This document shows, piece by piece, positions 1 to 35,729 of a DNA stretch of 35,729 nt. This stretch comes from Nanohaloarchaea archaeon B1-Br10_U2g21 (GTDB lineage: Archaea > Nanohalarchaeota > Nanosalinia > Nanosalinales > Nanosalinaceae). Both the position numbers and the translations under genes were made by a program. The DNA lies in assembly GCA_001563915.1 (NCBI GenBank), contig LKMP01000010.1, forward strand, positions 1-35,729, given 5' to 3'. Position 1 is the first letter of the stretch; every line of letters starts with the position of its first letter. Below the pieces are notes generated by a model that had not been told where the DNA came from, did no database searches, and saw only the letters and a list, made by a program, of their open reading frames with translations.

Positions 1-741
1 AAAGCAATGAAGGATTTTGATGTCGTGATTGCGCCTACCAAAAAATCTATATCGCATACAAAAGCTAGAAACCAGGCATGTGAAAAAGGCGCGAGAATAG
101 CCACTATGCCTGGAATCAATAAAGAAATATGGAACACAAGTCTGAAAGCAGATTACCAGAAAGTCGCAGAAATATCTGAGAAAGTATATGATTTACTCGA
201 AGAAACGGATACTGTGCGAATCAAGACTCCATCAGGCACAGATTTATCCTTTAAAATCAATATTGAATATTTCCATACTGATACGGGTATGATACATGAC
301 TCTGGAGAGTTCGGAAATCTTCCGGCTGGCGAAGCAGATGGAGGTATTTTAGGCGCGGAAGGAGTACTTGTAACAGATCATTTTCCGTTTGCGCCAGAAG
401 GTACTAAAATATTTATAGAAGATAATAAGGCTATAGGGGTTGAAGAGCCAGGGAAAGAGGTTTCTCAACTTTCAAACGCGTTTAAAGAAGTAAAAGGGTC
501 TAGAACTGTTGCTGAGTTCGGTTTTGGGACTAACCCTGAGGCATGTCTCATAGGCAATATTTTACAGGATGAAAAGGTTTTGGGAACAGTGCATATAGCT
601 TTCGGAGATAACACGTCATATATTTCAGAGGGAGAATATCGTAATGAGTGTGAAATTCACTGGGATACAGTTTGCGAAAGCCCTACTGTTTATTTTGATG
701 ATTTAAAAGTTCTTGATAACGGCGAACCTGTTTTTCTGTAA
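1..741 (+). CDS. M29-like metallo-aminopeptidase (COG2309), 5' end outside window
   Basis: Predicted cytosolic metallo-aminopeptidase related to aminopeptidase T/PepS, releasing N-terminal residues from peptides. The reading frame is open to the left edge; the first ATG is at 7, but family members are usually well over 300 residues, so the 244 visible residues are probably the C-terminal part. Counting from that ATG, the motifs GEFGNLPAGE (Glu109), AEFGFGTNPEA (Glu170), HIAFG (His196) and HWD (His218, Asp220) match the order of the M29 metal ligands Glu, Glu, His, His, Asp. All five are present, so the visible part looks active. The next gene starts 69 bp downstream on the same strand. The family call is fairly secure; substrate specificity cannot be read. 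Confidence 0.75.
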   Translation, partial: KAMKDFDVVIAPTKKSISHTKARNQACEKGARIATMPGINKEIWNTSLKADYQKVAEISEKVYDLLEETDTVRIKTPSGTDLSFKINIEYFHTDTGMIHDSGEFGNLPAGEADGGILGAEGVLVTDHFPFAPEGTKIFIEDNKAIGVEEPGKEVSQLSNAFKEVKGSRTVAEFGFGTNPEACLIGNILQDEKVLGTVHIAFGDNTSYISEGEYRNECEIHWDTVCESPTVYFDDLKVLDNGEPVFL

Positions 742-810
742 TGGCGACATAATTTAAAGTAGGAAAACGAATCTTTTCGTGAAATCCTCCGCGAAAGGTG
801 TTATCATTAA

Positions 811-2373
811 ATGAGCCTCTCTAACTCCTCAGAGATTCAGAAATCTGTTTCCGAAGCAGTCAATGAGATCAAGGATGGAGGCTCTGATGTGGATTTGGAG
901 CCTGAAGAGCTTAGAGATCTGAAAGAAGAAATTTATAAGCTAAAACGTAGGCATAGAGAGATGTCAAGCTCTCTAGGTTCTGAAGAGAATTCAAGCGAAG
1001 AAAGCTTTCAGATTCTAGAGGAAAGAATACAAGATGTTAAGGAATTACTTCTCGAAAGAGATTCAGAGCGGCAAAAACTAAGAGAAGACTTAGAGCAGCA
1101 AATAGGAGAGCTCAGAAGTTCTTTAGTCAAGGCAGAATCTGAAAAGGAGAATTTAAAAGAGGAGCTAGAAGGAGAAATAGTTGAGTTAAGAGAAGAGATA
1201 CAGGAAAAAGATTTAAGCCCAGGATCTCTGAAAGAAGAGATAAGAAGCGATATAAAAGAAATTAAAGAGCTTAAAGAGCTCAGAAAGGATGTTAAAGAAG
1301 TCAAGGCCTTGAAAAACGAAATAGAAGAGGTCAAAAAGATGGCTTCAGCTACCGCTATAGAAGAAAAAGTAGATAAGACGTGGGTGGAAGGAGAACTAGA
1401 AAATATTAGAAAATCGGTGCAGGAAGAACGTCCGGAGCTCCAAGAAAAGCTTGAAAATATACAAATAGAGGAAAAAGTTGACAAAAACGAGCTTGAGAAC
1501 CGTACCGAGTTATTGAGAGAAGAAGTAATGAGGGAAATTGTTTCTGTCAGAAATCAAATATTAGGGGATACTCCAGATAAGTCTGAGTTAGGAAGTCTTT
1601 GGGCATCTCTTGAAATGCTTGAAGATCAAATTGAAATGGTAGATGAAAACACGTTGAGCGCTGATAAAGTAGAGAAACGGATAGAAACAATGGATGACAA
1701 AGTTCAATCTATTAAAAACGAATTTACAGGTATAGAAAAATCTTTGACCGCTCTAGAAAATGAAGATAATGTGAGCCAAAGCGAGTTCAGATCAGAGCTG
1801 GAAGACTTCAAAAGAGAAATAAATGAAAACTTATCTGATCTTGCTGAAAAGATTTCATCTCGATATGCTACTAGTAAAGAAGTTTCAGGTCTTTGGTCTT
1901 CTTTAGAGGCATTAGAAGATAGGCAAAAAGAAGCAATCAAGACTGTAGACAAGATAGAGGATGCAGGTCTTGATGAATTTGGGCGTCTGAAAGACACATT
2001 GAAGTATTTGGAGCACAAGATACAGGATTTGGGAGAAGTCAAAGAAGTATTTGAGTCTGTTGATAGAATTGAAGGGAAAATTAAGACTCTGGAGCATGAA
2101 GTACAGGAGTTAGAGAGTCTTGAAGGCGTATCTGGCTCAATCGAAGATATCAATGGGCATATAGAGTACGTGGAGTATAAACTGCAGGATATAGAGGAGG
2201 CTAAGCTACCTGAAACGGTTGATAGAATAGAAGGAAGAATAAGTGATCTCGAAATCATTGTTGAAGGTATGGATGAAGAAAACGTAACTGAAGAAGACTT
2301 CAATGAGTTACAACATGATGTGGCAGAGTTATCGGATGCGGTCAAAACTGTGGCTGAAAACTTGAACATTTAA
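811..2373 (+). CDS. Long acidic coiled-coil protein
   Basis: No recognised family. The 520 residues are almost entirely Glu/Lys/Leu-rich heptad-like sequence with no signal peptide, membrane helix or nucleotide-binding motif, so a cytosolic rod is likely. Two internal repeats are visible. A segment with LGSLWASLEMLEDQ near residue 265 resembles SGLWSSLEALEDR near residue 355. Near the C-terminus, a unit of about 55 residues (YLEHKIQDL to VDRIEGKI, about 397-430) recurs as YVEYKLQDI to VDRIEGRI (about 452-480). Unlike SMC or Rad50 it has no head domains. A structural or scaffolding role is possible, but this is inference from shape only. Large antisense reading frames beneath it come from its biased codon content. 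Confidence 0.7.
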   Translation: MSLSNSSEIQKSVSEAVNEIKDGGSDVDLEPEELRDLKEEIYKLKRRHREMSSSLGSEENSSEESFQILEERIQDVKELLLERDSERQKLREDLEQQIGELRSSLVKAESEKENLKEELEGEIVELREEIQEKDLSPGSLKEEIRSDIKEIKELKELRKDVKEVKALKNEIEEVKKMASATAIEEKVDKTWVEGELENIRKSVQEERPELQEKLENIQIEEKVDKNELENRTELLREEVMREIVSVRNQILGDTPDKSELGSLWASLEMLEDQIEMVDENTLSADKVEKRIETMDDKVQSIKNEFTGIEKSLTALENEDNVSQSEFRSELEDFKREINENLSDLAEKISSRYATSKEVSGLWSSLEALEDRQKEAIKTVDKIEDAGLDEFGRLKDTLKYLEHKIQDLGEVKEVFESVDRIEGKIKTLEHEVQELESLEGVSGSIEDINGHIEYVEYKLQDIEEAKLPETVDRIEGRISDLEIIVEGMDEENVTEEDFNELQHDVAELSDAVKTVAENLNI

Positions 2374-2479
2374 GATTAATCTTTCTAAATAGTTCTTATA
2401 TGAAATCTGTAGCACTAGGCAGATCTTGGAAGATGTCTGAGACAAGCCTAGTTGCTATGTTTAAGTTCTTCACTATTAA

Positions 2480-2510
2480 TGGAGCCAAATTTATCAAATA
2501 AATGGCTCCA
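2480..2510. promoter_or_regulatory. Palindrome bracketing a TATA-like core
   Basis: An 8-bp perfect inverted repeat, TGGAGCCA (2480-2487) and TGGCTCCA (2503-2510), flanks a 15-nt AT-rich centre containing AAATAAAT. The centre lies about 30 nt upstream of the ATG at 2528, where an archaeal TATA box would serve a leaderless transcript. It could be a dimeric operator around the promoter of the DUF5794-like gene. The regulator is unknown, and a small hairpin is the alternative. Confidence 0.4.
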
Positions 2511-2527
2511 GGACCGATTTCACTCTC

Positions 2528-3334
2528 ATGTTTTTGGTGTATTTCTATATGGTTCTGGAAAAACTCCGCTCTGGCGCCCTATGGCAACTGCTCGATGACG
2601 ATGGAAGCAGAAAACTTGCATTTATTCTTTGTCTGCCGTTGATAGACGGAGTTTTTGCTACGTTATTGGTGACTGGGGCTGTTAACACGTTCAGCCAAAT
2701 GATTAATGTGGCTATAACAATATTTACAGGCGCTGGAGCATTAGCAGTTCTTTACGCGGAATCAGATACTCGAAGAGATGCAGTAAAGATGATTAACAAT
2801 GTAGTCCCTGTAGTTGTAGTCGGAGCTTTGACTATAGCATTAATTGCTCCATTATTCGAACAAATCTTCAATACGAGTTTACTAAAGTATGCTGCAGGCC
2901 TTGCAATACTATCTATAGCAGCACAACTAGCCGACATAAAAACTGCAGAGCATCTACCTCCGACAGCAGTAATAATCACAGGGATGTTGCTATCATATCA
3001 AGGAGTAAATGGCTTTACAATGACGACCGCTTATGTTTACCCGGCTTTGGCTACTGTAGGAATTGCAATTATGGCACTATATTTTGCCACAGCTCTAAAG
3101 AGTTTTGAAATGAATCTTACCTATGTAAGATATGGTGGTTCGGCAGTACTCGTTATTATAGCGGCATCGCTCATAGGGATAAATCTTCCTGCTTATTTAG
3201 GGCCTTTAGTCTTTTTTGCAGCCATTTTAGCATCGTTTGAGAATCTAAAATTGCCTGACTTCAATATGGAAAGAATTTTTAGAACCTTCGGTAAGCTTGA
3301 CGACAATTCTTTCTCTCAAAGGCCTGAGTATTAG
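2528..3334 (+). CDS. Polytopic membrane protein, DUF5794-like
   Basis: Integral membrane protein of 268 residues with about seven or eight hydrophobic segments. The N-terminal part, with LPLIDGVFATLLVTGA followed by a glycine-rich helix, AVLYAES and a later CAAQLADIKTAEHLP-like region (here AAQLADIKTAEHLPP), resembles the haloarchaeal DUF5794 membrane proteins as I remember them; that family has no known function. The start at 2528 suits a leaderless transcript from the TATA-like core near 2498; an in-frame ATG at 2552 is a plausible alternative. Its last 30 codons overlap the 3' end of fxsA on the other strand in the same codon register, so the C-terminal tail is constrained by both proteins. 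Confidence 0.6.
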   Translation: MFLVYFYMVLEKLRSGALWQLLDDDGSRKLAFILCLPLIDGVFATLLVTGAVNTFSQMINVAITIFTGAGALAVLYAESDTRRDAVKMINNVVPVVVVGALTIALIAPLFEQIFNTSLLKYAAGLAILSIAAQLADIKTAEHLPPTAVIITGMLLSYQGVNGFTMTTAYVYPALATVGIAIMALYFATALKSFEMNLTYVRYGGSAVLVIIAASLIGINLPAYLGPLVFFAAILASFENLKLPDFNMERIFRTFGKLDDNSFSQRPEY

Positions 3335-3625
3335 TGTAAAACCAAGGATATCGCTAATGAATCCTGGGGTTAACAGCATTAGTCCGCTAAAAATTATTAT
3401 TCCTCCCTCTAGCATGTTTCGAGATACTTCTCCGCCTGTAACTGATCTTTGAAGTTTTTTCAGCACATGAATCCCTTCTCTTCTGATTAGTTCGGCTCCA
3501 ACAAGGCCTGTAATAAGCACTAGTGCTATAACTTGCCAGAATCCTAGAACTGAAGTGGCTTGTATAAGCACGTAAAGATCTATGAACGGAAGGGCAAGCA
3601 AAAGTACTATCCAGAATCGTAGCAT
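3245..3625 (-). CDS. fxsA: FxsA family membrane protein
   Basis: Small inner-membrane protein of the FxsA family (126 residues). In E. coli FxsA suppresses F-plasmid exclusion of phage T7; its cellular role is otherwise unclear. The family pattern is visible: an N-terminal helix LALPFIDLYVLI, a second helix ending in GLVGAELIRREG, a linker with the glycine-rich GGEVSRNMLEGG, and a third helix with LLTPGFISDILGF. The length fits the family. The gene converges on the preceding membrane protein gene with a 90-bp antisense overlap. Its start faces the M42 peptidase gene, with 53 bp between the two starts for divergent promoters. Confidence 0.85.
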   Translation of the reverse strand: MLRFWIVLLLALPFIDLYVLIQATSVLGFWQVIALVLITGLVGAELIRREGIHVLKKLQRSVTGGEVSRNMLEGGIIIFSGLMLLTPGFISDILGFTLILRPLRERIVVKLTEGSKNSFHIEVRQF

Positions 3626-3678
3626 ATACTTGTGTTAATCAGGTTACAGGTTTAAAACCTGAAGCCAAAATCGTATCT

Positions 3679-4728
3679 ATGAATACTAAAGATCTTTTGC
3701 AAGAACTAGTAGAGACTCCAGGAGTATCTGGATCAGAATCTAAAATCCGGGAAAAAATAAAAGAAAATATTGAGGAATATGCAGATTCTATAGAAACAGA
3801 TAATATGGGTAATCTAATAGCAAAAAAAGGTTCAGGCGATAAAACATTGATGCTTGCCGCTCATATGGATCAAATAGGCCTTACAGTAAGAAGAATTGAT
3901 GAAAATGGTTTTATTAAGGTCTCAAAGATCGGGGGTATTTTCCCTGAAGGAATAATCAACCAGCGAGTGATTGTACACGCATCTAATGGGGAATCTGTAA
4001 AAGGAATACTGGGTATGAAGCCTCCACACCTCAAGAAGAAAGAGGAAAAGAATAAAGGTCTTCCAGATATGAAAAAGCTTTTCGTAGATACTGGAGCGGA
4101 AGATAAAGAGGATCTTAGAGAAAGAGGCGTAAGAGTAGGAGACTATATCTCCTATGACCGCGGATTCACAGAATTAAGAAATGGTTATGTTAGTTCTCCA
4201 TGTCTTGACAATAGAGTAGGCTGTGTAATAGGTATAAAGGCGTTAGAACATTTTGACGAAGACTATGAGCTAGCAGTAGTTTTTACGACTCAGGAAGAAG
4301 TTGGGCTTAAGGGTGCGAAAACAGCAGCATTTAAGATCGATCCTGATGTAGCTTTAGCAGTAGACACAGGAATGGCTGGAGATGTTCCGGGGATTGAGCC
4401 TGATGAATCAGATGAAGAAACAGGCAGCGGAGTAGGTATTGATATGGTGCAATCCGGAGGCAGAGGTCTTATAACACCTGAAAAAATTAAAGATTGGTTG
4501 ATAGATACTGCAGAAGATGGAGATCATAATTATTACCGTTCACTCTATGATGGAGGCGCTACAGACGCGGCAGGAATATATCTTGCCCGTGAAGGAATCC
4601 CTACTGGATCGCTAAGCATACCGACACGCCACATCCATTCTCCGGTAGAAATAGTGAATATTTCTGATGTAGAGGACGGTATAGAATTCTTAGCAGGAGC
4701 GTTCTCCACATTGGAAGAACATTTTTGA
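3679..4728 (+). CDS. M42 family metallopeptidase (TET-like aminopeptidase)
   Basis: Cytosolic zinc or cobalt aminopeptidase of family M42; archaeal members assemble into tetrahedral dodecamers that degrade peptides left by the proteasome. Visible ligand and catalytic motifs are AAHMDQIG (His62, catalytic Asp64), CLDNRVG (bridging Asp177), TQEEVGLKGA (Glu206 general base and Glu207), AVDTG (Asp229) and RHIHSP (His320). The 349-residue length is normal and every key residue is present. A PDZ-like dimerisation domain should fill about residues 70-165, where an acidic, lysine-rich loop (about 119-146) sits. It is transcribed alone, divergently from fxsA. Substrate preference (Leu, Glu or Lys type) cannot be assigned. 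Confidence 0.88.
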   Translation: MNTKDLLQELVETPGVSGSESKIREKIKENIEEYADSIETDNMGNLIAKKGSGDKTLMLAAHMDQIGLTVRRIDENGFIKVSKIGGIFPEGIINQRVIVHASNGESVKGILGMKPPHLKKKEEKNKGLPDMKKLFVDTGAEDKEDLRERGVRVGDYISYDRGFTELRNGYVSSPCLDNRVGCVIGIKALEHFDEDYELAVVFTTQEEVGLKGAKTAAFKIDPDVALAVDTGMAGDVPGIEPDESDEETGSGVGIDMVQSGGRGLITPEKIKDWLIDTAEDGDHNYYRSLYDGGATDAAGIYLAREGIPTGSLSIPTRHIHSPVEIVNISDVEDGIEFLAGAFSTLEEHF

Positions 4729-4749
4729 TCCAGTTTTATTAGCGCAAGG

Positions 4750-5151
4750 TCACAGTAGTTCTTTTGCTGCATAGGCTGTGGCAAGGCCTGTTGCCGCTAC
4801 TGCGCTTCCATAAAGTAGCATAGTCTGGCTTCTTGACATCGGATATTCTGAGCTGATGTGATCAAGAATATCTTCCTCATGAGCATTCAAATCATCAATA
4901 TATTCTTCTATTTCTTCATCGCCTAGGAGTTCGGCTGAAGCGCCGTACTTACTAAATCCAAATATGGCGTTTTCGCCTATTATAAGGTACTCTTCAGGCG
5001 AGCTATCATTATAAACTACTCCAAAATTATTTTCCAGTGCAATATCCATTGGTTTGGAGAAATTTGCTCTGCCTAGTGAACGGTTTTCATCTCTTTCAAG
5101 AACTGTTCTTATGTCTGGAGAACTATTCTCCAAAACCTTGTTTAACGGCAT
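4750..5151 (-). CDS. Hypothetical tail-anchored protein
   Basis: Unrecognised 133-residue protein. The first 105 or so residues are acidic and soluble. The C-terminus carries a single hydrophobic stretch (LLYGSAVAATGLATAYAA, about 113-130) followed by only a few residues, the layout of a tail-anchored membrane protein. No catalytic motif is evident. A 7-bp palindrome lies 35-52 bp upstream of its start and may control it. The gene converges on the M42 peptidase gene with a 21-bp gap. Confidence 0.6.
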   Translation of the reverse strand: MPLNKVLENSSPDIRTVLERDENRSLGRANFSKPMDIALENNFGVVYNDSSPEEYLIIGENAIFGFSKYGASAELLGDEEIEEYIDDLNAHEEDILDHISSEYPMSRSQTMLLYGSAVAATGLATAYAAKELL

Positions 5152-5185
5152 AGGAACGTATGAATTATGAGGGGTTAAACAGTTT

Positions 5186-5203
5186 TATGTGGATTACCAC
5201 ATA
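5186..5203. promoter_or_regulatory. Candidate operator palindrome
   Basis: A perfect 7-bp inverted repeat, TATGTGG-ATTA-CCACATA, sits 35-52 bp upstream of the minus-strand start at 5151, overlapping where the core promoter should be. The rest of the gene-free stretch up to 5411 shows nothing I can name. Function as an operator is inferred from symmetry and position. Confidence 0.35.
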
Positions 5204-5411
5204 GGTGATTTTTATTCGGAGATAGTGTTTATCAGCAGCGTCTTAGCAGATAATATAGATATTCTCAACTTTTTCTAGTCTTTTTCCTTGTTTTAGTAAT
5301 AGAGGATAATTCTGGGCATTGGGGGTTCTGAATAGCTGCCAAAAAAAGCTATTGCTGATGAAACTGTCATATATAATGTCTATAAAGAATTTTCAAACTC
5401 TGAATTAGTTA

Positions 5412-5942
5412 TTATAACTTCTTTTTCTGCAATAATGTGTACTCAGAACCGTGAGGTCTTAAATCTGATCTATATAATTTTACGTTTTTCACTGTAAAAG
5501 TACCAAAGCTTGTGCCTTTGTAATCTTCCAACGCTTGATGTAGCTTTTTCTTATCGCCTTTTCTGATATTGTCAATCCTTAGAACTGTTATATGAGGGTG
5601 AAAATCGTAGTCATTATCAGATTCTATTTCGTGGTGCGAAGCCTGTTCGTAGAGTTTAAAAATTTTTTCTGAGTTGATCCCGGCCCAAAGTACTCTAATA
5701 TATTTTTTTGAGGGAAAGACTCCCAGACTTTGTACTTCTATTTCAAATGGCTTTAATTCAATGTTTTCTAGACCTTTCTCGACTTCTTCTTGTGCGGGAC
5801 TATCTAGACTGCTGAAAAACTCTAGTGTGGTATGCATTTTATCAGGGGCTACAGGCCGGCCTACGTTTATCTCTTTTTCTAGTTCTTTGAGCTTTTCCGA
5901 AATTTCTTCCGGTATATCGACTGCAGTGAAGGCTCGTACCAT
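5412..5942 (-). CDS. thpR: RNA 2',3'-cyclic phosphodiesterase / 2'-5' RNA ligase
   Basis: Member of the 2H phosphoesterase superfamily. ThpR opens 2',3'-cyclic phosphate ends, and archaeal enzymes can also join tRNA halves with 2'-5' linkages in vitro. The N-terminus MVRAFTAVDIPEEI is typical, and both HxTx motifs are present: HTTL at His37 and HITV at His117, about 80 residues apart as usual. The length of 176 residues is normal. It stands alone here, about 24 kb from the RtcB/archease genes that form the principal tRNA-splicing ligase system in this window. All catalytic residues are intact. Confidence 0.9.
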   Translation of the reverse strand: MVRAFTAVDIPEEISEKLKELEKEINVGRPVAPDKMHTTLEFFSSLDSPAQEEVEKGLENIELKPFEIEVQSLGVFPSKKYIRVLWAGINSEKIFKLYEQASHHEIESDNDYDFHPHITVLRIDNIRKGDKKKLHQALEDYKGTSFGTFTVKNVKLYRSDLRPHGSEYTLLQKKKL

Positions 5943-5998
5943 TGGCTATACTCTTTTAATGCTCCGGTCTAATATTAAATCTGTGAGGTAATAAAAAT

Positions 5999-6256
5999 AT
6001 GGCAAATCCGCGCGCCCAAGAAATCACTGGTAGAACAGTTGTATCTGAAGAACATGGTAAAAAATTTGGAACTGTACAGGACATATCTTTCGTCGCTACT
6101 TCCGGCGAACTGATGAATCTGTTGGTTACAGACACAACTAAGCATTTAGAAAATACGGAACTTCAGGAAGATAATAAGGGCAGGAATATTGTGCCGTTCT
6201 CAGCTGTGAAGAGTATTGGAGACTTCGTAATTGTTTCAGAAGACGATATTCTGTGA
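5999..6256 (+). CDS. PRC-barrel domain protein
   Basis: Single-domain PRC-barrel protein of 85 residues. The pattern EITGRTVVSEEHGKKFGTVQDI, then a strand with LMNLLVTDT and NIVPFSAVKSIGDFVIV, follows the fold seen in photosynthetic reaction-centre H subunits, RimM and many small archaeal proteins. In archaea these small proteins are thought to bind RNA or protein partners, but none has an assigned reaction here. A GAGGTAA ribosome-binding sequence lies about 8 nt before the ATG, so this transcript is probably not leaderless. The next gene starts 7 bp after its stop, suggesting co-transcription. Confidence 0.8.
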   Translation: MANPRAQEITGRTVVSEEHGKKFGTVQDISFVATSGELMNLLVTDTTKHLENTELQEDNKGRNIVPFSAVKSIGDFVIVSEDDIL

Positions 6257-6263
6257 ATGCTGA

Positions 6264-6605
6264 GTGGCAGGACTAAGTTCTGAAGAACTTTGCAGTCAAA
6301 TAACCAAGGTTTTAGATGATCAAGAGATATATTATGCCTGCACAGTTCAGGAGGAGTTAGCGGTAGTAACTTGGAGTTTTGAAGAAATACAAAGGTCCAT
6401 ACTTGCAGGGCCAGAAAACTATAATAGAGCTTCTATAGGTGTTTATTTGCGAAAAAATTATCCTACAGGGGCGTGTGGAGAACTTGCCGAGGAAGTAATG
6501 ATTGTAGATCAAAATAATTTTTCAGAAAATGTTTTAGAGGCCTATAAACGCGCAGAAAGATATGGTGAGGAAGACCTGGATATGGTCCAGGTCCAACGGT
6601 TTTAA
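6264..6605 (+). CDS. Hypothetical protein, GTG start
   Basis: Unrecognised 113-residue acidic soluble protein, probably co-transcribed with the PRC-barrel gene 7 bp upstream. The only suitable start is GTG at 6264; the nearby ATG at 6257 is in another frame and stops at once. Two cysteines (about residues 11 and 26) precede a segment ending in TGACGELAEEVMIVD. The sequence suggests a small alpha/beta fold without a catalytic signature. Its stop overlaps the radA stop region by 4 bp on the opposite strand. Confidence 0.55.
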   Translation: MAGLSSEELCSQITKVLDDQEIYYACTVQEELAVVTWSFEEIQRSILAGPENYNRASIGVYLRKNYPTGACGELAEEVMIVDQNNFSENVLEAYKRAERYGEEDLDMVQVQRF

Positions 6606-7546
6606 CCGTCTATAATTCCTTCGTCTTTGACTTTGAATACTGCTTCGCCTTCAGGCATGTAAGGACTGTCTACAAGTCGAGCAATACGTGTATCTTTCTT
6701 CGACTTTCTCAAGTACAGTCTTACTGCTGAGTTATGCGCTACGATGTGTCCTCCAATAGCTTTAGTAGGATCTCCAAACATTTGGTCTGGATTACTCATA
6801 ACTTGGTTTGTAACTATGACTGCAAGGTTGTGAGAATTTGCCAGTCTCAGTAAGGTATTCATGTGTTTATTCAATTTCTGCTGTCTAGGTGCAAGTTCGC
6901 CTCTCCCAACATAATCGGATCTGAACTGTGCGGTCAATGAATCAACTACTATAAGCCCGATGTCATTTTGTTGGCATATCTCTTGAGCTTGATCAGCTAG
7001 AAGCATTTGGTGATCGGAGTTAAATGCGCGGGCAACGTGGATATTACTTAGTGTTTCATCTACGTCTAGGCCTTTGGCTTCTGCCATTTGCTCTATTCTG
7101 TCAGGAATAAACGTGTCTTCTGTGTCTATGTAGATGGCCTGTCGTTCTAGACCTCCTTCTTCTTCAGGTAGCTGTACGTTTACAGATAGTTGATGGGATA
7201 GCTGTGTTTTAGCAGATCCGAACTCGCCGTAAAACTCTGTAATGGCCTGGGTTTCGACTCCGCCACCTAGAACTTCGTTAAAATTGTCTGAACTGGTGGT
7301 AATTCTCTTCATCTCTTTGCGCTGTTCATGTCTTTCTTTACCAGTCTCGAAACCTATATCTAGTAGTTTACGCGCTTCAGTAATTACACTTTGACTTTTC
7401 TTGTTTCCGAGATCTGCGATTTCAGCTAGTTCGCCAGAACTCATTGTGGCTATACTCATTAAGTCATCGTATCCAGATTCCCTAAGTTTTTCTGCGGTTT
7501 TCCCTCCTACGCCTTTAATGTCCTCTAGTTCAACATCTTCAGTCAT
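6602..7546 (-). CDS. radA: RadA recombinase
   Basis: Archaeal RecA/Rad51 homologue that forms filaments on single-stranded DNA and drives strand exchange in homologous recombination. An N-terminal helix-hairpin-helix domain (about residues 5-62, LEDIKGVGGKTAEKL) precedes the ATPase core. Walker A reads GEFGSAKTQ (107-115): Ala112 replaces the glycine normally found before the lysine, while Lys113 and Thr114 remain. Walker B is LIVVDSL (Asp202). The L1 region SDYVGRGELAPRQQ and L2 region with TNQVMSNPDQMFGDP are typical. At 314 residues it is full length and has no intein. It lies downstream of rpa and histone on the same strand, 53 bp after rpa. The assignment is secure despite the Walker A change. 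Confidence 0.95.
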   Translation of the reverse strand: MTEDVELEDIKGVGGKTAEKLRESGYDDLMSIATMSSGELAEIADLGNKKSQSVITEARKLLDIGFETGKERHEQRKEMKRITTSSDNFNEVLGGGVETQAITEFYGEFGSAKTQLSHQLSVNVQLPEEEGGLERQAIYIDTEDTFIPDRIEQMAEAKGLDVDETLSNIHVARAFNSDHQMLLADQAQEICQQNDIGLIVVDSLTAQFRSDYVGRGELAPRQQKLNKHMNTLLRLANSHNLAVIVTNQVMSNPDQMFGDPTKAIGGHIVAHNSAVRLYLRKSKKDTRIARLVDSPYMPEGEAVFKVKDEGIIDG

Positions 7547-7599
7547 TTTACAAAGACTCCTCCGTATTGTCTAATCTAAAATATTTCATAATACTATTT

Positions 7600-8583
7600 T
7601 TAGGCCTCTAAAACATCTAAAAGTGCTTTAAGTTCTTTTTCTGCGTCTAATGGCTCAATATTATTTGCTAAAAGCTCTATTCGGCCGAAATAATCGTTGT
7701 ATCGTGTTCTTCCTTCTACCTGTACTTCTAAGCCTTCTATTGCTTCTGCGGCATCTTCTACTGCATCTATATCCATATCTTTTTCCTCTTCTTCATCTAA
7801 ATCAAGGAGTTTTCGGGCTTGCTGGCCGAAGAATACTGTTCTAATACTGCTGCTACCGTCATCTATTACTGCAGATATCGCTAGCCTGCCTTCTGGCTCT
7901 TCTACTTCTTCGCCATCATCAGTTACATATTTTCCATCTTCATCTTCTTTTACAGTATCTCCTGAATCAGGGTCTACTCTAAAGAAGGGATTTGAAGTAT
8001 AGACTCGCATAACCATGCCTTTGACTGTGAAAGTATTGTTTTCTCCTGCAACTTCGCTTACAGGCACTTCCGTCGCCGTCTGTAATTCTACTTCATCAAA
8101 ATCTTCTTCAGACATTTTTACCTGTGCATTATCACCTAGACGCAATTCAGCTTTACCTCTATTATCTTCAACGCTGTAGGCTCCAGAAATTTCTATCACA
8201 TCGCCTTCCTCTACGCTCTCAGCTATCTCGGTCTGTTCATCCCATAATGTGACTCTGATACTGCCAGAGTTATCTCCTAGCACGAGATTTTGAACCTGGC
8301 CTTCTCCATCATCTCTCTGAAAAGTATTCTTATCTGATATGTCAAGAATTTTCCCAGCTATCTGAACCTTTCTCATCTCAGGCACTATATTTTTGATTTC
8401 AAGTTCTTTGGATCTCTCTTCGGATAAATCTATTCCGTGCTCCTTAGCTACTAAGTGAACTGCGCCTTCCTCACTTACAAGGCCTTCAAACTCTTCCATT
8501 TTTTCTTCTACTTTTTCTTTTATGTCTTCATTATCTAAGTCTGATTCATCTACAACTTTCTCGATTAAGGCCTCAGTACTCAT
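7600..8583 (-). CDS. rpa: Replication protein A (single-stranded DNA-binding)
   Basis: Archaeal RPA-like protein that coats single-stranded DNA in replication, repair and recombination and hands it over to RadA. A helical N-terminal region (about 1-60) is followed by a clear OB fold (about 68-160, with VQIAGKILDISDK and GSIRVTLWDE). A second OB fold (about 170-320) contains FTVKGMVMRVYTSNP and IRTVFFGQQARKLL, interrupted by an acidic insertion. The 327 residues lack the C-terminal zinc finger seen in some euryarchaeal RPA41-type proteins. It sits between histone and radA in the same direction, consistent with a shared DNA-maintenance transcript. Confidence 0.88.
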   Translation of the reverse strand: MSTEALIEKVVDESDLDNEDIKEKVEEKMEEFEGLVSEEGAVHLVAKEHGIDLSEERSKELEIKNIVPEMRKVQIAGKILDISDKNTFQRDDGEGQVQNLVLGDNSGSIRVTLWDEQTEIAESVEEGDVIEISGAYSVEDNRGKAELRLGDNAQVKMSEEDFDEVELQTATEVPVSEVAGENNTFTVKGMVMRVYTSNPFFRVDPDSGDTVKEDEDGKYVTDDGEEVEEPEGRLAISAVIDDGSSSIRTVFFGQQARKLLDLDEEEEKDMDIDAVEDAAEAIEGLEVQVEGRTRYNDYFGRIELLANNIEPLDAEKELKALLDVLEA

Positions 8584-8671
8584 ACGATGAGATGTAAGTT
8601 AAAACCTTAAATCAGTGTATGAGTGGAGATATAGAAAGGAGACAAATATAGAAAAAGAGGGGGTAAAAAAG

Positions 8672-8869
8672 CTATTTTAGGGCCTCTCGAATATCTTTGG
8701 GCTTAAGCGTTTTTCTCCCGTTTTCTTCTGTTATTGCGAGTGCTTCTTCAGCTACATCGCCTGCGAAAGTCTCAAGAATTTCTCCAAGTTCTTCCGCTGC
8801 CTCTTCAGATACTCGCTTATCTGTCTGTGTTTTCAGTAGTGACTTCATCTTTGCGTTAGAGAACTCCAT
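8672..8869 (-). CDS. Archaeal histone
   Basis: Single histone-fold protein of 65 residues, the usual length for HMf-type archaeal histones that dimerise and wrap DNA. Helix 1 is short (KMKSLLKTQ), helix 2 runs through VSEEAAEELGEILETFAGDVAEEA, and the C-terminal RKTLKPKDIREAL is the conserved loop-2/helix-3 motif. The protein is more acidic than thermophile histones, as in haloarchaea. It starts the minus-strand group histone-rpa-radA, with 88 bp to rpa. It is distinct from the shorter DUF1931-type histone-fold protein at 13975. Confidence 0.92.
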   Translation of the reverse strand: MEFSNAKMKSLLKTQTDKRVSEEAAEELGEILETFAGDVAEEALAITEENGRKTLKPKDIREALK

Positions 8870-8962
8870 TGTTTTTTACACCTTCCAGTCTAATTTTGGA
8901 GCCCTACTGTTTTTAAACAGAAGGGTGGCCGGTAACGTTAAGAGGCCTGAAAACAAATATAT

Positions 8963-9259
8963 ATGTGGGAAGGGGTGATTATCGGAACTTTGAGCAGTTT
9001 AGAAGAGCTTTTTCTGAATGTAAAGCCTGTAAAGATACTTGTTTTGCTGAATGATCCTTCTAGTGAGAAATATGCTTCAGCAATTTCCAAAAAAGTAGAC
9101 TGCACATACTCGCATACTGTGCGCATACTACAAAGGATGGAAAATGAAGGTTTAATTACATCCAATAAGAAGGGTAGGAAGAAAGAGATAAGCCTCACAG
9201 AAAAAGGCGAGAAATTGGCAAAACCTTTGGCCGAGACTCTCCACCAGATGAATTTTTAA
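8963..9259 (+). CDS. Winged-helix transcriptional regulator (MarR-like)
   Basis: Small DNA-binding protein, at most 98 residues, consisting of one winged helix: KILVLLNDPSSEKYASAISKK, recognition helix TYSHTVRILQRMENEGLI and the wing KKGRKKEISLTEKGEKLA. It resembles MarR/PadR-type regulators in halophiles; no ligand-binding domain is present. The start is uncertain. ATG at 8963 lies inside an AT-rich TATA-like tract (8953-8963), so the in-frame GTG at 8975 or TTG at 8990, about 15-30 nt downstream, may be the real leaderless start. It diverges from the histone gene, so it could regulate that promoter region; its target is not known. Confidence 0.8.
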   Translation: MWEGVIIGTLSSLEELFLNVKPVKILVLLNDPSSEKYASAISKKVDCTYSHTVRILQRMENEGLITSNKKGRKKEISLTEKGEKLAKPLAETLHQMNF

Positions 9260-9303
9260 GGCGGCGACCTATTTTAAAAACATGTCAGGTCTCATAACAA
9301 TAC

Positions 9304-10032
9304 ATGCTGGAAACTATCCAAGGCCCGCTATCAGTTTTATTTGGGTTTTATGACTCTATTTTTCAACCTCTGTTAGCTCTAAGCCCTTATTACGCGCTCA
9401 CATTCTTTTCTGTAGCGCTTGCAGGAATTTTCTCACTAATCTATTGGAGGTTGCTTGATGTAGAAAAACAAAGAGAGCTTAAATCCAAGCTTAAGGAACA
9501 ACAAGAAAAAATGAAAGAGGCCAGAGAAGAAGAAGATACTGAGAAAGTATCTGAGCATATGTCGAAGTCTCTTGAACTAAACCAGAGGTTTATGATGTTG
9601 AACATTAAACCTATGCTGGCTACAATGGTTTTTGTTGCATTATTTTTCCCGTGGCTAAGCGCAACTTTTACGCCAAATGTGCAGATGGATGACAGTAACT
9701 CAATCTATGAGGGCGAGTTTGAGTATGCAGGTCAGACAGTCCCACTGGAAATAAATAACCAGAGTGAAGAGCTCATACTAGCTGTTGAAGATCAAGAAAT
9801 AGAGCAAGGAGAAAGATTTGACGCTTTCGGATTTACATGGGAATTCTCAAGTTTTGGAGATAATGGAGGATGGTTTTCTCAGGAAGGACACTCTGCTAGA
9901 ATAGCAGGAGTTTTTGTGCCACTACCATTCACTCTGCCCTATATAGGAAGTGCTTTGAATTGGTTAGGATTCTATATTATAATGGCTATGCCAATGACCT
10001 ATGCTTTCAGAAAAATGCTGGGAATCGCATAA
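9304..10032 (+). CDS. DUF106 membrane protein, archaeal YidC/Oxa1/EMC3-like insertase
   Basis: Polytopic protein of the DUF106 family, the archaeal relatives of YidC, Oxa1, EMC3 and TMCO1 that insert membrane proteins. The layout is diagnostic: a first membrane helix near residues 28-48, a charged cytosolic coiled coil (KQRELKSKLKEQQEKM onward, about 53-95), a second helix (TMVFVALFFPWLSA), an extracellular beta-rich insertion (about 120-198) and two C-terminal hydrophobic segments ending YAFRKMLGIA. A TATA-like ATTTTAAAAA at 9271-9280 is spaced for a leaderless transcript starting at the ATG. The next gene follows 24 bp later. Confidence 0.85.
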   Translation: MLETIQGPLSVLFGFYDSIFQPLLALSPYYALTFFSVALAGIFSLIYWRLLDVEKQRELKSKLKEQQEKMKEAREEEDTEKVSEHMSKSLELNQRFMMLNIKPMLATMVFVALFFPWLSATFTPNVQMDDSNSIYEGEFEYAGQTVPLEINNQSEELILAVEDQEIEQGERFDAFGFTWEFSSFGDNGGWFSQEGHSARIAGVFVPLPFTLPYIGSALNWLGFYIIMAMPMTYAFRKMLGIA

Positions 10033-10056
10033 AAAATTATCTGCGAGAATAATCTT

Positions 10057-10659
10057 ATGATTCCAGAGGCTTTGAAATATCCGTTTAAAGGAGAGAAATC
10101 TACTAATAATATAGTTATAGGTTCGCTTCTGGTATTTGGTTCCATATTTATTCTTCCAGCCTTTATTTTGATGGGTTATTTTGCAAGAGTAATTAATAAT
10201 TCGGTAAAAGGTGAAGTGGCGCCAGAGTTCAAAGATTACAAGGGTCTATTTGTAGATGGAATTAAACTTACAGCAGTATATATTGCGTATTTTGTATTAA
10301 TCTTCGTATTGATGCTGCCTATTGTATTTCTTGGAAGTATCAACGAGTATTTAGGTCTAGTAGCATTCTGGATCTACGTACCAGTGTTTTTACTGTTTTA
10401 TATTGGTCATCCAGCACTTTCATACTTTTATGGAAAAAATCTAAGTTTCAGAGAGGCCTTTGATATTAGAAACGTAGTCAAAAAAGTGATCAGCTGGAGA
10501 TATGCAAAAATATTCTTATTATTCATCGGCCTCCAAATTGGATTCAGTATTGCACAAATTATGCTAGCAGTAACGATAATAGGTCTGTTAATTATACCAA
10601 CAACTCTATTTATTGAGTTAGTGATATATGCTAAACTGCTTTCAGAATTAGGCGGGTAG
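10057..10659 (+). CDS. DUF4013 family membrane protein
   Basis: Integral membrane protein of 200 residues. The start IPEALKYPF, then a first helix, GYFARVINN and EFKDYKGLFVDGIKL, is the characteristic DUF4013 opening known from haloarchaea and methanogens. About five hydrophobic segments follow. No biochemical function is established for the family. It lies between the DUF106 insertase and cbf5, probably co-transcribed with the former (24-bp gap) and 42 bp before cbf5. Confidence 0.8.
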   Translation: MIPEALKYPFKGEKSTNNIVIGSLLVFGSIFILPAFILMGYFARVINNSVKGEVAPEFKDYKGLFVDGIKLTAVYIAYFVLIFVLMLPIVFLGSINEYLGLVAFWIYVPVFLLFYIGHPALSYFYGKNLSFREAFDIRNVVKKVISWRYAKIFLLFIGLQIGFSIAQIMLAVTIIGLLIIPTTLFIELVIYAKLLSELGG

Positions 10660-10701
10660 CTGAGTTCGGATGTTAAAAGATTACAGTTATAGGAATCTTC
10701 T

Positions 10702-11664
10702 ATGAAGAATGAAACCTGGTACACTCGTCAAGAATCCGAGACAGATCCTGAATTCGGAAGCATTCCTGAAAAAAGATCGTTAGAAGAGCTAATTGATCAA
10801 GGATTCATAGTAGTAGATAAGCCATTTGGTCCTACAAGCAACCAGATTAGCTACTGGGTGAAAGAAGAGCTTGATCTTAAGAAAACAGGGCACTTTGGCA
10901 CTCTAGATCCTAATGCTACAGGAATACTACCAATAGGCCTGAACAGAGGCACTCGCATTAATCCAGCACTAGCAAAAGCTAGCAAAGAGTATATATTTGA
11001 GGCAGAACTTTACAAAAGAAAATCTTTTGATGAAATACAAGAGGCCTTAGAAACCTTTCAAGGAATTAATACTCAAGTTCCTCCAGAAAAATCTGCTGTT
11101 AAGAAACAGGAACGAGAAAGAGAAGTATATGAACTTGAATTAATTGAAGTCAAAGAAAAAAAGGTTTTAGGAAGAGTTAAATGCGAATCAGGATTCTATG
11201 TTAGAGTTCTAATCTCTCAATTAGGAGAAAAACTTGGTGCGGGAGCTGAAATGGTAGAACTCAGGCGCACGATGCAAGGAGGAATTAGCGAGGAAGATGC
11301 CAGTACGCTGCAGGACATAGTGGATGCTTATCATTTCTACAGGAGTGGCGAGCAACAAGAACTAAGAGACGTTGTTTATCCTATCGAGAAAGCAGTAAAA
11401 AATGTTCGTAAAGTAGTTGTAAAAGATTCTGCAGTAAATGCAATAGCTAATGGGGCTGATCTCGGTACATCGGGAGTATCAAAACTCCAAGACAATATAG
11501 AGGAGCAGGAAACTGTGGCGGTTATGACTTTGAAAGGAGAACTTATTGCACTAGGAGAAGCATTGATGACTTCTGAAAATATGTATGGTGAGGATGGTAC
11601 GGCAGTGAAGACTCAGAATGTCTATATGAAACAAGGTCTTTATCCCAAGAGATGGAAGCAGTAA
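10702..11664 (+). CDS. cbf5: tRNA/rRNA pseudouridine synthase Cbf5
   Basis: Catalytic subunit of the archaeal H/ACA ribonucleoprotein, which converts uridine to pseudouridine in rRNA at guide-RNA-selected sites and can modify tRNA U55 alone. TruB-type motifs are visible: IVVDKPFGPTSNQISYWVK and GHFGTLDPNATGILPIGL with catalytic Asp69, then FYVRVLISQLGEKLGAGAEMVELRR. The C-terminal PUA domain spans about residues 235-315 (VRKVVVKDSAVNAIANGADL to ELIALGEAL). The length of 320 is normal for archaeal Cbf5, longer than bacterial TruB domains without the archaeal PUA. Partners Nop10, Gar1 and L7Ae are not in this window. Confidence 0.93.
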   Translation: MKNETWYTRQESETDPEFGSIPEKRSLEELIDQGFIVVDKPFGPTSNQISYWVKEELDLKKTGHFGTLDPNATGILPIGLNRGTRINPALAKASKEYIFEAELYKRKSFDEIQEALETFQGINTQVPPEKSAVKKQEREREVYELELIEVKEKKVLGRVKCESGFYVRVLISQLGEKLGAGAEMVELRRTMQGGISEEDASTLQDIVDAYHFYRSGEQQELRDVVYPIEKAVKNVRKVVVKDSAVNAIANGADLGTSGVSKLQDNIEEQETVAVMTLKGELIALGEALMTSENMYGEDGTAVKTQNVYMKQGLYPKRWKQ

Positions 11665-11670
11665 AATCTG

Positions 11671-12138
11671 TTAGAAGGCGTCAGGAACTGTGAAGTTATC
11701 AGATGCAAATGGATCTTCTTCGGACTGATCCTTTGAATCTCCGCGTATCCAGGCATAGAGCAGTACAATTATCGTTTTCAGGTATACATAAGTCATAAAT
11801 GGCTCGAACAGATTAATTATAAGCTCTTGTCTGAAAGTCAATCCGATACCCACCATTAAAGCTATACTCCCTGAAAAAGCTCCTATTGCCACAGGAAGAG
11901 TGTCTAGACGCGAAGGAAATTCCAGTATGTTCCGTTCAAATAATGTTTCAATGTATATCATCAGGGCGGCTGAGATAAAGATCATGCCGAGTATAGTTTC
12001 TGGTCCAGCGGTAATCCAGTCTTGAGAGGCATCTAATAACAACACAAAGAAAATTAAGATAAATGTCCAGTAGACAATTCTACGGATAGCGGTCACTGTT
12101 CTAACAGATCCGGGCTCAAGAAAAGACGGCAAGGTCAT
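11671..12138 (-). CDS. Hypothetical four-helix membrane protein
   Basis: Unrecognised 155-residue protein with four likely membrane helices (about residues 21-36, 47-66, 81-101 and 112-131) and an acidic cytosolic or external tail ending ASDNFTVPDAF. No charged residues inside the helices point to transport or catalysis. It converges on cbf5 with a 6-bp gap, so the two genes share a terminator region. A small secreted-type protein gene lies 42 bp upstream on the same strand. Confidence 0.6.
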   Translation of the reverse strand: MTLPSFLEPGSVRTVTAIRRIVYWTFILIFFVLLLDASQDWITAGPETILGMIFISAALMIYIETLFERNILEFPSRLDTLPVAIGAFSGSIALMVGIGLTFRQELIINLFEPFMTYVYLKTIIVLLYAWIRGDSKDQSEEDPFASDNFTVPDAF

Positions 12139-12180
12139 GAAATGTATTTTCCAAGCAGCGTTTAAATCACTAAAATCCTT

Positions 12181-12429
12181 TCACTCTGTTCTATTAATGT
12201 CTCTACAAAATTCCAGATTCTGACAGTTATATTGAGGAGGGTAAGATTCCATAACCTCCAGATAACCTATACATATGCAGCTTTCGTAATAGTGTTCCTC
12301 TAATTCGCCATTCTCTTCGTCTAAGTCAAATTTTTCATAGCTGGCGGAGAATAGGCTGCTAAAAGCTAATAATAGGCTCAGTAGTAAGACTGTAGAAACA
12401 CCTAAGACTGCTTTCTTCTGTGAGTTCAT
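12181..12429 (-). CDS. Small secreted or membrane-anchored Cys-containing protein
   Basis: Unrecognised 82-residue protein. Residues 1-30 form a signal peptide or anchor (KK, then VLGVSTVLLLSLLLAFSSLF). The exported part is acidic and carries four cysteines arranged C-x-C, then about 17 residues, C, five residues, C (CICIG, YNCQNLEFC). Paired cysteines outside the membrane suggest disulfides or metal binding. The aromatic-rich segment between them (YPPQYN) looks specific rather than low complexity. Its start lies 140 bp from tRNA-Ser on the opposite strand. Confidence 0.55.
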   Translation of the reverse strand: MNSQKKAVLGVSTVLLLSLLLAFSSLFSASYEKFDLDEENGELEEHYYESCICIGYLEVMESYPPQYNCQNLEFCRDINRTE

Positions 12430-12569
12430 GCTTAAAGTTTAGGTTGGATCTTGAAATAGAAGGAGAAGATAATGCGCAACTAGTTTCATCTAATTTTCTT
12501 AGAAGAGATAGGCTAGATAAAGGAAAGTCCTTTAAGTTAAAAACAGTTCTTGTCTCTAAAGTTACTTGT

Positions 12570-12655
12570 GCCGGAGTGACTGAGTGGCTAAAGGTGCCGG
12601 TCTTGAAAACCGGTGACCCTTACGGGTCTCCTGGGTTCAAATCCCAGCTCCGGCG
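12570..12655 (+). tRNA. tRNA-Ser(UGA)
   Basis: Complete class II cloverleaf. The acceptor stem GCCGGAG (12570-12576) pairs with CTCCGGC (12648-12654), followed by discriminator G12655 as expected for serine. The anticodon stem CCGGT/ACCGG encloses loop CTTGAAA with anticodon TGA at 12604-12606, reading UCA codons. The long variable arm forms GACCC-TTAC-GGGTC, and the T arm is CTGGG-TTCAAAT-CCCAG. CCA is not encoded, and no intron is present. An AT-rich TTTAAGTTAAAAAC at 12531-12544 is in position to be the TATA box. Confidence 0.97.
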
Positions 12656-12794
12656 TTTCGATTAGTTCGATATATTTAGAGCAGATTCGGTAAGCGAATT
12701 CTGAAATCAAATCTTAATTCGACATATTTTTCTTTACAAGGCCTTAGAGAGGAATCAGTTCTTCATGGTCTCAGAGCAGCATGCAACGGAGATT

Positions 12795-13244
12795 TCAGTC
12801 TTTGAGTTCTGCTACATCTCCCAGAGTTGCTTTTCTTGTGTCTCCTTTTGATTGGGGATCATCATAATCTGAGACTTGAGGATTGACATATAGATTAATT
12901 TCAAGTTCTTTTGATAGCTTGGAAGCGAGAGATCTATCAGGCTTGAGCTCTCCGCGTTCGACTTTCTTTATTAGAGAGTTCTTTTCGTTTAATTTATCTG
13001 CCAACTCCGACATACTTAGCTTTCTACTTTCTCTTGCTTTCTTAACCTTTTCTCCATAGTCTGAAGCTAATACTTGGTCTTTACGCCGACTGACTTTTCT
13101 CCTTTTCCTCTTTTTCTTTACTTCTTTTTGTTCCATGGCTTCGCCCATATCGGTACAGCTATCACACACCTTTAGAACGGCGCCTTCTACTTTAGTTTTT
13201 TGCAGTTTATCAGAATTTTGTCCGCAGAGTTGACAGGTAGGCAT
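12795..13244 (-). CDS. Archaeal MBF1-like zinc-ribbon/HTH protein
   Basis: Multiprotein bridging factor 1 homologue. It combines an N-terminal zinc ribbon (Cys4, Cys7, Cys27, Cys30: CQLC and CDSC), a lysine/arginine-rich linker (about 40-57) and a Cro/C1-type helix-turn-helix (about 62-118, YGEKVKKARESRKLSMSELA and IKKVERGELKPD). Archaeal MBF1 associates with the ribosome and is conserved across most archaea. I place the start at the ATG at 13244, because the zinc ribbon begins at once there; the 38 codons upstream in the same frame lack similarity to the family. A TATA-like CTTTACAAAAAG lies about 20-32 nt upstream on the minus strand. Confidence 0.88.
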   Translation of the reverse strand: MPTCQLCGQNSDKLQKTKVEGAVLKVCDSCTDMGEAMEQKEVKKKRKRRKVSRRKDQVLASDYGEKVKKARESRKLSMSELADKLNEKNSLIKKVERGELKPDRSLASKLSKELEINLYVNPQVSDYDDPQSKGDTRKATLGDVAELKD

Positions 13245-13320
13245 TAATTTTTCACATTCCGTCTTTTTGTAAAGTTTCCTAGGCAACAACTGTTCCCAGA
13301 AGTTAAAAAGGGTTTCCTTA

Positions 13321-13809
13321 CTAGGAGGAGATCTTCCGTAATGTGAGTCCATAGGCAAGTGTAGAGATAGACAAGAGCAGGAAAAATCCTGCTAGAAATA
13401 GAAAAGCGAGAGATGGTTCTTGACTTACGCTTTCCTCAGCCTCCATCATTAAATCTGCATTATCTTCGGGTCCTAAACTTGATGCTTCAGAAGCAAGAAG
13501 AGAGAGACCTATTATGGCGGAGACGAAAGAAGACGTTACTGAGAACTTAACTTTCCTGCTACGCCCTTGTACTACTGCCTTCGCTTTGTCTGTAGGCCTA
13601 TATACTACGCGCCTACGACCTTCTTCTGCATCTTTTTCTAAAAGGCCAGACGAAACAAGTTTTTCTAGGTGGGAAGACACGGTAGACTTACTTTTCTCTA
13701 AATCTTGCGATAGAGAGGTTGTAGTGGCCTCAGCCTCTAACGAAGATGACAATATTTTTATTCGAGTGGGCGAGGAAAGCGCCTTAATGGTTTTATAATC
13801 CAGTTCCAT
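13321..13809 (-). CDS. Membrane-anchored ArsR-like winged-helix regulator
   Basis: Fusion of a DNA-binding domain to membrane helices (162 residues). Residues 1-72 form an ArsR-type winged helix: TIKALSSPTRIKILSSS, recognition helix SKSTVSSHLEKLVSSGLLE and wing GRRRVVYRPTDKA. Two hydrophobic segments follow (about 91-108 and 134-155), separated by an acidic, Ser/Glu-rich loop of about 25 residues that would face outside. Haloarchaea encode many such one-component membrane regulators, but the signal sensed is not known. It has no metal-binding CxC motif. A perfect palindrome with a TATA core lies 45-62 bp upstream of its start, suggesting autoregulation. MBF1 lies 76 bp downstream. Confidence 0.82.
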   Translation of the reverse strand: MELDYKTIKALSSPTRIKILSSSLEAEATTTSLSQDLEKSKSTVSSHLEKLVSSGLLEKDAEEGRRRVVYRPTDKAKAVVQGRSRKVKFSVTSSFVSAIIGLSLLASEASSLGPEDNADLMMEAEESVSQEPSLAFLFLAGFFLLLSISTLAYGLTLRKISS

Positions 13810-13853
13810 GGTAGATACTTATGTTTCGATGCTTTTTTGAGCTGTGTTTATAC

Positions 13854-13871
13854 GTTCGATTTATATCGAAC
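13854..13871. promoter_or_regulatory. Palindromic operator candidate over a TATA element
   Basis: A perfect 7-bp inverted repeat, GTTCGAT-TTAT-ATCGAAC, whose centre reads as a TATA-like element on both strands. It lies between the divergent ArsR-like regulator gene (start 13809) and the DUF1931 gene (start 13975). A near half-site TTTCGAT occurs at 13824-13830, and TTTCGAT and GTTCGAT recur at 12656-12662 and 12665-12671 just after tRNA-Ser. Binding by the neighbouring winged-helix protein is inferred. Confidence 0.5.
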
Positions 13872-13930
13872 AAATTAAAAGCGCCTTGTTGATGTCTGTC
13901 CGATTGTTTTTCCGGCTTTAACACCCCTAC

Positions 13931-13967
13931 CTATAAAAAAGAGGACAGACAATAGCTTACTAGGTGA
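13931..13967 (+). promoter_or_regulatory. TATA box and ribosome-binding site of the DUF1931 gene
   Basis: CTATAAAAAA at 13931-13940 is a strong archaeal TATA box, and AGGTGA at 13962-13967 is a Shine-Dalgarno sequence 7 nt before the ATG at 13975. A TATA to TSS distance of about 25 nt gives a short leader containing the ribosome-binding site. This fixes the start of the small gene. Confidence 0.6.
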
Positions 13968-13974
13968 ATCACAC

Positions 13975-14142
13975 ATGGCAGACGTACTTAAGAAATCAGG
14001 CGTTCGTGACGAAGCAGACGGCGTAAATGTCGGAAGCGACTTCTACGAAGCTCTAGACGACAGAGTAAAAGAACTAGTAAGCAGAGCTGTTGAAAGAGCA
14101 CAAGAGAACGGACGCAAAACAGTCAAGTCAAGAGATGTATAA
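13975..14142 (+). CDS. DUF1931 histone-fold protein
   Basis: Short protein of 55 residues, MADVLKKSGVRDE then VNVGSDFYEALDDRVKEL and ENGRKTVKSRDV. The pattern N-V-x-S-D-F-Y-x-A-L-D followed by N-x-R-K-T-V-x-x-R-D matches small haloarchaeal DUF1931 proteins, which have half of a histone-type fold and are thought to bind DNA or partner proteins. Strong TATA and ribosome-binding sites precede it, and its start is unambiguous. It probably is well expressed. A run of six T (14148-14153) follows the stop. A decayed copy lies about 160 bp downstream. Function beyond nucleoid association is not established. Confidence 0.85.
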   Translation: MADVLKKSGVRDEADGVNVGSDFYEALDDRVKELVSRAVERAQENGRKTVKSRDV

Positions 14143-14151
14143 CTTAATTTT

Positions 14152-14207
14152 TTAACGAGGGGAGGTAGAGGTCTGCAAGATTTTTTGAAGGCCTCGACCC
14201 TTGTTAA
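14152..14207 (+). terminator. Long hairpin followed by a T-rich tract
   Basis: TTAACGAGGG (14152-14161) can pair with CCCTTGTTAA (14198-14207) over ten positions including one G-U. Nested inside, GAGGTC (14168-14173) pairs with GGCCTC (14190-14195), again with one G-U. TCTTTATTTT follows. This could end the DUF1931 transcript, or be a structured 3' untranslated element. It begins 10 nt after the stop codon. Confidence 0.45.
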
Positions 14208-14304
14208 TCTTTATTTTAGCTATAATAGCCTTCTGAATCTCTATAAAAATCTTTTTTAGTTATAAAAACTACTGATAGATGTTTTTAAGCAGGATGACTA
14301 AATA

Positions 14305-14460
14305 ATAGAGACTGCACTTAAGAAATCATATTCTATTGGCACAGTAGAGAGTGTGAATTCTGATTCAAAGTTCTATGAGTTATTAGGCAGTAAACCAAAA
14401 AATAGGGTTAATAGCGCAAAAAATGACGGCTACAAAAAATTAGCAAGTCAAGAAAGATAA
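14305..14460 (+). pseudogene. Start-less DUF1931 paralogue
   Basis: The frame from 14305 to the TAA at 14458-14460 encodes 51 codons clearly related to the DUF1931 protein at 13975. LKKS aligns with LKKS, VNSDSKFYELL with VNVGSDFYEAL, and the C-terminal NDGYKKLASQER with NGRKTVKSRDV. In place of ATG the aligned first codon is ATA, an in-frame TAA lies just upstream (14302-14304), and there is no usable start within the conserved part. The conserved Asp and RKT residues are lost. A TATA-like GTTATAAAAAC lies about 40 nt upstream. It appears to be a duplicated copy in decay. The rest of the stretch 14208-14515 holds nothing else I can name. Confidence 0.6.
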
Positions 14461-14515
14461 GAAGACCAAATAAATCTTTCAAAAGGCCGTTCTCACATTT
14501 TTTATCTTTCTAGAA

Positions 14516-14728
14516 TCAGAGTTCTTCTTTCCTACGTTCTTGCTCTTTTAACTCAGCTTCAACCTTTTCTAAGGCTTCACGAAAGTGTTCTACTGCGTCT
14601 AAGCTTTCAATAGGCAAACGACCTAGATCTCCATCATTAACTGTGACGAAAAACCTGCTGTTCTTTTCAACTACCTTGTAATTTAACACTTTGTAAGGCC
14701 CATCAGAAAAGCTGTAAATCGATTCCAT
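14516..14728 (-). CDS. Small hypothetical protein
   Basis: Unrecognised 70-residue acidic protein. The first half looks beta-rich (YKVLNYKVVEKNSRFFVTVNDG) and the second half is a charged helix (SLDAVEHFREALEKVEAELKEQERR). There is no signal peptide or catalytic motif. It lies downstream of the sugar-activation operon with a 25-bp gap, on the same strand, so it may be the last gene of that transcript. Confidence 0.5.
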   Translation of the reverse strand: MESIYSFSDGPYKVLNYKVVEKNSRFFVTVNDGDLGRLPIESLDAVEHFREALEKVEAELKEQERRKEEL

Positions 14729-14753
14729 GAACTTAATATCGAACTCTACTGAT

Positions 14754-16046
14754 TTAACCTTTCTGCCTGAAACCTTCTATTTTATCTCTGACATCTTCCA
14801 AGACTTCTTTCGCAGACTCAGGATCTGGTGATTCAGAAATGATCCGCACCTTCTGCGAACTACCTGAAGGCCTAACTAAGATTTCTGCGTTATTTCTACA
14901 GAACTTTATACCATCAAGATCTGATAAAATATTTTCGTCATCTATACTTTGCTTCAAAGACGCTAATAATTCCTCTTTCCGCTCCACTTTTACAGAATGT
15001 CTCATAACAGCGTAATCAGGTATTCTTTCTAATGATTTATTGATATCTAGACCAGAAATGATTAAAGCAGTTAATATTCCTGAATTATAGGGTACAAAAT
15101 CTGTGAATGAGTAATGTCCGTTAGGTTCGCCTGCTAATTCAGCATCTATATCAATAGCATGATCCATAACAAAAGGATCGCCGACACGAGTATATTCAAC
15201 TTCTAAAAACTCTTCTAATACCTTAGAAGTATCTATAGATGCTACTACAGGTCCTTTAACTAACTGTGATAATATGCAGAAAACTTCGCTGCCTTTTAGG
15301 AAGCGACCTTTGTAGTAAACTGTTATGCGATCTGAGTCCAAATCGTTAGATATTCCTAGGTCTGCAGAGTTTTTTATCACAGCCTGCTTCAGTTCATCAA
15401 GGTTCTTAGGCTGAGGAGCAGGAGGATCGTGATAAATTCCTTTACGGCCTTTTGAAAGATCTATTACCTCGGCGCCTAGGTCTCTCAATAAACCGGGTAA
15501 AATTTTGCCTGTGCCTCCCAGAGAGTCTACAACTATTTTTTTGTCCCAGTCTTCAGCATATTGTCTAGCAAAAGTTTTAGCACTATCTGTGTAATTGTCT
15601 TTCATATTCTTCTTAGAAACATGACCTACCCCTTCTTGAAATTCCCGATCTCTGAAAATGTCTTGAACAGCATATAAATCTTTGTTTATGAATCCATTGC
15701 CTTCAGGATACATAAATTTGAATCCATTGAATTCTAGCGGCATATGGGAAGATGTTACTTCGACAGAAACAGCTTCCAGTTTTTTACCGCAGAATGCAGC
15801 ATAATCTGTAGGACCTATACCTACATCTATAACATTTACTCCGCTGGACATTATGCCGCTGATTAAAGACTGTTTAAGAGTTTCAGAGCTTGGCTTATTG
15901 TCTCGGCATACAACTATATTCTTCTGGAGATTCTGAGCCACGAATGTCCCTAGAGATTTTCCTAAAAGTTTAGCAAACTTATTGTCTATTTCTTCAGGAT
16001 ATTTTCCTCGGATATCATATCTTTTGAATACTTTTTCAGGCTTCAA
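14754..16046 (-). CDS. Phosphomannomutase/phosphoglucomutase family protein
   Basis: Alpha-D-phosphohexomutase that would move phosphate between C6 and C1 of glucose, mannose or glucosamine to supply the nucleotidylyltransferases upstream. The 430 residues contain all four family loops: phosphoserine loop TSSHMP (Ser100; the family norm is TASHNP), metal loop DLDSDR (Asp235, Asp237, Asp239, Arg240), sugar-binding loop GEPNGHYSF and phosphate-binding loop RPSGSSQKVRI. Asn-to-Met beside the active serine is unusual. The start is TTG at 16046, overlapping the HAD gene by 11 bp; no other start fits the conserved N-terminus KRYDIRGKYP. Substrate (Man, Glc or GlcN) cannot be told. Confidence 0.88.
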   Translation of the reverse strand: MKPEKVFKRYDIRGKYPEEIDNKFAKLLGKSLGTFVAQNLQKNIVVCRDNKPSSETLKQSLISGIMSSGVNVIDVGIGPTDYAAFCGKKLEAVSVEVTSSHMPLEFNGFKFMYPEGNGFINKDLYAVQDIFRDREFQEGVGHVSKKNMKDNYTDSAKTFARQYAEDWDKKIVVDSLGGTGKILPGLLRDLGAEVIDLSKGRKGIYHDPPAPQPKNLDELKQAVIKNSADLGISNDLDSDRITVYYKGRFLKGSEVFCILSQLVKGPVVASIDTSKVLEEFLEVEYTRVGDPFVMDHAIDIDAELAGEPNGHYSFTDFVPYNSGILTALIISGLDINKSLERIPDYAVMRHSVKVERKEELLASLKQSIDDENILSDLDGIKFCRNNAEILVRPSGSSQKVRIISESPDPESAKEVLEDVRDKIEGFRQKG

Positions 16047-16530
16047 AATCCTCCACCTTTGATATTACCTTCTTTAAGCTTTCTTGAGGTCTTGAAAGCT
16101 TTACTCCGGGTATGTTTGCACGCTCAAGCTCTTTTTCTCTATCATCAACTAATAAATCAATTTTTACTTGGTCTTTGGGACCTTTTTCTACTATTTTGTA
16201 ATTATCAACGTATTTTAAGCTGTTTGAACTCTTAATTTTGCGCTCCTGAAACTTTTTGTTGCCTCTTGTGACTATTATGAGCGTGTGATCGCTCAACTCT
16301 TTAAGCAGTTCTATATCATTGTAAAGAAATCGTTCCAAATTTTGTAATGCTTTCCAAATATTTTCAGAGGGAATTCCACAGATTTCTGCATGTTTTTCAG
16401 GATTATAGTTCCCATTCTCATCATATACGTTGGCTTCAACGTGTTCAAGGCCTTCAACATTTTCTTTGTAGTATTCGTCAAATGAATCTGTGTCAAAAAG
16501 CACTCGGTCAAAGTCAAGCCCTATTATCAT
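16036..16530 (-). CDS. HAD superfamily hydrolase
   Basis: Small haloacid-dehalogenase-fold hydrolase of 164 residues, probably a phosphatase. Motif I is LDFDRV (nucleophile Asp6 and acid/base Asp8), motif II is IIVTRGN, a lysine in the following KIKSSN segment can serve as motif III, and motif IV is LLVDDREKE. The cap is a short helical insertion (about 12-75). It overlaps glmU-like DNA by 4 bp (ATGA) and the mutase by 11 bp, so the three are translationally coupled. In this setting the substrate is likely a sugar phosphate, though nucleotide or polyol phosphates are possible. Confidence 0.8.
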   Translation of the reverse strand: MIIGLDFDRVLFDTDSFDEYYKENVEGLEHVEANVYDENGNYNPEKHAEICGIPSENIWKALQNLERFLYNDIELLKELSDHTLIIVTRGNKKFQERKIKSSNSLKYVDNYKIVEKGPKDQVKIDLLVDDREKELERANIPGVKLSRPQESLKKVISKVEDFEA

Positions 16531-17780
16531 TTCTTTCTCTCCTGTTCTTGTTTTACATACACTATTTCTTCGTTTTCAACGTTTTCTCTGACCAGCGTAC
16601 CAGGACCTATTTTTGCATCGCTTCCTATTTGAACGCCAGGCATTATAGAGACATTTACGCCGATATCAACGTTATCTCCTATAAAGGCTCCAAGAAAAGT
16701 TTTCTTTGAATTTTCTACCCGATTTTTACCTATTAAACAGCTTTTAATTTCGGGTCTTTCGCCATCTTCACGGAACTTTCTGTTCGCTACAACAGTTTCA
16801 GCACCTATATGAGTATTATTACCTATTATTGAGTCGCCTATAAAGCCTGAGTGGATGCTAGAGTTCGGCTGCATAACAGAGTTTTTAATTTCTGTATTGG
16901 CGCCGGCTGTTGTATTTTCTTCTAATAGAGTATATTCGCGGATAAGAGCATGATCTCCTACTATTGCATTTTTACCTATATAGACAGGACCTTTAATCAC
17001 TGCATTTTCATGGATTTCTGCATCTTCATCAATTATGACCTTGCCCTTAATCTCTGCAGAGTCTGCTACTGAAGCGTTCTCAGAGATTTTCCGATCTTTA
17101 TCTTTGAATATTGCTTTTACAAAATCGAAAAGATTCCAAGGATATTTTATGGAGATAGTATCTTCATCAATAAAAACTATACTAGCGGGTTTTTCCGAGG
17201 CCTGGCGATTCAATGCATCCTCAAATTGGTACTCCCATTCTTCAACAACATCAAGGTAGTTAAAGAACTTAGGGCTTAATAGATAAATCCCTACAACTCT
17301 ATATTTGCTTGCAGCATCTTTTGGAGCAGGTTTTTCAGTTACGCCGACGGCTTTCCCGTCTTTCACAGTTAATATTCCATAATCTTCAGGCCTATCTGTT
17401 TCTCTTGAAACAAATCCTATTTCGCTTTCTTCGTCCTCTGTCTTTTTGATTAAATCGTTTATTATGCTGGAGGCGGTAGCATGATATGGGTTTAAAACCA
17501 AGAATTTTTCATTGAGTAGAGGCTGAGCCTGTATTAGGGCATGACCCATGCCTTTGGGTTCGTCCTGTATGATGAATTCGGCATCAATATCTGTCTTTTT
17601 TTCAAAATTTTGATTGGGGCTTTGAACTATGATAATATTTTCTATCCCTAAATTTTCAAGTTCTGTGACGGTATGTTCAATAATTGTCTTTCCTAAGACT
17701 TCTGTCAGTCCTTTGTGTTTATTATCGCTTATAGGCTTGAATCTGCTGGAGCATCCTGCCGCAAGTATTACTGCCTGCAT
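16527..17780 (-). CDS. GlmU-like bifunctional sugar-1-phosphate nucleotidylyltransferase/acyltransferase
   Basis: Makes NDP-sugars from sugar 1-phosphates and probably carries a second acetyltransferase activity, as in archaeal GlmU-type enzymes. Residues 1-225 form the nucleotidyltransferase domain: LAAGCSSRFKP keeps the catalytic Arg, HKGLTEVLGKTIIEH keeps the Lys-containing loop, and GILTVKDGKAVGVTEKP and GIYLLSP are family segments. Residues 230-410 form a left-handed beta helix of hexapeptide repeats (IKGKVIIDEDAEI, IGKNAIVGDHALI and similar). AAGGTGAATT gives a ribosome-binding site. The likely product is UDP-GlcNAc or a related sugar nucleotide. The gene lies 17 bp after its paralogue at 17798. 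Confidence 0.85.
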   Translation of the reverse strand: MQAVILAAGCSSRFKPISDNKHKGLTEVLGKTIIEHTVTELENLGIENIIIVQSPNQNFEKKTDIDAEFIIQDEPKGMGHALIQAQPLLNEKFLVLNPYHATASSIINDLIKKTEDEESEIGFVSRETDRPEDYGILTVKDGKAVGVTEKPAPKDAASKYRVVGIYLLSPKFFNYLDVVEEWEYQFEDALNRQASEKPASIVFIDEDTISIKYPWNLFDFVKAIFKDKDRKISENASVADSAEIKGKVIIDEDAEIHENAVIKGPVYIGKNAIVGDHALIREYTLLEENTTAGANTEIKNSVMQPNSSIHSGFIGDSIIGNNTHIGAETVVANRKFREDGERPEIKSCLIGKNRVENSKKTFLGAFIGDNVDIGVNVSIMPGVQIGSDAKIGPGTLVRENVENEEIVYVKQEQERKK

Positions 17781-17797
17781 AATTCACCTTTGTAATG

Positions 17798-18883
17798 TTA
17801 TTTACTTATTTCTGAAAGATCTGTGCGTGCATCGGGCACAAATTTTACGCCTCGGATTGAATTATTCATGTCGATGTAACTCCGAGGACCTATAAATGAT
17901 TCTCGGATTACGGTTCCGGACTTTAGGTCACATTCTTCGGAGAGCACAACTCGTTCTACGTGTGTAAAAGGATCAACTATACAATCCATGAATAAAAGAG
18001 AACTATCAATCACACATCCATTAATCTCGCACCCGGGGGAGATAGTAGAGTTATTGATAACGGTATTGGCGCCTATTAACGCATTTTTGCTGATTACGGA
18101 ATCATCTTTGATTACTGCTCCGGGCTCTATTATGGCTCCCGACTCTATCCTGACGTTATCTCCTATATACGCCCTATCTGATACGGTGGCGTCACCGCTC
18201 ACGAAGGCATTTAGTTCTTTTTTTCTTAGTATTCGATCTGCTTTAAGCAGTTCTTTTCCTGATCCTATGTCTATCCAATAGTCTTCTGCAAGGACGTATC
18301 GGCACTTGTTTTTCCGCAGGTTTTCCGCCACTACGTCTGTTAAACTGTCTTTCTCTGAGAGATCTATCATTCGGAATATTTCAGGGTTGAAGAGATATAC
18401 TCCAGTATTTACTAAAGGATTCTCGGGTTTTTCAGGTTTTTCGTTTATATCTACGACTTTATCGTTTTTTATGCTTAATACGCCGTATTTTTCAGGCTTC
18501 TGATCGTCAACAGCCATAATGGAGAAATTTTCATCAAAAGAATCAATCAAGCGAGAAATATCGTTTTTTGAAACAACCACATCACCATTAATTACTATAA
18601 AGTCATCTTCAAGAAAACTACATGTCTTTAAAGCCTCAGCTGTGCCTGATAAATCTTCTTGGACTACTACGTTCACATCATTTCGGCCATCAAATAATTC
18701 TTGGAACTTTTCAATTTTGTAGTTCGCTACTACATAGATTTCGTCTACGTCACAGGCCTTCAGTTTTTCTATTGTCTGTAGAATCAAGGGTCTGCCATTT
18801 ACAGGCATTAAAGATGTTGGGATTGTGTCATTTAATGGAAACATCGATTCTTTCTTTGTTGCTGCAGGGATAATGGCTTTCAT
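17798..18883 (-). CDS. Nucleotidylyltransferase-like protein with degenerate active site
   Basis: Paralogue of the GlmU-like gene next to it: 361 residues with a nucleotidyltransferase-fold domain (1-225) and a left-handed beta helix (230-345). In catalytically active members the N-terminus reads GGxGTR with a following PKxxxPV. Here it reads PAATKKESMFP and PTSLMPV, so the glycine loop, the Arg and the Lys are all missing. The rest of the domain is well kept (FIVINGDVV, GVLSIKNDKVVDINEKP, NTGVYLFNP, YWIDIGSGKELL). This is the pattern of a regulatory or structural partner, as with eukaryotic GMPPA beside GMPPB. Its start overlaps the upstream oxidoreductase stop by 4 bp. Confidence 0.8.
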   Translation of the reverse strand: MKAIIPAATKKESMFPLNDTIPTSLMPVNGRPLILQTIEKLKACDVDEIYVVANYKIEKFQELFDGRNDVNVVVQEDLSGTAEALKTCSFLEDDFIVINGDVVVSKNDISRLIDSFDENFSIMAVDDQKPEKYGVLSIKNDKVVDINEKPEKPENPLVNTGVYLFNPEIFRMIDLSEKDSLTDVVAENLRKNKCRYVLAEDYWIDIGSGKELLKADRILRKKELNAFVSGDATVSDRAYIGDNVRIESGAIIEPGAVIKDDSVISKNALIGANTVINNSTISPGCEINGCVIDSSLLFMDCIVDPFTHVERVVLSEECDLKSGTVIRESFIGPRSYIDMNNSIRGVKFVPDARTDLSEISK

Positions 18884-20112
18884 ACCGTTGTTTCTACCTC
18901 GTCTAGTGTGTCAAGTATCATTCTTTTTACTCTCTTATTTGCTGTTTCGACTTCTTCATAGACATCATAGTCTTCTGTGTGTTCTGAAATATCGAATATA
19001 ACGTTCATAAACCTGTCAAGATCTTCTTCGGATAAGGCATTATTTTCTAGGCCTGCAGCACATCGTACAGAGGACTCAAGAACTCTGTATAGCTGATCAT
19101 GTAAGAGAGAATTAGTTTCAATTTCTTCCCCTGTCTCCAAATCAAATAATTTTTTGTGAAGCATATCGCCTATTAAATCTCTGTCTCCTCGTATTAAGAA
19201 GAATCTAGCTTCTTCATCTGAAACTCCGCTTGCCCCTATAACTCTAAAATCTGTTTTAACAGGATAATGGCCAGTAATTGACTCTATCTTTTCTGCAGAG
19301 TTTCTACACTCCTGGGAGAGGCCTAGCCAGCTGGCATGCAAATATATGTCTATATCAGCATCTATTTTGGCAGAGCAAATTCCTGCAGCAATTTCGTCAT
19401 CTATCTCCGATTTTTTACCTCCTCTTATTCCCATTAAAGACTCGCTTCCAGGCCTATAAGGCATTTGAGCTTGTTTTTCAACATAGTTTACTTCCGGTTT
19501 GCTGTCTATAAAATCCATTATGTATGCTTCATGACACATTTTATCTAATACTGCGCCGCCTTTCACGCCTGCGCGATTTACAGGTCTTAATAGTTTTTCA
19601 ATGCCCATGCTGCTCTCTCGAAACACTTCAATATTCTCTATGTTGCAGTCTTCAAGTACTTCTAAGCATTTTTTTACTACAGGATTTTCTCGCTCTATGA
19701 AGTCTACAGTAAATCTGACGTTGTTGTCCAACATCATTTTTTTCTCTCTTATGTGGTCTTCTCTAGTCATTGAGGGCGGTTTTTCTGCTAAGTGGAAGAA
19801 GTTGTTCTTTAATGATCTGTAGATGTGCTCAGCGTGTAGTTCTGTGGGTCCTGCATCGTAAATTAGAACTTTGGCGTCACTTATTGATTCTGCAGCATTA
19901 TAGATTTCGTCTACAGAAGTGTAGGTTTCTATCTCTATGTTTTGACGATTTGCAAACTTCTCGGCCAACTCTAAACGGTCAAAATCATCGTCACAAACGC
20001 CTACGAGCTCTACACTTACTTTAGAGTAGTTTAAATCCATTTCGATAAACTTCTCGAAACCGTGGCGTCCGAAACTACCGAGACCTATTTGGAAAACCTT
20101 TACTTTTTTCAC
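18880..20112 (-). CDS. Gfo/Idh/MocA-like oxidoreductase
   Basis: NAD(P)-dependent sugar dehydrogenase-like protein, first gene of the sugar-activation operon. A Rossmann fold opens with VFQIGLGSFGRHG; AEKPPSMT is the EKP motif that contacts cofactor and substrate; the C-terminal domain (about 150-400) carries GGAVLDKMCHEAYIMDF, where an active-site Lys/His pair is expected. I chose GTG at 20112 because it places the Rossmann motif at the usual distance; an in-frame TTG at 20139 adds nine residues and has an AGG upstream. It may oxidise or epimerise a nucleotide sugar, as in WbpB-type enzymes, but this is inferred from neighbours. Confidence 0.8.
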   Translation of the reverse strand: MKKVKVFQIGLGSFGRHGFEKFIEMDLNYSKVSVELVGVCDDDFDRLELAEKFANRQNIEIETYTSVDEIYNAAESISDAKVLIYDAGPTELHAEHIYRSLKNNFFHLAEKPPSMTREDHIREKKMMLDNNVRFTVDFIERENPVVKKCLEVLEDCNIENIEVFRESSMGIEKLLRPVNRAGVKGGAVLDKMCHEAYIMDFIDSKPEVNYVEKQAQMPYRPGSESLMGIRGGKKSEIDDEIAAGICSAKIDADIDIYLHASWLGLSQECRNSAEKIESITGHYPVKTDFRVIGASGVSDEEARFFLIRGDRDLIGDMLHKKLFDLETGEEIETNSLLHDQLYRVLESSVRCAAGLENNALSEEDLDRFMNVIFDISEHTEDYDVYEEVETANKRVKRMILDTLDEVETTV

Positions 20113-20182
20113 AGATAATAAATTGTAATCCCTAGTCAAAAAACCTGCTATAGTTAAAATTTTTTCTTTACCAATTAAACAT

Positions 20183-20515
20183 ATGACTGGCTCAGAGATA
20201 GTTACATTCAGACCTGGTAAAGATGAACTATACTTTGAAGCATTGAAAGATATGTCTGAAGACGGATACTTTAACGGAAATTTCTCTCAAGGTATAAGAG
20301 AAGCTCTTTCAGCGTACACTAAAGGGTCAGAGTTTCCTAGAGATGATTTTAAACTTTACGCTACGGCACGCGCTCTAGCCTCGGAAAACGAAGATATGAG
20401 GCAAGAACTAGTGGATCAAGCATTTTTCTATAGAGCTGCCGAAGATTTTATGGCGTATAGTGATTTAGAAGCTTTAGAGGAACTTGGTCAGTTATACCAA
20501 GAATGTTGTCAATAG
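20183..20515 (+). CDS. Hypothetical acidic protein
   Basis: Unrecognised 110-residue protein, largely helical and strongly acidic, with no signal peptide. The segment FRPGKDELYFEALKDM then FSQGIREALSAYTKG resembles the N-terminal helix arrangement of small archaeal regulators with ribbon-helix-helix folds, but I cannot confirm that. The C-terminus ends with two cysteines (QECCQ). It begins 70 bp from the divergent oxidoreductase gene and ends 52 bp before the uL16 gene, which has its own promoter. Confidence 0.5.
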   Translation: MTGSEIVTFRPGKDELYFEALKDMSEDGYFNGNFSQGIREALSAYTKGSEFPRDDFKLYATARALASENEDMRQELVDQAFFYRAAEDFMAYSDLEALEELGQLYQECCQ

Positions 20516-20567
20516 CCAACCCTATTTAAAATTTGTTAGAATGATAGTTTCTACGAGGTAACTAAAA

Positions 20568-21086
20568 ATGGGAGATAGGCCTGCAAGCATCTATAGAGAG
20601 AAACCTGGCCAGCCGTATACACGGATGAGTCAGAAGAAGAATGACAACTTCATTAGTGGAGCTCCAGCACCTAGAGTAACACAGTATCAGATGGGAGCTA
20701 AGGATGAAGAGTTCAATGCATCAGTAGTGTTAACTGTAGAAAAAGGATGCGGAGTCAGAAGTGAAGCATTGGAATCTGGCCGTATTGCAGCAAATTCATA
20801 TCTCAATAAAGTACTAGACCCTGAGGAAGAATACTTCCTAGAGATTTTACCTTACCCGCATCACGTACTAAGATACCACCCTTTAGCAGGTATTGCACAG
20901 GCTGACCGATATTATGAAGGAATGAGGAAGCCTTTCGGGCGACCTATTGGCAGAGCAGCATTAGTAGACGATAACCAAGTGATTTACAGAGTTAAAGTCG
21001 ATGAAGAAGACCTTCAAGAAGCCAAAAAAGCTTTAGAACGCTCAAAGCACAAGATGCCTGTAAAATGCAGAGTTAGGGTCGAGTAA
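20568..21086 (+). CDS. rpl10e: Ribosomal protein uL16 (L10e)
   Basis: Large-subunit ribosomal protein at the base of the central protuberance, contacting tRNA near the peptidyl-transferase centre. The sequence is collinear with archaeal L10e: RPASIYREKPGQPYTRMS at the N-terminus, then FNASVVLTVEKGCGVRSEALESGRIAANSYLNK (shown in part), YPHHVLRYHPLAGIAQADR and GRPIGRAALV. The length of 172 residues is standard. GAGGTAA lies about 7 nt before the ATG, and a TATA-like TATTTAAAAT is at 20523-20532. It is monocistronic or leads into the PEP-synthase-like gene 35 bp downstream. Confidence 0.95.
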   Translation: MGDRPASIYREKPGQPYTRMSQKKNDNFISGAPAPRVTQYQMGAKDEEFNASVVLTVEKGCGVRSEALESGRIAANSYLNKVLDPEEEYFLEILPYPHHVLRYHPLAGIAQADRYYEGMRKPFGRPIGRAALVDDNQVIYRVKVDEEDLQEAKKALERSKHKMPVKCRVRVE

Positions 21087-21121
21087 ACAGATTTTTATTC
21101 TAGGCAATAGAACTTCTAGAT

Positions 21122-22474
21122 ATGGTAGTCTGGAAGGGAAAAATTAAGCCTCAAAACGGAGAAAAGGCCTATAAATTAGATAATACTGATTTCGAAGTAC
21201 CTAATTTTTTCGTAATAACTCCTAAAGAAATAGAACAACTTTTCCAGACTAGAAATCCTGAAAAGATACTGAATAGTTCTCTGGATTTAGAAGAAATACG
21301 AGAGGCTTACAAAGAAGTAGGGATGAGTTCTGAAGTAAGAAGAGCATCTAGTAAGGCTCGTAGTCTTGTAGGAGGACAAAGAGATAATTCAAGAGTCTCT
21401 ATAAGAGTATCTGAATCTTTTATTTCAGATTCAGAGCTTGATATCGGCGCTTCAGGATTGGAGGATGCTTTGAAAAATGTAGTTGCATCTTATTTTGAAG
21501 AAGGAGGCAGAGAGTATCCTAATATAATAGTGCAGAAAATGATTGAGCCAGAATACACTGGGGCAGTCGTTAAAGGGGATAAAGACTATGTTGAAGTAGT
21601 TGAAGGTCTCGGAGTTTCTCTTGAAGAAGGTAAAACAGTTCCGTCAATGTATTTGCTAGAAAACGGTGTTGTTAGGGAAGAGAGAGTGCCTGAAATACAG
21701 TTAAAAATTACTAGAAATCCTATGACTGGAGAATACAGAGAAAGAAGATTGAAAAATCCTGAGAAACCTTTTGAAAATTCTGAAATTGAAAAAATTACTT
21801 CTAAGTCTGAGGAGTCGTTTAAATTTGTGTATAAGCGAGGATCTTTCTATGTGGTAGATGTGTTTGATGCACGTAACAGCTTGGAAACATTGGAGAGAGT
21901 GCAGGTAAGTTCAGGTGAAATTCAGGGTGTTGTTGGCAAAGATATTACGTTGTCTGATGAGACTTTGAGTCCTGAACAGTATGAAAAAGCATTGATATCC
22001 AAAAAAGGAGGATATACCTCTACTGATGCATACAGAGCTCGGAAAAATGGGAAGCCGGCAATATTTAGCGCCCTAAATATGAAGGAGGGTGATACAATAG
22101 GCTCTAGGAGCGAGGATGATGGAGTTAACTCTTCGACCGCGACACCGTTGACAACTATTTCTCAGGCAGAAGCCGCGTTCTCAAGCTCTTCAACATATAT
22201 TGATTCCTATGCAGAAGTTTTCGCGTTTGATGGGGAGGAAGCAGTACTTGATGCAAGAATAATTGAGTTAAAGGGCTTAAAATCTGCTTTAAAGTATCTT
22301 GAGGGGGATGTAACTGTTTTGATGGATAAACCTGATGAAAAAGTTTTGTATGAGGTTGTAAATCAAGGATTTTCGTTGGGTGTGCCTCAGCAGAGTATGG
22401 CTGAGTTCAAGAATGTTCTCGAAGTGGTTGAGAGAAGGTTCATCTTGGAAAACCTCCGATACCTTTCAGGGTAA
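21122..22474 (+). CDS. PEP synthase/PPDK-like protein lacking the catalytic histidine
   Basis: The 450 residues look like a reduced phosphoenolpyruvate synthase or pyruvate phosphate dikinase. The N-terminal part resembles the ATP-grasp domain (KAYKLDNTDFEVPNFFVIT, RVSIRVSESF, IIVQKMIEPEYTGAVV, EVVEGLG). A mobile phosphohistidine-like domain contains GGYTSTDAYRARKNGKPAI (296-314). In active enzymes this reads GG-x-TSH-A; here Thr301 takes the place of the His. There is no PEP-binding TIM barrel; the last 130 residues are unassigned. It is therefore unlikely to make PEP and may be a nucleotide-binding or regulatory derivative. It lies between uL16 and dph2. Confidence 0.65.
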   Translation: MVVWKGKIKPQNGEKAYKLDNTDFEVPNFFVITPKEIEQLFQTRNPEKILNSSLDLEEIREAYKEVGMSSEVRRASSKARSLVGGQRDNSRVSIRVSESFISDSELDIGASGLEDALKNVVASYFEEGGREYPNIIVQKMIEPEYTGAVVKGDKDYVEVVEGLGVSLEEGKTVPSMYLLENGVVREERVPEIQLKITRNPMTGEYRERRLKNPEKPFENSEIEKITSKSEESFKFVYKRGSFYVVDVFDARNSLETLERVQVSSGEIQGVVGKDITLSDETLSPEQYEKALISKKGGYTSTDAYRARKNGKPAIFSALNMKEGDTIGSRSEDDGVNSSTATPLTTISQAEAAFSSSSTYIDSYAEVFAFDGEEAVLDARIIELKGLKSALKYLEGDVTVLMDKPDEKVLYEVVNQGFSLGVPQQSMAEFKNVLEVVERRFILENLRYLSG

Positions 22475-22500
22475 AAAACTTTCTGCCCCAACTTTTGGAT

Positions 22501-23490
22501 ATGACGGACGAAAAACTGAAGTGGAACTATGAAGAGTTCGATGAAGTGCTTGAAGAAATAAAGGATGAAGGATATGAAACGGTTGGATTACAGGGGCCTG
22601 ATGGGATTAAACCGAAGGTAATAGAGTATGCTTCTAAGCTTAAAGAGCATGGTATAGAGCCTGTTATAATTGGTGCATCAACTTTTGGAGCTTGTGGAGT
22701 CGCAGACAAGGAAGCAGAGAGAATGGGTGCTGAGGCATTAATTCATATAGGTCATACTCGGTTTCTGCATCCTGAAGGACAGGAAATGGATGATATGAAT
22801 GTTTATTATCTTCCCTATCGAGAAGAAAGAGACATAATGGCAGTCCTAGAAGAAAATTATGGGGAAATTGGAGAAGATGAAAAGTTAGGTCTTGTAGGAG
22901 TAACTCAGTATATGGATCGTGCAGATAGGGCTCGTGAATTTTTAGAGAATAAAGGCTATGAAGTGGTTGAAGGAACTACTGGTCTGAGAACTACTGAACC
23001 AGGTCAAGTGCTTGGATGTGATGCTGGTGCGGCTCACAATATTTCTCATAAAGTTGATGCGTTTGTATTCCTGGGTAGCGGCCATTTTCATCCATCACAA
23101 GTTTCTGAAGCTGGTAAAAAGGTCTATGTGGTAGATCCTTATCAGGAAACTATCTGGATCGAGCCTCCTAATTCGCTAGGTGATGAGATGCGTGCGGAAT
23201 ATGCTCGTGTACTAAAGTATAAAGATGAAGAAAAGTGGGGTATTGTTACCTCGAGTAAGAAAGGCCAGAATTATATGAGGGCTGTTCAGATATCTAAAGA
23301 AATATTGGAGAGGCATGGGAAAGATGTCTATGTATTTGTAGAGGATAGAATTTTTGAGTCGGATTACAAAGGATTTGGTATTAATATTTATGTTAATTGT
23401 GCGTGTCCTAGAATGACTAAAGATTGGAGGGATATGGCTTTTGTCTCGCCAAAGGCCTTAGAAATGCTTGATGAGGCTGAAGAGAGTTAA
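22501..23490 (+). CDS. dph2: Diphthamide synthase Dph2
   Basis: Iron-sulfur enzyme for the first step of diphthamide synthesis on elongation factor 2, transferring a 3-amino-3-carboxypropyl group from S-adenosylmethionine to a histidine. Three widely spaced cysteines that bind the 4Fe-4S cluster are present in STFGACGVAD, VLGCDAG and NCACPRM. Other family segments are VGLQGPDGIKPKV and AFVFLGSGHFHP. I use the ATG at 22501; a TTG two codons earlier is in frame. At 329 residues it is full length for archaeal Dph2. Its stop overlaps the convergent gene by 4 bp. Confidence 0.92.
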   Translation: MTDEKLKWNYEEFDEVLEEIKDEGYETVGLQGPDGIKPKVIEYASKLKEHGIEPVIIGASTFGACGVADKEAERMGAEALIHIGHTRFLHPEGQEMDDMNVYYLPYREERDIMAVLEENYGEIGEDEKLGLVGVTQYMDRADRAREFLENKGYEVVEGTTGLRTTEPGQVLGCDAGAAHNISHKVDAFVFLGSGHFHPSQVSEAGKKVYVVDPYQETIWIEPPNSLGDEMRAEYARVLKYKDEEKWGIVTSSKKGQNYMRAVQISKEILERHGKDVYVFVEDRIFESDYKGFGINIYVNCACPRMTKDWRDMAFVSPKALEMLDEAEES

Positions 23491-23948
23491 GAGGATTCGT
23501 TGTATATGGATTTCATTTTCTCTATGTCTTCTGCGTGTTTAGTTTCTTTGAGTCCTGACTTGTCTTCTATGAATACGTCGCGGTCGATGACATGGAGGTC
23601 TAAATTATCGTAGCTGATGGTATCGTAGTGATTTTCTTCGTTTAACATTGCTTCTGCATTAGGGTGGCTTGAGAGTATGTCTAAGTATTGGTCTTCTAGC
23701 TCGGCACGGTAGCCTCCGAGAGATAATTGGCCGTCAAGTACGTCCATAACGGCCATAAAACTTTCTCCGTTAGGTATTACGTCTAAATCATCTGTGGGTC
23801 TTTCTTCTATGGTTGTTCCTTCGTTTTGTGCATGGTACCATAGGGAAGTTTGGCCTAGTAAAACTCCTTCGAAGTGTTTTCCAGCGTCTCCAAGTTTTTC
23901 GTCGAACTTTTGTAGGTAGTGTTCGGCATCTTCCCAAGACTCTATCAT
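23487..23948 (-). CDS. Nucleotidyltransferase-fold protein (AbiEii/DUF6036-like)
   Basis: Acidic 153-residue protein resembling minimal nucleotidyltransferases. FEGVLLGQTSLWYH followed by RPTDDLDVIP matches the G-x-x-A/S-L then R-x-T-x-D-x-D pattern of AbiEii-like and DUF6036 proteins, with metal ligands Asp54 and Asp56. A later LDLHVIDRDVF could supply the third acidic residue. Some relatives are toxins of toxin-antitoxin systems, but no partner gene is adjacent. It overlaps the dph2 end by 4 bp on the opposite strand. Confidence 0.6.
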   Translation of the reverse strand: MIESWEDAEHYLQKFDEKLGDAGKHFEGVLLGQTSLWYHAQNEGTTIEERPTDDLDVIPNGESFMAVMDVLDGQLSLGGYRAELEDQYLDILSSHPNAEAMLNEENHYDTISYDNLDLHVIDRDVFIEDKSGLKETKHAEDIEKMKSIYNESS

Positions 23949-24084
23949 AGTTATTACTTGTTAGTAAGTACACTTAAAGGTTGTGGTCAGCCATCGATAT
24001 CTGAGAGTTTAAAGAAAAAAGAATTTTCTCAGTTTAAATAGGTAATCAATTTAATCAAAGACTCAAAATTACTCTTTATTGATA

Positions 24085-25185
24085 ATGTTTAATTTGAAGA
24101 GACGAAAGGGTCAGTCTGCGATTGAGTATTTGATGACTTATGGTTGGATGCTTCTTGTGGTTGCTGTTGTTGGTGGTGCAGTCTTCTCAATGGTGGGTGA
24201 ACAAAGCATAGAAAGTGTTCAAGGCTTTGACTCAAGCAGCGTTAATGTTCAAGATTTTGGTGTTTCAGTTGAAAATGGTTTGACTTTTTTAATGAGTGAT
24301 CCTGTGGGACAAACTAAAATTGATGAGATAACTGTAAGTAACTCTGATACTGGAAATATTACTTATGCTGTTAATCAGGAAGTTTCTGAACAAAATAATA
24401 TTAATTTGCCTGGAATTAGGCCATCAGGAGATAATAACGAACTGGAAATAAAAATAAGCTATGACTCTGCTAATTTAGAGAATTTAACGACTTCAGGAGT
24501 GGTGACGGGAACTCTAGAAGTAGATGAAAATTTCCACAATCATACAATGATGCTGGATGGCTTAGTAGGATACTGGCCACTAGATGAAGCATACAAATCT
24601 GGAGGCGAGGTATTTGACTTTTCAGGAAACCAGAATCATGGAAAAAAAGAAGAGAATCCTGAATGGGGTGAAGGCGTTCATGGAAGTGCTTTAGAGTTTG
24701 ATGGCACAAATTATGTCGGCATAGATGCTAATACTGGCGATAATTTAGATATTACTGATGACTTAACTTTGACTGCGTGGGTTACTGTTGAAGATACGAC
24801 AAGACAGTACGTAATTAACAGAAATGAGGATGCTGGATTTTCCAATACTCAATATCATATTGGTACAAATAGCGGAGAAATTGAGGTGACTATAGGAGGG
24901 GATGATTATAGCGTAGATTTTCCTGATTCGTGGGAGAGCACGTTTACAGATTATAGATTAATTGCTATGACTTGGGACGGATCTGATATAAGAGTTTATG
25001 GGAATGGAGAGCACTTGGACACTTTCAGAGAATCAAGTATGTTTTCACGACCTAATTTGAGAATAAGCGGAAGAACTGGGAGTAATGACTTCTACTGGAA
25101 CGGTAAAATAGATGAGGTTCGTGTTTATGATCGCGCTTTATCTGAGAATGAGATAAATAGTATTTATGAACAGGGAGACCAATAA
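24085..25185 (+). CDS. Class III signal peptide protein with LamG domain
   Basis: Pilin-like surface protein. The N-terminus FNLKRRKG/QSAIEYLMTYGW is an archaeal class III signal peptide, cut by an EppA/PibD-type peptidase before the Gln, followed by the hydrophobic helix (about residues 16-37) that packs into pilus fibres. Residues 40-150 are beta-rich. Residues 155-365 form a concanavalin A-like LamG domain (GLVGYWPLDEA, FDFSGNQNHG, ALEFDGTNYV, LTAWVTVEDT, IDEVRVYDRALSENEI). Such domains bind glycans, so the protein may contact a host or matrix surface. I use ATG at 24085; a TTG two codons earlier is in frame. TTTAAATAGG near 24034 is a possible TATA box. Confidence 0.85.
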   Translation: MFNLKRRKGQSAIEYLMTYGWMLLVVAVVGGAVFSMVGEQSIESVQGFDSSSVNVQDFGVSVENGLTFLMSDPVGQTKIDEITVSNSDTGNITYAVNQEVSEQNNINLPGIRPSGDNNELEIKISYDSANLENLTTSGVVTGTLEVDENFHNHTMMLDGLVGYWPLDEAYKSGGEVFDFSGNQNHGKKEENPEWGEGVHGSALEFDGTNYVGIDANTGDNLDITDDLTLTAWVTVEDTTRQYVINRNEDAGFSNTQYHIGTNSGEIEVTIGGDDYSVDFPDSWESTFTDYRLIAMTWDGSDIRVYGNGEHLDTFRESSMFSRPNLRISGRTGSNDFYWNGKIDEVRVYDRALSENEINSIYEQGDQ

Positions 25186-25243
25186 ACTATTCCTATCGGC
25201 CCTTGTTTAAATTTTGGCTAGCGATTATATCAAGTAATAGTGT

Positions 25244-26425
25244 CTAGTTCCAAAACTCTTTTTGAAGTAACTCCTCACGATCTTCAAATACTCTGCCCTC
25301 TCGAATCCACTCCTTTATCCGTTCCTGACCCTTAGTAAAACCAATCATAACAGCGCCTGATAATTTATCGCCATTAAAGAACAGTCGACGATACTCCGAA
25401 TCAGAATACTTTTTCTCTAATGCTTCGCCACTCCAGTCTCCAATAGCCAGGAACTGCACATCAAAATGTCCTACTCCATAAGTGTTAACGTAGTCGAACA
25501 CTTTTTCACGGCCTAACATGTTTTCGGCAGCACAGACGCCCATAGCCTCACTATGATCCCATGAACCTCTGCAAACACAGCCATCAAATACTGGTGATCG
25601 GTACTCAACCATATTGCCAGCAGCGAAAACATCATCATCTGAAGTCTGCAGATATTCATCAGTTTTAATCATATCAGCCTCATTTTTATCCACATCAATT
25701 AAGCCGGAGTTAGCAGTTTGCCCTATAGCTACGGCAACAGAATCACAATCCAATTCCTCTCCAGAATCTGTTACAACAGTCTCTATCTCGTTATCTCCCA
25801 CAAATTCTGAAGCCTCAGTATTAGTCATCACAACAATACCTTTATCTTCCATCTTCCTATGAACTATCTCAGCTCCTTCCTTTGAAAGGCCTTTACTCCA
25901 CCAATTTTCGCCTCTTATCAGATAATATGTTTCACAATCATTTTCAGCATACGCTATAGCCAAGTCGATTCCTAAAAGGCCTCCTCCGATCACAACAGCT
26001 TTATCTGAATTTTCAGCAGACTCCTTGATTTCCTCAGCATCTTTCAAAGTCCACATATAAAGGAGATTTTCATATTCATCATCCAAAGAGTACTTTCTCG
26101 GCGAACCTCCTGTCGCAATCAGCAATTTATCATAAGTATGTTCTTCCCCACTCTCCAATATAACAGCGTTATCACTAGTATTTACTTCCTTAACCCTAGT
26201 CTCCAAACACAACTCAATACCCCTCTTCCCATACCAAGACTCATCATGCATCCTAGTATATTGAACAGGCAAAGTACCCTTCATGAACGTCTTCAACATA
26301 ATCCGATTATATAACGCATCCTCCTCATCAGTAAAAACAGTGACCGAGGCCTCTGGCACCAATTCACTTAGTTTTTCTGCCGCAGAAGCACCTGCTATAC
26401 CATCACCGATTATTACATACTCCAT
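25244..26425 (-). CDS. FAD-dependent NAD(P)H oxidoreductase
   Basis: Pyridine nucleotide-disulfide oxidoreductase-fold protein of 393 residues, similar to rubredoxin reductase and the N-terminal domain of NirB. The FAD-binding motif is IIGDGIAGASAAEKL (residues 4-18), followed by LLIATGGSPRKY, NAD(P)-binding VVIGGGLLGIDLA and second FAD motif VFAAGNMVE. It lacks the redox CxxC of thioredoxin or lipoamide reductases. The electron acceptor is unknown; rubredoxin, a ferredoxin or oxygen are possible. It stands alone, convergent with the LamG protein gene and divergent from the PAP2 gene. Confidence 0.85.
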   Translation of the reverse strand: MEYVIIGDGIAGASAAEKLSELVPEASVTVFTDEEDALYNRIMLKTFMKGTLPVQYTRMHDESWYGKRGIELCLETRVKEVNTSDNAVILESGEEHTYDKLLIATGGSPRKYSLDDEYENLLYMWTLKDAEEIKESAENSDKAVVIGGGLLGIDLAIAYAENDCETYYLIRGENWWSKGLSKEGAEIVHRKMEDKGIVVMTNTEASEFVGDNEIETVVTDSGEELDCDSVAVAIGQTANSGLIDVDKNEADMIKTDEYLQTSDDDVFAAGNMVEYRSPVFDGCVCRGSWDHSEAMGVCAAENMLGREKVFDYVNTYGVGHFDVQFLAIGDWSGEALEKKYSDSEYRRLFFNGDKLSGAVMIGFTKGQERIKEWIREGRVFEDREELLQKEFWN

Positions 26426-26506
26426 AACTTCACTATAACATAGAGAATTCTTTAATCATAAAAAAGCCTTCACAAGTTTAAATCATACTCCACAAAATAA
26501 GATACA

Positions 26507-26998
26507 ATGGGAGAATACACCAGCATTACTGATGCAGAAATGCTCGTGACCAGAGGATTTGAAGAAATATCAGCTCTAGGATCATTTTACCTCCTAATAA
26601 CTTATTTAGTAACGCTTGAACTCCTTGGAGAAAAAATCACTAACCGCATACTAATAATGGCAGCAGCAATAAACACAGCCATAATATTCTCCATAAAACA
26701 AATATTCGCAACACCAAGACCCGAAGGAGGAGAAGAATTCATAACTGCATCATTTCCCTCAGGACACTCAGCCACAGCATTCATGGCCGCAGGCGTACTA
26801 GGATGGAGATATCCAAAACTCCGATACTGGTTCCTAGCGCTCGCAACCCTAGTAGCAATAAGCAGAGTAGTCATAGGAGCACACTTCTTCATAGACATTC
26901 TCATAGGCTCAGCCATAGGCCTCACAATAGGAACATTGACAGCCTGGAAAATGGAAAAAATGGCAAAAAACGGAGAAATATTCAGAAATCTACAATGA
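26507..26998 (+). CDS. PAP2 family membrane phosphatase
   Basis: Integral membrane lipid phosphatase of 163 residues with about five hydrophobic segments. All three PAP2 motifs are intact: KQIFATPRP (KX6RP), PSGHS and SRVVIGAHFFID (SRX5HX3D). Family members remove phosphate from undecaprenyl diphosphate, dolichyl diphosphate or phosphatidic acid. In archaea a role in recycling dolichol carriers for surface glycans is likely, which would link it to the sugar-activation operon at 14754-20112, though they are not adjacent. Confidence 0.9.
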   Translation: MGEYTSITDAEMLVTRGFEEISALGSFYLLITYLVTLELLGEKITNRILIMAAAINTAIIFSIKQIFATPRPEGGEEFITASFPSGHSATAFMAAGVLGWRYPKLRYWFLALATLVAISRVVIGAHFFIDILIGSAIGLTIGTLTAWKMEKMAKNGEIFRNLQ

Positions 26999-27043
26999 TG
27001 AAGTAATGGTTTAAAAAACTGATTAACTACTACCTTTTCTAGA

Positions 27044-27118
27044 GCGGAGCTAGTGTAGTCTGGCCCATCATGATACCCTGTCACGGTATCGACGCGGGTT
27101 CAAATCCCGCGCTCCGCG
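27044..27118 (+). tRNA. tRNA-Asp(GUC)
   Basis: Complete cloverleaf. Acceptor GCGGAGC (27044-27050) pairs with GCTCCGC (27111-27117), with discriminator G27118. Anticodon stem and loop ATACC-CTGTCAC-GGTAT places GTC in the anticodon. The T arm is GCGGG-TTCAAAT-CCCGC. No intron or encoded CCA. TTTAAAAAAC at 27010-27019 is correctly spaced as the TATA box. Confidence 0.97.
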
Positions 27119-27155
27119 TTTTAACGTTTTTATCTCTGTTTTTGAGGTCTTGTAA

Positions 27156-27902
27156 TTACTTAGATTGTTTTTTAGGATGTCTTGGATCTATTTTTGCCTC
27201 TAATTTTTCTGCGTTGTCGCCGTAAATAGTGAGTCGGTACATGTCTCTACAGTTTTCTCTTTTGTCAGGTTCACGAGACAAGGTATTTTGAATATCTAAT
27301 TCATCTAGTATTTTGCTGGTTTGTGACATCATATTCTTGCTGATAGTTCCGATCTTATAGCCTCTAAATTGTTTAATCTTATGGCCGTCTGTATCAACTA
27401 AACCACGAACAAATCCGATCTTAAACGCTCTGCTAAGATTGTTTAAATTTCTCAACATTATCGTCTCTGTTTTATCTTCACCCCATTCTAAGTATTTCTT
27501 GAAAAATTCGTATAACGTCTTAGATTCGTAACGTAGTCGAACTCTACTATGATTTGGCTCTCTTTTCACATGAGGTCGCTTATCCAAGTTTTCTTCTAAA
27601 AAACTCTCTAAATTTTGCCAGTAGTCTTCGTTGATATTAAGCGTGAACGTAATACGGTACTTGTAATTTTTCTCTTCAAAAAAGTAATTCCCGTCTCCGG
27701 CGAATATTCCGCATAGTTCTCCATGGAATTCAGGGTCATCAGGTATTTCTAGCTGATTTCTTTTCTGTTTTTGTCCGACTTCTTTTTTGAAGTGGTAGTA
27801 GACTGTTGATTTGGGCAGGTTTAGCTTTTCTTTAATTTGGTTGATTGAGAGGCCTTTGCGTGCTAGTTTTCTTATTTCTGTTTTTTCTTTAGTTGTTGCC
27901 AT
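27156..27902 (-). CDS. HTH-LAGLIDADG homing-endonuclease-like protein
   Basis: Free-standing LAGLIDADG-family protein of 248 residues. An N-terminal helix-turn-helix (about 5-40, IRKLARKGLSINQIKEKLNLPKS shown in part) is followed by two LAGLIDADG helices: GELCGIFAGDG (61-71, acidic Asp70) and FVRGLVDTDGH (164-174, Asp172). These supply the metal-binding acids of a monomeric two-motif nuclease. It is neither within an intron nor an intein. It lies 38 bp after tRNA-Asp on the opposite strand. It is basic and differs from the acidic proteins around it, suggesting recent acquisition. It could instead have become a transcription regulator, as in some WhiA-like proteins. Confidence 0.8.
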   Translation of the reverse strand: MATTKEKTEIRKLARKGLSINQIKEKLNLPKSTVYYHFKKEVGQKQKRNQLEIPDDPEFHGELCGIFAGDGNYFFEEKNYKYRITFTLNINEDYWQNLESFLEENLDKRPHVKREPNHSRVRLRYESKTLYEFFKKYLEWGEDKTETIMLRNLNNLSRAFKIGFVRGLVDTDGHKIKQFRGYKIGTISKNMMSQTSKILDELDIQNTLSREPDKRENCRDMYRLTIYGDNAEKLEAKIDPRHPKKQSK

Positions 27903-28139
27903 TGCGTAAGTCTGATTTTATTTTTTTCTAGGTGTTTGGGGGAAACAGATTTGGATAAATTTTTGTTAGTTGCTGTCATAGAACTATGATGGGATGTTAT
28001 ATGGTTTTTTAGATGTGCTAAAGCATATATGCAGTTGTTCAATAGCTCAATCAAACTTTTCTTAGAAAAACTTTGGATCTAGGGCAATAAACTAAAAATG
28101 CTATCAGAACAAAAAACTTTTTAGAAGAGGGTTAATAGA

Positions 28140-28370
28140 ATGTCTGGTTCTCATCCGTCGAAGCACAAGCTGGAAGATGCCGAAGTCTACATACATATCA
28201 AAGATGGTGAAACAGCGAACGTTACGCATATTGATGTTGAACATCCTGATCTCAATGAAGTAATACGGCCTGATGAGAACAGTTACACTGGAGGTAAAGA
28301 AGGAGGATTGTTCATAGGTCTGAAGAAAGATATGATTGAGAGAGCGGAAAAGTTTGTGGAGAAAGAATAA
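28140..28370 (+). CDS. Small hypothetical protein
   Basis: Unrecognised 76-residue protein, beta-rich in the middle (AEVYIHIKDGETANVTHID) with a short C-terminal helix (KKDMIERAEKFVEKE) and no signal peptide. GAGGG lies about 10 nt upstream of the ATG. It precedes cmk by 24 bp on the same strand and is probably the first gene of the cmk-archease-rtcB group. The stretch between 27903 and 28139 contains no gene I can support. Confidence 0.5.
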   Translation: MSGSHPSKHKLEDAEVYIHIKDGETANVTHIDVEHPDLNEVIRPDENSYTGGKEGGLFIGLKKDMIERAEKFVEKE

Positions 28371-28394
28371 AATTGCTGAGGGATTTTATTTTTC

Positions 28395-28979
28395 ATGAAG
28401 AGCTACATAGAAGAGTTTCAGGCAGACAGGGAGAAAAACTCTGATACTGTAATTACTATAGATGGATACGCAGGGGCCGGTAAAGGAACTTTAGCGACTC
28501 AGGTATCTGAGATACTTGGTCTGAAACATTTTTCGGCTAGCGATGTATTCTATCAGGTGGCTGAAGAAAGAGGTCTTAGTGATTATGAATTATCGGAAAA
28601 GGCGGAGAAAGAGGTGGATCTTGCAATTGACAGAAAGACTTTGGAAAGAGGTCTTAATCAGTCCTGTGTTATTGAGTCTCGTATATCTTCGTGGGTTTTA
28701 GGAAGCTACTCAGACTTCCGGATCAGACTGGATGCAGAAATAGATGAACGAGCTCGTAGACTGGCTGAAAGAGAAGAATTAGGGGTGGATTCTGCTCGGG
28801 AAATTGTTGTGAAGAGAGATAAAGAGGATGCTAAACGCTACAAAGAATATTATGGAATTGATCTAGATGATTACAGCATCTATGATCTTATAATTGATAA
28901 TACCGAAATAGGTGTCAAGGAGCAAAAAAAGCTTGTGGAAAAAGCGTTGAAGCAAAGATTTGCAGTGAAGAACAAATGA
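28395..28979 (+). CDS. cmk: Cytidylate kinase (archaeal type)
   Basis: Cytosolic CMP kinase: phosphorylates CMP and dCMP with ATP in pyrimidine nucleotide salvage. The P-loop GYAGAGKGT (24-32) is followed by the archaeal signature FSASDVFYQVAEERG, VIESRISSWVL (NMP-binding region), and KRDKEDAKRYKEYYGIDLDD then YDLIIDN. The protein has an N-terminal extension of about 15 residues before the first strand compared with typical archaeal Cmk. The stop overlaps the archease start (ATGA), so translation is coupled. The 194-residue length is normal. Confidence 0.92.
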   Translation: MKSYIEEFQADREKNSDTVITIDGYAGAGKGTLATQVSEILGLKHFSASDVFYQVAEERGLSDYELSEKAEKEVDLAIDRKTLERGLNQSCVIESRISSWVLGSYSDFRIRLDAEIDERARRLAEREELGVDSAREIVVKRDKEDAKRYKEYYGIDLDDYSIYDLIIDNTEIGVKEQKKLVEKALKQRFAVKNK

Positions 28980-29383
28980 GCTATGAAATACTAGAACACT
29001 CGGCGGATGAAAAATTTAGGGCTGAAGGCGAGTCTATGGAAGAGGCGTTTTCGGAGGCGGTGAAGGCTTTTGCAGAGATAGTGGGGGCGAGTAATGGTCG
29101 TTATACTCATAATGTCAAGGTGGAGTCTGAGAGTCATGAAGCTTTATTGTATGATTTTTTGGATCAGTTAGTTTTTCTTCAGGATACGAGGAGTGTGGCT
29201 GTGACAGGACCTCAAAATGTAAAGATTTCTGAAACAGCTGGAGGCTATTTATTGAGAGCAGAGGTTAAGGTTGAGAAGATAACGCCGGGGTCAAATTTTT
29301 TGGACATAAAAGCTCCGACGTACAACGAAATGAAGGTAGAATACAATGAATCTTGGGTTTTAGAGGCAGTTCTCGACGTATAA
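28976..29383 (+). CDS. Archease, RtcB activator
   Basis: Small metal-binding chaperone that promotes guanylation and multiple turnover of the RNA ligase RtcB. The N-terminal YEILEHSADEKF carries the conserved His8 and Asp11, followed by MEEAFSEAVKAF; LYDFLDQLVFLQD and the C-terminal VLEAVLDV (Asp134) complete the usual metal site. At 135 residues it is standard length. The gene overlaps cmk by 4 bp and lies 55 bp before rtcB, the gene order expected for this functional pair. Confidence 0.93.
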   Translation: MSYEILEHSADEKFRAEGESMEEAFSEAVKAFAEIVGASNGRYTHNVKVESESHEALLYDFLDQLVFLQDTRSVAVTGPQNVKISETAGGYLLRAEVKVEKITPGSNFLDIKAPTYNEMKVEYNESWVLEAVLDV

Positions 29384-29438
29384 TCTGTGCAAAAAACTTA
29401 GGCTCACACTCAAAAAACTCAGCCCGAGAACACTTACT

Positions 29439-30854
29439 ATGGAAATAGAGAAAATCAGGCAAAATGTCTATGAGATAGATGGGCCTGAAATGAATGTTCC
29501 GGCCCGAATTTATGCCTCAGAAAAGCTATTAGAGCAGATTAAACAGGATTCGACGCTGGATCAGGCCTGTAACATGGCCGCGTTGCCAGGAGTTCAGAAA
29601 CATGTATGTGTAATGCCTGATGGTCATCAGGGCTATGGTTTCCCTATTGGAGGAGTTGCTGCGTTTGACGCAAAAAACGGTCTTATTAGCCCTGGAGGAA
29701 TAGGGTTTGACATCAATTGTGGGATAAGAGTCCTAAAAACTGGACTTACAGCAGAAGACCTCGAAAATAGAGAGGAACAGCTTGCAAATATTCTATATAG
29801 TAAGGTGCCTGTAGGTCTAGGTAAAGGCGGTTACATAGATATCAGCGAGGAGGAACTTGATCAAGTGCTGGAAAAAGGCCTAGAATGGATGTGTGAAAAC
29901 GGCCATGCTACTGAAAAAGATCTTGAAAGATGCGAAGAAAACGGACGCTTACCCGGAAAACCTGAAAAAGTCCCTGAAGAAGCTAAAAAAAGAGGGCTCA
30001 ATCAATTAGGTAGTCTAGGCAGCGGAAACCACTTCTTAGAAGTTCAAATAGTCGAAGAAGTCTTTGATGATGAAAAAGCTGAAGCATATGGTTTAGAAAA
30101 GGATCAAGTCCTTGTAATGATTCATTCAGGTAGCCGAGGATTAGGACACCAGACCTGTTCAAACTTTGTAAGACGATTTGAAAAATCTTATCCAGACATA
30201 GCAGAAAAAATAACAGAGAAAAATTTGATTTATGCACCTATTAAGTCTGAAGAAGCCCAAGACTACTTATCAGCTATGTATGCGGCAGCCAACTTCGCAT
30301 GGGCCAACAGACAGGCAATGACTCAGGCAGTAAGAGAATGCATTAAAACAATATTCAATGAAGAAGATGTAGAAATGCTCTACGACGTCTGCCATAATAT
30401 AGCGAAGGAAGAAACACACAATGTAAACGGAGAAGACCGAGATGTAATAGTGCATCGTAAAGGCGCAACAAGAGCATTCCCCTCTGGCCATGAAGAAATC
30501 CCTGAAATCTACAAAGAAGCAGGCCAACCAGTACTACTCCCTGGAACAATGGGGACCTCAAGCTATATTCTAGCAGGAGGAGAGGCCTCAATGGAGCTCA
30601 GTTTTGGCAGTACTGCGCATGGGGCAGGCCGTATAAAGTCTCGTGCTCAGTCCAAACAAGACTACTGGGGCGAAGACATCCAGAAAGACCTGAAAAGACA
30701 AGGCATACACGTTAAAGCCGTTTCAGGATCCACAATGGCAGAAGAAGCACCAGGAAGTTACAAAGATGTCGATGAAGTAATTAAAGTATCAGACGACCTA
30801 GGCATAGGTACTAAAGTAGTAAAAATGAGGCCTGTGGTAAATATCAAGGGTTGA
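29439..30854 (+). CDS. rtcB: RNA-splicing ligase RtcB
   Basis: GTP-dependent ligase joining 2',3'-cyclic phosphate and 5'-OH RNA ends, essential for archaeal tRNA exon ligation. Active-site motifs are complete: VMPDGHQGYGFPIGG (His63), GGIGFDINCGIR (Asp91, Cys94), GSGNHF (His198), HSGSRGLGHQ (His229, His237), CHNIAKEE (His319) and STAHGAGR, with His394 the residue that becomes guanylated. The 471 residues show no intein, common in other archaeal RtcB. Archease is directly upstream. Pre-tRNA introns in this organism would be the substrate; the two tRNAs here have none. Confidence 0.96.
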   Translation: MEIEKIRQNVYEIDGPEMNVPARIYASEKLLEQIKQDSTLDQACNMAALPGVQKHVCVMPDGHQGYGFPIGGVAAFDAKNGLISPGGIGFDINCGIRVLKTGLTAEDLENREEQLANILYSKVPVGLGKGGYIDISEEELDQVLEKGLEWMCENGHATEKDLERCEENGRLPGKPEKVPEEAKKRGLNQLGSLGSGNHFLEVQIVEEVFDDEKAEAYGLEKDQVLVMIHSGSRGLGHQTCSNFVRRFEKSYPDIAEKITEKNLIYAPIKSEEAQDYLSAMYAAANFAWANRQAMTQAVRECIKTIFNEEDVEMLYDVCHNIAKEETHNVNGEDRDVIVHRKGATRAFPSGHEEIPEIYKEAGQPVLLPGTMGTSSYILAGGEASMELSFGSTAHGAGRIKSRAQSKQDYWGEDIQKDLKRQGIHVKAVSGSTMAEEAPGSYKDVDEVIKVSDDLGIGTKVVKMRPVVNIKG

Positions 30855-30890
30855 TAGATAGTTTGAGACTGTATCATCATTTAACTTCAT

Positions 30891-31208
30891 ATGAAAATTG
30901 CTTCACGCAGAGATATTAGAGACTTCGTAGAGGAAGTGAAAGAGATATTGGGAGAAGATTTCGAAGAAGCAATACTTTACGGAAGTTATGCTAGGAATGA
31001 GCACGATACTGGCAGCGATATTGACATAGCCTTCAAAGTGTCTGGTGAAGTTGATCAAGATGAAGTTTTTCGCATAGTTGATCAATTTAACAGAGAAAGA
31101 GGCTTGATGTTCTCGCCTCGGTTCTTCGACAGCAAAGAGTTCGAATACAGACTGAAAAATGGGTACAGCTTCTACCGTAACATTGAAACAGAAGGTGTAG
31201 AGATATGA
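30891..31208 (+). CDS. MNT-type nucleotidyltransferase, partner of HEPN protein
   Basis: Minimal nucleotidyltransferase of 105 residues. ILYGSYARNEHDTGSDIDIAF contains the G-S motif (Gly31, Ser32) and the metal-binding pair Asp43 and Asp45. In HEPN/MNT modules such proteins are antitoxins, some of which add AMP groups to the HEPN toxin. Its stop (TGA) overlaps the ATG at 31205 of the HEPN gene, the coupled arrangement typical of these modules. The partner appears frameshifted. The gene begins 36 bp after rtcB. Confidence 0.85.
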   Translation: MKIASRRDIRDFVEEVKEILGEDFEEAILYGSYARNEHDTGSDIDIAFKVSGEVDQDEVFRIVDQFNRERGLMFSPRFFDSKEFEYRLKNGYSFYRNIETEGVEI

Positions 31209-31557
31209 AAGAACAAGAAAGGCTGCTGAAGACGATATTGATGCCGCAAAATATTTGTTAAAAGGAAGCAAGTACGACCAAACCATCTCACGAAGTTATT
31301 ATGCCATATTTAATGCTGCAAAAGCTCTGCTCATGGAAAAGAATTCGGAGCCTAAAACGCATCAAGGAGTATCAACCGAACTCGGAAGACTTTTTCGCAA
31401 AAAACTTGACTCTGAAACCACTAGAAACTACTCAAAAATTCAAACTTGGAGAGAAGAAGTCGACTACGGAACAGCAAAAAAGTTTGGCAAAGAAAAAGCA
31501 GAGGAATCAGTTGAGTTCGCAGAAGAATTTCTTGCTGCCGTGAAAAAAATTACCTAA
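31205..31557 (+). CDS. HEPN domain protein (UPF0332-like), apparently frameshifted
   Basis: The frame ending at 31557 encodes a HEPN protein: DDIDAAKYLLKGSKYDQTISRSYYAIFNAAKALLM (in part) and TWREEVDYG, as in UPF0332 members, without the R-x4-H motif of active HEPN nucleases. It has no ATG at its head; an in-frame TAG is at 31198 and the first usable codon is TTG at 31255. The ATG at 31205, coupled to the upstream stop, gives KEQER in another frame and stops after 18 codons. One extra A near 31218-31220 would join the two into a normal start, KEQEKAAEDDIDAAKYLL. It is either a sequencing indel, a real loss, or a shift. Confidence 0.7.
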
Positions 31558-31634
31558 TAGGAGTTTGGCATCTGGATCTGCAACTTGTTGAGTATGTAAT
31601 TAGCTTAAATTCAAGCTCTTCGAAAAATAAAGTT

Positions 31635-32432
31635 ATGAAGGCTCAGTCTGCGATAGAATACCTCGTTACCTATGGCTGGATGATAGTAGTCGTTGGCATA
31701 GCAGGAGGAGCAGTAACACAAGTAATCGCACCTGAATGCCCACTAGAAGTAAGAGGTATAGAAGTCGGAGAACTACAAGTCGAAGACACAGGCCTAACAA
31801 CAGACAGCCGAATGGCATTCGTAATGCAAAGCGACACAAGCGAACAAATAACCGTAACACAGGTAAACATAAACAACATGGATACAGGGGCCGACAATAT
31901 TTCTCGGCAAGTAGGCCTACAACTAGATCCTGGCGAAAACGAACCCCTAGACGTGGCAGAGATCCAGCCGGAAGAGGGAGAATGTACTAGAGCGGATGTA
32001 CAGATTATGTATGATTACGGGCCTTTAGCAGGGCAGACAGTTTCAGGACAACTAACAGCTCCAACAGCATTCATAGAAGCAATAGAAGAAAATCTTAAGA
32101 CACGAGGAGGACAAATAGTCAGCCTGGACATAGGAGCCTCTATCACTCCGGAAAGCGAAGACATATGCATTGGATCAAACTGTCCTGGAGAACTCGACGA
32201 CGAATTACAGACCGAACACGAAAGATACGTTAACCGTTCAGGAGACACAATGCGAGGACCCTTAGAAGTAGGCGACCTCAATGCACAATGTATCGGAGAC
32301 TCGTGCACTGAACATGGAGAACAAGAACTCGAAGGATTCGTAACAACAGAAAACAATACAATGGACGGAACACTCGAACTAGAAACAATAAGGCCTGCAG
32401 AGGACATTCTATGCACTGGAAGCAACTGCTAA
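31635..32432 (+). CDS. Class III signal peptide protein with 41-residue Cys repeats
   Basis: Pilin-like surface protein of 265 residues. MKA/QSAIEYLVTYGW is a class III signal peptide with the fibre helix to about residue 30, and residues 35-150 are beta-rich. From residue 178 the protein is a repeat with exact 41-residue spacing: CIGSNC at 178-183, CIGDSC at 219-224 and CTGSNC at 260-265, where the protein ends. Each unit also holds a motif like RSGDTMRGPLEV or ENNTMDGTLEL, similar to phage tail-fibre repeats. The cysteine pairs could form disulfides outside the cell. The next surface gene starts 37 bp after its stop. Confidence 0.8.
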   Translation: MKAQSAIEYLVTYGWMIVVVGIAGGAVTQVIAPECPLEVRGIEVGELQVEDTGLTTDSRMAFVMQSDTSEQITVTQVNINNMDTGADNISRQVGLQLDPGENEPLDVAEIQPEEGECTRADVQIMYDYGPLAGQTVSGQLTAPTAFIEAIEENLKTRGGQIVSLDIGASITPESEDICIGSNCPGELDDELQTEHERYVNRSGDTMRGPLEVGDLNAQCIGDSCTEHGEQELEGFVTTENNTMDGTLELETIRPAEDILCTGSNC

Positions 32433-32469
32433 AAATCTTAATAAGCAAGCCTAACGAAAAACTAAAACA

Positions 32470-34401
32470 ATGAACTATGCTGCTGCAGCAATAATTTCCA
32501 TACTTCTCATATCTTCAGCAGCAGCAGAAGTAGAATTCAGAGACGACGAAGACGTACAATATCATACAGGCCTCGACATGAACCAGAACCCATTAATAGG
32601 CCTGTCCGATCCAGAAGAGGACTCTGAACCAGTACCATACGGATTTCTAAGCCAAGGATACGTCCGAAGTGATGGAGACTCAATGACGGACGACCTAGAA
32701 ATGCAAGGCAACATAATAGACATGGAACAAGGAAACATAGAAGACGTATCACAAATAGAAACAACAGACATATCAGGCCTACAATTCCTAGTACCAGATG
32801 AAGAACTCCAAATAACAGAAGATGTTGACATAAGCGGAGGGGTTCAAATAGAAGACTCATTGACTGCTGAAGGATCTCTAACTTCTCACGCAAGATTTAT
32901 TGAAGTAAGTGAAACGTCAGATGATCCTACAGGTTTCAGAATAGAACAAGATAATGAAGATGATCCTGATCGCGAAACATTGAACTGGCAAATTGGAACT
33001 AGAAATAGCAGGACTGATGCTTTATTTTTTGCGCCAGAATATACTACAAGCAGATCAGGGTTTAGAGATGCCTCAATACTTGAATTGAGGGAGGATTTTG
33101 CCAGAGTTAGGGATGATCTAAATGTCGATAATGATGTTGATGTAGGAGGCAGTATTGACGTAGGAGGCAATGCTGTTTACGCACGTAATATTAGGGGAGG
33201 ATCAGGAGCTAGTATGTATTTCGAAGATTCTTCAGGTAATGATGTTCTAAGGATGAGGAATGGAGACGGGAGATTCTATAATGATATCATAGTTGGTGAT
33301 GCTTCAGAATCTCCCGATGCATCTTTAGATGTGAGAGGAGACTCGATATTTGAAGAGGATATAAACTTGGATGGTAATAGCCTTCAAAACGTTGAGGAAA
33401 TAAGCGGAGACGCCGGTGAGCCAGTCACAGTAGATGGGGATTTAGAGGTGGATGGCAGAATAAATGACGGGTTTTATCAAAGTCCTGATTGTGTGGGTCA
33501 TGAGTATCAAAAAGGGGAGGGTTCAAGTAGTGAGCCATATATAGTGTTAAATGCTCACGATTTACAGTGTATTGAAAACGATTTAGATGCATATTACGAA
33601 CTGGGAAGAGATATTGATGCTGCAGGAACTCGTTATTGGAGCGATGGAGAGGGTTTTGAACCGATTAATGGTTTTGGAGGATCTTTTGAAGGCAATCATC
33701 ATACTATTTCGGACATCTATATAGATTTAGGGAGTTCAAGCGGCGCCGGATTATTTGAAGGGGCGTCATCGGGGGCAGAGTTCCAGAACATTAGGCTTGA
33801 TAATTTTGAAGTATATGGGGATGAATATGTGGGAGCATTAGCAGGAGATTTTTCGAGTTCTACTGAGATAACTAATATTTCTGTAACAGATGTGAAAATC
33901 AAGGCTACAGGAGTTAGAGTTGGAGGTTTGGCGGGAAGGCCAGGAAGGAGTAATATAAATAATTCTAGAGTTATTGGAGGGGAAGTTACATCCACTAGCG
34001 GTAATGTAGGAGGTTTAGCCGGCAGAACATCGTGGGATGCAGGCATTTATGATTCTTATACTGTTGGAGTTACAGTAGAAGGTTCAAGTTCTGTAGGGGG
34101 TGTTATAGGACATACTTCTGGCAATGATGGTGTTATAGAAAGAATTTTTTCAGCTTCAGAAATTTTTGGAGAGGGTAATGGGGCGATAGGTAATATAGCG
34201 AGTGATGACGATATAGATGCTGTTTATTTCGATGAAGATGCAGCAGGTACTAGCAGTAGTTCGGATGAGGGAGAAGCTTTATCAACTGAACAACTTACCA
34301 ATCATGATGCAGGTGACAGCTTGGAAGAATTTGATTTTGAAGAGGTATGGAAGACTCAGACGTATGATTATCCTGGATTGAGGTGGGAATATAATGAATA
34401 A
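32470..34401 (+). CDS. Secreted surface protein with tail-fibre-like and GLUG repeats
   Basis: Exported protein of 643 residues. A short signal peptide (YAAAAIISILLISSAAA, cut near residue 19) leads into YVRSDGDSMTDDLEMQGN (about 64-81), the same tail-fibre-like motif found in the gene upstream. Residues 100-330 are beta-rich with short Asp/Val repeats (VDVGGSIDVGGNAVYARN). Residues 350-425 (YELGRDIDAAG, FGGSFEGNHHTISD) and 440-580 match the GLUG repeat domain: VGALAGD, VGGLAGR, VGGLAGR and VGGVIGH recur about every 35 residues, forming a beta-solenoid. Such proteins are adhesins. The next gene overlaps its 3' end by 8 bp. Confidence 0.78.
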   Translation: MNYAAAAIISILLISSAAAEVEFRDDEDVQYHTGLDMNQNPLIGLSDPEEDSEPVPYGFLSQGYVRSDGDSMTDDLEMQGNIIDMEQGNIEDVSQIETTDISGLQFLVPDEELQITEDVDISGGVQIEDSLTAEGSLTSHARFIEVSETSDDPTGFRIEQDNEDDPDRETLNWQIGTRNSRTDALFFAPEYTTSRSGFRDASILELREDFARVRDDLNVDNDVDVGGSIDVGGNAVYARNIRGGSGASMYFEDSSGNDVLRMRNGDGRFYNDIIVGDASESPDASLDVRGDSIFEEDINLDGNSLQNVEEISGDAGEPVTVDGDLEVDGRINDGFYQSPDCVGHEYQKGEGSSSEPYIVLNAHDLQCIENDLDAYYELGRDIDAAGTRYWSDGEGFEPINGFGGSFEGNHHTISDIYIDLGSSSGAGLFEGASSGAEFQNIRLDNFEVYGDEYVGALAGDFSSSTEITNISVTDVKIKATGVRVGGLAGRPGRSNINNSRVIGGEVTSTSGNVGGLAGRTSWDAGIYDSYTVGVTVEGSSSVGGVIGHTSGNDGVIERIFSASEIFGEGNGAIGNIASDDDIDAVYFDEDAAGTSSSSDEGEALSTEQLTNHDAGDSLEEFDFEEVWKTQTYDYPGLRWEYNE

Positions 34402-35729
34402 AGCTAATTTAGCCGGTGAAAATGTAAAAGCAATAGTTTTTATAGCAATATTAATGATGATTATTAGCGCCCCTGTTTTAGGAGGGGATGAAAGGCCTCC
34501 AACTTTCAACGTCAATATTGAAGATCATAATAGTCCTGTAGAGGAAGGAGAAGAGTTTGTTGTGACTGTAAATGTTTTGAATACGGGGGATTCAGAGAGT
34601 ACAAAGGATGTTGGTCTTTATGTTTCTGGAAACCAGGAGAATCAAGAATCTGTTACTTTGTCAGCTGAGGAAGGCGAACAGGTTGATTTGAAATGGAATA
34701 CTGAAGAGGGTGATGCGGGAGAGCTAGAGGTGGAAGTTGCTACTGAGGATGATGAGCAGGTTACTACTATAGAGGTTGAAGAAGGAGAGCCTGAGCCTGA
34801 AGGAGACGTTTCAATTGAGTTTGATGAGCCTGAAGAAGAGGAATTATATGAAAATGATGAAGATTTAGAGGTTAGATGGTTCTCTGAGAATAATTATAAT
34901 GTTGAACAGCAATTAAAAGAATCTAAGATTGAATTAGGTGGTTTTTCTGAAAATGTCGATCAAGACGAAACAGTAGATACAGAACTATCAACAGTCACAG
35001 AATATAATATAGATTCAAGCGAACTAGATGATTTAGAAGACGAACACGAGTTTACAGTTACGGATACATGGGATCATGAGACAAAATCAAAGACAATGAC
35101 GGTAAAATTTGAATTAGAAGATGAGGATAGTATTTCTGGAGATGCATCTTTGAACGTTAATAAACCGGAGGAAAATAGTACTAAATATTCTGGTAACAAC
35201 TTGACTGTAGAGTGGACGTCTGAAAATAATTTTGATGATGATGTCGAGATTTTGAGATCCAAGGTCGAACTGGAAGATATAACAAGCAGGACTGTAGAAG
35301 AAGAGTTGGATGTTAGTAAAGTTGTAGATGAGGGTGGCACTATATCGAATTCCTTGACTTTTGATGCGGAGGAATATAGTACTTTCGACGAAGGAGAGTG
35401 GGCTCTAAATATAGAAGATGTATGGGAAGTTGAATCTAGCGAAGAAACGGTGGCATTTGATATGAGCGAAACACAGGAATCAGACGAGGAGGATGATTCT
35501 GACGGAGATGGTGATGATGCCTATGATAATGGAGAACAAGATGAGGAGTCTGAAGATGAGAATGGTTCCGAAGCCGATTCTGATGATGCCAGTGATACAG
35601 ATGAGGAGGATAGTTCAGAAGAGGAATCTGGTAATGGGGATGGCTCAGAGACTTCTGAAGAAGATAATGGGGATGGCTCAGAGACTTCTGAAGAAGATAA
35701 TGGGGATGGCTCAGAGACTTCTGAAGAAG
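34394..35729 (+). CDS. Acidic exported repeat protein, 3' end outside window
   Basis: Open from the ATG at 34394 to the right edge (445 codons), with no stop seen. It overlaps the upstream gene by 8 bp. A signal peptide or anchor (AIVFIAILMMIISAPVLG, about 14-31) is followed by a CARDB-like beta domain (about 36-140: FNVNIEDHNSPVEEGEEFVV, VNVLNTGDSESTK). Two similar modules of about 110 residues come next: one with SIEFDEPEEEELYEND and VRWFSENNYN, the other with ASLNVNKPEENSTKYSGNN and VEWTSENNF. A Ser/Asp/Glu-rich stalk then ends in an 11-residue repeat (NGDGSETSEED) cut by the edge. It is probably a cell-surface stalk or adhesin. Confidence 0.8.
   Translation, partial: MNKANLAGENVKAIVFIAILMMIISAPVLGGDERPPTFNVNIEDHNSPVEEGEEFVVTVNVLNTGDSESTKDVGLYVSGNQENQESVTLSAEEGEQVDLKWNTEEGDAGELEVEVATEDDEQVTTIEVEEGEPEPEGDVSIEFDEPEEEELYENDEDLEVRWFSENNYNVEQQLKESKIELGGFSENVDQDETVDTELSTVTEYNIDSSELDDLEDEHEFTVTDTWDHETKSKTMTVKFELEDEDSISGDASLNVNKPEENSTKYSGNNLTVEWTSENNFDDDVEILRSKVELEDITSRTVEEELDVSKVVDEGGTISNSLTFDAEEYSTFDEGEWALNIEDVWEVESSEETVAFDMSETQESDEEDDSDGDGDDAYDNGEQDEESEDENGSEADSDDASDTDEEDSSEEESGNGDGSETSEEDNGDGSETSEEDNGDGSETSEE
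35633..35729 (+). repeat. 33-bp in-frame tandem repeat
   Basis: Copies begin at 35633, 35666 and 35699, identical over the visible part, the third being cut by the window edge after 31 bases. Each codes for NGDGSETSEED. The unit length is a multiple of three, so copy number can change without breaking the frame. Confidence 0.92.

What the first reader, a model, noticed from the sequence alone, without database searches (positions are those of the whole stretch)
14305..14460. Start-less histone-fold paralogue next to an intact copy
A 51-codon frame without stops, homologous to the DUF1931 protein 160 bp upstream, has ATA where the start should be and an in-frame TAA just before. It lost the RKT/RD residues. 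Either it is a young pseudogene, or it is expressed from a non-standard start, since the frame is intact and a TATA-like element precedes it.
Basis: seen in the sequence. Interest (0 to 1): 0.5.

Follow-up and report, generated by a model that had tools for sequence, protein, structure and literature searches.

The report
Decayed duplicate of an archaeal histone
Next to a working small histone gene of a salt-loving nanohaloarchaeon lies a broken second copy that is still intact in its two closest held relatives, so this is an ordinary dead gene duplicate rather than a protein with an unusual start.

Summary
In detail: 14305-14460 (+) is a 51-codon open frame, homologous to the intact 55-aa histone gene at 13975-14142, with ATA at the start position and an in-frame TAA two codons before it. 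Both other genomes held for the genus carry an intact ATG-started tandem copy at this place, so the loss is specific to this lineage. The window copy looks like a decayed gene: it lost all five residues that define face-to-face histones (28 of 28 intact copies aligned keep them); its differences fall evenly over the three codon positions; its identity to the sibling (54%) is at or below that of the non-coding spacers (56-66%), against 90% for the intact copy; its GC is near spacer level; and nucleotide alignments need frame-shifting indels. A frame of this length stays open by chance in about 7-14% of simulations, so openness is weak evidence for function. The TATA-like box is a leftover shared with the sibling's intact copy. 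"Young" is not supported, and "DUF1931" is a poor label: the intact gene is a face-to-face (alpha3-truncated) histone closest to HTkC (PDB 9f2c). Ordinary; low interest.

The parts
13975..14142 (+). Intact 55-aa face-to-face (alpha3-truncated) histone gene, copy A, with TATAAA at -43 and GGTGA at -12 from the ATG
14152..14207 (+). Stem-loop in the spacer after copy A, probably its 3' UTR or terminator (inference)
   Evidence: MFE -25.5 kcal/mol, z -4.56; G002 equivalent -26.1, z -4.16; G001 z -1.23
14261..14268 (+). Leftover TATA-like box of copy B; TATAAA at -44 from the ATA, the same place as in the intact sibling copy
14299..14301 (+). In-frame TAA two codons before the former start
14305..14460 (+). 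Decayed tandem copy B (pseudogene): start ATG to ATA, all five face-to-face residues lost, net 12-base shortening

Best explanation
Copy B is a non-functional relic of a tandem duplication of a face-to-face histone gene that is shared by the genus. In the two sister genomes both copies are intact. In the window's lineage the downstream copy lost its start codon and its GGTGA ribosome-binding sequence, took small indels and substitutions, and now drifts like the spacer around it. Copy A, and four other histone-fold genes in the genome, can continue to supply histones. Shown here: homology, synteny, intact copies in relatives, loss of start and motif, loss of codon-position bias. Inferred: that no protein is made, and the order of the mutations.
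For: Intact ATG copy B in 2 of 2 other genus genomes, in the same place (the region 13875-14731 aligns to G002 at 72%). R41, N45, R47, T49 and D54 are kept in 28 of 28 intact copies aligned; in copy B they read gap, D, Y, K, E. Differences by codon position: copy B against G002B 21/24/26 and against G000A 24/25/26, while each of the ten intact genus pairs has its highest count at position 3; share at position 3 is 0.40 (28 comparisons, 0.35-0.45) against 0.65 (342 intact pairs with 30 or more differences, 0.45-0.90). Branch length at positions 1+2 and at position 3: 0.76 and 0.72 on the copy B branch against 1.64 and 10.58 for the rest of the tree (HKY). Identity to G002: copy A 90%, neighbouring gene 14516-14728 74%, copy B 54%, spacers 66% and 56%. 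GC 0.327 against 0.452 in copy A and 0.309 in spacers. With 5 of 5 references and 4 of 4 scoring schemes the alignment puts a one-base deletion and a one-base insertion near codons 2-4, and further indels not multiples of three in 18 of these 20 alignments. GGTGA is present upstream of 13 of 19 intact copies, including the other five genus copies, and absent here.
Against: The frame has no stop, which neutral decay gives in only 7-14% of simulations at 50-70 changes from G002B or G000A. The TATA-like box and the LKKS stretch of helix 1 persist, and GGATGA could be a weak ribosome site. Copy B seems to have changed faster than synonymous sites of copy A would predict (dS 0.36 between the copies A of G000 and G002); this is unexplained beyond misplaced gaps, constraint on copy A codons, or gene conversion. 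The codon-position test uses the in-frame alignment, which internal frameshifts would also flatten. Only two other genus genomes are held, both incomplete (68 and 78%).
Confidence: 0.93

Rival explanations
1. A functional, diverged small protein is translated from the AUA codon.
For: Stop-free frame of 51 codons with a TATA-like box at -44; non-ATG starts do occur in the family (GTG in G011 and G017, 2 of 28 intact copies).
Against: All five defining residues lost, codon-position bias lost, identity at spacer level, GGTGA lost. GTG is an ordinary start, AUA is not (general knowledge); the one paper that holds 'AUA start codon' concerns Mycobacterium and was seen only in the listing.
Confidence: 0.03
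2. A 35-aa remnant is translated from the in-frame GTG at 14353.
For: GTG is codon 17 of the frame.
Against: It would lack helix 1 and the face-to-face residues; no GGTGA precedes it.
Confidence: 0.015
3. The relic is still transcribed from the leftover promoter and acts as a non-coding RNA that affects copy A.
For: TATA-like box retained at the same distance as in G002; the first 25 bases still largely match copy A.
Against: Same-strand similarity gives no antisense pairing; no Rfam match at E up to 1 in 13800-14800; sequence is no better kept than the spacers.
Confidence: 0.02
4. The similarity is chance or the frame is an assembly artefact.
For: The sequence comes from an incomplete 24-contig assembly.
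Against: 0 of 2000 shuffles reach the DNA score; the copy lies between the same neighbours as in G002; single read errors cannot make about 70 differences.
Confidence: 0.005

Closest known systems
Face-to-face (FtF) alpha3-truncated histones, e.g. HTkC of Thermococcus kodakarensis, PDB 9f2c
   Same: Copy A: best PDB match by sequence (E 1.7e-7) and by fold (TM 0.72-0.75, Foldseek E 4.5e-3); same residues R41, N45, R47, T49, D54 as given for Haloferax D4GZE0 in PMC11390915 (passages seen).
   Different: Copy B keeps none of these five residues and has no start codon.
DUF1931 (PF09123)
   Same: Copy A matches weakly (14.8 bits, cut-off 21.8).
   Different: Below cut-off and weaker than PF00808; copy B matches nothing in Pfam at E up to 10 or in NCBIfam at E up to 1.
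Prokaryotic pseudogenes from tandem gene duplication
   Same: Tandem copy with intact orthologues in relatives, start lost, constraint lost.
   Different: Nothing unusual except that the frame happens to lack stops.

Membership tests
Pseudogene | Intact orthologue at the same place in relatives | tested here: met
   2 of 2 other genus genomes
Pseudogene | Disabling mutation (start, frame or stop) | tested here: met
   ATG to ATA; frame-shifting indels in nucleotide alignments
Pseudogene | No purifying selection on the reading frame | tested here: met
   Even codon positions, identity at spacer level; no strain series available for a within-species dN/dS
Pseudogene | No protein made | not testable with these tools
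   Needs proteomics or ribosome profiling
Face-to-face histone (copy A) | R41, N45, R47, T49, D54 and a 3-4 residue alpha3 helix | tested here: met
   model with helices 2-7, 10-13, 21-44 and a three-residue helix 52-54, mean pLDDT 82
Face-to-face histone (copy A) | Torus-shaped tetramer of two dimers | not tested
   Only a monomer was modelled
Face-to-face histone (copy B) | R41, N45, R47, T49, D54 | tested here: not met
   gap, D, Y, K, E
DUF1931 PF09123 (copy A) | Score over Pfam's cut-off | tested here: not met
   14.8 against 21.8 bits

The most novel reading that the evidence does not exclude
The frame is a repurposed micro-protein started at AUA that has shed the DNA-binding and tetramer residues and modulates copy A as a dominant partner.
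Probability: 0.02. Interest if true: 0.6.

Novelty: new member of a known kind. Interest (0 to 1): 0.1.

Why it matters
It shows that the number of face-to-face histone genes changes even within one nanohaloarchaeal genus, by tandem duplication, probable gene conversion (in the sibling G002) and loss. It also warns that a short stop-free frame with a TATA-like box is weak evidence of a gene with an unusual start. Beyond that it is ordinary.

Tried and rejected
Non-standard start: rejected for lack of constraint. Internal GTG start: rejected. RNA family: no match at E up to 1 in 13800-14800. Sigma-70 and terminator scan: nothing useful, 3 promoter-like sites, all on the minus strand, against 1.5 expected, and 0 terminator-like sites. 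The gene tree with a gamma model gave copy B a branch at the upper limit (10) and an unresolved placement (support 50), so its placement was not used; branch ratios were also taken with HKY. One search used some loci in the wrong orientation and was replaced; ended with script errors after printing (from 28 nothing is used; the tree of 29 was rerun in 30, the upstream comparison of 31 in 33). Left out of the 29-copy alignment: the second G006 copy, G027, the weak second hits of G010 and G017, and the matches outside the order. A search for decayed second copies in the 16 other family genomes would miss relics like this one, because protein searches did not list copy B itself. Papers: PMC11390915 and PMC13260811, passages only; the others only as search listings. 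I make no claim that the relic is absent from print.

Full report
What is there. The window is contig C11 of an 815,638-base assembly in 24 contigs, 92% complete. Its closest named matches are nanohaloarchaea, e.g. Nanohaloarchaea archaeon PL-Br10_U2g27 with 91% protein identity over the whole histone. At 13975-14142 there is an intact 55-aa histone-fold gene, preceded on the other strand by an ArsR-type regulator and an aMBF1 homologue. At 14305-14460 follows the frame of the finding, then, on the minus strand, a 70-aa protein without a family and a phosphoglucosamine-mutase-like enzyme.

Is the similarity real? Yes. BLASTP gives E 3e-05 to the neighbour and E 2e-07 to the sibling's intact copy; none of 2000 dinucleotide shuffles reaches the DNA score. 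The region 13875-14731 aligns as one piece to genome G002 at 72%. Against this, a protein search of the own genome with copy A did not list copy B even at E 10.

Relatives. Of 60 genomes searched, own included, 33 have a match to copy A at E 0.001. In the family, 19 of 19 have one. Intact tandem copies within 500 bases are found in G001 and G002, the only other genomes held for the genus, and in none of the other 16 family genomes; G006 has two equally scoring copies 3.35 kb apart. Both tandem copies in G001 and G002 begin with ATG and are full length; G001 copy B ends in A rather than V. The pair G001B-G002B has dN/dS 0.19; probable gene conversion in G002 makes this number approximate.

Decay of copy B. 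In a codon alignment of 29 copies, the 28 intact ones keep R41, N45, R47, T49 and D54, and copy B has gap, D, Y, K and E. Copy B's differences from G002B are 21, 24 and 26 at codon positions 1, 2 and 3; G000A against G002A has 3, 2 and 12. The mean share of differences at position 3 is 0.40 for copy B in 28 comparisons and 0.65 for 342 intact pairs with at least 30 differences; the ranges just touch (0.35-0.45 and 0.45-0.90). The copy B branch has 0.76 changes per site at positions 1+2 and 0.72 at position 3, against 1.64 and 10.58 for all the rest of the tree. Pairwise identity to G002 is 90% in copy A, 74% in the 70-aa gene, 54% in copy B, and 66% and 56% in the spacers. GC is 0.452 in copy A, 0.327 in copy B and 0.309 in both spacers. 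Free nucleotide alignment prefers a one-base deletion and a one-base insertion around codons 2-4 with all five references and all four scoring schemes, and in 18 of these 20 alignments more indels downstream that are not multiples of three, so the nominal frame is probably not the ancestral frame throughout. Exact indel positions depend on the scoring.

Why an open frame and a TATA box mean little. Random change of the three intact copies taken as starting points leaves no stop in 12-15% of runs at 50 changes and 7-8% at 70 (4000 runs each). The TATAAA at -44 is in the same place in the intact copy B of G002, and all 20 upstream regions compared have one at -40 to -47. GGTGA, present before 13 of 19 intact copies including the five other genus copies, is absent before copy B.

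What copy A is. Pfam scores are below cut-off (PF00808 19.4 of 21.4 bits; DUF1931 14.8 of 21.8) and NCBIfam gives archaeal histone at 26.3 of 50 bits. The best solved relative is HTkC, 9f2c (E 1.7e-7), also first by fold. The residues named for face-to-face histones in PMC11390915 (passages seen) are present at the same numbers. The model has a three-residue third helix at 52-54, as that paper describes for the group. The tetramer was not modelled. That paper proposes that such histones wrap DNA as tetramers; that copy A does so is inference.

Verdict. Copy B is a lineage-specific decayed duplicate. Points that remain open: it has changed more than the synonymous distance between the A copies would suggest (dS 0.36), which may reflect misplaced gaps, codon constraint in copy A or gene conversion; and absence of translation is not shown.

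Noticed in passing
window 14152-14207 (+): Long stem-loop between the two histone copies, MFE z -4.6; the G002 counterpart folds alike (z -4.2), G001 weakly (z -1.2). Only one full copy in the own genome, no Rfam match. Probably the 3' end of the copy A transcript.
   Followed up: partly
L048 (G002), the two histone copies at 2654-2818 and 2988-3152: The 19 differences between the tandem copies all lie within bases 60-114 of 165, with both ends identical at synonymous sites too, and none of 100,000 random placements was as tight: a sign of gene conversion.
   Followed up: partly
window 8678-8866 (-): A second, ordinary histone-fold gene (PF00808, 49.9 bits); three more over cut-off lie on other contigs of the genome.
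   Followed up: no
L015 and L020 (G011, G017): The histone gene appears to start with GTG instead of ATG.
   Followed up: no
L050 (G006): Histone and neighbouring 70-aa gene occur twice 2.8-3.4 kb apart with equal scores; recent duplication or assembly duplicate.
   Followed up: no

Follow-up and report, generated by a model that had tools for sequence, protein, structure and literature searches.

The closest described counterparts of the locus considered here, in which the gene of a pilin (P0001) is followed by that of a secreted protein (P0002), are the CofB–CofJ pair of CFA/III and the TcpB–TcpF pair of TCP. In these bacterial type IVb systems, as here, a minor type IV pilin that bears an additional domain at its C-terminus is accompanied by a secreted protein from the same operon, whose mature N-terminus (in TcpF and CofJ) hooks the trimeric minor pilin (TcpB or CofB) and is needed for attachment (PMC9565799). 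The N-termini of CofJ and TcpF are specific for their own pilin, whereas here several pairs share a conserved N-terminus (PMC9565799). The bacterial pilins end in H-type lectin-like domains, while the pilin described here ends in a Cys-motif domain that is not assigned to any known fold; in addition, its partner family carries phage tail-fibre modules, and attachment of the partner is putative. The PilV shufflon tip adhesin of R64 and TP114 is another minor type IV pilin; its C-terminal part is elongated and has a variable end that selects the partner cell (PMC9045228), and R64 PilV was seen by eye to hold IDMGSNNLNNVG, a stalk element of the same kind. PilV, however, is one polypeptide varied by DNA inversion, whereas here two genes are involved and no inversion system was seen.

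Modular pilins with lectin ends are already known (PMC9934059). PilB and PilC of Streptococcus sanguinis join a pilin to a grafted module (vWA and ConA-like lectin) that is placed at the tip by modelling (PMC8179133, PMC9934059); the likeness extends to a LamG pilin in the present window and its paralogs, but the P0001 module is not among the known binding domains and appears to act on behalf of a second protein. Proposals for how nanohaloarchaea and other DPANN archaea recognise and hold their hosts have pointed to pilus loci and to giant surface proteins (PMC6642349, PMC11291902), and virus-like attachment proteins have already been described in pilus loci of DPANN members. As in the locus studied here, the loci of Ca. 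Nha. antarcticus and other DPANN members place pilus genes of Nanohaloarchaeota beside virus-attachment-like (sigma-1-like) proteins, although, compared by description, those are coiled-coil proteins in machinery loci, whereas here tail-fibre-type proteins accompany stand-alone Cys pilins (PMC11291902). No account of Cys-domain pilins paired with tail-fibre proteins was found in the open literature, subscription papers and preprints lying outside the scope of that search.

The window, a stretch of 35,729 bases, is one whole contig (C11) of a genome of 816 kb in 24 contigs that is 92% complete (G000). Its two genes of interest, the second of which starts 37 bases past the pilin stop codon (Table 1), on balance probably form a surface cassette in which an accessory type IV pilin and a secreted fibre adhesin with a phage-type stalk work together in the manner of CofB–CofJ and TcpB–TcpF.

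Table 1. Features of the pilin and partner genes, and of a second pilin gene, in coordinates of the window
Feature	Position	Strand	Basis or remark
Second pilin of the window, C-terminal LamG (ConA-like)	24079-25185	+	PF13385 7e-19
P0001, 265-aa accessory type IV pilin (likely) with C-terminal Cys domain	31635..32432	+	ORF, translation
P0001 pilin part, residues 1-146, helix and beta sandwich	31635..32072	+	model, Foldseek
Cys domain, residues 158-265, proposed docking part	32106..32429	+	profile A2
CxGxxC no. 1, CIGSNC, residues 178-183	32166..32183	+	C178, G180, C183 invariant in A1
GDTMRGPLE, residues 203-211, tail-fibre-type motif	32241..32267	+	G203, D204, G208 invariant in A1
CxGxxC no. 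2, CIGDSC, residues 219-224	32289..32306	+	C219, C224 invariant in A1
NNTMDGTLE, residues 240-248, second tail-fibre-type motif	32352..32378	+	G245, L247 invariant in A1
CxGxxC no. 3, CTGSNC, residues 260-265, conserved C-terminus	32412..32429	+	6/7 members
P0002, 643-aa Sec-secreted tail-fibre-like partner	32470..34401	+	family A3/A6
P0002 Sec-type signal peptide, residues 1-19, MNYAAAAIISILLISSAAA	32470..32526	+	by eye
P0002 conserved mature N-terminus EVEFRDDEDVQYHTGLDMNQ, proposed plug	32527..32586	+	profile matches, R invariant
P0002 tail-fibre-type motif YVRSDGDSMTDDLEM, residues 64-78	32659..32703	+	
P0002 variable fibre/stalk region, no confident fold	32704..33490	+	weak PHROG match
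P0002 GLUG / M26_N-like region, proposed binding head	33562..34398	+	PF05342, PF07581

The 265-residue pilin-like ORF reported in the earlier note was recovered by ORF calling and translation, and its description as a pilin that carries an additional module at the C-terminus is borne out by the signal, the fold model and the Cys domain profile. The class III-type signal of P0001 (MKAQSAIEYLVTYGWM / MKAQSAIEYLVTYGWMIVVVGIAGGA) follows the pattern K-G/A-Q-S-x-x-E-Y-L, with a hydrophobic N-terminal helix, and its residues Q4, E8, Y9 and L10 are invariant in alignment A4. The monomer model, predicted from an 18-row alignment, contains a helix (residues 6-25) and a beta sandwich (38-146), with pLDDT mostly 70-91 over residues 31-146 and lower values in the helix. 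Foldseek places a type IV pilus of Pyrobaculum first (8fk7_A, E 6e-4), the sole PDB match below 0.001, with FlaF/FlaG among those that follow. Judged from its signal and predicted fold, P0001 is an archaeal type IV pilin of the class III signal type, with putative assembly into a pilus.

The N-terminal pilin region of P0001 recurs at 13 further places in the genome, making 14 in total (the others lie on C3, C4, C8, C14, C15, C16, C21 and C22, as loci L047-L055 and L147); a scan of genome contigs with P0001 returned just three distant pilins. The C-terminal domains found among the 14 pilins include LamG, GLUG, PQQ propeller and DUF285. The LamG pilin of the window also has a weak NCBIfam match to a TafC-type fimbrial protein, and a 473-aa pilin elsewhere in the genome bears a head of the same kind as the GLUG end of P0002. 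In a genome of 0.8 Mb, these modular pilins are a large display set. Assembly machinery matching a type IV pilin was found in the form of five T2SSF platform matches above cut-off, two of them directly before the gene of a 160-aa pilin without an added domain, which is likely the main pilin; P0001 and the remaining pilins are likely accessory. Despite the platforms and the many pilins, no PF01478 match for an A24 prepilin peptidase was obtained in the 92% complete genome, and the family may have diverged. An extra Cys pair (C35/C117) was considered as a mark of the Cys pilins alone and was dropped because the 160-aa pilin beside the platform genes has a pair of this type too.

Behind the pilin part, P0001 ends in a domain of approximately 108 residues with three CxGxxC and two GDxMxGxL-type motifs. 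The CxGxxC motifs begin at residues 178, 219 and 260, exactly 41 apart as the earlier note had stated, and three such motifs arose in none of 200,000 shuffles. The alternating TMxGxLE motif was also found, as GDTMRGPLE and NNTMDGTLE after the first and second CxGxxC, except that the first position of the second motif is T, not R/N. The two 41-residue units reach a gapped score of 35 against a shuffled mean of -17 (none of 3,000 shuffles was as good) and share just 8 identical positions in ungapped alignment. A tandem repeat with a period of 41 residues and variable copy number was nevertheless rejected. The TMxGxLE motifs are 37 apart (G208/G245) and the CxGxxC spacings of relatives range from 38 to 47, and 41, as far as the alignments indicate, is the spacing of P0001 itself rather than a structural period. 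Nor is the array cut short in a third unit, since family members generally end in CxGxxC or a variant close to it: six of the seven Cys pilins end in CxGx(1-4)C (CxGxC in G018) and one lacks the closing CxGxxC. One member has CITSQRSLDADQGC in place of a Cys pair. Variation in copy number was not observed either, as all members have the same two units and end motif, the full set being seen in the well-preserved ones, or a decayed form. In five of the seven members, same-position units are closer across genera than neighbouring units within a protein, the exceptions being G016:223 and G018, in which the units are irregular. Because same-position units score higher across genera than neighbours do, the two-unit design appears old and stable; on this comparison the two units predate the genera, and copy number is fixed in the sample examined.

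Residues 150-265 of P0001 show no confident fold in the monomer model, with pLDDT of about 40 over the Cys domain, and the monomer model of P0002, from an 8-row alignment, has pLDDT below 50 throughout and likewise no confident fold. Domains of either kind are often obligate trimers, and for this reason the failed monomer models neither support nor refute docking. Related sequences, the lack of which the earlier note had said would speak against its proposal, do exist, and the other outcome that it named, that no repeat structure is predicted, holds for monomer prediction alone. A PDB sequence search with the Cys profile returned no relative below E 0.68. Against PHROG, the P0001 module gave three tail-fibre matches at E about 0.2 (best 0.19), and its GDxMxGxL stretch matched a fibre profile over 18 columns with 40% probability; given the PHROG and PDB values, the domain was not filed as a phage tail fibre.

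The profile of the Cys domain (A2), built over P0001 residues 158-265 as aligned in seven proteins, was scanned across 394 genomes of the neighbourhood, and strong matches were obtained in three of them, with seven copies (one in G000, five in G016 and one in G018); a partly decayed relative is present in G024. According to this profile, the domain is restricted to three genera among the genomes searched. In G018 it sits on a different pilin backbone, which has the N-terminus GLTPVVSTVILIAIST and a weak UpsA match and was not matched by the class III pilin query; the domain therefore appears to move as a module. Its suggested occurrence in haloviruses was not borne out, since neither of two pilins queried against IMG/VR contigs had a viral match, and one chance match was obtained among phages.

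The arrangement of a minor pilin gene and an adjoining secreted-protein gene, as in CofB–CofJ, recurs in six of the seven Cys pilins, each of which directly precedes, on the same strand and adjacent or overlapping, the gene for a Sec-secreted protein of the EFR type (P0002, L042:13323, L043:5020, L044:2592, L045:4600 and L046:3695). The pilin of G018, with its swapped backbone, is among the six, and G016 holds five Cys pilins and four EFR-type partners; the exception, G016:343917, is followed by the gene of a Tat-type protein and not by a fibre. The mature proteins start with EVEFRDD, EIDFRSD, DMEFRSS, DLEFRDP, QLEFRTE and DVNIRDV (consensus xhEFRxxx), with R invariant in all six and NIR in place of EFR in G018; identity at the mature start is modest, at a pairwise mean of 39% over 12 residues, and falls to about 25% further on. 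Full-start matches to a profile of the mature start at E below 1e-16 were confined to the six genes behind Cys pilins, which match by construction as the profile was built from them, the informative part being the absence of further ones. Over the 28 genomes covered by the comparison of EFR starts, the genomes with Cys pilins and those with EFR starts are the same three, a coincidence of 1 in 3276 under independence, a figure that is post hoc and ignores shared descent. An orphan partner-like protein (DLKDTLEMYGPIQMNDN / TVDLKDTLEMYGPIQMNDN...DAATKKYVDS) is encoded at L148:6697-7572 in G023, with no pilin gene adjoining.

The same gene pairs bear on the idea that the Cys domain serves as the adhesive tip in its own right, in the form of a short stalk braced by disulfides, with the fibre being a separate surface protein that does no more than share the operon. 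A pilin with its own head would be the local habit, as the other pilins of the genome carry their LamG, GLUG, PQQ and DUF285 domains on the same chain, and no fibre gene follows one of the Cys pilins. On the other hand, the Cys domain is constant in length and motifs while the proteins that follow vary (279-643 aa, with differing far ends), the opposite of what is expected of a head facing different hosts, and the pairing is kept in six of seven cases across genera and on two pilin backbones; the idea is regarded as rather unlikely.

The kinship of the partners with tail fibres is clearest in G016 and G018, whose partners match PF03906 (6e-12) and PHROG tail-fibre families (to 6.6e-29, phrog_1640), and relatives of the partners occur in 48 phage records and 30 IMG/VR loci. 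The partners share the repeat DMNNNxIxNLxxPxxxxDAATKxYVD with the N-terminal module of T7-type phage tail fibres (PF03906; phrog_1640, phrog_2710), from which they differ in being Sec-secreted cell proteins outside a virus particle, P0002 being diverged. The matched profiles indicate that the homology of several partners to tail fibres is real. The relationship to tail fibres claimed in the earlier note thus holds above all for the partners, and for the pilin module it comes down to the short GDxMxGxL match (GDTMRGPLE also matches the partner protein profile). That note had further placed a related motif at the start of mature P0002; YVRSDGDSMTDDLEM is present, but YVRSDGDSM is not at the mature start, with EVEFRDDEDVQYHTGLDMNQN about 45 residues earlier. 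In P0002 itself, residues 204-275 match a tail protein (PHROG 33972) weakly, at E 0.047, the N-terminal part has no Pfam match, and the far end matches PF05342 (2.1e-6, just under its cut-off) and PF07581 (2e-4, above cut-off). A PDB sequence search with the 1019-aa fibre of G016 gave no match. In G024 and G025, tail-fibre-like secreted proteins adjoin genes for a T2SSF platform and a Pilin_N-type pilin, and thus a link between fibres and pili appears in further genera, with other N-termini.

Since tail-fibre modules are mostly viral, the cassette might be regarded as a virus or prophage remnant. This origin was rejected as extremely improbable: the cassettes lie amid housekeeping genes with no virus genes seen beside them, neither the pilin nor P0002 has relatives among IMG/VR viral contigs, and the partners carry Sec signals and are paired with pilins.

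The Cys pairs admit two further roles. C-terminal CxGxxC is found on both pilins and fibre-like proteins, as would suit a structural, disulfide-linked sheath or separate thin filament with subunits linked through these ends. Such a structure is improbable: C-terminal CxGxxC is missing from P0002 and three more of the six cassette partners, the GLUG and LamG ends point to binding, and G000 and G018 have just one copy each, as befits a minor subunit more than a main one. A metal or redox centre, with the pilin in a redox or electron-transfer role, would accord with three spaced Cys pairs and with the rarity of the motif, which closes 12 of the 377 ORFs of at least 120 aa in the loci examined (6 pilins and 6 others). 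It is very unlikely, as P0001 matches no known metal or haem family and the CxGxC end of G018 and the replacement of a pair by CITSQRSLDADQGC are tolerable for a disulfide and less so for a metal site. A variant of the pilus-borne tail fibre, in which pilin and fibre have in common a disulfide-built docking domain (their matching CxGxxC ends), with exchangeable host-recognition fibres, several cassettes per genome and presence varying between close relatives, is possible though not probable. CxGxxC C-termini were also recorded on tail-fibre-like or neighbouring secreted proteins (L150:3782-4702, L165:2259-5283, L063:1540-3153, L066:1800-2678 and L068:1882-2721) of G024, G009 and G016, that is, of genomes with and without strong Cys pilins. 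The motif may be a common end tag.

At 31557-31635 of the window, the pilin–fibre cassette follows closely on an MNT/HEPN pair. A genome of the same genus, G012, stays collinear with the window up to 31584 (27 bases beyond the end of the HEPN gene); from there on it has other surface genes and no cassette. G012, like G013, is an incomplete genome, but its lack of the cassette at this site is a direct observation. Downstream, an ORF for a large, acidic, secreted protein with tandem repeats of GDGSETSEEDN (34394-35729) runs off the contig end and is probably the cause of the assembly break. Proteins with Tat-type signals (SRRxFLKxxGLG) are encoded directly behind cassettes of G016 (L043:5911-7548, L044:2351-2578 and, on the minus strand, L042 about 2500-2900), and three in a row were found behind a fibre operon in G026 (L060:9672-13600).

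In the preferred reading, the first gene would provide a minor pilin, made of a helix, a beta sandwich, two CxGxxC/GDxMxGxL units and a closing CxGxxC, which would be built into the pilus either at the tip or at scattered points along its length. The second would provide a protein secreted through Sec, in which a short conserved stretch at the mature N-terminus is followed by a stalk, of tail-fibre type in several members, and then by a far end that varies (GLUG here). By analogy with TcpB–TcpF and CofB–CofJ, in which the N-terminus hooks a trimeric minor pilin, the Cys domain is assigned as a socket, probably an obligate, disulfide-held oligomer, into which the fibre would plug through its EFR N-terminus. 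The stalk would extend the far end, which may bind a neighbouring cell, most likely a haloarchaeal host, and the pilus would carry the partners or draw them together. Against this explanation stand the Cys pilin without a fibre gene and the one without a closing CxGxxC, the modest identity of the plug, the weak tail-fibre similarity of P0002 itself, the orphan partner of G023, the lack of a confident fold for the Cys domain or P0002, and the lack of an A24 peptidase match.

The recurrence of the gene pair in two related genera suggests that these cells may equip their pili with a virus-like grappling fibre for the capture of host cells. The cassette supplies two specific genes, for which a socket and a plug are proposed and key residues predicted, and thereby makes host recognition in nanohaloarchaeal symbionts testable. 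With five Cys pilins and four partners in G016, one organism may display different host-binding ends. If true, the proposed mechanism would represent an archaeal counterpart of the CofB–CofJ principle and a case of a cell using tail-fibre modules to bind another cell, and it would provide a marker set for the prediction of host range from genomes.
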